This document shows positions 1-64,000 of a DNA stretch of 64,000 nt, piece after piece (position 1 is the stretch's first letter; the number at the start of each line of letters is the position of its first letter). The DNA is taken from assembly GCF_900111165.1 (NCBI RefSeq), contig NZ_FOGH01000005.1, positions 47,237 to 111,236 of the forward strand. The letters are read 5' to 3'. Source of the DNA: Nitrosomonas sp. Nm51. GTDB lineage: Bacteria; Pseudomonadota; Gammaproteobacteria; Burkholderiales; Nitrosomonadaceae. A program made the translations under genes and the position numbers. A model generated the notes under the pieces. The model did no database searches, was not told the origin of the DNA, and saw nothing but the letters and a program-made list of their open reading frames with translations.

Positions 1-91
1 TATGGTTGGTCGTAGTTACCCAACGCATAATGCCTGTTGGATGATGGTCATCATGCCCGTGACCATGCACGTCGCCATGTACTGCTGCCAT
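1..91 (-). CDS. coxA: Cytochrome c oxidase subunit I, N-terminal fragment
   Basis: This is the first 30 codons of a minus-strand gene that continues off the left edge. The start ATG (complement of 89-91) is preceded by GAGGAG six bases upstream. The translation is His- and Asp-rich (MAAVHGDVHGHGHDD) and then reads MRWVTTTNH, which matches the usual beginning of haem-copper oxidase subunit I just before its first helix. The gene lies 13 bp downstream of coxB in the standard coxB-coxA order. Subunit I carries haem a and the a3-CuB centre of the terminal oxidase, but none of those ligands fall inside the window. The assignment rests on this short N-terminus plus context. Confidence 0.85.
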   Translation of the reverse strand, partial: MAAVHGDVHGHGHDDHHPTGIMRWVTTTNH

Positions 92-104
92 AAGTTATCT
101 CCTC

Positions 105-974
105 TTAATTATTTTCAGAATCTTTTTCTGCTGCCTCAGCCACATCGACATCGTCCGCTGCCGATGCTAAATTGACCGGATTTTTTTTCATACTTGCCAG
201 TTTTTCAGCTGCCCATTCCGAATAGGCGTCCTCTTCCAAAACCTCTACCACAATCGGCATATAGCCGTGATCCTTGCCGCACAATTCGGCACATTGCCCA
301 CGGTAAATACCCGGCGCATCTGCCGCAAACCATACGTCACGAATAAACCCCGGAATCGCATCCTGCTTGACACCCAACGCAGGTACCCACCAGGCATGTA
401 TCACATCATTAGCCGTCAAAATCACACGCACTTTTTTGCCCACCGGGACGACGACATGATTATCGACTTCAAGCAGATAATTTTCTCCTTTCGCCTCTTT
501 GTTTTCCAGTTGCGCTCTGGGTGTTGAGAGCTTACTGTAGAAGCTGATACCCTCACCCTCGCCCTGCAGGTAATCATAGCCCCACATCCACTGATAACCG
601 GTTGCCTTAATCGTCATATCCGGGCTGGATGTATCTTTCATAGCGATGACAGTCTTGGTTGCCGGCCATGCCATTACTATAAGAATGAAACAAGGAATTA
701 CTGTCCAGATCACCTCTGCTGTAGTACTGTGATGAAAGTTTGCCGCCTTGTAACCCAGTGACTTGCGATGTTTTAAGATCGAATAAAACATGACACCAAA
801 CACAACAACAAATATAGCCAAACAAATCCACAAGAGCATGATATGCTGATCATAAATATCCTGTGCAATCACACTTTGCGGTTCTTGAAAGTTATATTTT
901 GACCCCACCGCCATGCTTGAGTACAAAGCTAGAGCGGCTACCCCCGCCAGGGTTGCTACTAATTTATTTCTCAT
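105..974 (-). CDS. coxB: Cytochrome c oxidase subunit II (CuA subunit)
   Basis: Membrane-anchored subunit that takes electrons from cytochrome c through CuA and passes them to subunit I. A signal-like helix covers about residues 4-25, and two transmembrane helices follow at about 45-67 and 84-108. A periplasmic cupredoxin domain comes next with the full CuA motif CAELCGKDHGYM near residue 225. The WMWGYDY aromatic stretch used for electron entry is also present. The frame opens at 986, but I prefer the ATG at 974 because a GGGGGA element sits just upstream of it. Translation runs into coxA. The acidic C-terminal tail (about 25 residues, rich in Asp, Glu and Ala) is longer than in most homologues. 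Family assignment is secure. Confidence 0.95.
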   Translation of the reverse strand: MRNKLVATLAGVAALALYSSMAVGSKYNFQEPQSVIAQDIYDQHIMLLWICLAIFVVVFGVMFYSILKHRKSLGYKAANFHHSTTAEVIWTVIPCFILIVMAWPATKTVIAMKDTSSPDMTIKATGYQWMWGYDYLQGEGEGISFYSKLSTPRAQLENKEAKGENYLLEVDNHVVVPVGKKVRVILTANDVIHAWWVPALGVKQDAIPGFIRDVWFAADAPGIYRGQCAELCGKDHGYMPIVVEVLEEDAYSEWAAEKLASMKKNPVNLASAADDVDVAEAAEKDSENN

Positions 975-1573
975 ATTTTCCCCCACATGATTATTACTAA
1001 ATTTTGATTCCAGGCATCACTTTTTGCGTCACAAACCCGAACTTTCAGGTTCAGCCAATAAGCGTAAGTGTTGCGCCGCAATCTCATCCTGTAAAAAAAT
1101 AACCATACTATGATCGACTACAACTACATTTCTTGGCCGAATTTTATTGTTATCCGCAACTTAGATTTTCTCTGTCAGAGATAACTTATCAGTGTTTCTA
1201 AATTGAACGGAAATTCTAGCATGCTGCAGTGCCGCTAACAAGGGAAAATCATGATTTTTATAGCAATATTCCCCTGTTTATAAAGTGGTATTGTCTATTT
1301 TGGCAGTGTAACAAAACCCTGTTGACAACCTGATAATTCCACTTTTTTCGCTTCTGGCACCGTCTTCAGTTTTGCCGATTTGCAGAAAAATGCTGATTAT
1401 ACAAAAATGGCGATACAGATATTGATTACAATTTCAATCTAAGTACATCGTAACAGGAAAATATGCAACAGAAACCAATCTTATTCTTCTGTTGCACGCA
1501 GCTATTTTTCACGTACAGTAGAATAAGCTGAGTATTAACCGGGGCACTCCTCACGTTTTAATCCTTTCAGGAT
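975..1573. other. Intergenic region, divergent cox / L,D-transpeptidase
   Basis: About 600 bp without a convincing gene, and rather AT-rich. It must hold the promoters of both the cox operon (leftward) and the transpeptidase gene (rightward). The only structured element I see is a pair of adjoining perfect inverted repeats at 1169-1181 (TCTCTG-T-CAGAGA) and 1180-1190 (GATAA-C-TTATC). They sit about 200 bp upstream of coxB and could be an operator or a small hairpin. Confidence 0.5.
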
Positions 1574-3217
1574 ATGCAACATATACCATTACATTTTAGT
1601 ATTTTCAGTGGGTTGATCGGCTTACTCTGCGTATCTTTCAGCTATGCAGTGCCGCCAAACCCGCAACTCCTCCACCATGCGCTGGAAACATTTGTGTCTG
1701 AAAGGCTGGATGGCGCTGTATACAAGAACGACAAACTGGCAGCCCTGCAGACGTTTTATGCGGAAAGAAATTACCGCGCTGCATGGACAGATTCGAGTGA
1801 GCAGCTGATACGGTTGAAAACCGCGCTGTCTTTTATCGCAACCGCTGAAAATGAAGGACTGGACAGTCAATACTATCATTTGGGCCGGTTAACGCAGCTG
1901 TTGGAAGGACATGCATCATCGACCCGCTTCGAACTCGAATTTCTGACAACACTATCACTCATGCAATTTGCGAATGATCTATACCGTGGGCGATTTACCG
2001 CCTCCGAACTGGATCCGGACTGGCATATTCCACAACAGACATTCGATGCTGCCGACTTCTTACTATCTGTGGACGACACTGACAGCCTGAAACAATCACT
2101 CATGCGTCTGGCGCCGGGTATACCAAGCTATCATTTGCTCAAACAGGCACTGGCCAAGTTTCGCAAACTGACCGCACATAATGTGACCTGGCAACGTATC
2201 CCGGAAATACCACTGCTGCGGCCCGGCGAGTCTCATCCGGCCGTACCGCTTATCCGCGCACGTATTGATCAGGCTTACGTTATACACACCAAACCGGAAT
2301 ACAATTTGCCTGCATCTTCCGGAAAGAAAGCAAACAGCACGTTATACGATCGCAACCTGGTCAATGCCATCAAAACATTCCAGCTGCAGCACGGTCTGAA
2401 TGCAGACGGTATTATCGGTAAACATACATTAAAAGCACTGAACAAAACACCCGCCGAGAAGATACAGCAACTGCGCATCAATATGGAGCGCCTGCGCTGG
2501 CTTCCACGCGCAATGGGCAGCCGTTATCTGCTTGTAAATATTGCCGGATTTCAGCTCGCCGCAGTGGAAAACGGGCAATACACACTCGATATGCGCATTA
2601 TCGTCGGACGTCATTATCGCTCAACACCCAGTTTTAACAGCCGCATTACACATATGATTATCAATCCGTACTGGAACATTCCTGCCAGCATTGCCCGCAA
2701 AGACCTATTGCCCAAGCAGCAAAAAAACCCGGATTTTTTCACAGCGCAGAACATCAAGATTTATTCAAGTTACGCATACAACGCAAATTTGATACATCCG
2801 GATAGTATCAACTGGCAGACGATTGGGAATGGTTTTCCCTATTTTCTGCGCCAGGAGCCTGGTATACACAATGCATTAGGCGCCATTAAATTCATGATGC
2901 CCAATCCTTTTAGTATTTATCTGCACGACACACCATCCAGGACTTTGTTTAGTAAGGATATACGCACCTTCAGCTCGGGTTGTATTCGACTGGAAAAACC
3001 ACTGCAACTGGCTGAATTTGCGCTACAAGAACGGATGACGCAGGAAGCGCTGAATGCACAAATCGATACCGGTGAAACCAAACAGATCAACCTGCCAAAG
3101 CCGCTGCCGGTCTATATTGTGTATCTGACCGCCTGGATAGACAGCGAACGTTCAATACATTATTCACCGGATACGTATCAAAGAGACAAGCGGGCACTTG
3201 CGCTTACAGGCTGGTAA
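1574..3217 (+). CDS. L,D-transpeptidase, YcbB/LdtD type
   Basis: Periplasmic enzyme that makes 3-3 cross-links between meso-diaminopimelate residues of peptidoglycan. The 547-residue protein has the YcbB layout: a hydrophobic signal at about residues 8-25, a long helical scaffold domain, a PG_binding_1 domain at about 215-290 (containing FQLQHGLNADGIIG), and a YkuD catalytic domain at about 310-480. The catalytic motif is visible: His451 in LHDTP and Cys470 in SSGCIRLEKP. E. coli LdtD is of similar size. The start ATG has only a weak, close AGGA. It is followed 75 bp later by a MepK-like endopeptidase gene, the same neighbour pair as ycbB-ycbK in E. coli, so synthesis and editing of the same cross-links are probably coupled. 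Confidence 0.93.
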   Translation: MQHIPLHFSIFSGLIGLLCVSFSYAVPPNPQLLHHALETFVSERLDGAVYKNDKLAALQTFYAERNYRAAWTDSSEQLIRLKTALSFIATAENEGLDSQYYHLGRLTQLLEGHASSTRFELEFLTTLSLMQFANDLYRGRFTASELDPDWHIPQQTFDAADFLLSVDDTDSLKQSLMRLAPGIPSYHLLKQALAKFRKLTAHNVTWQRIPEIPLLRPGESHPAVPLIRARIDQAYVIHTKPEYNLPASSGKKANSTLYDRNLVNAIKTFQLQHGLNADGIIGKHTLKALNKTPAEKIQQLRINMERLRWLPRAMGSRYLLVNIAGFQLAAVENGQYTLDMRIIVGRHYRSTPSFNSRITHMIINPYWNIPASIARKDLLPKQQKNPDFFTAQNIKIYSSYAYNANLIHPDSINWQTIGNGFPYFLRQEPGIHNALGAIKFMMPNPFSIYLHDTPSRTLFSKDIRTFSSGCIRLEKPLQLAEFALQERMTQEALNAQIDTGETKQINLPKPLPVYIVYLTAWIDSERSIHYSPDTYQRDKRALALTGW

Positions 3218-3292
3218 TAGCATGCATATGCACATTGTTAATAATGGAAAACCATGATAGGGTGCTGGCACTCTAAAAAAGGAGAACCTTGA

Positions 3293-3892
3293 ATGTCAAC
3301 GCGTCTACTTTCTCAAATTCACTCAGCTTCATCCAGGATAGCTAATAAACCGGGTTTTGATCGCCGTCATTTTTTGAAAGCAGGAATCGGCGCATGCGCA
3401 CTACTGACCATACCACATGTGCACGCAGCCCCAGTTGAATTAAGTGAACGAAAACTGGCTTTTCTGAACCTGCATACAGGCGAACGTATTGATACGACCT
3501 ACTGGGCGCAAGGCCGGTATATTTCAGAAGGCTTAACGGCGATCGACAACGTTTTGCGCGACCACCGCAGCGGCGAAACGTACGAAATTGACCGCAACTT
3601 GCTCGATATGCTGCAACTGCTAAGCTACAGAATGAGCGCCAATAATGAATTCCATGTGATTTCCGGTTACCGTTCCCCCGCCACCAATGCACAATTAAGT
3701 GCACGCAGCAATGGTGTTGCGAAACGCAGCCTCCATATGCAAGGCAAAGCTATCGATCTGCGCATGCCTGGACGCTTGCTTTCCGATCTGCATAACGCGG
3801 CATTGTCACTACAGGCAGGCGGTGTCGGCTATTACCCTAAATCCGATTTTATTCATATTGATACTGGACATGTGCGCCAATGGAAGGGATAA
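3293..3892 (+). CDS. mepK: MepK/YcbK-like M15 murein endopeptidase (DUF882)
   Basis: Predicted zinc-dependent endopeptidase of the M15 family that cuts peptidoglycan cross-links. A strong AGGAG precedes the ATG. The N-terminus carries a twin-arginine-type signal (DRRHFLKAG followed by a hydrophobic stretch ending in VHAAP), as known for E. coli YcbK. The M15 zinc-site pattern is visible: His148 and Asp155 in SLHMQGKAIDLR, and His188 in FIHIDTG. SGYRSPATN is the usual signature just ahead of it. At 199 residues it matches the family length. Its place directly behind an L,D-transpeptidase gene supports action on 3-3 cross-links. Confidence 0.93.
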   Translation: MSTRLLSQIHSASSRIANKPGFDRRHFLKAGIGACALLTIPHVHAAPVELSERKLAFLNLHTGERIDTTYWAQGRYISEGLTAIDNVLRDHRSGETYEIDRNLLDMLQLLSYRMSANNEFHVISGYRSPATNAQLSARSNGVAKRSLHMQGKAIDLRMPGRLLSDLHNAALSLQAGGVGYYPKSDFIHIDTGHVRQWKG

Positions 3893-4380
3893 GACATTAA
3901 TCCAGCGGTTATGACGGACTCAGGAGTCGTTCATAAATGACTGTAGCACCTGGATCGCATCTGGCGGGCACATTGCGGCGTTGTTCGTCGTCGCCATAGC
4001 TTGTGCCATGACTCATCCTCTCGCCTTGCATTGCATCCCGCCAGACGCGCCCAATTGTCACACTTGTTTATTCGCGGCTCCTTAGCCTACACTTCAGTAT
4101 GACCGGCGAAACGAAACGACTCATCGTCAGCCTTATAAAATATTTCCAACAAGGCATTCCTCATTACAAAGTTGCTCAGGCCCTGCCGCAACGCACAAAA
4201 CATATCTATTGTTTTAGCTAAAACTGCCGTTAAGCAAACGGAACGCATTAATTACGGCAACAATGCAGATGCGTTTGGAGATTTGTATGTACTCGGATTT
4301 ACTCGGCGCACGGCTGAATATCTAGTATCTTCTTCTCCAGTTCCTAATTGAAAACTAGCTTTATCAGGAGCAGCAACGGC
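3893..4380. other. Intergenic region with no recognised gene
   Basis: Nearly 490 bp between mepK and the PilZ gene. Short open stretches occur on both strands (for example a 41-codon stretch from 4099), but none matches a family I know. No clear terminator hairpin or promoter stands out. One minus-strand short frame with a good ribosome binding site is listed separately. Confidence 0.5.
3920..4009 (-). CDS. Possible 29-residue small protein
   Basis: A short minus-strand frame beginning ATGGCACAAGC and ending in TGA encodes 29 residues (starting MAQAMATTNNAAMCPPD). A GAGGA sequence sits six bases before the ATG, a well-placed ribosome binding site and the only reason to list it. An overlapping frame starting at 4016 is also open. 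I recognise no family and see no membrane segment. It could equally be chance. Confidence 0.2.
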   Translation of the reverse strand: MAQAMATTNNAAMCPPDAIQVLQSFMNDS

Positions 4381-5148
4381 ATGCGTTTATTCGAAACCAT
4401 CAATGATGTAGAGAAACCATCAATTACCAGCAAAGACAGCAATTCTCCAGCCCATAATGAACTGACTGCAACTGATGACAGTATCTTTTCTTTTAAAGAC
4501 CTGCAGTTGAAAGTCAATGACAAATTGCAGATTCAACTCGCCTCGGTGGCAAAAAAGTCGTATAACCCTACAGGGATTGCATATTACTCAACCAGACTGA
4601 TTGGATACTACCAAAATTACGGATTAATGGTGTCAGAGCCTCGCTCGGCGAAAATTAATGAATATCCGCTTTTTGAGAGCGACGAATTATTTATTTTCTA
4701 TTTCAATGGGCAAACACTTTTCAAATTTGCTTCTTATGTCGAAAAAATCATAACGCTACCTTTCAAGTATCTGCATTTATCCTTTCCAAAACACATTTCT
4801 GGCAAGCAAATCCGTAAATCCAAGCGTATTGGCGTAAATATTGAAGTGACAGTTAACAATAACCCTTCTCCTGCGATTATCACTGATATCAGCACAACAG
4901 GAGCAAAAATTGAAACGAACCAGGAAATAGGCAGTTTTAACGCGGCCGTAGACCTCGCTTTTGAAATCAGTCTGCATGGATACAGTACCAAACTGCAATT
5001 AAAGGGAAATGTCCAATCATTCAACATATCCCATGAAAACGCACAGAACCCATTATGTTACGGTATCAAATTCACTTCTTTGCAACACAATCAGAAGCTG
5101 CTTTTGCAGAATCTGATTTATCAGAAACTGATTAATGAGCTCTACTAG
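4381..5148 (+). CDS. PilZ-domain protein, YcgR-like
   Basis: Probable cyclic-di-GMP receptor. The C-terminal half (about residues 135-250) is a PilZ domain with the two binding signatures: basic IRKSKR at its start, and DISTTGAKI, which matches the D/N-x-S-x-x-G motif. The N-terminal half resembles the YcgR-type N domain (KVNDKLQIQL followed by beta-rich sequence), seen in proteins that act as flagellar brakes or motility regulators. The frame opens further upstream at a TTG (4348), but AGGAG at 4366-4370 precedes the ATG at 4381, so I place the start there (255 residues). No motility genes are adjacent, so the target process cannot be told from context. Confidence 0.85.
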   Translation: MRLFETINDVEKPSITSKDSNSPAHNELTATDDSIFSFKDLQLKVNDKLQIQLASVAKKSYNPTGIAYYSTRLIGYYQNYGLMVSEPRSAKINEYPLFESDELFIFYFNGQTLFKFASYVEKIITLPFKYLHLSFPKHISGKQIRKSKRIGVNIEVTVNNNPSPAIITDISTTGAKIETNQEIGSFNAAVDLAFEISLHGYSTKLQLKGNVQSFNISHENAQNPLCYGIKFTSLQHNQKLLLQNLIYQKLINELY

Positions 5149-5229
5149 TCATCAAATAGCACACTGCCGGTTTTGAGCGTACGGCGCGGATAATCAGTAA
5201 ATCTTAGCACGCCAATTCGTACCGACAGG

Positions 5230-7425
5230 TTAAAACTCGACAGGATCCACGTCCAGCACCCAGCGCACTTTTAATTTAGTTGACGCGTTCAATTGCCCGC
5301 ACCAGTAAGTTAAAAAAGACTGTAATTTTTTACGAGAACGGGACTGGACCAGCAGGTGCGCACGTTCCATACCCTTCAATCGCATCATATTTGCAGGAAC
5401 AGGATCGAAGATCTCGATACCGGTGGGTGATTTCGCTATCTTTTTTGCTGTACCTAAAAAATCCATTACCTTTGATAAGCTATGCGCCTCGGCACGCAAT
5501 AATGCCTGATACACAAACGGCGGGAAACCTGCCATTTCTCTTTCTTTTAAAATAGTTTCGGCCAACACATCATAATCATGCTGACGCAGCGCCTGATATA
5601 ACGGATGGTCCGGAAATTCCGTCTGAACCAGGACCCGGCCGGCAACAGCAGCGCGGCCGGCGCGGCCCGCCACCTGCATGAGTTGCGTAAATAGGCGCTC
5701 TCCAGCCCTGAAGTCAGTACTGTACAGAGAACTATCCGGACCAAGGATACCTACCAGCGCCAGATTCGGAAAATCATGCCCCTTGGCCAGTAATTGTGTG
5801 CCAACCAGAATATCGACTTCTCGATGATGAATCGCACGCAATATCGTTTGCCAGGTATTCTTACGGCGGATGCTGTCACGGTCAATACGCAAAATACGCG
5901 CCAATGGAAACTGCGTTGTCAATGCTTCTTCGATACGCTGAGTGCCGCGTCCAAAGGGAATCATATCCTGATTTCCACACTGCGGACATGCGCAGGGAAA
6001 GTATTCCAGATGACCGCAATGATGGCAGGATAAACGCTTATCCTGCAAATGCACGACCAGGCGGCTGGAACAGCGCTTGCAGACCGCCGCCCATCCGCAC
6101 GACGGACATAATAAAACCGGTGCGTAACCGCGCCGGTTGATAAAAATCAGACATTGCAGTTGCTGTTCGAGACATTTTCTGATTGCATGTATCAACGGCG
6201 CTGACAACCCATTTACGGGCTTCTCTGGACGCATGTCAATGCATTCAACTTTGGGCAAAACTGCGTCCCGTATGGCGCGATTACGCAAACGCAAACCACG
6301 GTACCGGCCAGTTGTCACATTATAATAGGTTTCCAGAGAAGGCGTCGCCGACCCTAGTACAACAGGAATTCGTATTTGCATGGCACGAAATACAGCCAGA
6401 TCGCGTGCCGAATAACGCAATCCGTCCTGTTGCTTGAATGATCCATCCTGTTCTTCGTCTACAATGATCAATCCCAGTCTTGGCAGCGGCGTAAACACCG
6501 CAAGCCGTGTTCCGAGAATAATGCCGGCCTCCCCCCGCTGGGCCTCCAGCCAGCCGGACAGCCGCTCGGTATCATTCAGGCCGCTGTGCAAACTGACAAT
6601 CCGTACGGCTGTGAAACGTTTGCGGAAAATTGCTTCGAGTTGCGGTGTCAAACTGATTTCCGGAATCAACACCAACGCCTGGGCACCCTCAGTCAGCACC
6701 TTTGCTATCAGTCTTAAATACACCTCGGTTTTGCCGCTGCCAGTAACACCATGCAGAACCCAGGTATCAAAACGGTTGAATTGCTTTGTAATCGCCGCAA
6801 CGGCTGTTGACTGCTCTGACGTCAGTTCAGGAACATTATCTCCCATCGATTCGCTGCGAACTTCAGGCACTTCAGTCGCAGCTTCCAGCCAGCCTTTTTG
6901 GCGCCAGTCTTCCAGAATACTGACCGCGCGCGGCGAAATTTCCCTGGCACTTCGAATTGTTAATAACTGTTCATTTCGCAAAACAGTCAGCAGACGGCGC
7001 ATAACCGTATTTCGCGCAGGAATGGCCGATACATCAACGCGTCTGCCGGCCTCAGTCAGGATAAACTGTGTACAGTTGTTCATCCCCGCCTTCATCTTCA
7101 CCGGTTTATTATTGCGCAGTCTCCCCGGCAACCCGTTCATGACGACCATTCCCAAAGGATGATGATAATAATCACTGCAAAAACGAAATAGCGCCAGCAA
7201 TTCGCTGGATAATGGCGGAATCTCGCGAAAAATAGTAATAACCGGTTTCAGTTTTTCGGGTGGCACATTGGAGTTTGAGCAGACTTCCAGAATGACACCG
7301 GTCACTTTTTTTGTTCCGAATGGCACACAGGCGCATAAGCCGATATCGTTTTCATCGGCTTCTTCAGCGATATAGTCGAATAACGTGTCGAGCGGAACAT
7401 TGAGCGCGACACGCAGTATGGGCAT
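5230..7425 (-). CDS. priA: Primosomal protein N' (replication restart helicase PriA)
   Basis: Superfamily 2 3'-5' DNA helicase that recognises stalled forks and reloads the replicative helicase. At 731 residues it is full length. Visible parts, in order: an N-terminal 3'-DNA-binding domain; Walker A GVTGSGKTE near residue 227; a Walker B box reading DEEQD, where many PriA proteins have DEEH, a variant I recall from other betaproteobacteria; the helicase motif LGSATPSLE; and the eight-cysteine zinc region (CPSCGWAAVCKRCSSRL, then CHHCG and CPQCG). LLAKGHDFP and QVAGRAGR close the helicase core. It is monocistronic here, following a hairpin at 7448-7489. Confidence 0.97.
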   Translation of the reverse strand: MPILRVALNVPLDTLFDYIAEEADENDIGLCACVPFGTKKVTGVILEVCSNSNVPPEKLKPVITIFREIPPLSSELLALFRFCSDYYHHPLGMVVMNGLPGRLRNNKPVKMKAGMNNCTQFILTEAGRRVDVSAIPARNTVMRRLLTVLRNEQLLTIRSAREISPRAVSILEDWRQKGWLEAATEVPEVRSESMGDNVPELTSEQSTAVAAITKQFNRFDTWVLHGVTGSGKTEVYLRLIAKVLTEGAQALVLIPEISLTPQLEAIFRKRFTAVRIVSLHSGLNDTERLSGWLEAQRGEAGIILGTRLAVFTPLPRLGLIIVDEEQDGSFKQQDGLRYSARDLAVFRAMQIRIPVVLGSATPSLETYYNVTTGRYRGLRLRNRAIRDAVLPKVECIDMRPEKPVNGLSAPLIHAIRKCLEQQLQCLIFINRRGYAPVLLCPSCGWAAVCKRCSSRLVVHLQDKRLSCHHCGHLEYFPCACPQCGNQDMIPFGRGTQRIEEALTTQFPLARILRIDRDSIRRKNTWQTILRAIHHREVDILVGTQLLAKGHDFPNLALVGILGPDSSLYSTDFRAGERLFTQLMQVAGRAGRAAVAGRVLVQTEFPDHPLYQALRQHDYDVLAETILKEREMAGFPPFVYQALLRAEAHSLSKVMDFLGTAKKIAKSPTGIEIFDPVPANMMRLKGMERAHLLVQSRSRKKLQSFLTYWCGQLNASTKLKVRWVLDVDPVEF

Positions 7426-7447
7426 GATAGAAAGAAGGCTGGATCAG

Positions 7448-7489
7448 CGCTGCATCACCGGAGAGCGAACAACTTCCGGTGATGCAGCG
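7448..7489 (-). terminator. Hairpin between lipoprotein gene and priA
   Basis: Perfect 14-bp inverted repeat: 7448-7461 (CGCTGCATCACCGG) pairs with 7476-7489, leaving a 14-nt loop. It lies 40 bp beyond the stop codon of the lipoprotein gene and 23 bp ahead of priA on the same strand. No clean T-run follows (only CTTCTTTCT), so it may be a terminator, an RNA-stabilising hairpin or a leader structure of priA. Confidence 0.5.
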
Positions 7490-7528
7490 GCATATGTGCG
7501 TATATTGCGAATTGACTGCAGTACCGGT

Positions 7529-8938
7529 TCAACCGGAAACACGATAAACCGTTACCGGTTCCTCACCTTGCATCTCGAGTTTGGCGGTATTGCCGTCCGC
7601 ATCAATGACGAAACTATGTGCACCATCGCTTCCGGAGAATCCAATGCAACCATCCGTGTTATACGTAAAGCTGGAGATTTTCAGTTGATTGCTGGCTTTA
7701 TTGTAATCATAATTTGCAAACTCCACACCCGGTTTGGCGCAGCGCTCCTGATTTTCCCGGGCTGCTTCGCCAATCGGATCGACAGACATGAAGCGGTTAT
7801 TTGCAAAAAATACCAGCATTTTGGTGTGAATAGCATCAGCGTCAAACGCCCAGGCACCGACTATACCATTGGGATCGTTATCGATTCTTGAAAACCGGGT
7901 TTCCTTGATTTCTTTTTCAACCACCTCATTTTCATCGCTGAGCTCAATCGGTTTGGCAATATGGAACATCTCTCCAAAAACGCTTTTTTGTTCTCTTTCC
8001 CGTTGTACCGTTACGATATCGGAATTAATCATATCCAGACCGTCTGTACGGATGCGGCGCGTTGGGCCCGGATCGGACAACCCGGCTTTTAAATTGGTGT
8101 CAATCGTCGTTTCACCAATGACCTTGAAACCCCGCGTATCGAATTCGATTGCCTTGGCAGCACCATGTTCAACACCAGCCTGAAAAATGGTGCGCCCCCC
8201 ACACACACGGTTTTCATCGCATGAATCATCCGGGGTTGCCTGGCCTTGCAAATATTCACCGCTCCCGTCAGCAGCAACGCGCAATACAGATGCGGTACTA
8301 TCGCTATAATTAACCCAGATTTGCGCGCTCAGAGCAGTCACACCTGAAACCATAAAGTGCTCACTGACTTCCTCAATTGTTTTAGCCGCATGCGCGATGC
8401 CCGCAGCTTCCATAACATTTTGCAACGCGGACGAAGCAGCAAATACTTCCGGTTCGCTGTTGAGTTTGATTGAATTATTTACAGCAGCCGCTGCTTCCTC
8501 AGTTATATTGATACCATTTGATGCGTCCCCGTCTTCATCAAGTGACTGAAGTAATACCAGCAGGTTAATCAGCCGTTTGTCATCGCCATCAGCCAGATCA
8601 ATCGGTGTAACAATCGGTGCTCCCTGCACCTTTCCCAGAACGAGTTCGCCCAGCTTGAACTCAACGGTATCTCCATAATCAAAATCAAATTCACCCGCTG
8701 CATTGGTTACCCCTTTTTTACCGGACGATGCGTTATACGCCACACCTGATACGGGACTGTCAAGCAGTACACCCGTCGCCGCACCTGTCGGCATCACCCG
8801 TTTCTCAGCCGTTACTTTGCTACTGCCGCCGCCACTCACGCCTGTATTACTATCACCACAAGCAGTCAGTCCAGCAGCCAGAGCAACAGAAACCAGGCAA
8901 ACCCATGGATTTATTCTGAACTTTTGATTGCGTTTCAT
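7529..8938 (-). CDS. Secreted lipoprotein of unknown function
   Basis: The 469-residue product begins with a signal peptide ending in a lipobox (LTAC, Cys about residue 27), so it should be lipid-anchored. The next 130 residues (GVLLDSPVSGVAYNASSG, then FDYGDTVEFKLGELVLG) resemble the carboxypeptidase-regulatory-like or adhesin-type repeat found at the start of many large surface lipoproteins. The remainder looks beta-rich and I recognise no enzyme motif in it. The frame opens one codon earlier with TTG, but the ATG at 8938 is preceded by AGAGAG. A structural or binding role at the cell surface is a guess from composition. A hairpin follows the gene. Confidence 0.75.
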   Translation of the reverse strand: MKRNQKFRINPWVCLVSVALAAGLTACGDSNTGVSGGGSSKVTAEKRVMPTGAATGVLLDSPVSGVAYNASSGKKGVTNAAGEFDFDYGDTVEFKLGELVLGKVQGAPIVTPIDLADGDDKRLINLLVLLQSLDEDGDASNGINITEEAAAAVNNSIKLNSEPEVFAASSALQNVMEAAGIAHAAKTIEEVSEHFMVSGVTALSAQIWVNYSDSTASVLRVAADGSGEYLQGQATPDDSCDENRVCGGRTIFQAGVEHGAAKAIEFDTRGFKVIGETTIDTNLKAGLSDPGPTRRIRTDGLDMINSDIVTVQREREQKSVFGEMFHIAKPIELSDENEVVEKEIKETRFSRIDNDPNGIVGAWAFDADAIHTKMLVFFANNRFMSVDPIGEAARENQERCAKPGVEFANYDYNKASNQLKISSFTYNTDGCIGFSGSDGAHSFVIDADGNTAKLEMQGEEPVTVYRVSG

Positions 8939-9191
8939 CAAAACTCTCTCTTTTGTTTAATAAATTGATCAATTAAATGGTTTGTATTACATCATAACCA
9001 TAATACATGTTGTACGTTCATTAACTGATAGAAGGATAATGAAATTTTTCTACCACACCCGCTATTATAGCCAAGCTGTCTCGTTTAGGTTCTTCTTATC
9101 TTGATTTTTCGATCTTAAAATTATAGCTTTTCAAGTTTTTACACCATCAGTTTTACGCTGCATAGAACGATTTAGGATAGGATTATTTAAT

Positions 9192-10298
9192 ATGTCGGAC
9201 ATGACTGAAATTACGCAGCTGGCCAGGTCATCCATCCAGTTGCCCGTTGAGTGGTATTTCAATCCGAAAATTCTGGAGGCAGAGAAAAAACTTCTGTTTG
9301 ACAACGGGCCTGGCTATGTCGGTCATGAAGTCATGGTACCGGCGGTTGGCGACTATTATGTGCCCGAATGGATGCATCATGCTAAAACGCTGATACGCCA
9401 TCGGGGCGGCATTGATTTGATTTCGAATATCTGCCGTCACCGTCAGGCGCGTATCCTTCAGGGCAGAGGCAATACCAAGCGTATCGTCTGTCCGCTGCAC
9501 CGCTGGACCTACGCTCTGGATGGCCGGTTACTCGGCGCGCCGCACTTTGATCACAACCCCTGTCTGCATCTGGAAAAAACACCGCTACAAACCTGGAATG
9601 GTTTGTTATTCTGCGGCAAGCGCGCGATAGAAAAAGACATGGCAGGCCTCAGTGTACCGCATGACTTTGATTTTTCGAATTATCTGTTTGATAGCGTACG
9701 AATTGATCACTATCACTGCAATTGGAAGACATTTATTGAAGTGTATCTGGAAGATTACCATGTCGATCCTTTTCACCCGGGGCTAGGTAATTTCGTCAAC
9801 ACCGCTGATCTTGTCTGGGAATTTGGAGACTGGTACAGCGCGCAAACGGTAGGCGTCAACAGCGGTCACCTGAAACGTTCGGGCACCCCCGTATATGAAA
9901 AATGGCAACAGCAGGTTCTGGCGCACTATGAAGACAAGTTACCGCGTCATGGCGCAATATGGATGTTGTATTATCCGAATATCATGCTGGAATGGTACCC
10001 GCATACGCTCGTTATCAGCACCATTGTACCCATCGGCGTGGAACACTGTGTTAACGTTGTTGAATTTTATTACCCAGAGGAAATCGTGCTTTTCGAACGT
10101 GAATTTGTCGAGGCCGAACAGGCCGCTTACATGGAAACCGCCGCGGAAGATGAAGAAATATGCATGCGCATGAACGACGGCCGCCGTGCATTGTATGAGC
10201 AGTCTGCCAACCAAACAGGTCCTTACCAGATGCCCATGGAAGCCGGCATGGTTCATTTCCATCAGTTTCTGCGACGTGAAGTAGCGCCGTTTTTATAA
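9192..10298 (+). CDS. Rieske non-haem iron oxygenase, alpha-subunit type
   Basis: Likely an oxygenase that hydroxylates or dealkylates a small organic substrate. Both metal sites of the family are visible: a Rieske [2Fe-2S] site with Cys81-x-His83 (CRHRQ) and Cys100-x2-His103 (CPLH), and a mononuclear iron site with His190 and His195 in EDYHVDPFHPG, with Asp188 just upstream as expected for electron transfer between centres. At 368 residues it is full length. No reductase or ferredoxin gene is next to it, so the electron donor is encoded elsewhere and the substrate cannot be told. AGGATAGGA precedes the ATG. A MITE-like repeat begins 27 bp beyond the stop codon. Confidence 0.88.
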   Translation: MSDMTEITQLARSSIQLPVEWYFNPKILEAEKKLLFDNGPGYVGHEVMVPAVGDYYVPEWMHHAKTLIRHRGGIDLISNICRHRQARILQGRGNTKRIVCPLHRWTYALDGRLLGAPHFDHNPCLHLEKTPLQTWNGLLFCGKRAIEKDMAGLSVPHDFDFSNYLFDSVRIDHYHCNWKTFIEVYLEDYHVDPFHPGLGNFVNTADLVWEFGDWYSAQTVGVNSGHLKRSGTPVYEKWQQQVLAHYEDKLPRHGAIWMLYYPNIMLEWYPHTLVISTIVPIGVEHCVNVVEFYYPEEIVLFEREFVEAEQAAYMETAAEDEEICMRMNDGRRALYEQSANQTGPYQMPMEAGMVHFHQFLRREVAPFL

Positions 10299-10325
10299 AC
10301 GCGCATAAACATACTCCTATCACTC

Positions 10326-10470
10326 AAGGGCATCTCTAAAAATCCAGACTTTGTTACAATACTGCATTGTTCACAAAAAATATTTCCTTACATATAAATT
10401 ATATGCTGCGTTAACATTTTTTGCTTTCGCCTTGTCTTGTTTAAAACTCCGGATTTTTAGAGGTACCCTT
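10326..10470. mobile_element. MITE-like 145-bp element with terminal inverted repeats
   Basis: Left end 10326-10347 (AAGGGCATCTCTAAAAATCC...) and right end 10449-10470 form a 22-bp inverted repeat; the right arm read in reverse is AAGGGTACCTCTAAAAATCC..., with three mismatches. The 100-bp interior is AT-rich with no real gene. The shape (short, non-coding, TIR-bounded) is that of a miniature inverted-repeat element mobilised by a transposase elsewhere. No clear target duplication is visible. From memory, similar termini recur in Nitrosomonas genomes; I could not check this. The right end stops 5 bp before the start codon of the next gene. Confidence 0.7.
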
Positions 10471-10475
10471 AAGCT

Positions 10476-11333
10476 ATGCGCTCTTTCTGGATGCTGGTGG
10501 CCGCCTTTTTATTTGCCTGTATGGGTGTTCTGGTCAAACTCGGCGCAGGTCATTTTACCAGTATCGAGCTGGTGTTTTATCGCTCCCTGATGGGCGTGGG
10601 AATTACTTACTTGTTTATACGCCATCATCGCCTCACACTCAAAACCGGATACTGGAAAACACATTGCTGCAGGAGTCTGGCCGGCCTTGGCAGCCTGCTG
10701 ATGTTTTTTTACTGCGTTACCGAACTGCCACTGGCCACCGCCATTTCACTCAATTATACCTGGCCGTTGTTCATGGCATTGTTTTCTACGCTCATCCTAC
10801 GGGAACAATTACACTGGCCAATGGTTCTTGCGGTCGCACTGGGATTTGTCGGTGTCGTATTCCTGTTGCGTCCCACACTAAACAATGATCACTGGACGGC
10901 CGCGTCGCTCGGCCTGGCGTCCGGCTTCTTCGCTGCGATCGCCTATATGAATGTCAGGCAACTTGGTAATCTGGGCGAGTCGGAATGGCGGATCGTGTTT
11001 TACTTCACCCTGATCAGTACATTGATCACCGGCGTATGGCTGGCGCTCACCACATTCAACCCGGTTACACAACAGAATATGTATCTGCTGATCGGTATCG
11101 GTATCACCGCCACACTGGCGCAGCTGGCCATGACACGCGCCTACCGCACCGGCACAACGCTGGTTGTCAGTTCGCTGGGTTATAGCACTGTCCTGTTTGC
11201 AGGCATGTGGGGCATACTGGTCTGGAATGAATTATTGCCGCCCATCGCCTGGCTGGGCATGGTACTGGTGATAGCAGGCGGCACCCTAAGTGGTATTTTA
11301 GGGCATAAAATAGCACTGAAAACACGAAGCTAA
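10476..11333 (+). CDS. EamA/DMT-family permease
   Basis: Inner-membrane transporter of the drug/metabolite superfamily. The 285-residue protein has about ten hydrophobic helices arranged as two EamA repeats. The first begins FWMLVAAFLFACMGVLVKLG and the second near residue 145 (ASLGLASGFFAAIAYMNVRQ), which is the usual length and design. The substrate is unknown; relatives export amino acids, nucleosides or other metabolites. The start ATG lies immediately beyond the right end of the MITE-like repeat. The only upstream purine-rich motif (AGAGG) is inside that repeat, so the element now supplies the translation-initiation region. No operon partner on this strand. Confidence 0.9.
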   Translation: MRSFWMLVAAFLFACMGVLVKLGAGHFTSIELVFYRSLMGVGITYLFIRHHRLTLKTGYWKTHCCRSLAGLGSLLMFFYCVTELPLATAISLNYTWPLFMALFSTLILREQLHWPMVLAVALGFVGVVFLLRPTLNNDHWTAASLGLASGFFAAIAYMNVRQLGNLGESEWRIVFYFTLISTLITGVWLALTTFNPVTQQNMYLLIGIGITATLAQLAMTRAYRTGTTLVVSSLGYSTVLFAGMWGILVWNELLPPIAWLGMVLVIAGGTLSGILGHKIALKTRS

Positions 11334-11517
11334 CAAGTAATCTTTAACCGGCTGAAATTGAAATTCATTAGGTTTTCTGCAGCCATCTCTGCGGCAATCC
11401 GACGCCAAACATAGGAGTTGCTAATGATTTGCATGTAACGATCAGCAAATAAATCATAATTGCTAACACCCCTAGCTAAAAAATAGATTTTTGTTTAAAC
11501 GGCCGCAAACCGCATAA

Positions 11518-12912
11518 TCAATGATTATCTTCGGGTTCAAACCATGACAGTTTCCGATGCAACCGCACAACTTCGCCAACGATAATCAGTGTCGGCGCGG
11601 CGAGCTGTGCATCGGCCGTCAGATCCGGCAATGTTTCCAATGTACCAATTACAATTTTTTGTGTCTGCATGGTGCCCTGCTGGATGATCACAGCAGAAGT
11701 GCCGGGCGGACACCCGTGCGCGATTAATTCTTTACACAATACCGGCAAACCAAGCAAACCCATGTAAATCACAACCGTCTGATTCGGCCGCGCCAAAGAA
11801 GGCCAGTCGAGATCAAGGCTGTTATTTTTCAAATGCCCGGTGACAAAAATACACGATTGCGCATAATCCCGGTGTGTTAGCGGAATACCAGCGAATGCCG
11901 CAACACCTGATGCAGCCGTGATACCTGGAACGACCTGAAACGGAATTTGATGACCCGCCAGGGTTTCAATTTCCTCGCCGCCGCGGCCGAAAATAAACGG
12001 GTCGCCGCCCTTGAGCCTGAGCACGCGCTTACCTTCCTGCGCCAACCGTACCAGCAGCTGGTTAATCGATTCCTGTGTCAATGTATGGCGGTTACGCTCC
12101 TTGCCGGCATAAATACGCGCGGCATCGCGCCGCACCAGGTCGAGAATGGCAGGCGATACCAACCGGTCGTAAACGACCACATCGGCCTGCTGCATCAGGC
12201 GCATGGCGCGAAACGTAAGCAAATCGGGATTGCCCGGCCCTGCGCCGACCAGATACACTTCGCCCCGGGGCGCGTGATCGCGCTCGTTTTCCAGCAATTG
12301 CCGCAAACAGGCTTGCGCCGCTTTGTCTTTGCCGGACAATACCATCTCTGCAAACCGCCCTTGCAACGCCTTTTCCCAGAACAGGCGCCTGTTCTTTTTG
12401 TAAGAAAAACGCTGCTTAACCAGCGGGCGGAATTTTGCCGCATACGCAGCCAGGCGCGCATAGGCGTGCGGTATCAGTGTTTCCAGCCGGGCGCGCAGCA
12501 GTCTGGCAAGTACAGGCGCATGCCCTCCGCTGGAAATAGCGATCATCAGCGGCGAACGATCAACAATGGCCGGCATAATGAACGTGCATAGTTCTGGGCT
12601 ATCAACCACGTTGACGGGGATATTTCTTGCACAGGCGGATTCGTACACGTTCCGGTTGATTTCAGAATCGTTTGTCGCGGCAATTACCAGCATGCAACCG
12701 TCAAGATGCCTCGATTCGAATGAATGCGCATCATGCGTGATTTTTTGCTGTTGCAGCAACGATTCCAGCGCATCAATCAATGCAGGGGCAACGACATGTA
12801 TAGCCGCACCCGCCTCAAGCAATAATGAAATCTTGCGCAAAGCCACCGCCCCCCCGCCAACAACCAGGCAGCGTTGATTTTTAACGTTCAGGAAAACAGG
12901 CAAAAAATCCAT
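11518..12912 (-). CDS. cysG: Siroheme synthase CysG (trifunctional)
   Basis: Converts uroporphyrinogen III to siroheme, the cofactor of sulfite and nitrite reductases. The N-terminal part (about residues 1-205) is the dehydrogenase/ferrochelatase half, with the dinucleotide-binding sequence RCLVVGGGAVALRK near residue 14. The C-terminal part (about 215-460) is the SAM-dependent uroporphyrinogen methyltransferase, with VYLVGAGPGNPDLLT and LRLKGGDPFIFGRGGEE. At 464 residues it is the full fused enzyme. It follows the secretion operon on the same strand after a 67-bp gap, so it could be read through from it, although the functions are unrelated. Confidence 0.96.
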   Translation of the reverse strand: MDFLPVFLNVKNQRCLVVGGGAVALRKISLLLEAGAAIHVVAPALIDALESLLQQQKITHDAHSFESRHLDGCMLVIAATNDSEINRNVYESACARNIPVNVVDSPELCTFIMPAIVDRSPLMIAISSGGHAPVLARLLRARLETLIPHAYARLAAYAAKFRPLVKQRFSYKKNRRLFWEKALQGRFAEMVLSGKDKAAQACLRQLLENERDHAPRGEVYLVGAGPGNPDLLTFRAMRLMQQADVVVYDRLVSPAILDLVRRDAARIYAGKERNRHTLTQESINQLLVRLAQEGKRVLRLKGGDPFIFGRGGEEIETLAGHQIPFQVVPGITAASGVAAFAGIPLTHRDYAQSCIFVTGHLKNNSLDLDWPSLARPNQTVVIYMGLLGLPVLCKELIAHGCPPGTSAVIIQQGTMQTQKIVIGTLETLPDLTADAQLAAPTLIIVGEVVRLHRKLSWFEPEDNH

Positions 12913-12979
12913 TCACTCAAGCCGCTGTTATCCGTTTGCATGTTGCAACGTACAATGTAATGCAGGTTCATTATTTCGA

Positions 12980-13726
12980 TCAACGCGCAAACGGGTTTTG
13001 CCCGGTCTGGCCGGATGCTGGCGGCGCAAAAGGAGATGCAGGTGGGGACGCCGGCGTGGACGCGCCGCCTGATGCGCCACCCGCTGCGCCCGGCGTACCA
13101 AACGGCGATGCAGGCGTGCCGGCCGACCCGCGCTGAGAGCCCTGCCGGGTTGCGTTATTATCACCACCGGCATCTTTTGAAAAGACAAATTGCCAGTCCT
13201 GATAGGTTTCAGCCTCGGTAAATTTGGCAAGATGCTCCGGAAAATTGTCTTTTTTCAAAGGCCGCTTATTCGAAAGACTGTAAACCCCGGCGATGCCCTT
13301 GCGTGCACTCGCCTGACGCATGCCGGGCGAGTTGCCGGCGGGATTGGCAGTATTCGCATTTCCGGCGGCATTATTCTGTCTCTGCGCCTGCTGCTGCGGG
13401 ACTTCTTCTTCAACCACCCCCCATTCATCCTCCATCGTCATGGGGTCGATATACATTTTTCTGAGATGCCGTATCGTCACAGGGCCGCGTTTATCTTCCA
13501 GCAGTTCTTCCAATGACTCCGGATATTGCCGCACACCGGTGATCTGATTGTTGTAATATGACATGATCGCTTTTCTGAACTGATCACCAATAAACAACAA
13601 CTCCCGCTCTTTCTCCCGCTTCATTTGTATCTGCCATACCTGCCCCGTCGCCGCCATGACAACGCCGGCCACGGTCACGGCAAACAGCGCCCAAAGATAC
13701 ACAAACCCTCTGTCCGAACACTTCAT
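12980..13726 (-). CDS. Secretion-system pseudopilin-like protein with Pro/Ala/Gly-rich tail
   Basis: Last gene of the secretion operon. The N-terminus has one hydrophobic helix (FVYLWALFAVTVAGVVMAA) followed by MKREKERELLFIGDQFRKAI, the pattern of GspG-like minor pseudopilins. The processing site is unusual: RGFVYLWALF keeps Gly-Phe but lacks the Glu at mature position 5. A globular domain follows (YPESLEELLED, then YIDPMT, the G-type pseudopilin core). From about residue 110 onward, low-complexity Gln/Asn/Ala and then Pro/Ala/Gly/Ser stretches alternate with a conserved-looking block (GVYSLSNKRPLKKDNFP). Start lies 3 bp past the previous gene. Probably a minor or tip pseudopilin; it may not be processed normally. 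Confidence 0.8.
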   Translation of the reverse strand: MKCSDRGFVYLWALFAVTVAGVVMAATGQVWQIQMKREKERELLFIGDQFRKAIMSYYNNQITGVRQYPESLEELLEDKRGPVTIRHLRKMYIDPMTMEDEWGVVEEEVPQQQAQRQNNAAGNANTANPAGNSPGMRQASARKGIAGVYSLSNKRPLKKDNFPEHLAKFTEAETYQDWQFVFSKDAGGDNNATRQGSQRGSAGTPASPFGTPGAAGGASGGASTPASPPASPFAPPASGQTGQNPFAR

Positions 13727-13729
13727 CGC

Positions 13730-14152
13730 CTACCACTCTTCATAAAACGTACCATCCAGCGCCCTGCCGGTAAAACCGCTATGGACATCATAGACACCCT
13801 CCTCATCTTCATTCGGCGAGGGCATTTCAACCCAGGTTGCATTACTTTCGGTCATGGGGTCGATAGGAATACTGCGCAGATAGCGCTGGTCTACCAGTTC
13901 TTCCAGATCAAGTGGATATTTGCCAAAATCCGCATAAAACTGGTCGATCGCATCGCGCATGATTTTAAGATCCTGACGCAACACCGCTTCCTTGGCTTTT
14001 TCGATTGAATTAAAATACCGTGGCGCAACGATACTCAGCAATGTTGCGATGATAGCCATGACCACCAGTAACTCAATCAGCGTGAATCCCGCGCCACCAT
14101 AGCCACCGTACACAGTCGCAACCGGTTTTTTACGGCCCATCGATATCACCAT
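13730..14152 (-). CDS. GspG-like pseudopilin
   Basis: 140-residue pseudopilin with a textbook prepilin signal: a short basic leader, then GFTLIELLVVMAIIATLLSI, with Glu at mature position 5. The cytoplasmic leader is long (about 22 residues, including YGGYGGA). The C-terminal part has the G-type core (KYPLDLEELVDQRYL, IPIDPMTES). It would be cleaved by a prepilin peptidase, which is not encoded in this window, and assembled in a periplasmic pseudopilus. The ATG overlaps the stop of the preceding pseudopilin gene; a second in-frame ATG lies four codons on (MGRKK). It is one of three consecutive GspG-like genes behind the secretin. Confidence 0.9.
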   Translation of the reverse strand: MVISMGRKKPVATVYGGYGGAGFTLIELLVVMAIIATLLSIVAPRYFNSIEKAKEAVLRQDLKIMRDAIDQFYADFGKYPLDLEELVDQRYLRSIPIDPMTESNATWVEMPSPNEDEEGVYDVHSGFTGRALDGTFYEEW

Positions 14153-14667
14153 TCGGAATATTCAATACCGTTCAGGCCGGTTGCTTCCGAGAGTGAATAC
14201 ACATCGAAAACATCATCGCCTTCCCTGGGATTTTCAGCCGAACTTTCATAGCTGCGCAGTCCCCAGGTTTCAGCCGCCGGCGTCTGCTCTATCCCTGCAA
14301 CATCCAGATCTTCAAACATCGGGTCGCGCGGCAGGCGCCGCAAAAAATAGATATTCTTCGGCTCGGCGCTTTTAATATCCGGCACACCTCTCACCAGATC
14401 TTCCAATGCAGGCGGATAACCGGATTCATCTTCTTTCTTTTCAATACGGCCGTCATCCACTGCCTGTTTGTACGCATCGATCGCATTGCGTATCTGGCGC
14501 AATGCGATACGCAGCTCGTGCTCTTTCTCACGCTTGACCGACAATTCGCGCAACGGCATGGCGGCCGTAGCCAGCACTGCCATAATTGCAAGCACGACCA
14601 TCAGCTCAATCAGTGTAAAGCCGCGTTGTTGATAACGCCTGCTGAAACAAGCCATATGCCCGGTCAT
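14146..14667 (-). CDS. GspG-like pseudopilin
   Basis: 173-residue pseudopilin. The prepilin cleavage site is in RGFTLIELMVVLAIMAVLAT, with the conserved Glu5. The helix continues into REKEHELRIALRQIRNAID. The globular part is larger than in classical GspG and has an acidic insertion (DDGRIEKKEDESGYPP). The later LRRLPRDPMFEDL and VYSLSEATGLNG segments match the C-terminal strands of G-type pseudopilins. It starts directly after the secretin stop and overlaps the next pseudopilin by 7 bp, indicating tight co-translation. It probably assembles with the two following pseudopilins and the GspG at 22405. Confidence 0.9.
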   Translation of the reverse strand: MTGHMACFSRRYQQRGFTLIELMVVLAIMAVLATAAMPLRELSVKREKEHELRIALRQIRNAIDAYKQAVDDGRIEKKEDESGYPPALEDLVRGVPDIKSAEPKNIYFLRRLPRDPMFEDLDVAGIEQTPAAETWGLRSYESSAENPREGDDVFDVYSLSEATGLNGIEYSEW

Positions 14668-16974
14668 TTACTGAATTTTGATAATTGCAGGTTCCGGCAG
14701 TGCAATGTCAACCGATTCACCCGATTCGGCATCTTCTCCGGTTACGCTCTGCACGCTGATTTCCGCTTCCCCGGCATTCGGCGTGACTACTTTGAAGCGC
14801 AGCTGCGCGGCCATGCCACTCGGTTCGTTCCTGCCGAATTTAATCGTATGCGTACCGCTGTTATCCTCAGCGTCGAGCAGTTCCAGCATCGCCGAATCGT
14901 AACTCACCTGTGCCTCACCGGCTACCGAGGCTCTGGCGCCCACCAGTCTGACTCTCACCGAAAACTCCTTCTCAAACGTCATATTGCTTGGAGCCTGTAT
15001 CGTCAGCGTTGGTTCACCTGACGCATTGAGCGCGGCCTGGCGCGCAAACGGGTTGGGAGAAGCCTGCGCCCGGTCATTTGCAAACGCCTGCGCGCCCCTG
15101 CCCAACACGGACGCCGCCCCGCCTCTGCCAGCGTGCCCGACAGGCGCCATCGCCAGTCCACCGGCCGACGTTTTGCGTATTCTGACCGGCAGTTTGCCGG
15201 CTTCGTTGGCGGTGCCGTAATGGAACTCGCTTTCATGATTGTTTTGTTGAGGGAGGTTACGAATGATACGTGGCGTCAGCAACAAAACAATCTCGCGTTT
15301 TGTCCGATCAACCTTTTGTCCGGAAGTCAGGCGATCCAAACCCGGAATATTGATTAAACCGGCCAAACCTTTTACGGTTCTTGTATCATTATCCTCAAGT
15401 AGCCCAGCGAGCACTTGCGTTTCACCATCTTTTAGTATCATTACCGTTTCCGCATTAACTGTGTTAATCACAGGCGCTGAATTGTTGTTAGGCCCAGGCT
15501 TATCTCTTTCAATATTGCTTATTTCGAGTTGGACTTTCATTGACACTTCATTATTTGAGCTAATCACCGGCTCGATATCCAGTTTCGTTCCGATATCAAT
15601 ATATGTCGGCGTCGATGTCACCACTGCGCCAACACCTGCAGTAACATTTGTCGTAAATATCGGCTCTCTTGTACCAATATGAAATTTGGCCGCTTCTCGG
15701 TTTTTAACGCGCACCCGTGGATTGGCAAGTATATCCCCCAGTGTTACGTTATGCAGAAAATCCAATTTCACCTGATCGGTTATTGAAAAACTTTTTAAAC
15801 TCGGAAAACCGGCGCCACTAATTGCATCGAATGTAGCGGACGCCGCCTCAGCGCCCGGCACCGTTTTGGTAAAGCTAAACTGCGCACTCTGTGGAAGGTT
15901 CGGCCCAAACAAGAAATTATTGGTGCGAGTCACTGTTAGTATCAACACTTCCAGCATCACTTCCGCTTCGGGCAAATCGTTCAGCGACACCAGTTTTTCG
16001 ACCATGCGGACCGCCTCCAGCGTATCGCGCAGGATAAACAGATTGAGCTGTTCGTTGACGTAAATATCCTTGGCCTTGACCAACCCCCGGACCATGGCCA
16101 CCATCTGTTTGACATCGGTATACGCCACATGGAAACTGCGCACTGTCAACTCCTGGTATTCTTTCTGCTTGGCCGGCGTATTCGGATAAATCAACAGGGA
16201 ATTGTCATTCAAGCGTGTGTACGCCAGCTGATTGGTCATTAACAGCAGCTTCAGAATATCCTCTACCGTGTTGTCACGCACAAACACCGAAACCTTGGCT
16301 TCCTGCCGCACGTCCTTGTCGAAAACGAAATTGACGCCCACCGTGCGCGACATGATTTCAAACACCGATTTGAGTTCAGTGTCTTTAAATTCCATCGACA
16401 GCGGCTTTTTGAACGCGGTCTCCAGCGTCAGGTCAGTGCTCTCGGCACGGGCGATATGCTTGTTCAGTTCCTTGATAAACTCGCGCGCCTGCGGTTGCAT
16501 CGGGTTTTCCTGCAATACCGCCCTGACGACCTTTTCCGCGCCATCCACATCATTGAACGCCAGCAATTGCTGCGCGTATTCGACGGATGCAATATGTTCG
16601 CGGTCCTGACTGACGGCTTCCAGGCCTTCTTGCGCCCGCTCATTTCGCGGAAACAAGTCCAGTATCCGCAAGAACTTTTCTTCGGCAAAATCCAGATCGC
16701 CCGACAGGCGCGTATTGACGGCATCCGTCAGCATTTGTCCGAGTACGGCGTCGCGCTGGCGAACCAATACAGCGCGAATTTCCTTGTTGTTCGGTTCTTC
16801 CTGCGCAGCCTGCTCCAACCTTAACAGACCCAACTCGAGTTCACCGTTTTGTATCAGAATTTGCCCCTCTTCAAACGCTTTGTTGCGGGTGCCGAAGGTT
16901 TTGTTATTAATCGCGCAACCACCGGCAAGTAACGTCATTATCAATAAAAAAACAGCGCATTTATTCGTCCTCAT
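14668..16974 (-). CDS. gspD: GspD/PilQ-family secretin with C-terminal cohesin-like domain
   Basis: Outer-membrane channel of the secretion system, 768 residues. A lipobox (LLAGGC, Cys about residue 20) suggests lipidation. A TPR-like helical region covers about residues 35-180, and an N0/STN-type domain begins at about 190 (LSMEFKDTELKSVFEIMSR). An N1-type domain and the secretin core follow to about 570 (LANPRVRVKNREAAKFHIG, then VLAGLLEDNDTR). After a glycine/alanine-rich linker, residues about 660-768 resemble a cohesin domain (FSVRVRLVGARASVAGEAQV). Both the built-in TPR region and the cohesin-like end are unusual for T2SS GspD. The frame opens at TTG 16977, but AGGAAAA favours the ATG at 16974, which overlaps the preceding stop. 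Confidence 0.92.
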   Translation of the reverse strand: MRTNKCAVFLLIMTLLAGGCAINNKTFGTRNKAFEEGQILIQNGELELGLLRLEQAAQEEPNNKEIRAVLVRQRDAVLGQMLTDAVNTRLSGDLDFAEEKFLRILDLFPRNERAQEGLEAVSQDREHIASVEYAQQLLAFNDVDGAEKVVRAVLQENPMQPQAREFIKELNKHIARAESTDLTLETAFKKPLSMEFKDTELKSVFEIMSRTVGVNFVFDKDVRQEAKVSVFVRDNTVEDILKLLLMTNQLAYTRLNDNSLLIYPNTPAKQKEYQELTVRSFHVAYTDVKQMVAMVRGLVKAKDIYVNEQLNLFILRDTLEAVRMVEKLVSLNDLPEAEVMLEVLILTVTRTNNFLFGPNLPQSAQFSFTKTVPGAEAASATFDAISGAGFPSLKSFSITDQVKLDFLHNVTLGDILANPRVRVKNREAAKFHIGTREPIFTTNVTAGVGAVVTSTPTYIDIGTKLDIEPVISSNNEVSMKVQLEISNIERDKPGPNNNSAPVINTVNAETVMILKDGETQVLAGLLEDNDTRTVKGLAGLINIPGLDRLTSGQKVDRTKREIVLLLTPRIIRNLPQQNNHESEFHYGTANEAGKLPVRIRKTSAGGLAMAPVGHAGRGGAASVLGRGAQAFANDRAQASPNPFARQAALNASGEPTLTIQAPSNMTFEKEFSVRVRLVGARASVAGEAQVSYDSAMLELLDAEDNSGTHTIKFGRNEPSGMAAQLRFKVVTPNAGEAEISVQSVTGEDAESGESVDIALPEPAIIKIQ

Positions 16975-17573
16975 CAAAATTTTCCTGTCTGCTGATCATT
17001 TATAGTAAGCGTTTGTTTGGCGTTCAGCGGCAAATAGGTCAATGTAACCGATTCGTCATTGACGGTATCCAGACGGTATTGCGCATCGATTTTTTCACCA
17101 ATCCTGGCGATATAGTTCTCACCGTCCTGCGCCAGAAAAACCCAGATTTTGTTGCCCTGAATGGCTTTTCCAATATATTTGAACTGCAGCGGCGGCGGTG
17201 TCGGCGCCGGTGGCGCTGCTTTTGCCCTGGCCTCGGCCTCGGCTTCGGCGCGCTTTTTCGCGATCACCGCCTGCTGCTGCGGACTGATCTGCGGCCGTTT
17301 CGGCGCCCAGGTGGTTGTTGCGAAAAGCTCACCTGCCTGTGGATCGAATTTTCTCCGACCGAGCTGGTCAACGTCCAGAGAATCGTTTCGTACGGTTTGC
17401 GCGCGCGACTTTTCGACTGTCGTCCGCGTCGTTTTTTTCGGCGCAACCGGTTGCGCCGTATCGACAGTCATCTCTTCTTCATCCTCGACCAGCACCACGG
17501 CTATCAATGTTACCGCCAAAGCCAGGCCAATAATCGTTTTTCGCTTTTTCTCCGCCGCATCCATGGTATTCAT
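16974..17573 (-). CDS. GspC/PilP-like inner-membrane protein of the secretion system
   Basis: 199-residue bitopic protein: a short cytoplasmic N-terminus, one transmembrane helix (IIGLALAVTLIAVVLV), then a disordered periplasmic stretch rich in Lys, Ala and Pro (KKRAEAEAEARAKAAPPAPT). It ends in a compact beta domain (FKYIGKAIQGNKIWVFLAQ, then IGEKIDAQYRLDTV) resembling the HR domain of GspC and PilP, which binds the secretin N0 domain. From memory, annotation pipelines label such proteins 'secretion system X translation initiation factor' because of the Ala/Lys-rich region; position and architecture argue against that label. Overlaps both neighbours by 4 bp. Confidence 0.75.
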   Translation of the reverse strand: MNTMDAAEKKRKTIIGLALAVTLIAVVLVEDEEEMTVDTAQPVAPKKTTRTTVEKSRAQTVRNDSLDVDQLGRRKFDPQAGELFATTTWAPKRPQISPQQQAVIAKKRAEAEAEARAKAAPPAPTPPPLQFKYIGKAIQGNKIWVFLAQDGENYIARIGEKIDAQYRLDTVNDESVTLTYLPLNAKQTLTINDQQTGKF

Positions 17574-18163
17574 TCATTCAGATAAAGACGCATTTCGAAA
17601 CGTACTTCCAGCTGTGCAGATTGTATATTGTCGCGTTTAATGGAAAACCCTGTAATCGCCATCGCCGGCACAGCTTCCAGCGCATCGGCCATAAATGCGC
17701 GAATCTGGGCATACCTGCCCGTGACAGGCATAGTGATATCGTACCGGGACAACCGCCAGTCCCGCTCAAAAGTCAGGCGAAAGTCGCCGCTGTTAATTTC
17801 AAGACCCTGTTTTCGCGCCACACGCACCAGCTCGCGTATCCAGAATGGCGACGAATCAAAGCGCGGAAAAAAATCATAAAACTTCTGTAACGCCTGATCA
17901 TTGGTCAATTTTTGTGCAACCACGAATGCACCATCGGAGCCGGACCGGATCTGCTGTTTCAAAATGTTTTCGCGCGCCTGCAACGCCTCCAGCGCTTTTT
18001 TCTCCGGCAATACTGCGCCCAGCAAAAAAATACCTGCGACAACCAGCAGGCCCACGCCGACTTTACCGGTGTTGCCAAGGCAGGCCGCCTGCCAGCGCAA
18101 TAACAGCATAAGCCGCTGACTTTGCGCCTGTATGACATCACGCCTCAAGAATTTGTTGTCCAT
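17570..18163 (-). CDS. PilO/GspM-like inner-membrane protein
   Basis: 197 residues with one transmembrane helix (about residues 33-52, VGVGLLVVAGIFLLGAVL), a periplasmic coiled coil (LEALQARENILKQQIR), and an alpha/beta domain of the ferredoxin-like kind seen in PilO and GspM (YDITMPVTGRYAQIRAFMAD). This layout and its place between PilN-like and PilP-like genes support a role as a structural link in the inner-membrane platform of the secretion machine. Sequence similarity alone would be weak, so I rely on architecture and gene order. It overlaps the PilN-like gene by 19 bp. Confidence 0.75.
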   Translation of the reverse strand: MDNKFLRRDVIQAQSQRLMLLLRWQAACLGNTGKVGVGLLVVAGIFLLGAVLPEKKALEALQARENILKQQIRSGSDGAFVVAQKLTNDQALQKFYDFFPRFDSSPFWIRELVRVARKQGLEINSGDFRLTFERDWRLSRYDITMPVTGRYAQIRAFMADALEAVPAMAITGFSIKRDNIQSAQLEVRFEMRLYLNE

Positions 18164-18702
18164 ACCGTGGTTAACAGAAAGTCAACTGGCCGATAGGGAT
18201 TGTCCTGTTTGATTTTGTAGTTGACGAGATGCGTTTTTTCAAAAACGGCCTCGCGTTCCATCGCCTCGATAAAATCGAGCAATACCCCCATATTTCTCGC
18301 TTCTCCACTAATCCGCAAAACCCTGTTTGTAACATTCGGCTGCAGCGCCAGTAATGCAACATCTTCGGTAATAATGTGCTCTATGGCATCAAACAGTGCT
18401 TCCCAGGGCAAATTGATCTGTCCCATAATCACGTTGGCTTGCTGCAATTCCTTGCTGATTTCCTGGCTGAATTCCCGCGTTCGCGCTGTTGCGCGCGAAC
18501 GCGAACGGGTAGCCGCAGCAGTACCGGATTGCTGTTTCTCCAGACGCTCGACACGCGCGCTCAAAACACCCGACTCTTCGGCTATCTGTCTGAACTGATA
18601 AAAAGCAAACAGCACTGCAATCAAACCGACGCATAACAGCGTTATATCGATACTGCGAACCTGCTGGCCCGAATACGGAAAGGATAACTTCAGGCGGGAC
18701 AC
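18145..18702 (-). CDS. PilN/GspL-C-like inner-membrane protein
   Basis: 185-residue protein with a short cytoplasmic N-terminus, one transmembrane helix (about 18-37, IDITLLCVGLIAVLFAFYQF), a coiled coil (SARVERLEKQQSG), and a periplasmic domain with the PilN pattern (PWEALFDAIEHIITEDVALL, then LRISGEARNMGVLLDFIEAM). PilN normally carries an N-terminal PilM-binding peptide; here the N-terminus is short (MSRLKLSFP) but could serve that role, since the upstream gene is PilM-like. Gene order PilM-PilN-PilO-PilP-secretin mirrors type IV pilus assembly operons, although the motor and pseudopilins nearby are T2SS-like. Confidence 0.75.
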   Translation of the reverse strand: MSRLKLSFPYSGQQVRSIDITLLCVGLIAVLFAFYQFRQIAEESGVLSARVERLEKQQSGTAAATRSRSRATARTREFSQEISKELQQANVIMGQINLPWEALFDAIEHIITEDVALLALQPNVTNRVLRISGEARNMGVLLDFIEAMEREAVFEKTHLVNYKIKQDNPYRPVDFLLTTVWTTNS

Positions 18703-19535
18703 GCCCCCTCCCCAGACTTGTCCGGCTTATCCGCCACAACGGCCGGATAATGCCTGGGCACGGGCATTTGGCCAGCCTGCAACGAAACGATTTGCCAGCC
18801 GCTTTCATCAGGCAACGTCAATACCGGATGTTCCGGCGCGAACAGAAAAACCTGTTCAACAGGCGCTTTCTGACCGGACAACACGGCTTCCTGATCCAGC
18901 GCAGCCCATAGCGCATCAATCCTGTCGTTCAGAACGCGCTGGTTGCGTAAACTCTGCCACACCCCATCTTCCAGCAAAGCAACACAGATACGGCCGGTTT
19001 CAACTAAAGCGACAAAAGATCTTTGCCTGTCCAGCGCTTTATTCCATGTGTCCAAAACCGCGCTAAAATACGGTTCGATGCCATCGAGCCTGATCTGATG
19101 ACGCGCTGACAATTCCGCCAGCGTCGCAAACAATTCCTGGGAAATTGCCGCACAAATCGCGCCGTATATCGGACTCCATGCACTGACACTGAGCACCCAT
19201 TGATCGATACGCGCACCATAAATTTCGCGCATGCGGAAATTTGCGTAGGCCAGCACCTCCTCAGGCGAAGTGATTTCAGGCTGCGGCGGCAGTGTGGCAT
19301 AACGGACAAAGTGATTGGAGAGCGTGACGGTCATACCTGCGCCGGCTGCATCGGCCAACAAGGGTTCAAGCTGCTGCACAGGCTGCAACCAGGCGGGGCG
19401 CGTATCTTCATCGTTAGCAACCGGCTCGGTGATCACAGGCAGCCGGACCGGCTTTAAACCACGCCTCGAACGCGCCAGATCGATACGGCCGGGTGCAAAA
19501 AACACATCAATCCGGTCACGCCACAATGGTGACAC
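18690..19535 (-). CDS. PilM/GspL-cytoplasmic-domain-like protein
   Basis: 281 residues with no transmembrane helix. The layout fits an actin-like cytoplasmic platform component similar to PilM or the cytoplasmic half of GspL: strand-rich start (RIDVFFAPGRIDLARSRRG), conserved TVTLSNHFVRYATLPP, then YGARIDQWVLSVS. In this kind of machine it would connect the GspE ATPase to the membrane ring through the PilN-like protein. It overlaps the GspE gene by 20 bp and the PilN-like gene by 13 bp. It is shorter than PilM (about 350) and lacks the obvious nucleotide-binding phosphate loops, as GspL does. Function inferred from position and fold pattern. Confidence 0.7.
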   Translation of the reverse strand: MSPLWRDRIDVFFAPGRIDLARSRRGLKPVRLPVITEPVANDEDTRPAWLQPVQQLEPLLADAAGAGMTVTLSNHFVRYATLPPQPEITSPEEVLAYANFRMREIYGARIDQWVLSVSAWSPIYGAICAAISQELFATLAELSARHQIRLDGIEPYFSAVLDTWNKALDRQRSFVALVETGRICVALLEDGVWQSLRNQRVLNDRIDALWAALDQEAVLSGQKAPVEQVFLFAPEHPVLTLPDESGWQIVSLQAGQMPVPRHYPAVVADKPDKSGEGACPA

Positions 19536-21207
19536 GATTGGCCTCCTCTAAACTGGTTTCGCCTTTTCTGACCATTTCCAAAGCCGCTTCACGCAAAAAC
19601 TGCGTACCGTTTTTTCTGGCCGCCTCTTTAATCTTGCGTATTGGTTCCTGCGCTACAATCAACTCGCGGATTTCATCATTCAGAATCAGTATTTCCGCAA
19701 TCGCATTGCGTCCGCGGTAACCGCTGCCACGGCACTGACCGCAACCTTTTCCGGTTCGGAATGCATAGCCGGCCGCTGCCTCCAGGTCGATACCGGCTTC
19801 TTTGATCTGTTCGTCATCCGGGCACTCATCCACCGTGCAGTGCGGACATAACAGGCGCACCAGCCGTTGTGCCGCAATACCGTTCAAAGCCGAAACAAAG
19901 CTGTAGGGATCCACGCCCATATGCGAAAAACGCCCAATCACATCAAACACATTGTTGGCATGCACTGTGGTAAAAACCAGATGTCCCGTCAGCGCAGCCT
20001 GGATCGCAATTTGCGCTGTTTCGGCATCGCGAATCTCGCCGACCATGATTTTATCGGGATCATGCCGCAAGATTGAACGCAGCCCGCGCGCGAAAGTCAG
20101 TCCTTTTTTTTCATTGACCGGAATCTGCAACACGCCCGCCAGCTGATATTCAATCGGATCCTCGATGGTGATAATTTTATCATTGCCTTGATTGACTTCC
20201 GAAATCGCAGCGTACAGCGATGTTGTTTTTCCGCTCCCGGTCGGACCGGTAACCAGCAACATGCCGTACGGCTCCGAACTAAGCCGGCGCAGCGTTGCGA
20301 TATCCGATGCACTGAATCCCAGATGATTCAGCGTTAATCCGTCAACATGATCCGACAAAGCCTGACGGTCCAATATCCGCAGTACAGCATCTTCACCGAA
20401 GATACTGGGCATGATGGAAACCCGGAAATCGATTTCCCTGCCCTGAATGGAAACTTTAAAACGCCCGTCCTGCGGCACACGCCGCTCGGCAATATCGAGC
20501 TCCGACATCACTTTGATTCTGGAAATCACCTGTTCGGCCAGATCGGCGCCTTTAATGACGCCAACCGACATCAGCACGCCATCAATCCGGTATTTGATCG
20601 ACAGCGCACCCACCACCATTTCCAGATGAATATCGCTGGCCTGTGATTTGTGCGCGTCATACAATGTGGAATGCACCAGGCGAACCACCGGACTGGTGCC
20701 TTCGTTAATGGTTTTCAGGGAGAGGTCTTCAATACTGCTCTGGATTTCGTCCAGATTCTGATCCGGCAGTACATGATCCATGGCGCGCATGTTTTTTTCC
20801 TGCTGGGTAAAGAAAGCCGCCAAATCAGCCGGATGCACCAGGCGCCAGGCAACGTCCATTTCAAAACGCTCTTCAGCCCATAAACGCAATTTCGATGAAA
20901 ACGGATTACTGATAACCAGCAAGAAACCACCGTCTGTTTTGAACAAAACGCATTCATGCCTGACCGCTTCCGAAAATGGCAGGATATCGAAAGCCGGCTC
21001 CAGTGCATGGATCGTTTTCATTTCCAGCGCCGGAATATGCAGTAACCGCCCCAGTTCCCGAATCAGTTCATTGGGCGCGTATCCGCTGGTCTCCTCAAGC
21101 AATTCAATCGCGGAAACACCTTGTTTAAGCGCCTGTGCGTAGGCCAGGCTGATATCATTGAGATTCAATGATTGCTTTTCTTCAGTTTGCACATGCGCCT
21201 CTGTCAA
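19516..21207 (-). CDS. gspE: GspE/PilB-family secretion ATPase
   Basis: Cytoplasmic hexameric motor that drives pseudopilus assembly. The 563-residue protein has an N1E/MshEN-type N-terminal domain (about residues 20-150), then the catalytic core. Visible motifs are Walker A GPTGSGKT near residue 321, the Asp box ITIEDPIEYQLAG, Walker B IMVGEIRDAETA near 385, the His box LTGHLVFTTVHAN, and a tetracysteine zinc-binding segment (CPHC, then CGQCRGSGYRGR). The set is complete, so it should be active. The GspF gene follows with a 4-bp overlap upstream, and the PilM-like platform gene overlaps its end. Confidence 0.96.
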   Translation of the reverse strand: MTEAHVQTEEKQSLNLNDISLAYAQALKQGVSAIELLEETSGYAPNELIRELGRLLHIPALEMKTIHALEPAFDILPFSEAVRHECVLFKTDGGFLLVISNPFSSKLRLWAEERFEMDVAWRLVHPADLAAFFTQQEKNMRAMDHVLPDQNLDEIQSSIEDLSLKTINEGTSPVVRLVHSTLYDAHKSQASDIHLEMVVGALSIKYRIDGVLMSVGVIKGADLAEQVISRIKVMSELDIAERRVPQDGRFKVSIQGREIDFRVSIMPSIFGEDAVLRILDRQALSDHVDGLTLNHLGFSASDIATLRRLSSEPYGMLLVTGPTGSGKTTSLYAAISEVNQGNDKIITIEDPIEYQLAGVLQIPVNEKKGLTFARGLRSILRHDPDKIMVGEIRDAETAQIAIQAALTGHLVFTTVHANNVFDVIGRFSHMGVDPYSFVSALNGIAAQRLVRLLCPHCTVDECPDDEQIKEAGIDLEAAAGYAFRTGKGCGQCRGSGYRGRNAIAEILILNDEIRELIVAQEPIRKIKEAARKNGTQFLREAALEMVRKGETSLEEANRVTIVA

Positions 21208-22388
21208 TTGATGCTGCCCGCCAGCTCAAAAATCGGCAAATACATCAAAATAATAATACCGCCGATAACAATGCCGATAACCGCCATCAGGATTGGTTCA
21301 ATCAGTTTTGTAGTCCACTCCACCCATCGGGCGATCTCCTCGTCGTGAAAAGCGCCGATACGCTCCATCATGTCTCCCATCAGACCGGTACGTTCACCGA
21401 CTCTCAACATGCGGTTGCCCACTGCTGTCGTCAACCCTTCCACTTCCATTGCGCTGGAAATCGTCTGTCCCTCGCGGATACGGTTCGCCGCAGCTTCAAT
21501 CCTGGGCCGGAAATGTGATTGTAACAGGCCACTGACCATTTCGAGCGCCTGTGTAATCGGAATACCGCCGCGCAACAGCATACCCAGTGTTTTGTAAAAA
21601 CGCGCCAGCTGGTACACCCGCATATGCTCGCCAATCGCAGGTATACGCCACAACAATTCCAATACGTAGGCGCGGAATGACTCGCGACTGACTGCATACG
21701 CGATGGCTACCAGCAGCAACACGGAAAAAATCGCTAATTCCCAACCCCGCTCCTGGACAAAATGTCCCCATTCGATCAGCAGTACAGACATCCAGGGCAA
21801 ATCCGAATCCATATCATCATAAATTGCACTGAATTTTGGCACCACAAAAACCAGCAGGAACAGCGAAACCAGTAATCCGACAGCCAGCAGCAATACCGGA
21901 TAAATCGAAGCCCCCACCAATTTTTTACGGACAAAATCCATTTGTGTCTGGTACGCCACAAAACGTGTCAGGGCTTCCGCCAGATCGCCAGTGCGCTCAC
22001 TCGCGCGAACCGTCGCAATATACAGCATCGGAAAAGCCTGGGGGTACGACTCGAGCGCCTGGGAAAATGTTATACCTTCATAAAGCCGTTCAAGTAAACC
22101 ATGTATGAGTTTCCGGTTGTTTGCATCCTGCTCTTTATCCACCAGTGTTTCCAGACATTCCACCAGACTCAAGCCCGCTGTGATCAGCGACAGCATCTCT
22201 TGACTGAAATAAACCAGCGGAAAACGCGCATTGGATTTGAATGACAAGCCGGTGAAGCTTCGCTTGACACTCAACACCATACCGCCCTGCTCCATCACCT
22301 GTCGCCGCGCCTCCTCTTCACTGCTTGCCTCCAGTTTGAGATTCACAGCGCCCTGACCGGACATAACGGCTTTAATTTCGTAACGCAT
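21204..22388 (-). CDS. gspF: GspF/PilC-family inner-membrane platform protein
   Basis: Polytopic platform protein of the secretion machine. At 394 residues it has the two-repeat T2SSF structure: a helical cytoplasmic domain beginning FSQEMLSLITAGLSLVECLE, a transmembrane segment (LLLAVGLLVSLFLLVFVVPK), a second domain (QLARFYKTLGMLLRGGIPI, near residue 270), and a C-terminal transmembrane helix (LMAVIGIVIGGIIILMYLPI). The family signature FYKTLGMLLRGGIPI is intact. It sits between GspE and the GspG gene in the conserved E-F-G order, read G-F-E on this strand. Confidence 0.96.
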   Translation of the reverse strand: MRYEIKAVMSGQGAVNLKLEASSEEEARRQVMEQGGMVLSVKRSFTGLSFKSNARFPLVYFSQEMLSLITAGLSLVECLETLVDKEQDANNRKLIHGLLERLYEGITFSQALESYPQAFPMLYIATVRASERTGDLAEALTRFVAYQTQMDFVRKKLVGASIYPVLLLAVGLLVSLFLLVFVVPKFSAIYDDMDSDLPWMSVLLIEWGHFVQERGWELAIFSVLLLVAIAYAVSRESFRAYVLELLWRIPAIGEHMRVYQLARFYKTLGMLLRGGIPITQALEMVSGLLQSHFRPRIEAAANRIREGQTISSAMEVEGLTTAVGNRMLRVGERTGLMGDMMERIGAFHDEEIARWVEWTTKLIEPILMAVIGIVIGGIIILMYLPIFELAGSIN

Positions 22389-22404
22389 GACTCAATCAGA
22401 CGGT

Positions 22405-22842
22405 TTACCAGTTGGTAATGTCAGCCGCCTCGCCTTCTCCACCAATCTGCCCATCCTTCCCCATTGAAAACAGGTCGAACTCGGCATTGTCACCGGGATA
22501 TTTATAAACATAGGGACGGCCCCAGGGATCATCCGGCGGTATTTTAGACAAATACGGCCCTTGCCACTTAGGCTCATCATTTGGCTGCGTGACCAGAGCG
22601 GCAAGCCCGTTTTCAGTCGCCGGATAGTTGCCAACGTCAAGACGGTACTGGTGCAATGCTTTTTCCAGCGCATCAATCTGCGCCTGAGCCATTTTGATTT
22701 CTGATTTGCCCACCTGCGAAAAATACCTGGGACCGACATATGCCGCCAACAGACCGATAATAACCATAACAACAAGCAGTTCAAGCAATGTGAAACCGCG
22801 CGCGAATTGAACGCGCCGTTGCTGATACCGAAAATGCATCAT
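22405..22842 (-). CDS. gspG: Major pseudopilin GspG
   Basis: First gene of the secretion operon. The 145-residue protein has a short basic leader, then RGFTLLELLVVMVIIGLLAA with Glu at mature position 5. This is followed by the diagnostic GspG segments: YVGPRYFSQVGKSEI, LHQYRLDVGNYPATENGLAA, WGRPYVYKYPGD, and a C-terminal DLFSMGKDGQIGGEG with the acidic calcium-binding loop. It matches classical T2SS GspG in length and motifs far better than the three pseudopilins at the other end of the operon, so it is probably the main pseudopilus subunit. AGAGGATC precedes the ATG. Confidence 0.95.
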   Translation of the reverse strand: MMHFRYQQRRVQFARGFTLLELLVVMVIIGLLAAYVGPRYFSQVGKSEIKMAQAQIDALEKALHQYRLDVGNYPATENGLAALVTQPNDEPKWQGPYLSKIPPDDPWGRPYVYKYPGDNAEFDLFSMGKDGQIGGEGEAADITNW

Positions 22843-22924
22843 TTTGATCCTCTCTCAAGCAAAATATTCCAAAGACAACTCTGAACATGAAAAAAATCAC
22901 TGCACCACGAACCAAAGCCGGGTC

Positions 22925-23608
22925 CTATCTGCGCAGTATTGCCCACCATCGGCCGATATTCAACAGCGTCATTAACGATGCCGATACATATGTCCATGCA
23001 GCCGCCCTTAAAATCCGGCGTGCATGTTTTTTATCGCCTTTAATCAAATAGCCGCCTTTGTCCAGCATTGGCAGCGCGCGCGCAAAACTGGCGTGCATTT
23101 CCATCGGCAATGTGACCAAATGCACCAGTGTCGCCGCGCCCAGCGTCAATAAACCGCCGGCAAAAAACAACGCGCCCGCCATTGGCGCGCGCGTAACAAT
23201 CATAATAAGTGGCGCGAACATTAAAATTGCCGCACCCAGCTTCTCCGCCGGCCCAGCAATCTGAACCAACCGGGTACGAATTTTCAGTGGCAGGTAGCCG
23301 TCGCGATCCTGAACCGCATGTCCAACTTCATGTGCGGCGACTGTGATAGCCGTCAATGACTTGCCGTTAAACTTGTCCGGCATTAACCGTACGGCTTTCG
23401 CCACAGGATCGTAATGATCTCCCTGCTCCGTCACCTCAACCTTGACGGACTGCAACCTAGCCCAATCCAGCAATATTCGTGCAAGCTCGGCGCCTGTTCC
23501 GGGATAACGATTCTCGGGATAACTGTATTTTTCGAGCGTGCGCCTGACCCAGTAAGACGGCCCGTAGATCAAAGCTGCCACAACAATTATAATAATTACA
23601 TACAACAT
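22925..23608 (-). CDS. Neutral zinc metallopeptidase, YugP family
   Basis: Membrane-associated zinc peptidase (PF04298 type). The catalytic HExxH-like motif is HEVGHAVQD, about residue 90. Hydrophobic segments lie at the N-terminus (LYVIIIIVVAALIYG), in the middle (GAAILMFAPLIMIV, then AGALFFAGGLLTLGAATLVH) and at the C-terminus, as in Bacillus YugP. The frame opens at a GTG (23635) without a ribosome binding site; the ATG at 23608 gives the normal N-terminal helix start, so I use it (227 residues). It lies 82 bp upstream of the secretion operon on the same strand and could be transcribed with it, but a functional link is not evident. Confidence 0.88.
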   Translation of the reverse strand: MLYVIIIIVVAALIYGPSYWVRRTLEKYSYPENRYPGTGAELARILLDWARLQSVKVEVTEQGDHYDPVAKAVRLMPDKFNGKSLTAITVAAHEVGHAVQDRDGYLPLKIRTRLVQIAGPAEKLGAAILMFAPLIMIVTRAPMAGALFFAGGLLTLGAATLVHLVTLPMEMHASFARALPMLDKGGYLIKGDKKHARRILRAAAWTYVSASLMTLLNIGRWWAILRR

Positions 23609-23739
23609 ACAATACCGGATGTTTGGTGCAGACACAGAAAACGGTGAGACTGAAATCCAAATACCTTAGCGGATCGCATTTTAGACCATAAATCAACGTT
23701 TATTACTCAAAGAACCGGATACTACCCCAGACCACGCGC

Positions 23740-25128
23740 TTATTCATAGACGCGCGGACTGGCTTGTTTGTTTCGCATGGCATCATATTCATCCTGAAAG
23801 AAAAACTTTTCTTCCCCAAAAGCCGGTTTTAAATGATCCAGCCAGGTCGCTTCAGGATCAAATTGCGCAAAGAAAGGCCGCTGCACCCAGTCGGGATTAC
23901 GCGCCTGGAGGAAACGTAAAACGAACACCTTTTCACCGTTGATTTCTGTAATACCCTGGATTTCCACTTTTCCGGGTCCTGCACTCATGGATGGCCCGCG
24001 CACTGTCCGCCCCAGCCCCGATACACGCTTCAGCGCCTCACGGTAAACCCGCCATGCGCGTACCAGCGGCACCTCAAAATACCGCCGCGCACCTGTATCC
24101 CGCTCAACGAACATATAATACGGCACCAATCCCAGACGCACCTGTTCACGCCACATGTAAGCCCAGACCTCGGGATCATTATTGATGTGGTTCAACAACG
24201 GTGATTGCGTACGGATCACTACACCCGATGCGCGCAGGCGACTGATCGCTTCCTGCACGACCGGCGTCACCATCTCCCGCCAATGATTAAAATGCGCCAT
24301 TATCGCAATATGCTTGCCGGCTTTAACCATTCTTTCCAGCAATTGCAGCAACTGGCCGGAATCCGCGTCACTGACATACCGCTGCGGCCAAAAACTCAAT
24401 GACTTCGTACCAATACGAATCGTCTGGACATGATCAAACTCTGGCCGCAGCAAAGGTTCGAGATAAGCACTCAAATGGTCGGTTTTCATCACCATCGGGT
24501 CGCCGCCCGTAATCAGCAAATCGCTGATACTTTTATATCTGGCCAGATACTGGTGCAGCTTTTCCGCTTCGGTATTCGAGAAACGCAAATTCTTATCACC
24601 AATAAACTGCGCCCAGCGAAAACAAAAACTGCAGAAACTATGACACACCTGCCCCTGACCCGGAAAAAACAAAACCGTTTCACGGTACTTATGTTGAATA
24701 CCTGCTATCGGTGCATCATCTTCATAGGGAACATTCAGAGACTGCTGCTCGGCAGGATGCGGATTCAATCGCAGCCTGATTGCATTTGCATTTTTCAAAA
24801 TTATGCTGCGATCGTTAGTGCTGCGCAAAACCGACGCCATGTCTTCAAAATCATCATGCGACAACATGCCTTTCTGCGGAAACACCAACTGAAACACCGG
24901 ATCCTCCGGCACATTCCGCCAGTCAATCAGATGGTCAATCACATATTTGTTCACCCTGAAGGGTAATACACTGGCAACCACTTTCATTTCAAAGCGCTGT
25001 TCTTCGGACAGTTCCCTGAGCGCCTCAATTTTGTCAAGTTGACGTTCAGTGTAAACCTGGAAATGCTCAGGCGCATCGTATTGAGCTGTAGCAGTGTGTT
25101 TTCTAATTAATGGTAGTACGGATGTCAT
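23740..25128 (-). CDS. KamA-family radical SAM protein (lysine 2,3-aminomutase-like)
   Basis: PLP- and SAM-dependent radical enzyme related to lysine 2,3-aminomutase. The radical SAM cysteine cluster CHSFCSFC is near residue 160, followed by ITGGDPM (the SAM-contacting GGD). Its 462 residues are clearly longer than EpmB (about 340) and nearer clostridial LAM (about 415). The C-terminus continues with GPSMSAGPGKVEIQG and a unique tail (KPAFGEEKFFFQDEYDA). The frame opens at GTG 25173, but GGAG seven bases upstream of the ATG at 25128 fixes the start there. Substrate is not certain: it could make beta-lysine (for example as osmolyte) or act on another amino acid. No EF-P modification partner is adjacent. 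Confidence 0.85.
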   Translation of the reverse strand: MTSVLPLIRKHTATAQYDAPEHFQVYTERQLDKIEALRELSEEQRFEMKVVASVLPFRVNKYVIDHLIDWRNVPEDPVFQLVFPQKGMLSHDDFEDMASVLRSTNDRSIILKNANAIRLRLNPHPAEQQSLNVPYEDDAPIAGIQHKYRETVLFFPGQGQVCHSFCSFCFRWAQFIGDKNLRFSNTEAEKLHQYLARYKSISDLLITGGDPMVMKTDHLSAYLEPLLRPEFDHVQTIRIGTKSLSFWPQRYVSDADSGQLLQLLERMVKAGKHIAIMAHFNHWREMVTPVVQEAISRLRASGVVIRTQSPLLNHINNDPEVWAYMWREQVRLGLVPYYMFVERDTGARRYFEVPLVRAWRVYREALKRVSGLGRTVRGPSMSAGPGKVEIQGITEINGEKVFVLRFLQARNPDWVQRPFFAQFDPEATWLDHLKPAFGEEKFFFQDEYDAMRNKQASPRVYE

Positions 25129-25631
25129 ACGCTTCTCCGTTCTAAAAAAATTGCTCAAAGGAGAAATTGCCACCAGATTGAATCATGGTGACAAAGCTAA
25201 ATTTTTCTTGATAAGACAAAATAATTACGTTTTTGATACGTTAATAAAGTCCTTTCATAAAAAAGAGTAAATTTTCTAAAATACCCGCCCTTTTTAATAC
25301 AGCGTTGGTTTTTAATGGCTGCCACAACAAGGCTTCCAAGCCGCCTATAACATCAAATAATCTGCAGTATCAAGTGTCTGCCAGGCAATTCAATTGCTAA
25401 ACTGATAATTATACCATGTGCGCAAAATTGCTCTCTAATGCACTGTGCCTTTTCGGTACAGGCTTTTTTGTCTGCAAATAAATGAATTGAGCTGCTTTTA
25501 CCCTGTTTGTACCGGCATGCCCCGGATTGGACAATCTGTACAATCAGCTTGCAGATTCAGTTGCTTTCAATTGATCTGATTATTCCGGTTAAAGGTAAAG
25601 CATGCTGACCACAAAAGATAGGAGTATTTAC
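25129..25631. other. AT-rich intergenic region
   Basis: About 500 bp between the divergent KamA-like gene and a small hypothetical gene. It is AT-rich with short homopolymer runs. I see no RNA gene, no repeat of note and no convincing long frame. It must contain promoters in both directions, but I cannot place them with confidence. Confidence 0.5.
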
Positions 25632-25814
25632 ATGATAAAAACCCAATGCGCATATAAAGCAGGCAGCGTCCGTCTTTTAAAGTGCGAATTAAAAATTAAA
25701 ACGCGGAACGGTAAAAAATTTGTCTACCATGGTCTATTTAAATCAACGATGGCAGCCATCACAGATGCAACAAACCGTTTCGAAATCGCTACGGTTATTG
25801 TCCGCGCGGTATAA
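25632..25814 (+). CDS. Small hypothetical protein, 60 residues
   Basis: The frame is open from 25602, but GGAG at 25621-25624, seven bases before the ATG at 25632, marks the likely start (MIKTQCAYKAGSVRLL). The product is basic (many Lys and Arg), has no membrane segment and ends with the hydrophobic IATVIVRAV. The pattern of alternating charged and hydrophobic residues suggests a small beta-sheet protein. I recognise no family. Good ribosome binding site and codon pattern make it a credible gene; no neighbour suggests a job. Confidence 0.55.
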   Translation: MIKTQCAYKAGSVRLLKCELKIKTRNGKKFVYHGLFKSTMAAITDATNRFEIATVIVRAV

Positions 25815-25853
25815 CAGCATTATAAACGGACAGATTAGATACTGCACAAACGC

Positions 25854-26237
25854 TCATCCACCCGTTCTGAATGCGCGGTATTCTGATTCCTGATCAAAGT
25901 CATCCCAGATCAGTGGTGGGCTAGGCGTCGGAAAAGTCGGAAGCCAGAAAGTCACCAGATCCAGCGCACCGCTTCCTGTGCGTCTTGCCGTATGCACGGC
26001 CCCTCTGAGCACACCTTCCGTCCAGCCGATGAACTGACTTTGTTCTTTTCGATTCCATAAAATAATATTTTTAGGCAATTCCAGCCAACCGGTCGCCACA
26101 TTGGCTACGCCCGTTAAAATTTTCATACCAGCTTTGCTGAAGTATGTGTCTGCGGCAGCACTCTCTTGAGCACTTGCCGAAAACGGAAACAAAAATGACA
26201 GGCACAATATCAAAACCAGCTTACTTGCTCTCCCCAT
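25854..26237 (-). CDS. TIGR04073-like exosortase-associated exported protein
   Basis: 127-residue exported protein: a signal peptide ending in SASAQ, then GMKILTGVANVATGWLELPK, the hallmark segment of a family I know as 'exosortase system-associated protein, TIGR04073'. After it come GWTEGVLRGAVHTARRTG and TFWLPTFPTPSPPLIWDDFD, which also fit. The family name comes from co-occurrence with exosortase/PEP-CTERM systems; its biochemical role is unknown. No exosortase or PEP-CTERM substrate gene is in this window. AGAGG lies six bases before the ATG. The family call is from memory of the motif, not a search. Confidence 0.75.
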   Translation of the reverse strand: MGRASKLVLILCLSFLFPFSASAQESAAADTYFSKAGMKILTGVANVATGWLELPKNIILWNRKEQSQFIGWTEGVLRGAVHTARRTGSGALDLVTFWLPTFPTPSPPLIWDDFDQESEYRAFRTGG

Positions 26238-26683
26238 TTCAAAACCTCTTTAATTGTCCTGCCAACTATGATTGATTTACTTTCTGAACAAAAAATCTGA
26301 ATACAAATACCGGTCTCATGACTTGTATTTCGGAATAAACCGTGGTTGCCAACTCATTCGAACCAATAACCCGAACCTATCACTCTATCCATGTGATATT
26401 TATTGCCGGGTTCGGTGAACTTGTCAGTATACACGGCAAGCAAAGATTGGTGTCCCAGAGACGCTTCGAACGTCCGGTTGGCACTTAGGGTTGTTCAACG
26501 TCTCAAGACTGATAAAAACAACCGCAACGGTACAAATCACCTTAAAGTTTATCTCGAACGATTCAATCCGACATTTTCAACACTATGATGATTTTCGACG
26601 GCCATTGATCTAAATTTACATATGACGGCCAAGTATTCTATAAATGCTGAAATCCAGCTGATGGATGCCATCTGTTCGTTAAA
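26238..26683. other. Non-coding stretch holding the tRNA fragment
   Basis: Apart from the tRNA 3'-end fragment at 26448-26476 I see nothing functional here. A 61-codon frame at 26403-26588 runs straight through the tRNA fragment and is not a credible gene. Confidence 0.5.
26448..26476 (-). repeat. tRNA-Arg 3'-end fragment (candidate att site)
   Basis: A 29-bp segment matches the 3' end of the tRNA-Arg gene at 27787-27815 in 26 of 29 positions. On the minus strand it reads T-arm, acceptor strand and CCA (ends GGGACACCA). Similarity breaks off upstream of the T-arm, so no complete second tRNA exists. A direct repeat of a tRNA 3' end at the far side from the gene is the usual mark of site-specific integration. 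Together with the tRNA it encloses 1.3 kb of decayed sequence. Confidence 0.6.
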
Positions 26684-27220
26684 TTATAATGTGAATTTTG
26701 AATTAATTTTTTCCAAGATAACATGCTTTACACCTTCATCATAAGCAAAGTCCCTTAGCCCACTATCGATTATAAGCAATTCATGCGAGCAAGACCGTTC
26801 TTTAAGGATTTTTTCCAATTGCTCATTTATTGCTTGCAAGTATTCGATTGTAATTGAATTCTCGACATCCCTTCCTCTGTTTCGAATACGTTGCAGCTCT
26901 ATTTCAGGATCACATTCGAGGTAGATTAATAGGGAAGGTTGTTCCAGTTCTTTTTCTACTTCGCTGTATACCGATTGAAAGATACGCAGCTTATCCTGCG
27001 AAAGCGTGACATGCGCATAGGCAAGATCAAGATACATTGAAAAGTCACAAGCAAGTTTTTTCTCGGATTGTCTGGTTATTTTAATTTCGTGATAATGTTG
27101 CAAAAGAAAAGTAATTTCTGTTTCGAAAGCTGTGCCGATGGGGTCGGCATAAAAAGCTCGCCAGAAGGGATTGGCTTGGAAATTTTCCAGAACTGGCTTG
27201 ATGTCCAGTCTACCTAACGA
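26684..27220 (-). pseudogene. 5'-truncated deoxynucleoside kinase
   Basis: The open frame (178 codons, stop just upstream at 27221-27223) matches the deoxyadenosine/deoxyguanosine kinase family: NPFWRAFYADP, FETEITFLLQHYHEI, the DFSMYLDLAYAHVTL region, and LIYLECDPEIELQRIRNRGR (substrate and LID region). The N-terminal 35-40 residues with the P-loop GxxGxGKS are absent, and the frame has no normal start codon; the first possible start is a TTG at 27103, well inside the domain. Homology begins abruptly at GRLDIKPVLE near 27214. Without the P-loop it cannot bind ATP, so I call it a truncated pseudogene. It lies inside the tRNA-bounded island, consistent with insertion or deletion damage. Confidence 0.8.
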
Positions 27221-27223
27221 TCA

Positions 27224-27786
27224 TTGCGGTAGACGCCACCCCTGATCATGAAAGAAACTAGAGAGGAAGGTGGCAGGAAGAGGCCGCACATTTTTTTGGT
27301 GACTTGATCCCGTACTCTAACGTGACCCACCGAACTGACCCGAACCCCGGATTGCTTCCATAGAGAGCGTACGTTAAAAAGGCCGTTTTCCAACCGGACT
27401 ACAGGCAATTTGGTCGCTTCGGTAGCAAATATGCACCGTAACGTTGCAGTACTTTTTTTATCACCATTCGTAGCCCCTACTTTTTCGGGGTAAGGAGTGT
27501 TATTGTCTTTAGGCTATGTTCTTTCATAGTATTAATCAGGAAACGTATTAATTGAACCAGACTTTTGGTTTATTTTGTAATCTAAAAGTTTTTTGTAGCA
27601 TGGCCAGTACAGCTGTTAAAAAAACAATAAACGATCTTGTTCAAAATACATAAAATGAATATACGTTAGTCTTGGATCACGCAGACAGACCTGAATCACT
27701 CTGTTAAATTTATGATCTTATTGTGGCACTGTGTATGGCGTCAGATTAAATTTCTCAAATAACTTCCATGCAACCTATTGATAATT
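27224..27786. other. Unassigned island sequence next to tRNA-Arg
   Basis: About 560 bp between the truncated kinase and tRNA-Arg. A 64-codon minus-strand frame (27214-27408) overlaps the kinase remnant. It is full of Val, Arg and Ser, matches nothing I know and has no ribosome binding site. Further right is AT-rich non-coding DNA with a small hairpin-like CCCCTACTTTTTCGGGG near 27474. I read this as debris of the same island. Confidence 0.45.
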
Positions 27787-27862
27787 TGGCGCCCCAGAGA
27801 CGATTCGAACGTCCGACCTACCCCTTAGGAGGGGGTTGCTCTATCCACTGAGCTACCGGGGC
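27787..27862 (-). tRNA. tRNA-Arg (anticodon CCT)
   Basis: 76-nt cloverleaf on the minus strand. The acceptor stem GCCCCGG pairs with CTGGGGC (one G-T), with discriminator G and an encoded CCA at 27787-27789. D-arm is TAGCTCAGTGGATAGAGCA. The anticodon stem ACCCC/GGGGT encloses loop CTCCTAA, giving anticodon CCT (reads AGG). The T-arm is GGACG-TTCGAAT-CGTCT. All stems form, so it should be functional. Its 3' end faces the decayed island and a partial copy of it lies at 26448-26476. Confidence 0.95.
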
Positions 27863-28065
27863 GCTGCGCCCAAAGCCTCATTTTACGCTAGTCTGTCATA
27901 TAGTATAAGCTGCATATGCTCTCTCAGTCGCACACACCCATTTTCTTGAGAACCATATCCCGGAGTTAATACACTGAATGCCACACAACATTGATGGCTT
28001 TTTATCTGCAGCACACTAACCTCAACACACCGGCATCTTGAGATCATGTGCGTTACTCAGTATAG

Positions 28066-28094
28066 TTGACGGATTTATCCGATTTATTTAGAAA
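28066..28094 (+). promoter_or_regulatory. Candidate sigma-70 promoter for trxB
   Basis: TTGACG at 28066-28071 and TAGAAA at 28089-28094 are separated by 17 bp and lie just upstream of the trxB ATG at 28105. The -35 is near-consensus and the -10 matches 4 of 6 positions. The leader would be very short (a few bases), so the call is tentative. Confidence 0.35.
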
Positions 28095-28101
28095 TACATA
28101 A

Positions 28102-29058
<957 letters not shown>

Positions 29059-29075
29059 TACATTTTAACAAAATA

Positions 29076-29648
29076 ATGTCCAAGAAAGAAGATACGGCAA
29101 AAACAAATAACGATGATATGGCGTTGTTTCATGAAGCCATGAAAATTGTCGCGCCGCTGGCCGCTTCTGACAAGACTGTGCTGGAACCCGAGAAACCGGT
29201 CCCCCTTCCCCGGCAAATAAATCCGTACAACCTGGACGGTCCTCTGTCCGAAACTGTTAGTGCAGCCGATCAGCATATCTTAGCGTTGGATGCCGGGGAT
29301 GAGTGGTCCTTTTCTCGGCCGGGCGTGTCACGCCAGACATTGCGGCGTTTAAGGCGCGGTGTCTGGCGCATTCGAAGCCGGCTTGATCTGCATGGACTCA
29401 CCCAGGATGCCGCAAAGCGGCACATGACGGACTTTCTGAATGATGCTTTGCATAAGCAGTACCGTTGCATACAGATCATTCATGGCAAAGGACTCAGTTC
29501 ACAAGACCGCATACCGGTGTTAAAAAAAAATATCGGCAGCTGGCTGGCGCAGCATCATGCAGTGCTTGCCTTTTGCCAGGCCAGTCCGGAACATGGCGGC
29601 GGCGGCGCGCTGATGGTTTTACTCAAGGGAAAGGGACATACAAGATAA
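29076..29648 (+). CDS. Smr-domain protein
   Basis: 190-residue protein with a charged, probably flexible N-terminal half and a C-terminal Smr (small MutS-related) domain of about 80 residues. Diagnostic motifs are LDLHGLT near residue 105 and IHGKG near 139. Its size and position behind trxB resemble the stand-alone YdaL/SmrA-SmrB type proteins of proteobacteria; E. coli SmrB is a nuclease that rescues collided ribosomes. The Gly-rich GGGGALMVLLKG end of the domain is present. Whether it acts on DNA or RNA cannot be told from sequence. Convergent with dksA, with 16 bp between stops. Confidence 0.9.
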   Translation: MSKKEDTAKTNNDDMALFHEAMKIVAPLAASDKTVLEPEKPVPLPRQINPYNLDGPLSETVSAADQHILALDAGDEWSFSRPGVSRQTLRRLRRGVWRIRSRLDLHGLTQDAAKRHMTDFLNDALHKQYRCIQIIHGKGLSSQDRIPVLKKNIGSWLAQHHAVLAFCQASPEHGGGGALMVLLKGKGHTR

Positions 29649-29664
29649 ACGCGCCAGAAAGCTG

Positions 29665-30036
29665 CTACAGCGATGGACTCGACTCATGCGGATATAATTT
29701 TTCATATTTCCGTTGACACGCAATACAGCGTTGCGCGGAAGGATTGGCGATTAAGCGCTCGAATCCGATTTCTTCGCCGCAATCAACGCAATCACCGAAT
29801 TCCAGCTCCATCAGATATTTTTCCGACATTTCAAGTTCACGCATTTCATTAATCTGCTTGTCAACCAGTGCAGTATCAACATCAGCCAAAATGTTGTTGA
29901 TATCATCCGCCTGTCTGATATCAAATTCTTCACCGCTCTGCACCAGCTCATTACGCACTTCTTCCTGTAGCTCAAGATAGCGTTTATGCAGTGCGGACTT
30001 GATTTGAGCCAGCTGTTCTTCTGTAAAATCTGCCAT
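29665..30036 (-). CDS. dksA: DksA/TraR-family zinc-finger regulator
   Basis: RNA polymerase secondary-channel regulator family. The zinc-finger cysteines are visible as CVDCGEEIGFERL and CIACQRKYE, preceded by a coiled coil (NNILADVDTALVDKQINEMR). The frame opens at 30102, but AGGAAAG eight bases upstream of the ATG at 30036 fixes the start (MADFTEEQLAQIK), giving 123 residues. That is shorter than E. coli DksA (151) because the N-terminal extension is brief, and the coiled-coil tip Asp-x-x-Asp-x-Ala pattern appears as DVDTA. It could be the main DksA or a paralogue; only a genome-wide view would tell. Confidence 0.85.
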   Translation of the reverse strand: MADFTEEQLAQIKSALHKRYLELQEEVRNELVQSGEEFDIRQADDINNILADVDTALVDKQINEMRELEMSEKYLMELEFGDCVDCGEEIGFERLIANPSAQRCIACQRKYEKLYPHESSPSL

Positions 30037-30161
30037 AATGTTCTTTCCTGCTTCAAAATAAAAACGTGCCATTGTAAGCCTGCGACTTCGAGCCATAATC
30101 AATGCAGCGCCGTTATCCGGTTTTCAAGTAATCACAAGGTCTTCAGGCTTGCAGGGGGCAT

Positions 30162-30743
30162 TTAAAAACTTCTCATGCTTTTGTATGCGTGCTTTGTTTC
30201 AAGATACGTCAAATCTGAAATAATTTCATCAGCGTTATGCGCTGCACGCGCTGACCAATAAATCCTGGCGATTCTGCCAAGTGGATCAATCAAGAAGGTA
30301 TTGCGTTTAGCGAATTTCACAACGCCAAAATTCAGAAGTGAGCAGTAGCGCGCTGCCATCTCAGCGGTGGTATCAGCCAGCAGCGGAAAACCCAGACCGA
30401 ACTTGCCGGCAAATCGTTCATGGCTGCTTGCCGTATCTACGCTTACACCTACAACCTCGGCATCAAACGCTTTCAGTTTTTCTAAATTATCGCGAAAAGC
30501 GCATGCCTGGCGGGTGCAACCCGGCGTATCATCTTTGGGATAAAAATACAGCGCCAGCCACTTACCTTTAAAATCCTCAAGACAATGTGTTTTACCATGC
30601 TGATCAATCAGTTTGAAGTCTGGTGCAGCCTGGCCTGGCTTGAGCGATTTACGCCCATGCACAGCAGCAAAAAACCACCCCGCCAAGCCCGCTATTGTCA
30701 ACACACTGATAACAAACAACCACTCCATTCCTTGCTGCTCCAT
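30162..30743 (-). CDS. bcp: Membrane-anchored peroxiredoxin, BCP/PrxQ type
   Basis: Thiol peroxidase that reduces hydroperoxides. The AhpC/TSA domain has the peroxidatic motif YPKDDTPGCTRQACAFRD, in which the first Cys is peroxidatic and the second, five residues on, matches the resolving Cys of PrxQ. Unlike typical BCP (about 155 residues), this 193-residue protein has an N-terminal transmembrane helix (WLFVISVLTIAGLAGWFFA), so it is probably tethered to the inner membrane. Orientation is uncertain: a cytoplasmic fold is usual, but an anchor could place it in the periplasm. An alternative start is the ATG four codons in (30731). Confidence 0.88.
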   Translation of the reverse strand: MEQQGMEWLFVISVLTIAGLAGWFFAAVHGRKSLKPGQAAPDFKLIDQHGKTHCLEDFKGKWLALYFYPKDDTPGCTRQACAFRDNLEKLKAFDAEVVGVSVDTASSHERFAGKFGLGFPLLADTTAEMAARYCSLLNFGVVKFAKRNTFLIDPLGRIARIYWSARAAHNADEIISDLTYLETKHAYKSMRSF

Positions 30744-30929
30744 TTACTCTAAACCGATTGTTTACCCTGTTCATTACGCTTATCATAGGTCAATTCATAC
30801 CGGGATGTCAGTAACGGAAAAAACCGGCAGACATACATCCCTTCTACCCAGCACAAAATCTATTTTATATAATTATAACAAACTGGATATGCTGCACATC
30901 CGGGCACAATTTTTCATCGGCTAATTATC

Positions 30930-32513
30930 ATGATCTATACCCAAAAAAGCCCTGCCTTGCTCATCATCGGCTTATCAATGCTGGCCATCTGGTCCGGCGT
31001 GGAGACAGGATTACTGAATCCGCTACTGGAACATTTATCACCGGACAAACCCTATAAATATCTGAATGAAGTCAGCTCGCTGCCCCTGTATTTTGGCGTT
31101 ATAGCCGTCGTTACGGGATGCTGGCATTGGCTTGGTACGCATAAAGCCGGTCACCTCGATTACTATTCGTCCACGATCGCCGGCGGCATGTTGATTCTGT
31201 TCATTACCATGCTGATACGCTGGTTCATCGCACCGCAAATCGAAGTCATGAGTACAGGTATTGGTTTAATCGGCAACACCGGAAAATACGTCCATGAGTT
31301 ACTCGGCCTTAACTATGTCGTGCTTGGCATTGTCACAGGCATTATTATCGTCAATGTATTCAAGGTGCCCGGATGGGCTCAGAACGGTGTGCGCTTGTCC
31401 CGATTGGGACTCAAGACGGGTGTGATTTTACTCGGCGCCCTCTATAGCGCAGCCGAATTAAAAAATCTGGGCGGTTTGTCTATTATCATGATAGGGATTT
31501 TCGTACTGGGATCGGTCGGTATCGTTTTATGGATCGGTTCGCGGCGAAAAATCTCCAATTCAATGGGCGGCGTGTTATCCGCCGGCATGGGCGTTTGTGG
31601 TGTATCGGCTACAGTAGCGGTCGCTCCCGTCGTCCAGGCCAAACCCGTTGAAATTGCCTATACAATCGGTACCATCCTGCTATGGGGTGTCGGCTGCATG
31701 TTTGTTTTCCCCATTATTGGTCACTTGCTGGATATGAGTTATGTACAGTTTGGCGCATGGGCGGGTACGGGCATTCTGAATTCGGCACAGGTTGCAGGGG
31801 CAGCGCTGGCTTTCCAACCTGACGGCATAGAAACACTGATGGTCGCCGAAATTTTTAATATTACCCGTGTCCTGATTCTCCCCGTCATCGTACTCTGGCT
31901 GGCCATCTGGTATGTCAAAAAAGAAGGCGCAGTCTCGTCCGAAGTCAACGTCGGCCATGTGGTAATCACAAAATTTCCGGTATTTGTGCTGGGTTTCATA
32001 TGCATGTTTGCATTATCGACTACAGGAGCGTTCGCACCGGCCAGTCATTACCAGGGAAAATATTTCGGTAATACGCAGGCACAGGGCTTCAAACAGGAAA
32101 ATTTGTTAAATTCCGCACAGATTGGCGTATTGCGCGCTGAAATAAACAGTATTGACCGGACAGAACACCGCGCAGCAATGCGCAGTCTGATCGAAAACGG
32201 AAAAATCATGACGGTTGAAGATGATAATGCCATTCGCAGCATCATCAACGCCAGCGCCTTATCCGGTCAAGCTATTGAAATTCTGAGCGCTGCACATCAT
32301 GCGGTACGGCATACCGCCGAAAAAATCGAGGCATTCCGTCAGTGGATCACCTGGCTGTTTGCATTTGGACTGGTTGGTCTCGGCATGCAAATCACAGTCA
32401 GCGCAATGAGACAGGCGGGTGGAGAGCCTGCGATTATTGGCGGCATTGTCGGTTTTATCAAGGCGGCATTGTCGCTGGCCGTCGTCATTCTGATCGTCGA
32501 TGACACCGTATAA
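30930..32513 (+). CDS. YeiH/PSE-family putative sulfate exporter, long form
   Basis: Inner-membrane protein of the UPF0324/putative sulfate exporter family. Family signatures are the glycine-rich helices GLKTGVILLGALYSAAEL and GVCGVSATVAVAPVVQAKPV. Typical members have about 340 residues; this one has 527. The extra length includes an N-terminal segment (GVETGLLNPLLEHLSPDKPY) and a hydrophilic insert of about 100 residues (around 365-465: NTQAQGFKQENLLNS, then IDRTEHRAAMRSLIENGK, ASALSGQAIEIL) before the last helices. The insert looks helical and has no motif I know. A small membrane-protein gene and a universal stress protein gene follow, probably as one operon. Substrate unproven. Confidence 0.85.
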   Translation: MIYTQKSPALLIIGLSMLAIWSGVETGLLNPLLEHLSPDKPYKYLNEVSSLPLYFGVIAVVTGCWHWLGTHKAGHLDYYSSTIAGGMLILFITMLIRWFIAPQIEVMSTGIGLIGNTGKYVHELLGLNYVVLGIVTGIIIVNVFKVPGWAQNGVRLSRLGLKTGVILLGALYSAAELKNLGGLSIIMIGIFVLGSVGIVLWIGSRRKISNSMGGVLSAGMGVCGVSATVAVAPVVQAKPVEIAYTIGTILLWGVGCMFVFPIIGHLLDMSYVQFGAWAGTGILNSAQVAGAALAFQPDGIETLMVAEIFNITRVLILPVIVLWLAIWYVKKEGAVSSEVNVGHVVITKFPVFVLGFICMFALSTTGAFAPASHYQGKYFGNTQAQGFKQENLLNSAQIGVLRAEINSIDRTEHRAAMRSLIENGKIMTVEDDNAIRSIINASALSGQAIEILSAAHHAVRHTAEKIEAFRQWITWLFAFGLVGLGMQITVSAMRQAGGEPAIIGGIVGFIKAALSLAVVILIVDDTV

Positions 32514-32536
32514 AACTTATACAACGGAGATATTTG

Positions 32537-32668
32537 ATGCAACACAAAGAAACCAGAACCTTTGAACGTGGCTCAGCGCTGTCGATTTTTAGCAGCGATC
32601 GTAAAGAAGATGTCATCGCCCTTATTCTCGCTTTCATTCTGGCTATGGCGATTTACTTCATCTATTGA
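32537..32668 (+). CDS. Small single-pass membrane protein, 43 residues
   Basis: A short gene with GGAG eight bases before its ATG, 23 bp behind the YeiH-type transporter. The product has a charged N-terminus (MQHKETRTFERG, then SSDRKEDV) and one C-terminal hydrophobic helix (IALILAFILAMAIYFIY), i.e. a tail-anchored microprotein. The position suggests an accessory subunit or regulator of the transporter; small single-helix partners are common in transporter complexes. No family recognised. Confidence 0.7.
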   Translation: MQHKETRTFERGSALSIFSSDRKEDVIALILAFILAMAIYFIY

Positions 32669-32720
32669 AACAACAGACGGTTACCTGCCGATTTAACCGG
32701 CATATCGAGACCGGCGGATT

Positions 32721-33197
32721 GTGACGCTGTTCAAACATATTTTGCTTGCCAGCCACGGCACATCAGGTGCTGTTGCGGCTGAAAATATGGCACTTCAAGT
32801 TTGTGCCAGCGAGGGAACGATTGACCATCTGATCGTAGTGCCTGAATTCTGGCAGGGAATGACCGGCGACGACTGGCTCAACAACGGCGTTACACGGGAT
32901 CAATTCAGCAATTACCTGCAAACCGAACTTGGCAAAGAAGTCGATCAGCAATGCGACCGTTTGCACCGCAAAGTTTCAGCACATGCCTTTAACTACCACA
33001 GCCTGATTTTTTTTGGCAGGCCCGGCCAGGCACTGTTACAGTGCTTAAAAAAGCAGACATACGACCTGATTGTCCTGGGTTCGCCGCGCCCGCGGCGTAT
33101 GCCGGGGCTGCGTTCTACGCTGCTGACTAAACAGCTTATTACTGCCATACAAACAGCTGTACTGATAGCACCCTACCCGAAACAACCCCCTGCATAA
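32721..33197 (+). CDS. Universal stress protein (UspA family)
   Basis: 158-residue protein with the Usp alpha/beta layout: the strand FKHILLASHGTSGAVAAENM at the N-terminus, the conserved YDLIVLGSPRPRR near residue 115, and a final strand TAVLIAPYP. The ATP-binding Gly-x2-Gly-x9-Gly-Ser pattern is only partly matched (GSPRPRRMPGLRST), so it may not bind ATP. The GTG start is inferred from alignment to the usual N-terminal strand. It lies 52 bp behind the small membrane protein and 26 bp ahead of the next gene, suggesting an operon with the YeiH-type transporter. Confidence 0.85.
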   Translation: MTLFKHILLASHGTSGAVAAENMALQVCASEGTIDHLIVVPEFWQGMTGDDWLNNGVTRDQFSNYLQTELGKEVDQQCDRLHRKVSAHAFNYHSLIFFGRPGQALLQCLKKQTYDLIVLGSPRPRRMPGLRSTLLTKQLITAIQTAVLIAPYPKQPPA

Positions 33198-33223
33198 CAG
33201 CACCCGGATGCCTGAACGTAGAA

Positions 33224-33868
33224 ATGGATAAATCACCCGCATTGCGCAAGCCGGACAGCTTCGATGCTGCATGGGCCGAACTATATACACCACTGAGTAC
33301 TGCAGAGCTCAGACTGTTCTGCGGGGATATCGAACGGCTGTTTCGCATCAACCCGATGCTCAATTTCAGCACATGGCAAAAGACCGGTCCCAATCGTTAT
33401 TATTGCGCGGGACAAAATACCAGTCAGCAACCGCCGTTTGACTTTGAATTGACATTCACCGTCAAACAGTTACCTGACGCCATCCGGATTGATTACCAGC
33501 AGGGCTTAAAAACCCGTACAACGTTAGTCATCGAACCAGCGTCCTGTTCTCGGGACGAACTGCATTTTCGCAAGTCAAAGCTGATCATTACAGATTTTTA
33601 TGGCGGCGTATCCGAAGATCAACGGAAACAATGCTTACACCTGGTAGATAAAAGCATTACCGTCTGGGCCAGCGATTTACAGCATTATCTGATCAACTGG
33701 AGAAAGTGGTCGCGTTACCGGGTGTGGCGCACCTACATGCGCCATGTCTGGCAACCCATGCGGCCTATGGGGCGGCGCATCGCTGCCATCCTGATATGGT
33801 TGACTGTTTTCGAATTGGCTTTGATTTTGCTGGGTGCGGCGGTATATTATCTGGAATATGCGCAATGA
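33224..33868 (+). CDS. Hypothetical membrane-anchored protein
   Basis: 214 residues. The N-terminal 165 residues are hydrophilic, with a beta-rich middle (FELTFTVKQLPDAIRIDYQ, then TTLVIEPASCSRDELHF). A basic, Trp-rich helix follows (NWRKWSRYRVWRTYMRHVW), then one C-terminal transmembrane helix (IAAILIWLTVFELALILLGA). The shape is that of a cytoplasmic domain tethered by its tail, possibly a lipid- or ligand-binding (START-like) fold, but this is a guess from strand pattern. I do not recognise the family. It is 26 bp behind the Usp gene and probably co-transcribed with it. Confidence 0.65.
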   Translation: MDKSPALRKPDSFDAAWAELYTPLSTAELRLFCGDIERLFRINPMLNFSTWQKTGPNRYYCAGQNTSQQPPFDFELTFTVKQLPDAIRIDYQQGLKTRTTLVIEPASCSRDELHFRKSKLIITDFYGGVSEDQRKQCLHLVDKSITVWASDLQHYLINWRKWSRYRVWRTYMRHVWQPMRPMGRRIAAILIWLTVFELALILLGAAVYYLEYAQ

Positions 33869-33899
33869 CAAAAATTACTATAATCACGAGGACAAAACC

Positions 33900-34008
33900 G
33901 TGAATGAAAAATTAAACCGCCTGCCCCGATATGGTTGCATGCGAAGCATGCCTGAAAGAAATTCCACTGTCGGAAGCCATTCATTCTGCCTGCCGCCGTT
34001 CCAGTTGA
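33900..34008 (+). pseudogene. Frameshifted, truncated remnant of a DUF3330-like small gene
   Basis: GAGGA lies eight bases before a GTG at 33900, which begins VNEKLNRLP. One base in a CCCC run (33923-33926) shifts the frame; the next frame continues DMVACEACLKEIPLSEA. Together these resemble the start of DUF3330-type proteins (…MVACEVCLKEIP…SEA), from memory. The family's second half, with a Cys pair and Trp, is missing: the frame turns into unrelated sequence overlapping the convergent gene and stops at 34008. Good translation signal plus frameshift plus truncation suggests a recently broken gene. Confidence 0.5.
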
Positions 34009-34376
34009 TTGATCTGCTCCATCAGCAGCTGCCGTTCATCTTCCAATGACCTGAAGCGCGCATACAATCGATCAAGATCGGCCGTATACTGCTCAATGCG
34101 GTCTTTTCTGTTTTGTTTTTGCCGCACCATCTCTTCATATTTTGGAATCGGTACGCTTTCAACGGTAGCGTCCGGAAACTCTGCCAACGGCGCACCCAGC
34201 ATTTCGTTACGGCGTAATTCCTGAATCATAAGAAACTGCTGATGAGTCGCCTGGGCATCCTGTTGAACACGCATCAATGCCCGCTCCAGTTCGGAAATCT
34301 GCAGTTCATTTTCAGTTCTTACATCAAACGGAAATATCAGCAATACCAATAACGCTGTTACCACACATAATCTCAC
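33981..34376 (-). CDS. Exported coiled-coil protein of unknown function
   Basis: 131 residues. A strong AGGAGGT six bases upstream of a GTG at 34376 fixes the start; the frame itself opens at 34400. The N-terminal hydrophobic segment (VRLCVVTALLVLLIFPF) is a signal peptide or anchor. The rest is almost entirely charged coiled coil (SELERALMRVQQDAQATHQQ; later QYTADLDRLYARFRSLEDER and ending QINQLERRQAE). A proline-containing break (VPIPKYEEM) separates two helical stretches, so it may fold as a hairpin. No family recognised. Its stop is 20 bp beyond the thiolase stop on the same strand. Confidence 0.65.
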   Translation of the reverse strand: MRLCVVTALLVLLIFPFDVRTENELQISELERALMRVQQDAQATHQQFLMIQELRRNEMLGAPLAEFPDATVESVPIPKYEEMVRQKQNRKDRIEQYTADLDRLYARFRSLEDERQLLMEQINQLERRQAE

Positions 34377-34396
34377 AGCCTGACCTCCTTCACACG

Positions 34397-35575
34397 TCAC
34401 AATCGTTCAAATACTGCGGCAATACCCTGTCCACCACCTATACACAAGGTCACAAGCGCATAGCGGCCACCTGTCCGGTGCAATTCATATACCGCCTTAA
34501 TCGTCAGTATCGCACCGGTAGCGCCAACGGGATGCCCAAGCGCCACAGCGCCGCCGTTGGGGTTGGTTTTAACCGGATCGAAATGCAGCTCGTTTGCTAC
34601 GGCACAAGCTTGTACCGCAAATGCTTCATTAGATTCAATCACATCGACAGCGTTCATCTTCAAACAAGCGCGTTCAAGCGCCTGTTTTACCGCCAGTACC
34701 GGTCCGATGCCCATATAGCGCGGATCCACGCCGGCATGCCCATAAGAAACCAGACGCGCCATAGGTTCCAAATTGCGTTTTTCGGCCGCTTTGCCATCCA
34801 TTAAAACAACCGCAGCCGCACTGTCGTTAATGCCGGATGCATTACCCGCTGTTACCGTGCCACCTTTGCAAAAAACAGGCTTAAGTTTAGCCATGGATTC
34901 CAGATCCACGGTTTCACGTGGATGCTCATCGGTATCAAAAATGGTCACGCCCGTGCGTGATTTTAATTCAAGCGGCAGAATCTGTTCTTTGAAGTAGCCT
35001 TGACGAATGGCATGCATCGCGCGGCGGTGACTCTCAACCGCATGGGCATCCTGCGTTTCACGACTGATCTGCCATTTTTGCGCAATATTTTCTGCGGTAA
35101 TACCCATATGTACATGATCGAAAGGGTCAGTGAGCGCACCCACCATCATATCGACCGCACCGGTATCATGCATACGCTGCCCCCAGCGCAAAGCGGGCAA
35201 CAGATACCCGCCACGGCTCATGGATTCCGCACCGCCTGCAACCGCAACATCGGTATCGTTGAGTACAATGCTCTGGCTTGCAGATATAATGGCCTGCAGA
35301 CCGCTGCCGCATATACGATTGACAGTGAGCGCCGCCGTCTGCTGTGGCAACCCGCCATTCATGCACGCCACCCGAGCCAGATACATGTCCCGCGCTTCGC
35401 TGTGAATCACATGACCGAAAACCCCGTGGCCAATTTTCCCAGGATCGACTGCAGCGCGTTTTACTGCCGCTTTGACAACTTGCGCTGCCAGATCGGCCGG
35501 TGCCAGGTCTCTGAGCGCACCGCCATAATCACCAATCGCGGTGCGCACACCGCTCAATACAACCACGTCTCGCAT
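34397..35575 (-). CDS. Acetyl-CoA C-acyltransferase (thiolase)
   Basis: Biosynthetic-type thiolase (392 residues) that condenses two acyl-CoA units or cleaves beta-ketoacyl-CoA. Catalytic residues are all present: nucleophile Cys89 in NRICGSGLQA, His in the GHPVGATG block, the NEAFAVQACA motif, and the second catalytic Cys in CIGGGQGIAAVFERL near the C-terminus. It fits PhaA/AtoB/BktB-like enzymes. No phaB or phaC is next to it, so a polyhydroxybutyrate role is only possible, not shown. Confidence 0.94.
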   Translation of the reverse strand: MRDVVVLSGVRTAIGDYGGALRDLAPADLAAQVVKAAVKRAAVDPGKIGHGVFGHVIHSEARDMYLARVACMNGGLPQQTAALTVNRICGSGLQAIISASQSIVLNDTDVAVAGGAESMSRGGYLLPALRWGQRMHDTGAVDMMVGALTDPFDHVHMGITAENIAQKWQISRETQDAHAVESHRRAMHAIRQGYFKEQILPLELKSRTGVTIFDTDEHPRETVDLESMAKLKPVFCKGGTVTAGNASGINDSAAAVVLMDGKAAEKRNLEPMARLVSYGHAGVDPRYMGIGPVLAVKQALERACLKMNAVDVIESNEAFAVQACAVANELHFDPVKTNPNGGAVALGHPVGATGAILTIKAVYELHRTGGRYALVTLCIGGGQGIAAVFERL

Positions 35576-35644
35576 GCAATTTCCTCTACAATATTCACAG
35601 TTTTACCGAATAGTCAGCTCAGCCGACACCTGACACTTTTTCAG

Positions 35645-35920
35645 ACTGTCAAATAACGCATTAGCCGTCGGCGCTACGATTGGCAACCACTCGTATTCCG
35701 GTAACCGCCGAATCATCCGGGTTGTTTCATAACCACCATTACCGGCATTTGGCTATCCATAAATACCAGATCATACAAATGCTGCCAAACCATTTGACAG
35801 GCTTGTTGACCATTCAATGCAAAATCCACTTCGACACCCCTAGCGCTCTAGCAATCTGTTGATTCAACATATTATCCTCCACCAGCAACACACTGCTTCG
35901 CAGCGCCTTCCCTTGTTGCA
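35645..35920 (-). pseudogene. Remnant of a response-regulator receiver domain
   Basis: Translation of the minus strand in two frames gives SSVLLVEDNMLNQQIARALG, then DFALNGQQACQMVWQHLYDL and VFMDSQMPVM, then YETTRMIRRLPEY. This is the core of a REC domain as found at the end of hybrid histidine kinases, including the phospho-accepting Asp in VFMD. Bases are missing between the first two pieces and around the GY(E)TTR segment, so the frame is broken and no start or stop context remains. A decayed fragment, not a gene. Confidence 0.75.
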
Positions 35921-35969
35921 CCTAAAGTGTCGCCGTTGTTTGACGCGATTGATGTTCTGACGACGACTG

Positions 35970-36440
35970 TTACCCTGAATCGTCTTTGAAATACAACCAA
36001 ATCAAGACGCCGATAAAACAAAATACAGAAATATTTAGAATCGTGTCAATGATGTTATCGATCTGCACACCTGGCCTCAGGCTTAAGGTTGTTCAGCAAG
36101 CAGACCATGGGCAGTAGCAGGATATATACGAATGGCATGGTTCCCAAAGCAATGATTGCGCGTACGGTTTCCATGCTGTCTGATAGAATCATCACCACGC
36201 CGAGCGCACCCAGAGTCACATCCCAGATCAGTTTAATTTTAATACCAGGTTTAACTCACCACCAGTAGAGAATATCGATAATGCGTATGCAGCACTCACG
36301 ACATCAAGAGGTACGTGTTGCCGTTGAGTACTTCATAGAACGCGATGCCACCGAATGCACCAGACCAGAGCTCGAAACAACGTTGGTACAAAAATCACAT
36401 AGAGACCGAACCACTACCGGCTGGCGCCGGTAAGTTCTGA
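35970..36440 (-). pseudogene. Remnant of a BCCT-type (betaine/choline) transporter
   Basis: Minus-strand translation yields pieces typical of BCCT transporters in the right order across frameshifts: VWCAFGGIAFYEVLNG, STGGELN, LIWDVTLGALGVVMILSDSM, then ETVRAIIALGTMPFVYILLL. A final stretch (NIIDTILNISVFCFIGVLIW) may be the C-terminal helix or belong to another remnant. Stops and shifts interrupt it and the first two thirds of the gene are missing. It directly follows lipA on the same strand and adjoins the REC remnant, making a small gene graveyard. Confidence 0.65.
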
Positions 36441-36512
36441 TCTGACTAGAAGCCGTTAATCTTTGTCTGGATGCTGTTCCAAGACATAAATAGCTTTAAA
36501 CGGTTCGCCAGA

Positions 36513-37457
36513 TCAGGCGATTCCGGCTTCATGCGCCTGCTGATCAGCATGATAGCTGGAGCGCACCAGAGGGCCGCACGCGGCGTGGATAAAACCCATA
36601 TCCACCGCGGCTTGTTCAAACATTTTAAAGCTTTTAGGCGTGACATAACGCAGAACCGACAAATGTCCTACACTCGGTTGCAAGTATTGTCCAATAGTCA
36701 GCATCTCCACATCATGCACACGTAAATCGCGCATGACATCGAAAATTTCCTCGTCAGTTTCACCGAGCCCTACCATTAATCCGGATTTGGTCGGGATGTC
36801 CGGGAAACGGTCTTTGAAATCTTTTAACAGTCGTAATGAGTGCATATAGTCGGCTCCAGGGCGGCACTGCTTATAAAGCCTTGGCACAGTTTCCAGGTTA
36901 TGATTTAACACATCCGGCGGGCAGGCGGTCAGCTTTTCAAGCGCAACTTGCAGCCGACCTCTGAAATCAGGTACTAAAATTTCAATTTTCGTTTGTGGCG
37001 CGTGCCGTCGAATTTCACCAATGCAATCGGCAAAATGCTGCGCGCCGCCATCACGTAAATCGTCACGATCAACACTGGTAATTACGACATAATTCAGTCT
37101 CATCGCCGCAATCGACTGCGCCAGATGCAGTGGTTCTTCGGGATCGGGTGGTCTGGGCCGGCCATGCGCCACATCACAGAACGGACATCGGCGCGTGCAA
37201 AGATCACCCAGAATCATGAATGTGGCAGTACCTTTGCCAAAACATTCACCGATATTGGGGCAGGATGCTTCTTCACAGACCGTGTGCAGCTTTTGCTCGC
37301 GCAGTATTCGCTTGACTTCGGCAAACTTCTGGCTGCTGGATGAACGTACGCGAATCCATGCGGGTTTGCGCAACAGCTCCTCGCGCGTTTGCGGATTAAT
37401 TTTGACGGGATTACGCGCTGTTTTCTCAGCACCTTTCTGACGTATTTCAGAAGTCAT
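36513..37457 (-). CDS. lipA: Lipoyl synthase
   Basis: Radical SAM enzyme that inserts two sulfurs into protein-bound octanoate to make lipoyl groups. At 314 residues it has both iron-sulfur clusters: the auxiliary cluster cysteines Cys61, Cys66 and Cys72 ([12 protein letters not shown]), and the radical SAM triad Cys87, Cys91 and Cys94 (CTRRCPFC). The C-terminal RSSYHAD segment carries the Ser that ligates the auxiliary cluster. It overlaps lipB by 4 bp, so octanoyl transfer and sulfur insertion are co-expressed. Confidence 0.98.
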
Positions 37458-38131
37458 AACGATATATCGGGTCCTTTGTTAACAAGTTCTTTTTGTAAAT
37501 AATCAGACAGTTTATAACTTAACACATCCAGATCATCTTCGATGCCAAGATCTTTTGTCTGCGTCACCTCTAAACCAGTGTAACCACATGGATTGATGGC
37601 CGAAAACGGTTTCAAATCCATATCAACATTCAACGCAATACCATGGTAACAGCAATCCTTCTTTATCTTTAAACCGAGCGAGGCTATTTTAGCGGCATCG
37701 ACATACACTCCCGGCATATCCTTGCGTCCATGCGCCTTGATTTGATATTCGTTCAACAAATGAATCACGGCCGTTTCCATTCTTTTGACCAGTTCGCGCA
37801 CGCCCAGTTTCAAGCGTCTGATATCCAGAAGCAGGTAAGCGATAATCTGCCCCGGACCATGATAGGTAATCTGTCCGCCCCGGTCTGTTTTGATCACGGC
37901 GATGTTGCTGTCAACCAGCAGATGTTCGGGTTTACCGGCGATACCCTGTGTATACACTGCCGGATGTTGCAACAACCATATCTCATCGCTGGTCAACGAT
38001 GTACGTGTGCGGGTAAAATCTTTCATTGCCTGCCAGGCAGTTTCATACGCAACCAGACCCATATGCTTCACAGTGAAGCTGGAATTTTGTTCACTGTATG
38101 TATCCAACGCCGGCAACGGACTTACAGCCAT
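37454..38131 (-). CDS. lipB: Octanoyltransferase
   Basis: Transfers octanoyl from acyl carrier protein to lipoyl domains. 225 residues. The family signatures are [20 protein letters not shown] (substrate loop), [10 protein letters not shown] with the catalytic Lys, and [15 protein letters not shown], whose Cys forms the acyl-thioester intermediate. All key residues are present. It lies in the conserved dacA-dat-ybeD-lipB-lipA block, one base after ybeD. Confidence 0.98.
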
Positions 38132-38132
38132 A

Positions 38133-38411
38133 TCAAAGCACCACCGACACCATCGGGTGTTCTGTTAACGCACAGTACAGTTGATCCAACTGACGGCGTG
38201 AGGTAGCGCGAATCGTACAGGTGATACTAAGATAGTTGCCGCCTTTGCTGGTGCGGACTTCCATACTGGCTTCATCAAAATCGGGGGCATGATGTTTGAC
38301 AATTTCCAGTGCGACACAGGTAAAATTCTGTTCAGCTTTACCCATGATTTTGATCGGAAAATCGCAAGGATACTCAATGATCGACTCTTCGTACATATCG
38401 ATTACTGACAA
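38133..38411 (-). CDS. ybeD: YbeD/DUF493 family protein
   Basis: 92-residue ACT-like small protein typically found beside lipB. Matching segments are YPCDFPIKIMG, VVKHHAP-like EIVKHHAPDF, and the strand pattern GGNYLSITCTIRATSRRQL that ends in LYCALTEHPMVSVVL. Its function is unknown; E. coli YbeD is thought to be regulatory in the lipoate neighbourhood. A second possible start (MYEES) lies five codons in. The single-base gap to lipB indicates co-translation. Confidence 0.92.
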   Translation of the reverse strand: MSVIDMYEESIIEYPCDFPIKIMGKAEQNFTCVALEIVKHHAPDFDEASMEVRTSKGGNYLSITCTIRATSRRQLDQLYCALTEHPMVSVVL

Positions 38412-38432
38412 CTACACGCATGACGGCAACAT

Positions 38433-39287
38433 TCAACTGTCCGTGCCGCCACGCATGCGCGTGGCCTTATACTGTTGATAAAACTGGTGCAATTGCCTGA
38501 ACATCGCGCCCGGACTGCCGGTGCCAACTGGTTGCTCATTTAACCGTGTAACCGCCATGATTTCTCTGGTTGAAGACGTCAGCATAATCTCGTCTGCGGA
38601 AAATAATTCTTCTTCGGAAATTTCTCTCACCTCGTGAATGATATGATTTTTTATAACCAATTCAAGCATCACATCGTAGGTGATTCCCGGAAGCATCAAA
38701 TGACTTTTTGGCGGCGCCAGCAGCACTTGGTCTTTGACAATAAATATATTACTGGCTGAACCTTCAGTCAGATAACCGTCTCTGATCAGAATCGTTTCAG
38801 CCGCTCCGGCATCCACGGCAATTTGGCGCAACAGCACATTCGGTAACAACGAAATGGATTTGATATCGCAACGAATCCAGCGGTTATCACTGGCGGTAAC
38901 CGCTGCCACACCTTTTTCCAGCAATTCCGGCAACGGAGGCAGCAACGGATTACTCATTATGAAAATCGTAGGCGGCACATCCGGGAATGGATGGTCGCGT
39001 TTGGCTACACCCCGGGTAATATGAAGATATACGGACTGATCATCACCTTTATTTTTACCGACAACCTGCCCTATCAATTCACCCCATTCTTCATTGGTAT
39101 AAGGGTTTTTCAGCCGAATGCCGTCCAGACTGTGCTGCAGACGATGCAAATGTTTTTCCAACCGAAAAGGCCGTCGTGAATAAACAGGAATGACCTCATA
39201 CACACCATCACCAAAAATAAACCCTCGGTCTAACACGGAGACACATGCCTTTTCGATCGGCACAAACTGTCCATTCAAAAATATCAT
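38433..39287 (-). CDS. dat: D-amino-acid aminotransferase (class IV PLP enzyme)
   Basis: 284-residue class IV aminotransferase. FIFGDGVYEVIPVYSRRPFR, the PLP-Lys region RCDIKSISLLPNVL, and TEGSASNIFIVKDQ match D-alanine/D-amino acid aminotransferases. It interconverts D-amino acids and 2-oxo acids, supplying D-glutamate or D-alanine for cell-wall synthesis. The neighbouring dacA gene (D-Ala-D-Ala carboxypeptidase) supports the D-amino acid role over branched-chain transamination. The block dacA-dat-ybeD-lipB-lipA is common in betaproteobacteria. Confidence 0.92.
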   Translation of the reverse strand: MIFLNGQFVPIEKACVSVLDRGFIFGDGVYEVIPVYSRRPFRLEKHLHRLQHSLDGIRLKNPYTNEEWGELIGQVVGKNKGDDQSVYLHITRGVAKRDHPFPDVPPTIFIMSNPLLPPLPELLEKGVAAVTASDNRWIRCDIKSISLLPNVLLRQIAVDAGAAETILIRDGYLTEGSASNIFIVKDQVLLAPPKSHLMLPGITYDVMLELVIKNHIIHEVREISEEELFSADEIMLTSSTREIMAVTRLNEQPVGTGSPGAMFRQLHQFYQQYKATRMRGGTDS

Positions 39288-39333
39288 ACCCGGCCTTTAT
39301 AATACCTAAGCTGAAAGTACATCAAGTCAGCAG

Positions 39334-40473
39334 TTAATTAAACAGCAGCATAAAACTGTCCCAGGCGCGGCCGATAAAATTTCCTAATTCCACATCTTCC
39401 AGCGCAACCAATGGATAGCTCTCCACCAATTCACTATTTAAAGTGAATTTTACGGTGCCCACCACCTGTCCTGCGCTTACTGGTGCAATCAATGGCTGTT
39501 TGTATTCCATTGTGGCTTTGAGATTGTCTGCCTGGCCTTTAGGTATGGAAAAATATACGTCGCTGCTGAAACCGGCCTTGAGTACATCCTGGGAACCTTT
39601 CCACAATTCAATTGATGTCAGCACTTCACCTGTTTTGTATAAATGCACCGTGTCGTAAAACTGAAAACCATAGTTCAGCAATCGCTGGCTTTCCATACTG
39701 CGCGCGTTCGCGGACGCCGTTCCCATCACAACCGAAATTAGGCGTCTTTTATCGCGCTTTGCCGACGTAATCAGGCAGTAACCCGCAGATTTTGTCCAAC
39801 CAGTTTTCATTCCGTCCACATGCGGGTCCAGCCACAGCAGACGGTTTCGGTTAGGTTGCGCAATATTATTGTAGGTGTATTCCTTCAGAGAATACAATGG
39901 ATAAAAATCGGGGAAATCGCGTATGATTGCCGCCGCCAGCAAAGTCAGGTCATGTACGGACGTATAATGGTCTGGATGCGGCAAGCCTGTCGTATTTACA
40001 AAATGTGTATTTTTCATGCCCAGGCGCTGCGCTTCCTGATTCATCATTTGTACAAATATTTCCTCGGATCCCGCGATCGCCTCAGCTAATGCAATACAAG
40101 CATCGTTTCCGGACTGAACGATCATACCGTGGATCAATTCATTGACCGTAACCGTTTTGTTTGGTTCGATAAACATACGTGACCCGATCATGCGCCAGGC
40201 TTTGTCAGAAACAGGCACCACTTGATCGAGCTGAATGCGGTTCTGCTTAAGCGCCGTAAAAACAATATAAGCCGTCATCAGTTTGGTTAGCGATGCTGGC
40301 TCAACACGTTCATGCGGGTTCTGGCTGGCCAATACCTGACCGGATTGATAGTCCGTCAGCATATAGGCTTTGGCTGCTATCGCTATCTCGGGTTGATCAG
40401 CGACAACTGCAGCAGGAAATATTGCCAACATCGACAAAACCAGAAAAAGCAGCGGAAATAAAAGGCGTCTCAT
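39334..40473 (-). CDS. dacA: D-alanyl-D-alanine carboxypeptidase (PBP5/6 family)
   Basis: Penicillin-binding protein that trims the terminal D-Ala from peptidoglycan stem peptides. 379 residues with a signal peptide (LLFPLLFLVLSMLAIFPA), then the three active-site motifs: Ser61-x-x-Lys (SLTK), SGN in QSGNDACIAL, and KTG in DGMKTGWTKSAGYC. A C-terminal PBP5-type beta domain and an amphipathic end (LGNFIGRAWDSFMLLFN) would bind the outer face of the inner membrane. First gene of the lipoate block; the dat gene follows after 46 bp. Confidence 0.96.
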   Translation of the reverse strand: MRRLLFPLLFLVLSMLAIFPAAVVADQPEIAIAAKAYMLTDYQSGQVLASQNPHERVEPASLTKLMTAYIVFTALKQNRIQLDQVVPVSDKAWRMIGSRMFIEPNKTVTVNELIHGMIVQSGNDACIALAEAIAGSEEIFVQMMNQEAQRLGMKNTHFVNTTGLPHPDHYTSVHDLTLLAAAIIRDFPDFYPLYSLKEYTYNNIAQPNRNRLLWLDPHVDGMKTGWTKSAGYCLITSAKRDKRRLISVVMGTASANARSMESQRLLNYGFQFYDTVHLYKTGEVLTSIELWKGSQDVLKAGFSSDVYFSIPKGQADNLKATMEYKQPLIAPVSAGQVVGTVKFTLNSELVESYPLVALEDVELGNFIGRAWDSFMLLFN

Positions 40474-40746
40474 GAATTTATTTGGAAAATTTTTATTATA
40501 GCTTGCTCTTGATTTTTCATAAACTGACCTGCGTTAAATATAACAAAATTTCAGGTAAGCTACAGCCTGGCATCTCAATGACAAATAGTTTCAACAATTT
40601 GATTATCACTTTGGATCATGATTTAGTGTTCACACGCCGATGCCAAATGGTGTAATCTGCCAATCTAAATAACAGAACTATTAATTATCATAACAATAGC
40701 GTTTGCTATCTGTCTGTTGACGACACCCCAGCAATAAATAAAAATT

Positions 40747-41358
40747 ATGAAAAAAACGGCTGCAATTTTTCACGGGCTCGGCGGTTCGAAAAAAAGTTAC
40801 TGGATCCCATGGCTAAAAACCGAATTGGAAAAGCGCATGTATAACGTATGGACACCTTCATTATCCGAATGCGCCGGTTTTGATGACCTGGATACGTGGG
40901 TTGACGAAGTAACCACACGATCTTCCTGCCGCAACTATGATCTGATGATCGGGCATTCCGCAGGCGGGTCGCTGGTTCTAAGGCTACTGTCCCGTAACGA
41001 ATACACTGTAAGGCACGCTATTTCTGTCGCTGGGTTTATTAAGCCGTTGTTTGACAAACAGCTGTATGATTTAGCATACCCTGCAGGATTCTGCGTGAAC
41101 ACAATCAAAACAAATTGCGACAAGTTGACTTTTTTTCATTCCGATAATGATCCTTGGAGCTGTGGCTATGAACAAGGGGATTTCATGCGACAAACTCTGG
41201 GGGGCACCCTCGTTGTAATAACTGGCGAAGGACATTTCGGCTCAACGGCTATGAAGCAACCTTATCCGATATTTCCACTGCTGCTGCATCATTGCTTGCT
41301 CGATCAATACGATGTTGTACCCAAGGACATCAATAGCATTATTGACGACAACAAATAG
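40747..41358 (+). CDS. Alpha/beta hydrolase, RBBP9/YdeN type
   Basis: 203-residue serine hydrolase of the small RBBP9-like type. The nucleophile elbow GHSAGGSLVL is near residue 80. The N-terminal strand and oxyanion-region sequence AAIFHGLGGSKKSYW contains HG. The acid/base half of the triad is suggested by FFHSDNDPWS (Asp) and TGEGHFG (His) near the C-terminus. The substrate is unknown for most members. Monocistronic, flanked by AT-rich DNA on both sides. Confidence 0.85.
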   Translation: MKKTAAIFHGLGGSKKSYWIPWLKTELEKRMYNVWTPSLSECAGFDDLDTWVDEVTTRSSCRNYDLMIGHSAGGSLVLRLLSRNEYTVRHAISVAGFIKPLFDKQLYDLAYPAGFCVNTIKTNCDKLTFFHSDNDPWSCGYEQGDFMRQTLGGTLVVITGEGHFGSTAMKQPYPIFPLLLHHCLLDQYDVVPKDINSIIDDNK

Positions 41359-41712
41359 CGAAACATGATTCGGAACGCGGTTGTGTTCCAGCTCAATTTG
41401 TTTATTCGCTTTCAATTCGCATACCCGGCCCGTTCAGGTACCATTCAGGTTTTTTCAAATACCATCGGCATCGGTAACAAAGCCTTCATCTGAATGCATG
41501 CAGACAACAACATGTTATTTTTGGGAACAAATAAATAAAAATGATACTAATTGCACATTGATGAATTCTGATTTTGCGATATCATGTAGTTAACAATAAC
41601 AAAATAATTAACGTCCCAAAACCATGTAATGATGGAGTCTTAAAACTGCGCTATCGCTTCCAGTCGCTTTGTTAACGATGTTTTAATCATTCTCACTTAT
41701 CGTAAAGGCCTA
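41359..41712 (+). other. Intergenic region upstream of czc operon
   Basis: About 350 bp, AT-rich. A 70-codon frame (41381-41593) lies here, but it has no ribosome binding site and an unlikely Cys- and Ser-rich composition, so I do not accept it. The region should carry the czc promoter. I see no clear MerR- or CzcR-type operator and no regulator gene beside it. Confidence 0.5.
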
Positions 41713-42990
41713 ATGCAGACCATGCAGACCTTTTTATTGCACTACTTTCTATACAGTCTTATTTTATTTTCTCTCGCAACACCTTTATCGGCCCAGCAAT
41801 TTACCAGTCTGACCATCAACGAACTGCAGAGTCTGGGTTTACGCGCAAATGGCCTGGTGCAGGCTGCGCGCTCACAAGTTGAAATGGCAGAAGCGGACGT
41901 CATTAGCGCCCGCGCTTTTCCGAATCCCAGAGTCAGTGTTGAAGCAGGCCCTCAAAGTAAACGGTTGCCAGCTTCAGTCACCGGTCCGTCTAATAACCAA
42001 CATGAAGTCAAAGTCAGCCAACCGATCGAAAATCCTTTCCTGCGCTCTGCCCGCATCGGTTCAGCCGAAGCGCTTGTCGAAGCGAGGCAGGCTTCCCTTG
42101 GTCAGGTGCGCGCCGACCTGGCCGCTCAATTACGCATTCGCGCCTATGAATTATTGTTACGTCAGGAAGAGGCGCAAATGGAAACGAGCATTTATGATCT
42201 GATGAAAGAGATTTACCGCCGCATCAAAGTCAGTGTCGATGTTGGCGAAACCGCCCGTTTTGAACTTATCAGAGCTGAAACCGAAGTACTCAGTGCAGAA
42301 AACCGCATGGAAGCCGCAATGCTGAATGCGCAACGCGCACGGGTTGCATTGGTACAACTGACCGCCGGCGCGCTGGGTAACGACTTTAAAATCGACGCGT
42401 CACTGAGCGACCCAGTAGAATTCCCACCACTACAGCAGTTACGCGAGGAAATAGTTCGAGCCAATCCAGATATTCAGCGTCTGGAAGCCGAACAAGACAG
42501 TGCCGACCTTCGCATTAATCAGCAGAAAGCGTCCGTTTTGCCCTCCATGAACATACTGTTTACCAATTATCAAGACCGCCAGTTCATGTCCAACACGGCT
42601 GGTGTCAGCCTTGAAATCCCATTGTTTTATCGCCGCCGCGGTGAAATTGACAATGCCATTTTTGATTCGGCACGCATTCGCGACACACTGGACTACCGGC
42701 GCTTTGAAATAGGCCAGCAACTTGAATCTGCCTGGCAAGCTAAGGAAATCGCCCGACGCAGGGTTGAAATGTTTGAAGGCGGCATCGTTACCGAAGCACA
42801 ACTGGCGTTGGAAATTGCGCAGACAGCTTACCGCCTGGGTGAACGCGGTTTTATCGAAGTACTGGATACCCAGCGTGTGCTGCGTGGTGTGCTCGGTGAT
42901 TTATTACAAGCCCGCTTTGAATTGCAGTCTGCTGCAGCAGAAATAGACCGGCTGCGCGCCCATTATTCCAAGGAGCACATCATCGAATGA
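41713..42990 (+). CDS. czcC: Outer-membrane efflux protein, CzcC/TolC family
   Basis: Outer-membrane duct of a heavy-metal tripartite pump. 425 residues: a signal peptide (FLYSLILFSLATPLSAQ) and two OEP repeats rich in long amphipathic helices (residues about 45-220 and 240-420; ARSQVEMAEADVISARAFPN and ALEIAQTAYRLGERGFIEVL are typical). AAGG lies ahead of the ATG. It overlaps czcB by 4 bp (ATGA), and the order C-B-A is that of metal efflux operons of the RND type. Confidence 0.93.
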   Translation: MQTMQTFLLHYFLYSLILFSLATPLSAQQFTSLTINELQSLGLRANGLVQAARSQVEMAEADVISARAFPNPRVSVEAGPQSKRLPASVTGPSNNQHEVKVSQPIENPFLRSARIGSAEALVEARQASLGQVRADLAAQLRIRAYELLLRQEEAQMETSIYDLMKEIYRRIKVSVDVGETARFELIRAETEVLSAENRMEAAMLNAQRARVALVQLTAGALGNDFKIDASLSDPVEFPPLQQLREEIVRANPDIQRLEAEQDSADLRINQQKASVLPSMNILFTNYQDRQFMSNTAGVSLEIPLFYRRRGEIDNAIFDSARIRDTLDYRRFEIGQQLESAWQAKEIARRRVEMFEGGIVTEAQLALEIAQTAYRLGERGFIEVLDTQRVLRGVLGDLLQARFELQSAAAEIDRLRAHYSKEHIIE

Positions 42991-44165
42991 AATTCCCAAC
43001 CCGCTTAACAATCTGTTTCCTGCCCATTCTGTTTCTTACCATTGCTTGCAGCAACAGCGAAACCGCCACTGACAATGATAACAATGCGTCTGTCGAACTG
43101 CCAGATGCGAAAGAACCTGACAATCCAAATATTATCACGCTCAGCGAAGCGATGGCAGAAGGGATTAAAACTGAAACACTCAAGCTGACCAGCCTTGCGG
43201 ATAAAATTCAGGTACCCAGCCAGATCAAGGTCAATGAGCAGCAATTAATACGCGTAGGTTCCAACGTCACGGGACGTATTGTCGAGGTAAACGTTGAATT
43301 AGGCGATAACGTAGATGCCGGCACCACGCTTGCCAAGATTTCCAGTCCTGAGTTAACCACCGCCCAACTGGCGTATCTTCGCGCCCACTCCATGACGGTT
43401 TTAAATGAGCGCGCAGCAAAGCGCGCAAAGTTACTGCTCGATGCCGATGTTATCGGTAAAGCCGAATTGCAGCGCAGAGAAGCAGAACTCCAGGTATCAC
43501 GCGCAGAACTCAGCGCGGCAAAAGACCAGCTGCGCTTACTGGGCGTTTATGAAAACGCTGTCAATGACCTGGTCAGACGCGGGCAAATACTTCCCTCTGT
43601 CGGCATTTCGTCTCCACAAAACGGCACAATTATTGAACGTAACGTAGTAGCCGGGCAAGTGGTACAGCCGTCTGACCAGCTTTTCAAAGTTGCTGATTTA
43701 TCGACCGTATGGGCGGTTGGTGACGTACCGGAACATATTGCCAGTAATGTAATGCCCGGTCAGCATGTTGAAATTCAGGTGCCTGCACTTGGAAACATCG
43801 TATTAGACGCCCTGATAATATATGTTTCCGATACGGTCAATCCCCAAACAAGAACAGTCATGGTAAGAACTGTCGTTGCGAATCAGAACCGCAAACTTAA
43901 ACCTGCAATGCTCGCATCCATGCGTATCATAGAAACCCCGCAAGAACAGCTTGTGATACCTGAGTCAGCAGTCGTGCGTGAACTGAATAAAGATTATGTT
44001 TATCTAAACAGAGGTAATTATACCTTTTTACGCGTACCGGTCGAATTAGGGCCAGAGATTGGCAATTTGCGCCCTGTTATATCGGGACTCTCAATCGGGC
44101 AACATATAGTAGTCGATGGCGCTTTCCTTATAGATAGCGAACGCAAGCTCGATAGAAAGGAATAA
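42987..44165 (+). CDS. czcB: RND metal-efflux periplasmic adaptor, CzcB family
   Basis: Periplasmic adaptor linking CzcA to CzcC. 392 residues with a lipobox (LTIAC) near residue 24, so likely lipid-anchored. The barrel-sandwich/lipoyl halves are visible (GSNVTGRIVEVNVELGDNVD and ISSPQNGTIIERNVVAGQVV), flanking an alpha-hairpin (YLRAHSMTVLNERAAKRAKL). The membrane-proximal domain closes the protein (LDSERKLDR). No His-rich metal-binding N-terminal extension is present, unlike some CzcB proteins, so metal specificity is not evident. Confidence 0.93.
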   Translation: MKFPTRLTICFLPILFLTIACSNSETATDNDNNASVELPDAKEPDNPNIITLSEAMAEGIKTETLKLTSLADKIQVPSQIKVNEQQLIRVGSNVTGRIVEVNVELGDNVDAGTTLAKISSPELTTAQLAYLRAHSMTVLNERAAKRAKLLLDADVIGKAELQRREAELQVSRAELSAAKDQLRLLGVYENAVNDLVRRGQILPSVGISSPQNGTIIERNVVAGQVVQPSDQLFKVADLSTVWAVGDVPEHIASNVMPGQHVEIQVPALGNIVLDALIIYVSDTVNPQTRTVMVRTVVANQNRKLKPAMLASMRIIETPQEQLVIPESAVVRELNKDYVYLNRGNYTFLRVPVELGPEIGNLRPVISGLSIGQHIVVDGAFLIDSERKLDRKE

Positions 44166-44167
44166 TC

Positions 44168-47100
44168 ATGTTGTCATCCATTGTACAGGTCATGCTCAGA
44201 CAGCGGCTTCTTGTCGTAATTATTGCACTTATTCTGGTCGCTTTTGGTTTACGGGCTGCCACGAAACTTTCAGTCGATGCTTTTCCCGATGTCACCAACG
44301 TTCAGGTTATAGTGGCTGCACGCGTTGAAGGCCGCAGCGCGGAGGAAATCGAACGCTTGGTAACAATACCCGTGGAAATAGCCATGACAGGTCTGCCCGG
44401 CCTGGTTGAGATGCGCTCCCTGAACAAAAGTGGCTTAACCATTATTACGCTCGTTTTTACCGATGACACGGATGTCTATTTTGCCCGGCAGCTCGTCATG
44501 GAGCGTTACATTGGCGTCGTTGAGCAGTTACCCGAGGGGGTAGTAGCCGAACTGGGTCCTGTAACTACAGGATTAGGTGAAATATATCAATACACACTCG
44601 ATCACCCCGATGACGGCACACGTGAATTAACCGTGGAAGAATTGATGGAGCGCCGCACAATCCAGGACTGGGTTGTCCAGCCCATGTTACGTTCAATTCC
44701 CGGAGTTGCCGGAATAAATTCATTAGGCGGTCACGAAAAGCAATACCAAGTGCTGGTCAATCCAGAAAGATTGCGTCATTACGACCTGACCCTGTCGGAT
44801 GTTGACAGTGCACTGGCTAGCAATAATGCAAATGCCAGCGGCAACATCCTTGAATTGCACGCCGAACAATATCTGATCCGAACGAATGGACTGATTTCAA
44901 CCCTTAATGACATCAGGAACATTGTGCTCAAGGAAATCGATGGCATCCCGGTATTTGTCCGCGATGTCGCTGAGGTGGAATTTGGCGGTCGAGTACGTCA
45001 GGGCGCATTGATTAAAGGCGGTTATACGGAATCAACCGGCGGTATTGTCATGATGTTGATGGGTGGTAACGCCAAGGAAATTGTAGCGAGAGTTCAGGAG
45101 AAAGTCTCTGAAATTAATGAAAGCGGGCTTTTATCCGGCGGCCTGCAAATTGTTCCATTCTATGATCGTTCGGATTTGGTCGACGCCGCATTGTGGACGG
45201 TAACCAAGGTTCTGATCGAAGGTATTATTCTGGTCGTTATTGTCTTGTTTATTTTCCTGGGCGATGTGCGCTCCAGCCTGATTGTTGTGGCCACATTGAT
45301 TATCGCACCGCTTATCACCTTCATGGTAATGAATCATCAGGGTATTTCGGCCAACCTGATGTCACTTGGAGGACTGGCAATTGCCATCGGCCTCATTGTC
45401 GATACAACCGTCGTCGTGGTTGAAAATGTCTTTCACCGCTTGGGGCATGCCGGCAGTTCCTTAAAAGAAAGATTGCAGGTCATTCGTGATGCCGTAGTTG
45501 AAATCGGCGTACCTCTGATTTTCGGCATCTGCATTATTATACTGGTGTTCCTGCCATTGATGACACTGGAGGGTATGGAGGGCAAAACTTTCAGCCCGCT
45601 GGCATATACTATTGCCATTGCATTAGCGGTTTCATTAATTATTTCGCTAACGTTATCGCCCGTACTTTGCGCTTATGGCCTCAAGGGCGGCGCTAATCAC
45701 GACACGCCGGTTATCGCATTTCTCAAAAAACGGTATCAGAATTTATTGGACAAGGCGCTGACGCACGAAAAAACCACTATCCTCGTCGCAATTGGTTTGC
45801 TGGTATCTTCCTTCATGTTGTTTCCGTTTTTAGGAACTTCGTTCATCCCGATTTTAAAAGAAGGTGCACTGACACCTGTAATTATTCGCGCACCTTCTAT
45901 TTCACTGGAGAACTCTATAAAAATAGAAATAGAGGCAATGAAGCGTATCGCCACTGTACCGGGCGTCGAGAGCGCAGTTTCCAGACTCGGTCGCGGCAAA
46001 GAACCATCCGACCCGGCAGGACCGCACGAGTCAGACCCGATTATTACGCTGGATCCTGAATCGGGACGCACGCAGGACGAGGTGGACGAAGACGTTCGTG
46101 AAGTATTGTCAACATTGCCCGGCGTCAGTATTGTCGTTTCTCAACCGATTGCGCAACGTGTCGATGAAATGATTACCGGGGTGCGCTCGCAGGTCGCTGT
46201 GAAAATTTTTGGTAACGATCTGGAGCAATTGCGGCAACTATCCGAGCAACTGGCGCGGATTATGAGAACTGTCAGAGGCGCAAGAGACATCCGGGTACAA
46301 CCGTTATCGGGGCAGCAGTCTCTGGTGATCGATATTAACCGCGACGCCATCGCGCGATATGGCATCAACGTTGAAGACGTCAACGATTTGATCAGAACCG
46401 TAGGCAGCAAAGAGGTCTCGACCATTTTCGAGAACGAGCGCCGTTTTGCACTTGTTATGCGTCTGCCATTGGATTTTCGTGACAATGTCGATGCCATCCG
46501 GGATTTGCTATTGCGCACACCGGAAAAACTGCCCGGCAATGGTGGCATGGCTCCAGGCGGCGCGCTGATTCCCTTAGAATCTGTCGCCGACATCCAGGTC
46601 GTTGACGGTCCGGCTCAAATTAACCGCGAATTTTCCAAACGCCGTGTTGTTGTTGGCGCCAATGTCCATGAGCGGGACATGGGGGGGTTTGTCGAAGAAA
46701 TACAGCAACGGGTAGCGGAAGAAATGGAGCTGCCTGAAGGGTATTATTTTGAGTGGGGCGGCCAATTTGAAAATATGGAACGCGCAATGGCGACACTTTC
46801 CATAATCGTACCGTTAACAATCGCAGCCATTTTCTTCCTGTTATTTATGCTGTTTAACTCCGTCAAATTAGCTTCGTTGATTATTTTGGTGCTTCCCTTT
46901 GCTTCAATCGGTGGAATCACGGGTCTGTTCATTTCCGGAGAATATTTATCGGTACCCGCATCGGTCGGCTTTATCGCATTATGGGGAATTGCCGTATTAA
47001 ATGGCGTTGTACTGATCTCGTTTATCCGCGAACAAAGAGAACAAGGTGCCAGTATACCTGACTCGATAGTCCGTGGCTGCGAACAACGTTTTCGTCCGGT

Positions 47101-47431
47101 ATTGATGACCGCAACTGTCGCCATGCTGGGACTGGTGCCCTTTTTGTTTGCTACCGGACCAGGTTCCGAAGTACAGCGCCCATTGGCGATTGTCGTGATC
47201 GGCGGGCTAATCACATCCACATTGCTGACTCTGGTTGTATTGCCCACACTTTACCGCTGGTTTGATGTCAAGCCCACCAGCAAAACCGAAGATTCGCAAG
47301 ATAATCCTCCGAAAAAAGACAATGCCGATCAGGCGGATGCTGATTTACACGGACAATCGGTTGATTCTGCGCATAAGCATCAGTCAGATAACGCACCGGA
47401 GGAAACACCGCCCGCAACAAAAACCACATAA
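44168..47431 (+). CDS. czcA: Heavy-metal RND efflux transporter, CzcA family
   Basis: Proton-driven inner-membrane pump, 1087 residues with 12 predicted helices and two large periplasmic loops. The HME-RND signature lies in TM4: GLIVDTTVVVVENVFHRL, whose Asp and Glu are the proton and metal relay residues. FPDVTNVQV and the second-half GLVPFLFATGPGSEVQRPLA are typical of CzcA/CusA relatives. Thr-Thr follows the TM4 Asp where CzcA has Gly-Ala, so substrate (zinc, cobalt, nickel, copper or silver) is not settled. The C-terminal 45 residues form an acidic, His-containing hydrophilic tail (DQADADLHGQSVDSAHKHQS). AAAGGAAT precedes the ATG, 2 bp after czcB. Confidence 0.94.
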   Translation: MLSSIVQVMLRQRLLVVIIALILVAFGLRAATKLSVDAFPDVTNVQVIVAARVEGRSAEEIERLVTIPVEIAMTGLPGLVEMRSLNKSGLTIITLVFTDDTDVYFARQLVMERYIGVVEQLPEGVVAELGPVTTGLGEIYQYTLDHPDDGTRELTVEELMERRTIQDWVVQPMLRSIPGVAGINSLGGHEKQYQVLVNPERLRHYDLTLSDVDSALASNNANASGNILELHAEQYLIRTNGLISTLNDIRNIVLKEIDGIPVFVRDVAEVEFGGRVRQGALIKGGYTESTGGIVMMLMGGNAKEIVARVQEKVSEINESGLLSGGLQIVPFYDRSDLVDAALWTVTKVLIEGIILVVIVLFIFLGDVRSSLIVVATLIIAPLITFMVMNHQGISANLMSLGGLAIAIGLIVDTTVVVVENVFHRLGHAGSSLKERLQVIRDAVVEIGVPLIFGICIIILVFLPLMTLEGMEGKTFSPLAYTIAIALAVSLIISLTLSPVLCAYGLKGGANHDTPVIAFLKKRYQNLLDKALTHEKTTILVAIGLLVSSFMLFPFLGTSFIPILKEGALTPVIIRAPSISLENSIKIEIEAMKRIATVPGVESAVSRLGRGKEPSDPAGPHESDPIITLDPESGRTQDEVDEDVREVLSTLPGVSIVVSQPIAQRVDEMITGVRSQVAVKIFGNDLEQLRQLSEQLARIMRTVRGARDIRVQPLSGQQSLVIDINRDAIARYGINVEDVNDLIRTVGSKEVSTIFENERRFALVMRLPLDFRDNVDAIRDLLLRTPEKLPGNGGMAPGGALIPLESVADIQVVDGPAQINREFSKRRVVVGANVHERDMGGFVEEIQQRVAEEMELPEGYYFEWGGQFENMERAMATLSIIVPLTIAAIFFLLFMLFNSVKLASLIILVLPFASIGGITGLFISGEYLSVPASVGFIALWGIAVLNGVVLISFIREQREQGASIPDSIVRGCEQRFRPVLMTATVAMLGLVPFLFATGPGSEVQRPLAIVVIGGLITSTLLTLVVLPTLYRWFDVKPTSKTEDSQDNPPKKDNADQADADLHGQSVDSAHKHQSDNAPEETPPATKTT

Positions 47432-47592
47432 TTCGGAACTGCGTTCACAACTGGTTTACCGCAAAGCTTGCCCGTAAAGAAACCTCACGATATAACAAGT
47501 TTTTTCTGAAAATAATTGCCTCCGGTAAATATTCTTCATAATATGCCTGAAACCTGAAAAAATAATCAACAATTAAAAAACCAAAAAAGCGT

Positions 47593-48747
47593 ATGAGTCA
47601 GCCCGCAAAACAGTCTGCTTCTGACGCATTGACAGTGCGCCCGGTTATGTCATATCGGGATATGGGTGATTTTATCAATACACCCTGGCTGATTTATACC
47701 GACGATCCGGCGTGGGTACCGCCTTTGCGTCTGGAGCGACGCTTTCACTTTTCCAAACACAATCCTTTTCTGCAACATGGCGAATGGCAAGCCTGGGTTG
47801 CTTATCAGCATCATCGTCCGGCAGGCAGAATCAGCGCGCAGATCGATACGCTGCATCGGCAGCGCTATGGCGGCGACACCGGGCATTTCGGGCTGCTTGA
47901 ATGTGTTAACGATAACGATGTCTTTACAGCGCTCATGCTGCATGCAGAAACCTGGCTGGCTGCACGGCACACACGCCATGTAACAGGGCCGTTCAATTTA
48001 TCAATCAACCAGGAATGCGGTATTCTGGTAAATGGTTATGATACGCCGCCATCCGTGATGATGCCGCATACCGCGCGCTGGTATCCACAGCTGCTTGAAT
48101 CATATGGTTATTTCCATGCCAAAGATTTACTGGCTTACAAGATAGCGGTCGATTTTGATCCGCCTTCGGTCATGCGGCAATTAATCAAACGCCATGCCGG
48201 TCAAATTCGAGTCAGATCCTTAAACCGCAAACAGCTTGCCGCTGAAATGGAGGTGCTGCGGGATATTTTTAACGATGCATGGGCTGAAAACTGGGGATTT
48301 GTGCCGTTTACCGAGGCAGAGTTCGCCGACCTGGGTAACAGTCTCAAATACCTGGTTTCCGACGAGTATATTCAGATTGCGGAAGTCGGCGGCCGGCCTG
48401 CCGCATTTATGGCCGCTTTACCCAACCTGAATGAAGTACTTGCGGAACTCAACGGGCGCTTGTTCCCGCTTGGCTGGCTGAAGCTGATCAAAAAGCTCAA
48501 ACGACATGAAATCAGAACGGCGCGCATACCCCTTATGGGCGTACGCAGACAGTATCATAATACCACGCTGGGAATGGCACTTGCCTGCACCGTTATTGAA
48601 GCGCCCAGAAAGATCGGCATTGCACACGGTATACGTGAAGTTGAACTGTCCTGGATACTGGAAGACAACAAGTCGATGCGCAGCATCCTGAAAAATATTG
48701 GCAGCACGGAGTATAAACGTTACCGCATATACAAAAAAACACTGTGA
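47593..48747 (+). CDS. GNAT-superfamily acyltransferase, YghO-like (candidate ceramide synthase)
   Basis: 384-residue protein resembling E. coli YghO: LIYTDDPAWVPPLRLERRFH and FSKHNPFLQHGEWQAWVAY near the N-terminus, FNLSINQECGILVNGYDTPP in the middle, and an acyl-CoA N-acyltransferase-type C-terminal half (YIQIAEVGGRPAAFMAALPN, then ELSWILEDNKSMRSILKNIG, the usual last helix). The family assignment is from pattern memory. Bacterial ceramide synthase of Caulobacter (bCerS) is described as belonging to this superfamily, and the downstream genes look like lipid head-group enzymes. N-acylation of a sphingoid base is therefore a reasonable inference, not shown. The stop overlaps the start of the next gene (GTGA). 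Confidence 0.75.
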   Translation: MSQPAKQSASDALTVRPVMSYRDMGDFINTPWLIYTDDPAWVPPLRLERRFHFSKHNPFLQHGEWQAWVAYQHHRPAGRISAQIDTLHRQRYGGDTGHFGLLECVNDNDVFTALMLHAETWLAARHTRHVTGPFNLSINQECGILVNGYDTPPSVMMPHTARWYPQLLESYGYFHAKDLLAYKIAVDFDPPSVMRQLIKRHAGQIRVRSLNRKQLAAEMEVLRDIFNDAWAENWGFVPFTEAEFADLGNSLKYLVSDEYIQIAEVGGRPAAFMAALPNLNEVLAELNGRLFPLGWLKLIKKLKRHEIRTARIPLMGVRRQYHNTTLGMALACTVIEAPRKIGIAHGIREVELSWILEDNKSMRSILKNIGSTEYKRYRIYKKTL

Positions 48748-49586
48748 CTAATCTACACAACCCTGTACAACAGAAATTTGCCGCGCTGGTACTCGCAGCT
48801 GACCGAACGGCGGATGATCCAATCACCCGGTATACGGGCGCGGCTTGCAAAGCTTTCGCACCCGTCGGCGGCGAACCGATGATAATCCGTGTACTGGACG
48901 CACTCGCCGCCAGCAACCTGATTGAAACTACCGTTTTATGCGGGCCACCCAAATCCAGACTGGATCACTGTTCTCTCTTGAAGGCACGAATAAAATCGGG
49001 CGAAGTCACCTGGCTGCCCAATAAAGAATCGCCAAGCCGCAGCGCAGAATATGGGTTCGAACATTTGCCAGCCAACATCCCGGTGCTGCTGACAACTGCC
49101 GACCATGCATTGCTTACCCCTCAAATTGTTCAGTATTTCTTGACGGAGTCACTTAAAGTCGATAGCGATGCGACAGTCGGCTTGGTCAAACAAACACAGA
49201 TGACCGCAGCATTCCCCGAAAATAAACGTACATTCTTTCGTTTGCGTGATGGTAGTGTATGTGGCTGTAATTTGTTCACGTTTAAACCACACGGACGCAA
49301 ACTTGCCGCGTTCTGGCGCTCCGTAGAAAACCTGCGCAAACATCCCTGGCGTTTGATCGCACACTTTGTAGGGCCCGGCATTATCCTGTCCTATTTATTC
49401 AGACGCCTTTCCCTGGATCAGGCATTGAATACCTTAGCCGACAAATCAGGCGTATGTGTCAAACCCATCATGCTGCAGGATGCTCGCGCGGGTATCGATG
49501 TCGATAACGTTGAGGATTTATTACAGGCCGAATCCATACTCAACAAAACCGCCATCCCATTTTACAGACGCAACAAAATGCCCTGA
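48744..49586 (+). CDS. MobA-like NTP transferase domain protein
   Basis: 280-residue nucleotidyltransferase of the MobA/IspD-like fold. The N-terminal strand FAALVLAADRTADDPITRY holds the nucleotide-binding loop in altered form; the usual LAGGxSxRMG is replaced by LAADRTADDP. The conserved Lys region is KAFAPVGGEPMIIRVLDAL. TTADHALLTPQI carries the metal-binding Asp (TxADHxLL instead of the usual DxP). These changes suggest activation of an unusual substrate: a head-group alcohol phosphate is possible given the neighbours. It starts with GTG overlapping the acyltransferase stop by 4 bp. Relatives make GDP- or CDP-linked sugars or polyols. Confidence 0.78.
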   Translation: MTNLHNPVQQKFAALVLAADRTADDPITRYTGAACKAFAPVGGEPMIIRVLDALAASNLIETTVLCGPPKSRLDHCSLLKARIKSGEVTWLPNKESPSRSAEYGFEHLPANIPVLLTTADHALLTPQIVQYFLTESLKVDSDATVGLVKQTQMTAAFPENKRTFFRLRDGSVCGCNLFTFKPHGRKLAAFWRSVENLRKHPWRLIAHFVGPGIILSYLFRRLSLDQALNTLADKSGVCVKPIMLQDARAGIDVDNVEDLLQAESILNKTAIPFYRRNKMP

Positions 49587-49644
49587 TCTGTCTTCATGGT
49601 TTTATCGCAATGAGGTCTCACTCGATTTCTGATAGGATTGCTGC

Positions 49645-50721
49645 ATGAAAATAATCGAGCGACATATCATACGGGAAGTGGCGGTTCCATTTTTTGTCGT
49701 CATTCTGATTCTCGTCGGCTTATTTGCAAGTTTTAGCAGCGCACGCTTTCTGGCCGGTTCTGTCACTGAAATACTGGGACTCGGCGCACTCCTAATGCTG
49801 GTAATGCTCAAGACGCTGATCGCGCTGGAAGTATTGATTCCGGTAGCGTTGTATGTTGCGATCATCAGCGGCCTGGGCAGACTGCATAAAGACCAGGAAT
49901 TAAACGTGCTGCATTCCAGCGGCATCAGCGGCAAGCGCATCGTTTATATCGTACTGATGGTAGCGGTTCCAATCGGCATTATCAGTGGCCTTCTCTCATC
50001 ATATGTCCGCCCCTGGGCCTATGCTGAAAGCTATTTACTGGATGCACAGGCAGAAGCGGAACTCAACACCAACCGTTTTCAGGCAGGGCGTTTTTACGGC
50101 AGCGATCGCAGCGGCAGAGTCGTCTATGTTCATAGTAAAGATGAAGCCAGCAAATCAATGAACCAAATATTTCACTATATCAACACACCCGATGCGCGTG
50201 AAATCATTATTGCCAAAAAAGCCACGCAAATACAACCCGCCACACAGTCGGAACGACCTAACATACAATTAAATGACGGCTATATTTATCAATTGACCCA
50301 TGACGTGTCCCGGGATGACACAATTGAATTTGAAAAACTGACATATTTTATAGACAGTGAACTGGCATTGCGACACCGCCGTAAAGCTACGCCGACCAGA
50401 ACACTCTGGAAATCCGAGGAACCCTGGGAAATTGCCGAATTACAATGGCGTTTGTCTCGACCGCTTTCCACTATTTTAATGGCGCTAATTGCAGTAGCGT
50501 TTATTCAAACTGCACCGCGGCAGGATAAGGCAACCAAAACCTATTTACTTGCGGCTATTGTGTTTGCCGTATATTACAATTTAAGTGGCCTGGCGAAAAA
50601 CTGGGTTGAACAAAACGTAATTGGCACAACGCCGGGAATTTGGTGGCTTTATGCTGGCATGTGCATACTGCTGCTTTTGTATGCATTAAAGCCCGGTCAG
50701 AAATTGTTATCACTCCGTTAA
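49645..50721 (+). CDS. lptF: LptF-type permease subunit (YjgP/YjgQ family)
   Basis: 358-residue inner-membrane subunit of an LptBFG-type exporter. Transmembrane helices occur at about residues 15-35, 60-80 and 100-120. A periplasmic beta-jellyroll domain follows (about 125-265; RFYGSDRSGRVVYVHSKDEA), and three further helices occupy the C-terminal part. LHKDQELNVLHSSGISGKRI is the conserved cytoplasmic coupling helix for LptB. In most Gram-negatives lptFG sit next to pepA; here they are embedded among lipid-synthesis genes, so they may be a paralogous pair for another lipid. TAATG overlap with lptG. Confidence 0.92.
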   Translation: MKIIERHIIREVAVPFFVVILILVGLFASFSSARFLAGSVTEILGLGALLMLVMLKTLIALEVLIPVALYVAIISGLGRLHKDQELNVLHSSGISGKRIVYIVLMVAVPIGIISGLLSSYVRPWAYAESYLLDAQAEAELNTNRFQAGRFYGSDRSGRVVYVHSKDEASKSMNQIFHYINTPDAREIIIAKKATQIQPATQSERPNIQLNDGYIYQLTHDVSRDDTIEFEKLTYFIDSELALRHRRKATPTRTLWKSEEPWEIAELQWRLSRPLSTILMALIAVAFIQTAPRQDKATKTYLLAAIVFAVYYNLSGLAKNWVEQNVIGTTPGIWWLYAGMCILLLLYALKPGQKLLSLR

Positions 50722-51782
50722 TGCTTATTTTTCGCTATATTACTTTTCAGGTATTCATTGGTCTGATAATCGCCACAGCCGTTTTACTGCCCTTGTTCAG
50801 CTTCTTTGACCTGCTGGATCAGCTAGACGATGTCGGCAAAGGCACATACCGTACCATTGATGCATTCATGTATACCTCAATGCTACTGCCACGCCGGTTT
50901 ATTCAAATTGCACCGTTTATCGCGTTATTGGGAACGGTTGCGGCACTGGGCGCACTGGCGGTGAATTCCGAACTCATTGCCATGCGCAGCGTCGGAATTT
51001 CACCGCTGCAAATCAGCATGGCGCCGCTTGCTGTAGGTATTGCCCTGACAGTATTTATCGCCGGACTTGAACAGTTTGTCGCACCGCAACTGCAACAAAA
51101 AGCTATTTCCAACCGTGCCGTAGCATTGAATCAAACCGCTGAACTCGGCAAAGGCCTAGGGATATGGACGCGTAACGAGCGGAATATTCTGCGTATTGGG
51201 CAGATGTTGCACGCTAAAAAAGCCGCGGATGTTGAAATCCTGAATTTTGATCAGGCGAATCTTTTGCAGGCGCATATCCATGCTGAATTTGCTGAAATAC
51301 ACAGTAATAAAGCCTGGATTCTGACCAATGTCGTCATCAGAAAATTCACCGGATCACAGATTCTGTTGAGCCGCGCCGAAACACTGAGCTGGCAATCATT
51401 CTTGAAGCCCGAAGATATTGCGACACTTACCAAGCCGCCGGAAAGCCTCTCCCCCATTGAACTTGTACGGCATGTAGACTTTCTGCGCAGCACCGGTCAG
51501 GATGCGGATTCGTATGCGCTTGCTCTATGGCGTAAAGCAGGCAGTGCTTTACTGACAATTGCCATGCTGCTGCTGTCCATTCCGTTTATATTTGGTTCAA
51601 TTCGCTCAGGCCTGGCCAATAAACTGGTACTGGCCGCATTGATTGGTGTTGCAGTTTACCTGCTTGATCAGATTTTTGCCAACGCCGGTCTATTACTGCA
51701 TCTGAAGCCCGCTTTCGCGGCGCTTGCACCCAGTGTGCTATTAATTATGCTGGCAATTTTGTGGCTGCGAAGAGTTTTTTAA
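50721..51782 (+). CDS. lptG: LptG-type permease subunit
   Basis: 353-residue partner of LptF. The open frame extends into lptF, but the ATG at 50721 overlaps the lptF stop codon (TAATG) and gives the usual N-terminus (MLIFRYITFQVFIGLI). Family segments are FFDLLDQLDDVGKGTY, RFIQIAPFIALLGTVAALGA (conserved helix), NSELIAMRSVGISPLQISMA (LptB coupling helix) and a C-terminal helix pair. The predicted role is extraction of a lipid from the inner membrane. LPS is the known substrate of LptFG; the genomic context leaves open an alternative, such as an anionic sphingolipid. Confidence 0.92.
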   Translation: MLIFRYITFQVFIGLIIATAVLLPLFSFFDLLDQLDDVGKGTYRTIDAFMYTSMLLPRRFIQIAPFIALLGTVAALGALAVNSELIAMRSVGISPLQISMAPLAVGIALTVFIAGLEQFVAPQLQQKAISNRAVALNQTAELGKGLGIWTRNERNILRIGQMLHAKKAADVEILNFDQANLLQAHIHAEFAEIHSNKAWILTNVVIRKFTGSQILLSRAETLSWQSFLKPEDIATLTKPPESLSPIELVRHVDFLRSTGQDADSYALALWRKAGSALLTIAMLLLSIPFIFGSIRSGLANKLVLAALIGVAVYLLDQIFANAGLLLHLKPAFAALAPSVLLIMLAILWLRRVF

Positions 51783-51911
51783 ATACCTGTTGTTATAATA
51801 GGCTGAAACAAAGCAAATCAGACGGCTCGTCGGATAATCCCACCTGTTGAGCACCGGGTATGCTGCTGAGACCGTTTGCTATAAAACAAAAATTCATTGA
51901 ATTCACAATCT

Positions 51912-53147
51912 ATGCAAAAAACAACTTATATCCTTATTATCGGTGGAAACAGAACTACCATATGGGGACTGGATGGCCACGAACGACTTGAACGCATGAT
52001 ACAGTCAATTAAGAATGTAAAATTGACTGAAAAAACGGACGATATACCAGACAACGCTCCCCTGCTTATTCTGAACGCTCATTATCTATTTGACAGCAGA
52101 GTGCTGACAGCATTAATCGCGTTGAAAGACCCCATGGTATTGTACAGTCATGACAATCAACCCGCTGCCGTCCGTACATTTGGCGGCCAGGCGTCTCACT
52201 TGCTGGGCGTGCTGGTAAAACCAAAAAACCAAAGGCCGGAGCATATTTTATCAGGGTTGCCGCGTTATACACTCAGCGAACTCAACATCGATTTTCAACA
52301 AAACCTGAAAAAAAAGGACCCACCTTATATTCTGCCAATTACGGAAGACAACCGCAAACGACTAGAGAAAGAATTGTTTTCAGGCTCCTATAAGGGCGTT
52401 ACCGATCTGGTAACGAAGTGGCTGTGGCCGCTACCCGCCTTTTGGTGCACACATCTTTGCGTACGCAAAGGCTGGAAACCCAATCATGTCACACTGCTGA
52501 GCGCCGTTCTGGCATTGTTGGCCGGCATCGCATTCTGGTACGGTTTTTTTGCGATCGGTCTGATCATGGGCTGGATGATGACTTTCCTGGACACCGTTGA
52601 CGGCAAATTAGCAAGGGTAACCGTAACGTCGAGTAAATTCGGTGACGTACTCGACCATGGGCTCGATATTATTCACCCGCCGCTCTGGTATCTGGCCTGG
52701 GGCATTGGTCTGGCAGGCACACTGACACCGATTGGCAACCTCGATCTATTGATCTGGCTGATGTTTTTCGGTTACATTGGCGGCCGCCTGTGCGAAGGCG
52801 CTTTCCAATTATGGCTCGCGCCTTTCGACATGTTTATCTGGCGCAAGGCGGATTCATTCAACCGGTTGATCACCGCCCGGCGCAACCCCAACTTGATTCT
52901 GCTGACCTATGGATGGATTATCGAACGGCCGGATGTTGGCTTGCTTCTTGTTGTTGCCTGGCATTTGTTGTCGACGGCTATCCTTTTGGGACGGCTGATC
53001 GCAGGATGGCGTATCTGGCGTCAACAAGGAAAGCTGCGTTCCTGGTTGCAGGATATAGATCCTGCACGTGACCGCAACATACTGGCGGTAAAAATATTCA
53101 CACGCGCGCCAATCGACCCCAAACGCCTGCAACCCGCCAAGTTTTAA
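51912..53147 (+). CDS. CDP-alcohol phosphatidyltransferase with extra N-terminal domain
   Basis: 411 residues from the ATG at 51912 (a TTG five codons earlier is possible). The C-terminal half has about six helices and the complete CDP-alcohol phosphotransferase motif DxxDGxxAR(x8)GxxxDxxxD, seen as DTVDGKLARVTVTSSKFGDV then LDHGLD. It should transfer an alcohol-phosphate between a CDP-lipid and an alcohol. Residues 1-150 form a soluble alpha/beta domain (ILIIGGNRTTIWGLDGHERL) with remnants of a nucleotidyltransferase fold but without its GGxGxR loop. Archaeal inositol-phosphate enzymes fuse a cytidylyltransferase to the same transferase, so the N-terminal part may be a degenerate version. 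The kinase gene follows after 18 bp. Confidence 0.85.
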   Translation: MQKTTYILIIGGNRTTIWGLDGHERLERMIQSIKNVKLTEKTDDIPDNAPLLILNAHYLFDSRVLTALIALKDPMVLYSHDNQPAAVRTFGGQASHLLGVLVKPKNQRPEHILSGLPRYTLSELNIDFQQNLKKKDPPYILPITEDNRKRLEKELFSGSYKGVTDLVTKWLWPLPAFWCTHLCVRKGWKPNHVTLLSAVLALLAGIAFWYGFFAIGLIMGWMMTFLDTVDGKLARVTVTSSKFGDVLDHGLDIIHPPLWYLAWGIGLAGTLTPIGNLDLLIWLMFFGYIGGRLCEGAFQLWLAPFDMFIWRKADSFNRLITARRNPNLILLTYGWIIERPDVGLLLVVAWHLLSTAILLGRLIAGWRIWRQQGKLRSWLQDIDPARDRNILAVKIFTRAPIDPKRLQPAKF

Positions 53148-53165
53148 CAGCTTACCAGCTCCTGC

Positions 53166-54155
53166 ATGGCTGCCAAATCTCCAATAAACGCGACGTCGAA
53201 AAAAATTGGCCTGCTGCTAAACCCGATGAGCGGCCAGGTACGTAAGCGCGAACGGGCCATCCGGAATGCACTTAAGCAGATACCGGATGCAATACTATGC
53301 GAAGCAACCGACGCGACTGGATTTATTACAGCAACCGACACGTTGATTCAGGCCAAGATAGGCCTGCTGGTCATTGTTGCCGGAGACGGCACTTCACATG
53401 CCGTACTCAGTTATTTGTTCACAACCCTGCCGGTAACACGATGGCCTGTTTTAATGATAATTCCGGGAGGTACCACCAACATGACGCCTCTTGATCTGGG
53501 CATGCGGGGCAAACCGGAAAAAATTCTGCAACGTCTGGCACAGTATTTACAACATGCTGACGGCTGCAATACGGTTAAGCAGGTTCAGCGGTCTGCCTTA
53601 TGCATCGAACAAAATGGGCGGCAAACTATCTACGGCATGTTTTTTGCCGCAGGACTGGTTGCGCGCGGCGTCAAATTTTCGCGCAGCAGCGTCAAACAAA
53701 TCGGCATCACCGGCGGCATTTTCACCTTCCTGATCATGCTGCGTTCGCTGATTGGTCTGATTTTCAGCCACCAAAACAAACAATGGGCGCCTGTAACTAT
53801 GTCCATACTCAAAGAAAACGGCGAGTCATTTCAAGGCACCTATCTTTTCACACTGGTCAGCGCACTCGATTGTCTGCTGTTAAACATGCGTCCATTCTGG
53901 GGCCATGAACCGGCACCGCTTCATATCACATGGGTCGACCAGCAACATAAACATCTCTGGCGCTCCTTATGGCCGCTGCTAAAGGGTAAAGCTGAGCGAC
54001 TCAAGGCGCAGGACGGCTACCACAGTCACAACAGCCATAAGTTAACGATTCAAATGAATGACGAATATATCGTCGATGGCGAGTTATATCACTCGCCAGG
54101 CGGCGCCCCTTTACGTATCACCGCCACAGCCCCCGTCACTTTTCTTGTACTCTGA
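53166..54155 (+). CDS. Diacylglycerol/sphingosine-kinase-family lipid kinase
   Basis: 329-residue lipid kinase of the DAGK catalytic-domain superfamily (PF00781). The N-terminal strand GLLLNPMSGQVRKRE, the nucleotide motif LVIVAGDGTSHAVLSYLF with the GDG signature near residue 79, and IIPGGTTNMTPLDLG are intact. The C-terminal beta-sandwich ends in the typical VDGELYHSPGG (usual: GE, then DGE). Members phosphorylate diacylglycerol, ceramide or sphingoid bases. In Caulobacter the ceramide kinase CpgB belongs to this superfamily. Placed between a CDP-alcohol transferase and a Tam41-like gene, it would provide the phosphate that is then activated by CTP. Confidence 0.88.
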   Translation: MAAKSPINATSKKIGLLLNPMSGQVRKRERAIRNALKQIPDAILCEATDATGFITATDTLIQAKIGLLVIVAGDGTSHAVLSYLFTTLPVTRWPVLMIIPGGTTNMTPLDLGMRGKPEKILQRLAQYLQHADGCNTVKQVQRSALCIEQNGRQTIYGMFFAAGLVARGVKFSRSSVKQIGITGGIFTFLIMLRSLIGLIFSHQNKQWAPVTMSILKENGESFQGTYLFTLVSALDCLLLNMRPFWGHEPAPLHITWVDQQHKHLWRSLWPLLKGKAERLKAQDGYHSHNSHKLTIQMNDEYIVDGELYHSPGGAPLRITATAPVTFLVL

Positions 54156-54172
54156 TTATCTATTTACCAAAA

Positions 54173-55141
54173 ATGACCGATCCCGAATCGACCTCACCGC
54201 TGCCCGAAAAACTGCTCAGCACTGTTGCCACACAATGCACTCGCAGTGTCGCCGTTGACTATGCAGTCTTCGCCGACGCTTTGCTGGAACGTTTCAAAAC
54301 GGCTACCGATGCAATTATTCTGTACGGATCGTGCTTGCGTAGCGGCAATCTCGACGAAGGCATTGCCGATCTCTACGTACTGGTCGATAATTATAAAAAT
54401 GCGTACACCCAACGTTATCTTGGCCTGCTGAATGCCTGGCTGGCACCGAATGTATTTTATCTTGAAGTCTTGTATCAGGGAAAAACACTGCGTGCCAAGT
54501 ACGCGGTGATTTCTACTGCTGATTTTGAAAAAGGTGCCCGATTCTGGTTTCATTCTTATATCTGGGCACGTTTTGCGCAGCCATCGCGATTACTTTATGT
54601 ACGCGACGATGCAATCCGGCAACGAGCATATCAAGCATTTGCCTATTCGGTGCTAGCGTTTCTGCGATCGGGCGTATGCGCACTGGAAAATAAGGCTTTC
54701 ACAGTCGAAACACTTTGGACCCGCTGCCTGATGCTCAGCTACGCCGCCGAATTGCGGCCGGAAAACGAAACCCGTGCGCGGCATCTGGCAACCACGAACC
54801 TTATCGATTTTAAGCAATTGACGCAGGCCGCCTACCCTGCGCTAACCAACCTGCTCAGCTATCAGCCGGACAACGATACCTATTTGTGCCAAAATACGCC
54901 ACATACACGCCGACGTGCATTACGGCACTGGATGCTGCGTCGCTGGCAGGGACGCGTTCTGTCAATCTTGCGTCTGTCAAAAGCTACACTGACGTTCAGG
55001 GACTGCCTGGATTATGCCGCCTGGAAAATCCAGCGGCATACCGGCGTACAACTTGAAATCACACCGTGGTTACGGCGGCACCCGATTATCTGGGGCTTTG
55101 TGGTCATATGGCAGGTACTGCGTAAAGGGGCCATACGCTGA
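54173..55141 (+). CDS. Tam41/MMP37-like phosphatidate cytidylyltransferase homologue
   Basis: 322-residue soluble protein with a nucleotidyltransferase (pol-beta-like) start: AIILYGSCLRSGNLDEGIAD, with the GS motif then Asp-Leu-Tyr where Tam41 has Asp-Phe/Ile. It continues with LNAWLAPNVFYLEVLYQG, then LRAKYAVISTADFEKG and YIWARFAQPSRLLYV. These correspond closely to Tam41's A-x-VYYN, KYGVIS and L-x-I-A-G-R-x-x-KPV segments. Mitochondrial Tam41 makes CDP-diacylglycerol from phosphatidate and CTP and is unrelated to bacterial CdsA. The remaining half is helical. Eighteen bases after the lipid kinase, it probably activates that kinase's product. Assignment is by motif recall and needs a structure-based check. 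Confidence 0.7.
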   Translation: MTDPESTSPLPEKLLSTVATQCTRSVAVDYAVFADALLERFKTATDAIILYGSCLRSGNLDEGIADLYVLVDNYKNAYTQRYLGLLNAWLAPNVFYLEVLYQGKTLRAKYAVISTADFEKGARFWFHSYIWARFAQPSRLLYVRDDAIRQRAYQAFAYSVLAFLRSGVCALENKAFTVETLWTRCLMLSYAAELRPENETRARHLATTNLIDFKQLTQAAYPALTNLLSYQPDNDTYLCQNTPHTRRRALRHWMLRRWQGRVLSILRLSKATLTFRDCLDYAAWKIQRHTGVQLEITPWLRRHPIIWGFVVIWQVLRKGAIR

Positions 55142-55186
55142 ATAGCGTTACATCATCCAAACAATCACAGAACAATGGGGGGAACC

Positions 55187-55831
55187 ATGAACTCAAAAAC
55201 GCTGTTATCCGCATTTATTTTTCTTCTTGTGTTTGGCGCTTGTTCAACCATGTACTACGAAGGCCTAGAGAAAATCGGCATCCCCAAACGGGACGTTATG
55301 GTTTACCGGGTGGAACAGGCACGCGACACGCAGGAGGAAACCAAAGAACAATTCAAATCAGCCCTTGCCCAGTTCACCGCAGCCACCCGTTTCAGTGGCG
55401 GCGACCTGGAAGCAATTTATACCAAACTTAACGACGAATACGAAGCCAGTGTCAGTAAAGCTGAAGAGGTCAGAAGCCGCATTGAAGATATCGAAGATGT
55501 CTCGCAGGCACTATTTGCCGAGTGGGAACAGGAAATCGCCCAGTACAGCAACGTCAATCTGAAACGCAGCAGTCAGGAGAAACTGAGCACCACAAAAACA
55601 CACTACCGGCAGCTCATCGCATCAATGAAAAAGGCCGAAGCCAAGATCCAGCCGATACTGACCGTTTTCAGGGACCAGGTGATGTTTCTCAAACACAACC
55701 TGAACGCTCGCGCAATCGCGTCGTTAAAAAGCGAACTCGGCAGTATTGAATCGGATGTCACCGTGTTAATCGCCTCCATGGAAGAGTCAATCAATGAAGC
55801 CAATGCGTTTATTAACACCATGGAAAAATGA
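55187..55831 (+). CDS. DUF2959 lipoprotein
   Basis: 214 residues from the ATG at 55187, which is preceded by GGGGGA; the frame opens four codons earlier. Signal peptide with lipobox FGAC (Cys about residue 18), so a lipoprotein. The mature part is helical and charged: YYEGLEKIGIPKRDVMVYRV, ARDTQEETKEQFKSALAQF and a long coiled coil to the end (EESINEANAFINTMEK), matching DUF2959 (from memory). Function unknown. As the last gene of the lipid cluster, a periplasmic role in lipid handling is possible but unproven. Confidence 0.8.
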   Translation: MNSKTLLSAFIFLLVFGACSTMYYEGLEKIGIPKRDVMVYRVEQARDTQEETKEQFKSALAQFTAATRFSGGDLEAIYTKLNDEYEASVSKAEEVRSRIEDIEDVSQALFAEWEQEIAQYSNVNLKRSSQEKLSTTKTHYRQLIASMKKAEAKIQPILTVFRDQVMFLKHNLNARAIASLKSELGSIESDVTVLIASMEESINEANAFINTMEK

Positions 55832-55881
55832 CAATCAGATTAGCTGCAAGTCAAATATCCTCGGCATTGCGTCTGTGTCGC

Positions 55882-55920
55882 CACATGCGCCAATCAATTT
55901 TTTACAGCAAGGCGCATGTG
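55882..55920. terminator. Hairpin between convergent genes
   Basis: Perfect 10-bp inverted repeat: CACATGCGCC (55882-55891) and GGCGCATGTG (55911-55920) with a 19-nt loop that contains TTTTTTA. It lies between the convergent DUF2959 and chemoreceptor genes, where a shared terminator is expected. There is no T-run beyond either arm, so classical intrinsic termination is doubtful. Confidence 0.4.
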
Positions 55921-55945
55921 AAGGTTCTTGAATGAACTATAGAAC

Positions 55946-57700
55946 TTAAGCTGCTCGTTGTTGAGTATCATCGCTTGGAAGTCTGGTACTGGAGTGTTCC
56001 GATGCCGGCAATACTGAAACCAAAGCAGACTCACGCGATTCACATTTTAATTTAAAGCGTGCGATTGTTTGAACCAACTGAGCAGCCTGATCCTCCAGGT
56101 TTTCGGCAGCAGCCGCGGTCTGTTCGACTAATGCGGAATTTGTTTGAGTTGATTCATCAATCTGTGTAATCGCCAGGTTTACTTGCGAAATGCCACTTTG
56201 CTGTTCACTGGTGGCATGATCGATTTTTTTCATAAGATCAGACACATGACGGATTGAATTAACAATTTCTTTCATTGTGTTACGCGCCTGATCGACTTGC
56301 ACCGAGCCCTGCTCGACTCGTTCAACGCTGACGGTAATCAACCTTTTGATTTCTTTCGCAGCGCCTGCACTATGCTGCGCCAAATTACGTACTTCACTGG
56401 CTACCACTGCAAAGCCGCGACCTTGTTCACCGGCACGCGCCGCTTCAACAGCGGCATTTAATGCCAAGATGTTGGTTTGAAAGGCAATACTATCGATCAC
56501 ATTGATGATGTCTGTTATTTTCTGTGACGATTCGCTGATATTCTGCATGGTATTAACAACTTGACCGACGGCTTCGCCGCCTTCGATCGCAATTTTGCTG
56601 GCCTTTGTCGCTAATTGGCTGACATTGCGCACACTATCGGCATTCTGATCCAGACTTGAACTAAATTCTTCCATAGACGCCGCCATTTCTTCCAAAGCAC
56701 TAGCCTGCAGTTCGTTACGCTGACTCAAATCCAGATTACTGTGTGCAATTTGCTTACTGACTGCCGCCACGCTATCGGCATTGCCACGTATCGCTCCAAT
56801 GATATTAGCCAGCTTGGTTTGCATGTCATTCATCATTTTTAGTAGTTTACCTTCTTCACTACGATCAGGCGCATCAACAGGGCGGCTTAAATCACCATCC
56901 GCAATTCGCATACCGATAGCACCTACTTTTACAAACAATTTTGACGTTCTATGCTGAACAAAAAATAATGTCAATAGAACAAATACTACCGCCAAACCTG
57001 TCGCAAATGTCGCCACGCCCAACCACTGCTCGCGGGTCGCCTTCACTGCTGCGAGTTCCTGTGCAGTTCGCTCGTCAAGCATGACAAAAAACTCATCAAT
57101 AAATTTCATAATATCGGCTTTGTTTTGATGATAAGTTAAATCGTGCATCATCTCCCGCGCCTTTTCCATATCTGGCTCGGCTGTCTGCGTAAAATTACCT
57201 TGACTGTCGACATATAGTCCTTTAACCATATTCATTGCGATGGTTTCAGTTCGCACCAAGTTATCTGAGTTTGCCTGCGCTTCAGCAAGCTTGTCCAATT
57301 CAGCCTCAGAAAAACCCATCTGTTCCATCAAATCTAAAAGTGCGACAGTTTCACCATCAGACCGTATTGAATCCATACCGGCAGCACGAAAATCCCAATA
57401 AATACGCTCATAATTTTTTGGTCTCGCTTGCTTTCCGTTACGAATATTCAGAATTTCTAAATATTGATCTTCCCATTTTGTCTCACCACTAACGACGTAA
57501 GTCCGTGCAAGACGCGTCAAATCATCAGAGCTTTGTCGTAATTCGTCAGCCAACAAATAAGACTGATAACGGCGATTAGCCGCTTCATCGGACAATCGGC
57601 TATAGTACAAACTCATGATCGAACTGCCGATTGTTACTACAGCCAACAATATAATGATGATACCGACAATAATATAAGTTTTTTTCAAACTCCAATTCAT
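55946..57700 (-). CDS. Methyl-accepting chemotaxis protein
   Basis: 584-residue transmembrane chemoreceptor. The start ATG at 57700 has AGGTG just upstream; the frame opens 22 codons earlier. TM1 is at about residues 8-30 (IIVGIIIILLAVVTIGSSIM). A periplasmic, helical sensor domain follows (YVVSGETKWEDQYLEI and a long helix pair), then TM2 near 230 (VATFATGLAVVFVLLTLFFV), HAMP (MRIADGDLSRPVDAPD), and a signalling domain with the conserved hairpin tip ILALNAAVEAARAGEQGRGF. The NWETF-type C-terminal pentapeptide is absent. No che genes adjoin it, and the ligand is unknown. Confidence 0.95.
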   Translation of the reverse strand: MNWSLKKTYIIVGIIIILLAVVTIGSSIMSLYYSRLSDEAANRRYQSYLLADELRQSSDDLTRLARTYVVSGETKWEDQYLEILNIRNGKQARPKNYERIYWDFRAAGMDSIRSDGETVALLDLMEQMGFSEAELDKLAEAQANSDNLVRTETIAMNMVKGLYVDSQGNFTQTAEPDMEKAREMMHDLTYHQNKADIMKFIDEFFVMLDERTAQELAAVKATREQWLGVATFATGLAVVFVLLTLFFVQHRTSKLFVKVGAIGMRIADGDLSRPVDAPDRSEEGKLLKMMNDMQTKLANIIGAIRGNADSVAAVSKQIAHSNLDLSQRNELQASALEEMAASMEEFSSSLDQNADSVRNVSQLATKASKIAIEGGEAVGQVVNTMQNISESSQKITDIINVIDSIAFQTNILALNAAVEAARAGEQGRGFAVVASEVRNLAQHSAGAAKEIKRLITVSVERVEQGSVQVDQARNTMKEIVNSIRHVSDLMKKIDHATSEQQSGISQVNLAITQIDESTQTNSALVEQTAAAAENLEDQAAQLVQTIARFKLKCESRESALVSVLPASEHSSTRLPSDDTQQRAA

Positions 57701-57962
57701 TTTTTTCACCTGATAGTTGTAAAATATTAGCGGTAATGAAAAAAAATGTGACTCATAACACAACATCGATACATCAGTATGTTATAAATGATTGCACTTT
57801 TTAAACAGTTAGTTGTATTAAGTCTTACTTTCTTCATTTAAAATCATAGCAATAACTCGAAGTGATACATTTAATAAATACCAACTGTTTTACAATCTTT
57901 ATCATTCAATGCACATAAATCCACAACATTCTCCAAACTTCGCTTCGCTCTTGAATAGCTTA
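57701..57962. other. AT-rich leader region of the chemoreceptor gene
   Basis: Non-coding, strongly AT-rich. It probably holds the chemoreceptor promoter. No repeat or RNA gene stands out. The IS remnant begins at its right end. Confidence 0.4.
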
Positions 57963-57965
57963 AAA

Positions 57966-58240
57966 CTAACTTGTTGATAATGCGATGTTCTGTATGCCAT
58001 TTTCCACAACTTTTGGAGCAATATCAAACCCTAGAGAGGCGGCTCTTTTTCTCAGATTTCTGGCGACACGATCACGATATTGCTTTTCGTAATAGTCCTG
58101 TCCTTGGTCAACATACGCTACTCCATTCTTGAGCATGCTATAGAGATGCGGGCTAATTTATGCGCGGTAGCGCTAATCGCTTTGGGAGATCCAAGACGCG
58201 CCCGTTGCCGTCGATAAAATGCGCCCAATGCACTCTCAGA
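57966..58240 (-). pseudogene. C-terminal remnant of an IS110-like transposase
   Basis: Read on the minus strand, two frames join by one frameshift: SALGAFYRRQRARLGSPKAI and SATAHKLARI, then MLKNGVAYVDQGQDYYEKQY, RDRVARNLRKRAASLGFDIA, ending IALSTS and a stop at 57966. This is the C-terminal 90 residues or so of a transposase; YRRxRARLGxPKAI and YYExxYRxRV are typical of an IS110-like group (family name tentative). Everything upstream is gone: the reading ends where the IS5-like remnant begins. Confidence 0.7.
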
Positions 58241-58937
58241 ACCTGTCTGGTTAAAAATTAGACGCAGTTAGCGATTGTAATTTGAATCATGGCGATACGA
58301 ATCATATTTTCAGCGGAATTGGCGAGGATTTCATAATCCCTGGGCAAGCGCCTGAAATTCCCAAGCCAGGCAAAGGTTCGTTCAACAATCCACAGCACTG
58401 GCAAAACAGCAAAGGCATTTTTGATTTTTTGGAGATATGCAATCTGCGTTGTAACGTGTTTTCTACAAATTCAACAGCTGTGCCGCGATACCCGGCGTCG
58501 CTCTTTAATACATCGCAACCGCCCTTGATATCGTACGTTGGCAGCATGCACAATTACCTGAACAAGATTTCCCATCGTATCCACCACAATATGCCGTTTT
58601 TCTCGATACTTCCGATCCAATTGATCCGTCACCTTTTCCCAAACGCCACGGCGGTTCCATTGGCTATAGCAATCGTAAACCGTTTTCCACGGGGGAAACT
58701 CCCTGGATAACAGTCGCTACTGCACTCCGGTCTTATTCAGATAGAAAATGGCGTTGACAATAGTGCGCTTGGCATGCTTTGCACCTGCGCCGCCGCGATT
58801 ATCCGCCGGATCAAAAAAATGCTCGATTAACCCCATTCTTCATCAGAAACATCGCTCTCATACATCATCTTAACAAATAACTTTATATTGAAACCAATAC
58901 TCTATGATAAATAACATGTTTTTGACCAGACGGTTTC
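58239..58937 (-). mobile_element. Decayed IS5-family element
   Basis: Terminal inverted repeats mark the ends: left GAACCTGTCTGGTTAAAAA (58239-58257) and right, read in reverse, GAAACCGTCTGGTCAAAAA (58919-58937). Between them is a transposase pseudogene (58258-58865) on the minus strand. At about 700 bp it is shorter than intact relatives (about 850-900 bp). No exact target duplication is left (CTCA against CTAA). Confidence 0.75.
58258..58865 (-). pseudogene. IS5-family transposase, broken
   Basis: Minus-strand reading across frames gives YESDVSDEEWG, LIEHFFDPADNRGGAG, KRTIVNAIFYLNKTGVQ (then a stop where Trp is usual), LLSREFPPWKTVYDCYSQWN, REKRHIVVDTMGNLVQVIVH, and near the end AVLPVLWIVERTFAWLGNFR, with ENMIRIAMIQITIANCV just before the final stop. 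Two frameshifts, at least two internal stops and a deletion in the middle (around the first catalytic Asp, after NRKYREK) make it inactive. It belongs to the IS1031/ISL2-like part of IS5. Confidence 0.85.
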
Positions 58938-59249
58938 TAATTTTGGATTCAATATACGTTTAAGACTATCTGCATTTAACCATGTACATAATTGTTGTTT
59001 TAGTACAACAACTGACGAAGATTACCTTGACAGAAAAAACCTCCTTATATAAGCTGCGCTTTGGTCAAATACGACACACTTATTGAACATTACGTAGAAA
59101 TGTCAGCTGTTAGCGATTAATAGGAATTTTCCTGTAAGCGAAAAAGTCAATAGACAACATATAATAAGAGTTAACACGCACCATCAAGAATACCTTGCTA
59201 TGGAAAGCAAGATGAAACGTACAAGTTATATTACTTCGAGGGGAAGATC
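58938..59249 (+). promoter_or_regulatory. Leader region of the sphingolipid operon with candidate promoter
   Basis: 310 bp without a gene. A consensus -35 (TTGACA, 59027-59032) with TATAAG at 59048-59053 (15-bp spacing, slightly short) is the best promoter candidate. A perfect TATAAT at 59160-59165 is an alternative -10 but lacks a matching -35. Either would start the four-gene operon. Confidence 0.4.
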
Positions 59250-61073
59250 TTGAGTTCGACAATAGCCAAGTTGAACGCTCCGCTAACGCAAGCGTTTGAT
59301 TTTCAGCCTTCAAGCGAATTAAAAATAACACCAACACCGACACGCAATATACTTGCGCAGCAACTGGCGGGGTTTGATACCCTGACAAATGCGCTAGAGT
59401 ATGCTGCTCAGGGAATAACAGGATATAACTTTTATAACGCGAAGGGTCATTTACATTCAGTTTTACCTTATAAACTACTCAGAAATAACGCACACTCACT
59501 TGCTCAACGATTAGCTGGCTTCAATTTGGCGCGCGGTAGTCGAGTTGCCATAATAGCCGACACATCTCCCGAGTTCATCGAGTTGTTTTTTGCATGTCGT
59601 TATGCTGGATTAATTCCTTTTGCAATGCCTGTCCCGGTTAATTTAGGTAGTCACGGAATCTATGTACAGCAATTAAGAGGAATGCTTGAAAGTAGTCAAG
59701 CAAGCATAGCGTTTGCCAATCTGGATTACGTCAATTTTCTTGAAGAAGCCACAAAGGAATTAATAAATTTGCATTGGGTGGGAACACCTGCACAACTTAA
59801 GGAATTACCCGCAAAAGAGGTTATGCTGCAGCCCAATGCCCCGAGCGAAGTAGCCTATCTGCAGTTTACATCAGGAAGCACGCGCACACCAAGAGGCGTT
59901 GTAATAACTGAACGTGCTCTCATGTGTAACCTGCAAGGCATTGTTCGTAATGGTTTGGAAATTAAGCCTGATGATCGATCTGCATCATGGCTGCCTTTTT
60001 ACCATGACATGGGGTTAGTCGGTTTGGTCTTGGCCCCAATGGTTACGCAGCTTTCGGTTGACTACCTAGCCACACGGGATTTTGCTATACGTCCTTTGCA
60101 GTGGCTGCGGCTTATCAGTCGCAATCGCTGCACAGTTGCCTTTAGTCAGCCTTTCGGGCTCAAGTTGTGTACAATGCGCGTCCGCGAATCTGATTTGAAT
60201 GAACTTGATCTCAGTTGTTGGCGTGCTGCCGGTATAGGTGCAGAAATGATCCGCCCGGAGACTTTAAGGAATTTTGCAGAAAAATTTTCTTCAGCGGGTT
60301 TTGATGACAGTGCTTTTTTACCTTGTTATGGACTCGCCGAATCAACACTTGCAGTTACTTTCTCAAAAATTAGTAAAGGATTCCACAGCATACAGGTTGA
60401 CAGCAAAACGCTCGTTGACAAAAGAATAGCCACTACATTACGCGCTGAAGGCCGAAAATATAATGAATTTGTCAATTGTGGACGTCCGCTTCCCGGACAC
60501 ACAGTTAAGATTGTTGACGAAACCGGGCAACAATTGGATGACAATATGGTTGGCAGTGTTCTTGTCCATGGTGCAAGCATAATGACAGGTTATTACAACA
60601 ATCCAGAAGAAACACGGAAAGCACTTAAGCCTGATAATTGGCTCGATACAGGCGACATTGGTTTTCTGTATGATGGAGACTTGTATATTACAGGCCGTCG
60701 AACAGATGTGATTATTGTCAATGGACGCAATATCCGGGCGCAGGATATTGAAGAACTAGCAGAACAACAACCTGAAATCAGATCAAGAGAAGCATCAGCA
60801 TTCGGGATCAATGATGCAGATGGTGCAACAGTCATTGTATTGGTTATCGAGTGCCGACTGATTTCAACAGCAGAACGCCACTCATTGATCAAACGACTGC
60901 AGCAACTGGTTTATATGGCCTTTGGTGTTAACTGTGTTGTAGAACTGGTACCTCCACATACTTTGCCCAGAACATCTTCTGGCAAATTATCACGTTTTGC
61001 GGCCCGCCAAGGATATATTCAGCGCACGAACCTGGAAGAGCAACTGTCTGTGGCCGAATCCGGAGATCGCTAG
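59250..61073 (+). CDS. Fatty acyl-AMP ligase (acyl-ACP synthetase, AasR-like)
   Basis: 607-residue adenylate-forming enzyme that activates a fatty acid as acyl-AMP and hands it to an acyl carrier protein. Start TTG at 59250 is supported by GAGGGGA about seven bases upstream. Motifs are FTSGSTRTPRGVV (P-loop A3, near residue 206), PFYHDMGLVGLVL (typical of fatty acyl-AMP ligases), YGLAESTLAVTF (A5) and WLDTGDIGFLYDGDLYITGR (A7/A8). The C-terminal lysine region ends TSSGKLSRFAAR. An ACP gene two genes downstream supports loading of ACP rather than CoA. In Caulobacter the equivalent gene of the ceramide cluster is aasR. Confidence 0.92.
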   Translation: MSSTIAKLNAPLTQAFDFQPSSELKITPTPTRNILAQQLAGFDTLTNALEYAAQGITGYNFYNAKGHLHSVLPYKLLRNNAHSLAQRLAGFNLARGSRVAIIADTSPEFIELFFACRYAGLIPFAMPVPVNLGSHGIYVQQLRGMLESSQASIAFANLDYVNFLEEATKELINLHWVGTPAQLKELPAKEVMLQPNAPSEVAYLQFTSGSTRTPRGVVITERALMCNLQGIVRNGLEIKPDDRSASWLPFYHDMGLVGLVLAPMVTQLSVDYLATRDFAIRPLQWLRLISRNRCTVAFSQPFGLKLCTMRVRESDLNELDLSCWRAAGIGAEMIRPETLRNFAEKFSSAGFDDSAFLPCYGLAESTLAVTFSKISKGFHSIQVDSKTLVDKRIATTLRAEGRKYNEFVNCGRPLPGHTVKIVDETGQQLDDNMVGSVLVHGASIMTGYYNNPEETRKALKPDNWLDTGDIGFLYDGDLYITGRRTDVIIVNGRNIRAQDIEELAEQQPEIRSREASAFGINDADGATVIVLVIECRLISTAERHSLIKRLQQLVYMAFGVNCVVELVPPHTLPRTSSGKLSRFAARQGYIQRTNLEEQLSVAESGDR

Positions 61074-61078
61074 CCTAT

Positions 61079-61990
61079 ATGCAAAAATTGGTAGCAGTAA
61101 CGGGTGCTACTGGTTTTATTGGTAATCGGTTGATTAGCAAGCTTGTCAATGAAGGCTGGCAAATTATAGCGCTTTCTCGAAGTAAACGTAATAATACAAA
61201 ATCCATACAATGGGTGCATGGAGATTTAAATAATCGCACTGCATTAGCTGAACTAACGCAAGATGCATCAGCAGTTATTCATTGTGCAGGCGCAGTGAGG
61301 GGGTGTTCTTTTGATGATTTCGTTCATACGAATGTAACCGGCACAAAGAACCTGCTTGATATTGTTATCCAACATAACAACCACCCTCGTTTTCTACTTA
61401 TTTCTTCATTAGCTGCCAGACAGCCAGAGTTATCCTGGTATTCCAAAAGCAAAATTCTTGCTGAGCAAGAAGTAATCAGTAACTCTGCCAGCTTAGCCTG
61501 GACCATTTTTCGGCCCACTGCCGTCTACGGTCCTGGCGATAAAGAACTCAAACCGCTGTTTAAGGCGACCCGTAATGGTCTGCTTCCCGTAGTGGGGAAA
61601 TTAAATAATCGGTTTGGGTTGATACATGTGGATGATCTAATTCGGGCAATTCAATTATGGCTCGATTCTGAAAAACCGTGTAACGGCATTTTTGAATTAG
61701 ATGACGGCACACCCAATGGTTACAGTTTTGAATCTCTGGCAAATTTGGCACAAGAAGTTTGGAAAAGACCAGTTCGATGTATAATGATTCCTCATTTTTT
61801 GATTCAAAACATCGCCGTGTTGAATCTGTGGCTGGCACGTTTGTTACGTTATTCTCCAATGTTGACACCTGGGAAAGTAAATGAGCTCCAGCATCATGAC
61901 TGGGTATGTGATAACAAGCCTCTTATTCGCGCATTGCCTGGCTGGCAACCTAGTATACATTTATATGAATCGTTACCTCGAATAGTGTAG
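61079..61990 (+). CDS. NAD-dependent epimerase/dehydratase (CerR-like)
   Basis: 303-residue short-chain dehydrogenase of the extended type. Rossmann motif VTGATGFIGNRL (Gly9, Gly12, Gly15) and catalytic Tyr121-x3-Lys125 in WYSKSK are present. HVDDLIRAIQLWL is the usual extended-SDR segment. In the Caulobacter ceramide cluster a homologue, CerR, reduces the 3-oxo group of the ceramide intermediate; the position here between the acyl-AMP ligase (5 bp before it) and the ACP gene is the same as I remember there. Classical sugar epimerase activity is the alternative, but nothing sugar-related is nearby. Confidence 0.85.
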   Translation: MQKLVAVTGATGFIGNRLISKLVNEGWQIIALSRSKRNNTKSIQWVHGDLNNRTALAELTQDASAVIHCAGAVRGCSFDDFVHTNVTGTKNLLDIVIQHNNHPRFLLISSLAARQPELSWYSKSKILAEQEVISNSASLAWTIFRPTAVYGPGDKELKPLFKATRNGLLPVVGKLNNRFGLIHVDDLIRAIQLWLDSEKPCNGIFELDDGTPNGYSFESLANLAQEVWKRPVRCIMIPHFLIQNIAVLNLWLARLLRYSPMLTPGKVNELQHHDWVCDNKPLIRALPGWQPSIHLYESLPRIV

Positions 61991-62019
61991 TGCAACGACC
62001 TCAAAATTTTATTTGACAT

Positions 62020-62274
62020 ATGACAAAAAGTGACTATGAAGAGATCATGCAGCTATTATGTAACCGTCTCAACAGTCTGGCGAATTCTGAAGTTACCATA
62101 ACATCCGAGACCAATATCATCAGTGAGCTATCAATTGACTCTATTAAGTTGTTGAACCTAATTATGGAAATTGAAGATACATTCGATATTTCCATACCTA
62201 TCAATGCACTGGCGGATGTCCAAACAGTTCACGATCTCGCAAGCCTTATTTCAAGAATAAAATCTAATCAATAA
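62020..62274 (+). CDS. Acyl carrier protein (AcpR-like)
   Basis: 84-residue acyl carrier protein. The phosphopantetheine attachment site is Ser41 in LSIDSIKLLN, preceded by ISELSI and followed by the helix LIMEIEDTFDISIPIN. The D-S-I variant of the DSL motif is common in specialised ACPs. Its stop is immediately followed by the start of the alpha-oxoamine synthase (TAA ATG), so it probably carries the acyl group for that enzyme, loaded by the acyl-AMP ligase of the same operon. Confidence 0.93.
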   Translation: MTKSDYEEIMQLLCNRLNSLANSEVTITSETNIISELSIDSIKLLNLIMEIEDTFDISIPINALADVQTVHDLASLISRIKSNQ

Positions 62275-63468
62275 ATGAATTTACTCGAGAAACTCGATGC
62301 AGCTGCGGCTGCAAGAAAAGCAATGCTTCCAGAAGGTATTGGCGCATTTGGCGTCCCCATAGAAGAAGTCTACTCAGCAACCGAAGCACGAATTGGAGAT
62401 CGCCGTGTACTTTTGCTTGGTACGAATAATTATCTAGGCTTATCGTTTTCTCCTAAGTGTATTCAGGCAGCGCATGATGCACTGGATGCGGAGGGAACAG
62501 GAACAACTGGATCAAGAATGGCTAATGGCAGCTACTACGGGCACCGCGCTCTGGAGCAGGAATTCGCTGACTTCTATGGATACTGCGCAGGAATTGTTTT
62601 TACAACAGGTTATCAGGCAAATCTTGGAACAATCTCCGGATTGGTAGGTCGTGGTGATACCGTATTAATCGACAGTGACTCTCATGCCAGCATCTATGAT
62701 GGCTGTATACTCAGTGGAGCCGAGATCATACGCTTTAAACATAACGATATAGCCGATATGGGGAAACGTTTACGTCGTTTAGGCGAGCGCACTGAAAACA
62801 CGTTGATTATCGTCGAAGGTATTTACAGCATGCTGGGAGATCAAGCGCCACTGACAGAAATTGTGAATCTTAAAAACAGATATAACTGTACGCTATTGCT
62901 CGACGAAGCACACTCCTTAGGGGTACTCGGCGAAACAGGTCAAGGCTTAGTAGAGAAAACTGGATTACAAAAAGAAGTAGATTTTATTACTGGTACCTTT
63001 AGTAAGAGCCTATGCAGCATCGGTGGGTTCTGTGTTAGCAATCATCCACAACTTGATCAATTACGTTATATCAGTCATCCTTATATTTTTACAGCTTCAC
63101 CCTCACCCGCTACGATTGCATCCGCACGTGCGGCGTTAGTATTATTGCGGGAAGGGAAAGACTTACGCAAACAACTATGGCTAAATAGTACACAATTATA
63201 CGCGCATTTAAAGAAAACTGGTTACAAACTTGGTCCCGAGCCTGGTCCCGTCATTGCCGCAGTACTTGACAGCCCAAAACAGGCATTACGAATTTGGCAA
63301 GGCCTACTGGAAAACAATATTTACGTAAACTTGATTTTGCCACCCGCCGCCCCAGAAGGTAAATCATTAATACGGTGTAGTGTTAATGCAGCACATACCA
63401 CTGAGCAAATCACTTATGTAGGTGATACGTTTGCAAAATTATACCAGCAGCAGATTCTCAATTCATAA
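62275..63468 (+). CDS. Alpha-oxoamine synthase, serine palmitoyltransferase-like
   Basis: 397-residue PLP enzyme of the family that includes serine palmitoyltransferase, KBL and BioF. It has NNYLGLSFSPKCIQAAHDAL near the N-terminus, GTGTTGSRMANGSYYGHRAL, the Asp/His PLP contacts DEAHSLGVLG, and the Schiff-base Lys244 in GTFSKSLCSIGG. BioF is excluded by context: no other biotin genes are nearby, and the ACP/acyl-AMP ligase/CerR neighbours match bacterial ceramide synthesis. It should condense serine (or alanine/glycine) with an acyl-ACP to give a 3-oxo long-chain base. Substrate choice is inference. Confidence 0.88.
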   Translation: MNLLEKLDAAAAARKAMLPEGIGAFGVPIEEVYSATEARIGDRRVLLLGTNNYLGLSFSPKCIQAAHDALDAEGTGTTGSRMANGSYYGHRALEQEFADFYGYCAGIVFTTGYQANLGTISGLVGRGDTVLIDSDSHASIYDGCILSGAEIIRFKHNDIADMGKRLRRLGERTENTLIIVEGIYSMLGDQAPLTEIVNLKNRYNCTLLLDEAHSLGVLGETGQGLVEKTGLQKEVDFITGTFSKSLCSIGGFCVSNHPQLDQLRYISHPYIFTASPSPATIASARAALVLLREGKDLRKQLWLNSTQLYAHLKKTGYKLGPEPGPVIAAVLDSPKQALRIWQGLLENNIYVNLILPPAAPEGKSLIRCSVNAAHTTEQITYVGDTFAKLYQQQILNS

Positions 63469-63629
63469 AAGTAATCTTGTACTGAGTCAGGAGATGGACT
63501 GGGTATACACATTTGATTACCAGCTTGAACACAAACTAGTACATCAGCCACATTATTTTGACGGATGCAAGTACACTTAAAAATGAGTAAGATATATAGA
63601 TAATCTAATCTTATTTATGAGGTGTATTG

Positions 63630-64000
63630 ATGCCTGCCAAGAAATATATTGTCCGCTTGAGTAAAGAAGAATGCGAAACACTCACCAAATTGGTAAGAAC
63701 AGGAAAAGTTGCTGCTTACAAACGGCAACGGGCACAAATTTTGTTAAAAGCGAATGTAAATCGCTTTGACGGCGGCCTGCATGACAAAGAAATAGCAAAA
63801 TCACTTGATGTTGGCAGGCGGACAATAGAGCGGGTCCGGCAACGACTGGTTGAGAAAGGTTTTCATAAAGTTCTGGAAAGGGAACCTCGCAAGCGCTCAA
63901 GAGCGCCACGTCTTGATGGTGAACAGGAAGCGCACCTGGTGGCATTGAGCTGCTCGGAACCACCTAATGGGCGCAACCGTTGGACACTGAAGTTATTGGC
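63630..64000 (+). CDS. IS630-family transposase, N-terminal part
   Basis: Starts at the ATG at 63630 (GAGGTG about seven bases upstream) and runs off the right edge: 123 codons seen. The start YIVRLSKEECETLTKLVRTG and a helix-turn-helix (HDKEIAKSLDVGRRTIERVR), followed by VEKGFHKVLEREPRKRSRAP, are typical of IS630 transposases. The DDE residues would lie beyond the window. The frame is intact so far. With the IS remnants at 57966-58937 it brackets the sphingolipid operon. The left terminal repeat should lie in 63480-63629, but I cannot define it without the other end. Confidence 0.88.
   Translation, partial: MPAKKYIVRLSKEECETLTKLVRTGKVAAYKRQRAQILLKANVNRFDGGLHDKEIAKSLDVGRRTIERVRQRLVEKGFHKVLEREPRKRSRAPRLDGEQEAHLVALSCSEPPNGRNRWTLKLL

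Follow-up and report, generated by a model that had tools for sequence, protein, structure and literature searches.

An eight-gene block of Nitrosomonas sp. Nm51 is the counterpart of the Caulobacter ceramide-phosphoglycerate cluster, with a Tam41-like protein predicted to make CDP-ceramide

An eight-gene block in Nitrosomonas sp. Nm51 is the Nitrosomonas version of the known Caulobacter ceramide-phosphoglycerate (CPG/CPG2) cluster. It lies in a window, the whole stretch of DNA analyzed, of 64,000 nt (assembly GCF_900111165.1, contig NZ_FOGH01000005.1, positions 47,237-111,236, forward strand). In the explanation that we regard as probable, this counterpart of the CPG cluster includes a kinase, CpgB, that likely makes ceramide-1-phosphate, a Tam41-like protein, CpgC, that is predicted to give CDP-ceramide with CTP, and a CDP-alcohol phosphotransferase, CpgA, that most likely adds the second phosphoglycerate from the CDP-glycerate of an unlinked CpgD-like enzyme. 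All activities assigned to the proteins of this genome are predicted, from sequence, models and orthology. New here are the fold match of CpgC, the fusions of kinase and Tam41-like genes, the co-occurrence of CpgC with serine palmitoyltransferase (Spt), and the split of the pathway genes into two modules.

The initial annotation of this DNA placed eight genes in order on one strand, and eight open reading frames, all on the + strand, are found there, with intergenic distances of -4, 58, -1, 114, 18, 17 and 33 bases. The block and the genes downstream of it are as follows:

47593..48747, + strand: CerS (bacterial ceramide synthase, CC_1154 type), 43% identical to the gene at the cerS position in L193, a Caulobacter-type locus; in 64/80 related loci
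48744..49586, + strand: NTP_transf_3 nucleotidyltransferase, CC_1153 type; PF12804, 49.5 bits
49645..50721, + strand: LptF permease; PF03739; TIGR04407, 305.8 bits (cut-off 230)
50721..51782, + strand: LptG permease; PF03739; TIGR04408, 319.1 bits (cut-off 240)
51897..53147, + strand: CpgA, CDP-alcohol phosphotransferase with an N-terminal cytidylyltransferase-like domain; CDP-OH_P_transf (Pfam), complete CDP-AP motif
53166..54155, + strand: CpgB, DAGK-fold lipid kinase, likely ceramide kinase; PF00781 (DAGK_cat), 49.9 bits; GDGT, PGGTTN and DGE motifs
54173..55141, + strand: CpgC, Tam41-like nucleotidyltransferase, predicted CTP:ceramide-1-phosphate cytidylyltransferase; Tam41_Mmp37, 26.7 bits (cut-off 24)
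55175..55831, + strand: DUF2959 lipoprotein; PF11172, 277.7 bits
55946-57766, opposite strand: chemoreceptor gene between the block and the Spt operon
59250..61073, + strand: aasR, fatty acyl-AMP ligase of the ceramide operon; NF006624, 847.8 bits (cut-off 600)
61079..61990, + strand: cerR, SDR-type reductase; PF01370, 95.9 bits; gene order as in L193
62020..62274, + strand: acpR, dedicated acyl carrier protein; PF00550, 38.7 bits
62275..63468, + strand: spt, serine palmitoyltransferase; NF047599, 576.5 bits (cut-off 500)

The start of LptG is an ATG that shares one base with the LptF stop, and its family scores were taken from a longer open reading frame at 50640. In profile searches the first gene gave no Pfam or NCBIfam family match, thus its earlier label as a GNAT acyltransferase lacks confirmation by profile; its assignment as CerS draws on its resemblance to the gene at the cerS position of L193. 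The core Spt operon that had been placed 3.4 kb downstream is there, with AMP ligase, SDR, ACP and Spt all present, and the window holds all five ceramide genes (aasR, cerR, acpR, spt, cerS). As the chemoreceptor gene on the opposite strand intervenes, the block and the Spt operon do not form a single operon. An apparent transposase gene also adjoins this region. The 3.4-kb spacing had no instance among 80 related loci, which were found with CpgC as query, are nearly all labelled Nitrosomonadaceae and in many cases end at contig ends.

The Caulobacter crescentus cluster, CC_1168-CC_1152, comprises cpgA-D, cerS, aasR, cerR, acpR, spt and lptF2/G2. The ceramide genes, CpgA, CpgB, CpgC, the CC_1153-type enzyme and LptF/G are common to both organisms; in this genome, however, the order is different, one eight-gene block stands apart from the ceramide operon beyond the opposite-strand chemoreceptor, CpgD is on another contig, and LptF/G score as the LPS type. 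Ceramide phosphoglycerate is an acidic sphingolipid, and the earlier proposal of an anionic-sphingolipid locus agrees with this match of the gene set to the Caulobacter one. The pathway cannot be called undescribed, as it had been: besides the Caulobacter set itself, PMC11324152 already suggests an NDP-activated ceramide made by CC_1161 and reports, in its Fig 7, N. eutropha orthologues of at least 13 of 17 cluster genes, spread over three regions and without the CC_1158-type phosphoesterase. N. eutropha belongs to the same genus and its loci L073 and L074 have the same block order, whereas its three regions differ from the block and Spt operon lying 3.4 kb apart in the window.

Across the 80 related loci, block genes were counted as follows: CpgC 80 (the query), CpgB 79, LptG 69, LptF 67, CpgA 67, the acyltransferase 64, the NTP transferase 60 and DUF2959 55. 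In the regions of other genomes the DUF2959 lipoprotein gene occurs only in the Nitrosomonas region L175, and its tie to the sphingolipid pathway is doubtful. CpgB adjoins CpgC in 79/80 related loci and in 25/26 regions of other genomes; in the neighbourhoods inspected it was not found near CpgC in L029 or G114. This co-occurrence was read from CpgC neighbourhoods rather than whole genomes. With its DAGK fold, its GDGT and DGE motifs and its place next to CpgC, CpgB is likely a ceramide kinase; ceramide phosphorylation itself is demonstrated for the Caulobacter enzyme only (PMC10331486). The identity to the L193 kinase, only 26%, counts against the favoured explanation.

The predicted fold of CpgC is nearest to the Tam41 CDP-diacylglycerol synthases (Foldseek; PDB 6ig4, 6ig2, 7ecd), with TM-scores of about 0.5, which count against the favoured explanation, and only 14-17% identity over the aligned part. 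Residues G52, S53 and D66 do not vary among 20 sequences, and Tyr takes the second position of the usual DxD; a single acidic residue in the nucleotidyltransferase site is the Tam41 rule according to PMC11646218. CpgC resembles Tam41/TAMM41 in predicted fold and in an active site of the GS...D pattern that has one acidic residue, but differs in its low identity, in keeping genomic company with Spt and a lipid kinase, and in having a substrate that is predicted only. The window protein scores just above the PF09139 (Tam41) cut-off, but only four of 20 CpgC sequences reach E 0.01 with that family, weakly; this counts against the favoured explanation, as does the poor recovery of Tam41 by CpgC profiles among PDB sequences, with E 0.035 for profile A1 and no Tam41 match for the broader profile A4. 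In 17/80 related loci the kinase and Tam41-like genes are fused in one open frame; the fusion in L063 keeps an ATG, in frame, at the CpgC start (counted by eye), so separate translation of CpgC is possible there.

The Caulobacter orthologue of CpgC is required for CPG. PMC11324152 (2024) suggests that an NTP-activated ceramide is made by the Tam41-like CpgC, and PMC13228409 (2026) still terms its mechanism unidentified. The fold, the conserved residues, the gene fusions and the profile make CDP-ceramide the likeliest predicted product of CpgC. The solved Tam41 enzymes that CpgC resembles make CDP-diacylglycerol, and the Pfam family is named phosphatidate cytidylyltransferase; CpgC could accordingly be an extra CDP-diacylglycerol synthase that acts on phosphatidic acid for glycerolipids, its link to the ceramide genes being indirect. 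We consider this improbable, as CpgC stands beside or is fused to a kinase orthologous to ceramide kinase, CPG needs the Caulobacter orthologue, and in a phylum sample of 398 genomes (27 with CpgC, 371 without) Spt exceeded the cut-off in 26/27 CpgC genomes versus 10/371 without CpgC. In the 27th genome a Spt/BioF-like gene occupies the Spt slot. A block common in genomes without Spt, which would have spoken against the initial annotation, was thus not seen.

A panel of 46 genomes (36 CpgC-bearing, 10 Spt-only) divides the pathway genes into two modules, CpgC with the CC_1153-type enzyme and CpgA with CpgD. Nine of these genomes derive from the loci, and several of the nine are metagenome assemblies (one 1.4 Mb), making absences there less sure; profiles A2, A3 and A5 were partly built from panel genomes, and 7/11, 4/11 and 8/36 positives match by construction. 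The CC_1153-type gene adjoins cerS as in L193 (33% identity) and is present in 36/36 CpgC genomes and 0/10 Spt-only genomes; 1/80 other genomes gave a match, at 42 bits. The initial scheme gave this MobA-like NTP transferase no role, yet every CpgC genome in the panel has it.

If CpgC makes CDP-ceramide, a transferase for the first glycerate is missing, a point against the favoured explanation. Among CpgC genomes without CpgA, 16/25 have two PF01066 proteins only, as do 5/10 Spt-only genomes; the remaining 9/25 carry three to five, and a dedicated first-step transferase is therefore possible in these. The CC_1153-type nucleotidyltransferase is a candidate helper in the first glycerate addition. 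Its deletion in Caulobacter leaves CPG and abolishes only CPG2, a phenotype at odds with a distribution that tracks CpgC and not CpgA/CpgD, which weighs against the favoured explanation. CpgC might instead be no cytidylyltransferase in vivo and join glycerate, or nucleotide-activated glycerate made by the CC_1153-type enzyme, directly to ceramide-1-phosphate. The distribution of that enzyme and the 16/25 genomes with no PF01066 protein beyond two fit such a role, and PMC11324152 relates earlier work in which CpgC attaches glycerate; the same paper, however, regards direct attachment as not very favourable energetically, CpgC matches the CTP-using Tam41 in predicted fold and in its single-Asp active site, and CPG is still made by the CC_1153 mutant. 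Direct joining is therefore unlikely in our view, while deserving some weight.

CpgA carries the full DxxDGxxAR(8)GxxxDxxxD motif at residues 232-257, likewise seen in 67/80 loci, and its model is nearest to AF2299 (4o6n, E 1.3e-11). It shares the CDP-AP motif and, in the model, an N-terminal cytidylyltransferase-like domain with AF2299, PIP synthases and IPCT-DIPPS (4o6n, 5d92, 4mnd), and unlike these CDP-alcohol phosphotransferases it travels with CpgD. CpgA is PIP-synthase-like, and enzymes of that kind use CDP-lipids. This likeness, the side-by-side position of CpgA, CpgB and CpgC in the window and the presence of CpgA in 67/80 loci favour the linear route of the initial annotation, in which the Tam41-like protein yields CDP-ceramide and CpgA swaps CMP for the head group. 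That route is nevertheless very improbable: within the phylum sample CpgA was not found in 17/27 genomes with CpgC, and the same holds for 8/9 further genomes without CpgA in the block, CpgD is present wherever CpgA is, and Caulobacter CpgA is needed for the second phosphoglycerate only, CPG forming without it. CpgA and CpgD occur in identical genomes (11/46 in the panel, 10/398 in the phylum sample), on which the last step of the linear route fails; the donor is likely CDP-glycerate, and CDP-glycerate rather than CDP-ceramide is most likely the substrate of CpgA. The second-step role of CpgA is thereby supported by evidence independent of Caulobacter genetics. The CpgD-like protein of this genome, on contig C82 and unlinked to the block, carries the named residues of CpgD, whose Caulobacter form has been demonstrated to make CDP-glycerate. 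Its gene neighbours are a desaturase and a phosphoglycerate mutase; PMC12275187 raises the possible existence of a dedicated phosphoglycerate-supplying enzyme, and this mutase may be one.

LptF and LptG of the window both exceed the NCBIfam LPS-export cut-offs, which 7/8 Lpt proteins of four other CpgC loci do not reach (three fall short by <15 bits). The pair may thus be the usual exporter of lipopolysaccharide rather than a second copy specific to sphingolipids, which would be compatible with the rest of the favoured explanation; the presence of LptF in the block in 67/80 loci and LptG in 69/80, with several loci ending at contig ends, argues against this, and we hold it to be a serious but somewhat doubtful possibility.

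In the proposed mechanism, dihydroceramide would be built by Spt, AcpR, AasR, CerR and CerS, as orthology and Caulobacter genetics suggest, and phosphorylated by CpgB, for which the biochemistry comes from the Caulobacter enzyme. CpgC may then place CMP from CTP onto ceramide-1-phosphate, and glycerate would displace the CMP to give CPG, possibly aided by the CC_1153-type nucleotidyltransferase. CpgD would provide CDP-glycerate, from which CpgA would transfer phosphoglycerate onto CPG to form CPG2, and LptF/LptG may transport the lipid outward. Of the steps envisaged at the outset, N-acylation, phosphorylation and, as a probable one, activation with CTP by the Tam41-like protein are supported, and Lpt-type export appears possible. 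A fuller proposal, which we find close to evenly balanced while leaning slightly against it, is that bacteria make CDP-ceramide, with CpgC as the cytidylyltransferase for ceramide-1-phosphate, that in the N. ureae group a single polypeptide serves as ceramide kinase and also as CDP-ceramide synthase, and that CTP drives two separate branches of head-group assembly, one activating the lipid for the first glycerate (CpgB, CpgC, CC_1153-type) and one activating the head group for the second (CpgD, CpgA), the first transfer being made by an enzyme other than a CDP-alcohol transferase or by a borrowed housekeeping one.

The natural kinase-Tam41 fusions offer a single test protein for the conversion of ceramide to CDP-ceramide. 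CPG2 aids the survival of Caulobacter without lipopolysaccharide. The module split predicts that the pathway would stop at CPG where neither CpgA nor CpgD was found, as in Nitrosospira sp. Nsp2 and Nitrosovibrio sp. Nv4, and that ammonia oxidisers with both, namely this genome and N. briensis Nsp8, would make CPG2.

The locus is real and conserved. All eight genes previously described on one strand with overlaps or short gaps are found, with intergenic gaps of -4 to 114 bases, and Pfam bears out the initial gene labels for all but one, the acyltransferase, which is without any family match. Close CpgC matches with names are from Nitrosomonas, N. marina (83%) among these. The enzymes discussed below are encoded at:

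47593..48747, + strand, acyltransferase (cerS)
48744..49586, + strand, NTP_transf_3 nucleotidyltransferase (CC_1153 type)
51897..53147, + strand, CDP-alcohol phosphotransferase (CpgA)
53166..54155, + strand, DAGK-fold kinase (CpgB)
54173..55141, + strand, Tam41-like protein (CpgC)

Set against L193, a region with the same gene order as Caulobacter CC_1168-CC_1152, the block reads cerS, CC_1153 type, LptF, LptG, CpgA, CpgB, CpgC. According to the accessible text of PMC11324152, genes within CC_1168-CC_1152 enable Caulobacter crescentus to synthesize ceramide phosphoglycerate (CPG) and ceramide diphosphoglycerate (CPG2). Orthologues in N. eutropha are given there too, along with the suggestion that CC_1161 (CpgC) might produce NDP-activated ceramide. 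The locus is therefore known in kind and the activated-ceramide idea is already in print; no test of that idea was found in the literature searched on the topic. The L193 CpgD agrees with the primer-encoded ends of CCNA_01210 as given in the available portion of PMC12275187. Unlike in L193, CpgD lies outside the Nitrosomonas block; its orthologue on contig C82 is 44% identical and conserves R16, K26, D111 and both glycerate-contact residues (residues per the accessible part of PMC13228409).

The Spt operon begins 3.4 kb past the block, as initially noted, an opposite-strand chemoreceptor gene separating the two. No spt, aasR or cerR match (E 1e-20) appears in 80 loci related by CpgC, 64 of which extend at least 6 kb downstream, and in G102, a genome of the same genus, about 470 kb lie between spt and CpgC. 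By eye, the start of an IS630-type transposase gene is seen 3' of spt (63630-64000), running off the end of contig C68, which is also the window end; this transposase-like gene might account for the Spt operon adjoining the block in this genome only. The suggested co-occurrence of CpgC with Spt holds across genomes: in a survey of 398 Pseudomonadota genomes, used for CpgC, Spt, CpgA and CpgD alike, CpgC is present in 27 and Spt above cut-off in 36 (37 at E 1e-100), and 26 have both (Fisher p 1.6e-31, kinship ignored). The lone CpgC genome without Spt over cut-off, G345, holds in its spt slot (L168:11138-12346) a synthase that fits BioF (340 bits) better than the Spt models and passes none of the cut-offs; its sphingoid base may be different.

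Of the 80 related loci, 17 have kinase and CpgC merged into a single reading frame of 664-708 aa:

L024, L026, L063 and 14 more loci, near 8950-10970, fused ceramide-kinase-type/Tam41-like frame

In the tree all 17 belong to a single clade of 20, and the 3 changes counted fit a single fusion followed by two losses. A protein search with one fused product as query gave 37 matches; 33 measure 651-694 aa, and the named sources are N. ureae, JL21 and Nitrosomonas sp. Nm84, whose two entries may represent one gene. Both domains are at least partly present in 36, P0154 being kinase alone. P0153, with 48% and 52% identity to the window's kinase and CpgC, may be a second fusion. The block's LptF and LptG score above LPS-export cut-offs, unlike the Lpt proteins of four other CpgC loci, 7 of 8 of which miss them, so that a sphingolipid-specific pair is only one possibility. 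Some Nitrosomonas carry, by eye, a TrkA/TrkH potassium-uptake-like gene pair between LptG and CpgA (L024:5807-7620, L026:5590-7610). Three further genes recur in CpgC regions, counted as frame clusters, some members of which are perhaps spurious frames:

L176:11343-11864, DUF2141, in 16/26 regions of other genomes
L185:7098-7982, metallophosphoesterase, in 11/26
L182:17081-17845, FA_hydroxylase, in 8/26

CpgA tracks CpgD. CpgA is found in 10 of the 398 genomes, every one a CpgC genome. CpgD occurs in 18 (E 1e-30), the scores being split by a gap: the higher group (242-414 bits) is the exact set of 10 CpgA genomes, and none of the lower 8 (108-156 bits) carries CpgC or Spt. In a panel of 46 genomes (27 with CpgC, 10 Spt-only and 9 more without CpgA in the block), from which the search profiles were in part built, CpgA and CpgD occupy an identical 11. 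On the CpgC tree this shared state requires 9 changes at best and no fewer than 7 on starred branches, with 7 independent pairs (p 0.016). Nine loci (L054, L060, L071, L072, L075, L080, L082, L089, L090) keep CpgB and CpgC with CpgA absent between LptG and CpgB, and neither CpgA nor CpgD was found in 8 of these nine genomes; G403, the genome of N. briensis locus L080, does have both, with about 4 kb between them on a contig different from the block's. Nitrosospira loci L078, L079 and L088 have CpgA within the block. Separately, G008 has three CpgA-like proteins, two in region L180 (11513-12631 and 16127-17338), and L029, from a Nitrosomonas chromosome record, has CpgC around 10001 without a CpgA or CpgB match upstream.

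In the window genome CpgD has these neighbors:

L171:10143-13182 (contig C82), consecutive genes for a CpgD-like protein, a fatty-acid desaturase and a phosphoglycerate mutase

Desaturase (PF00487) and 2,3-bisphosphoglycerate-dependent mutase (TIGR01258, 237.6 bits, cut-off 81.7) also accompany CpgD in G102 (L218), and the mutase adjoins it in G403 (L215); neither was seen near CpgD by tblastn in seven other genomes. As the available part of PMC12275187 gives 2-phosphoglycerate as CpgD's preferred substrate and leaves a dedicated phosphoglycerate source open, the mutase is a candidate for that source. Desaturase relatives (44%) lie within cerS/CpgC loci L166, L179 and L192, and a DesA-family protein is reported as a sphingolipid acyl-chain hydroxylase in Caulobacter (PMC11324152, accessible text).

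The genes sort into two modules. One holds CpgC and the CC_1153-type enzyme, plus CpgB on the basis of adjacency; the other pairs CpgA with CpgD. The CC_1153 type is in 36/36 CpgC genomes of the panel versus 0/10 Spt-only genomes, and in 1 of 80 others taken in list order from the 361 remaining, marginally at 42 bits. CpgA has a complete CDP-AP motif, and its predicted structure (pLDDT 81.1) matches AF2299 and PIP synthases across almost its full length, including the N-terminal cytidylyltransferase-like domain. The pairing of CpgA with CpgD contradicts the initial proposal that CpgA acts on CDP-ceramide. Caulobacter genetics for CpgA-D accord with this split; CC_1153 is at odds with it, as the mutant keeps CPG and loses CPG2 (PMC11324152, accessible text). 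Among 25 CpgC genomes without CpgA, two PF01066 proteins are present in 16 (11/17 of the phylum sample and 5/8 of the rest) and three to five in the remaining 9; 5/10 Spt-only genomes also have two. Judged from size and score, the two are probably PgsA and PssA. From these counts, CpgC itself, a housekeeping enzyme and another family are therefore all candidates for the first-step transferase. The analysis shows gene content and order, genome profiles, the fusion and predicted folds, and from it we infer all of the reactions proposed for Nitrosomonas sp. Nm51; what is new here is useful evidence assigning enzymes to pathway steps.
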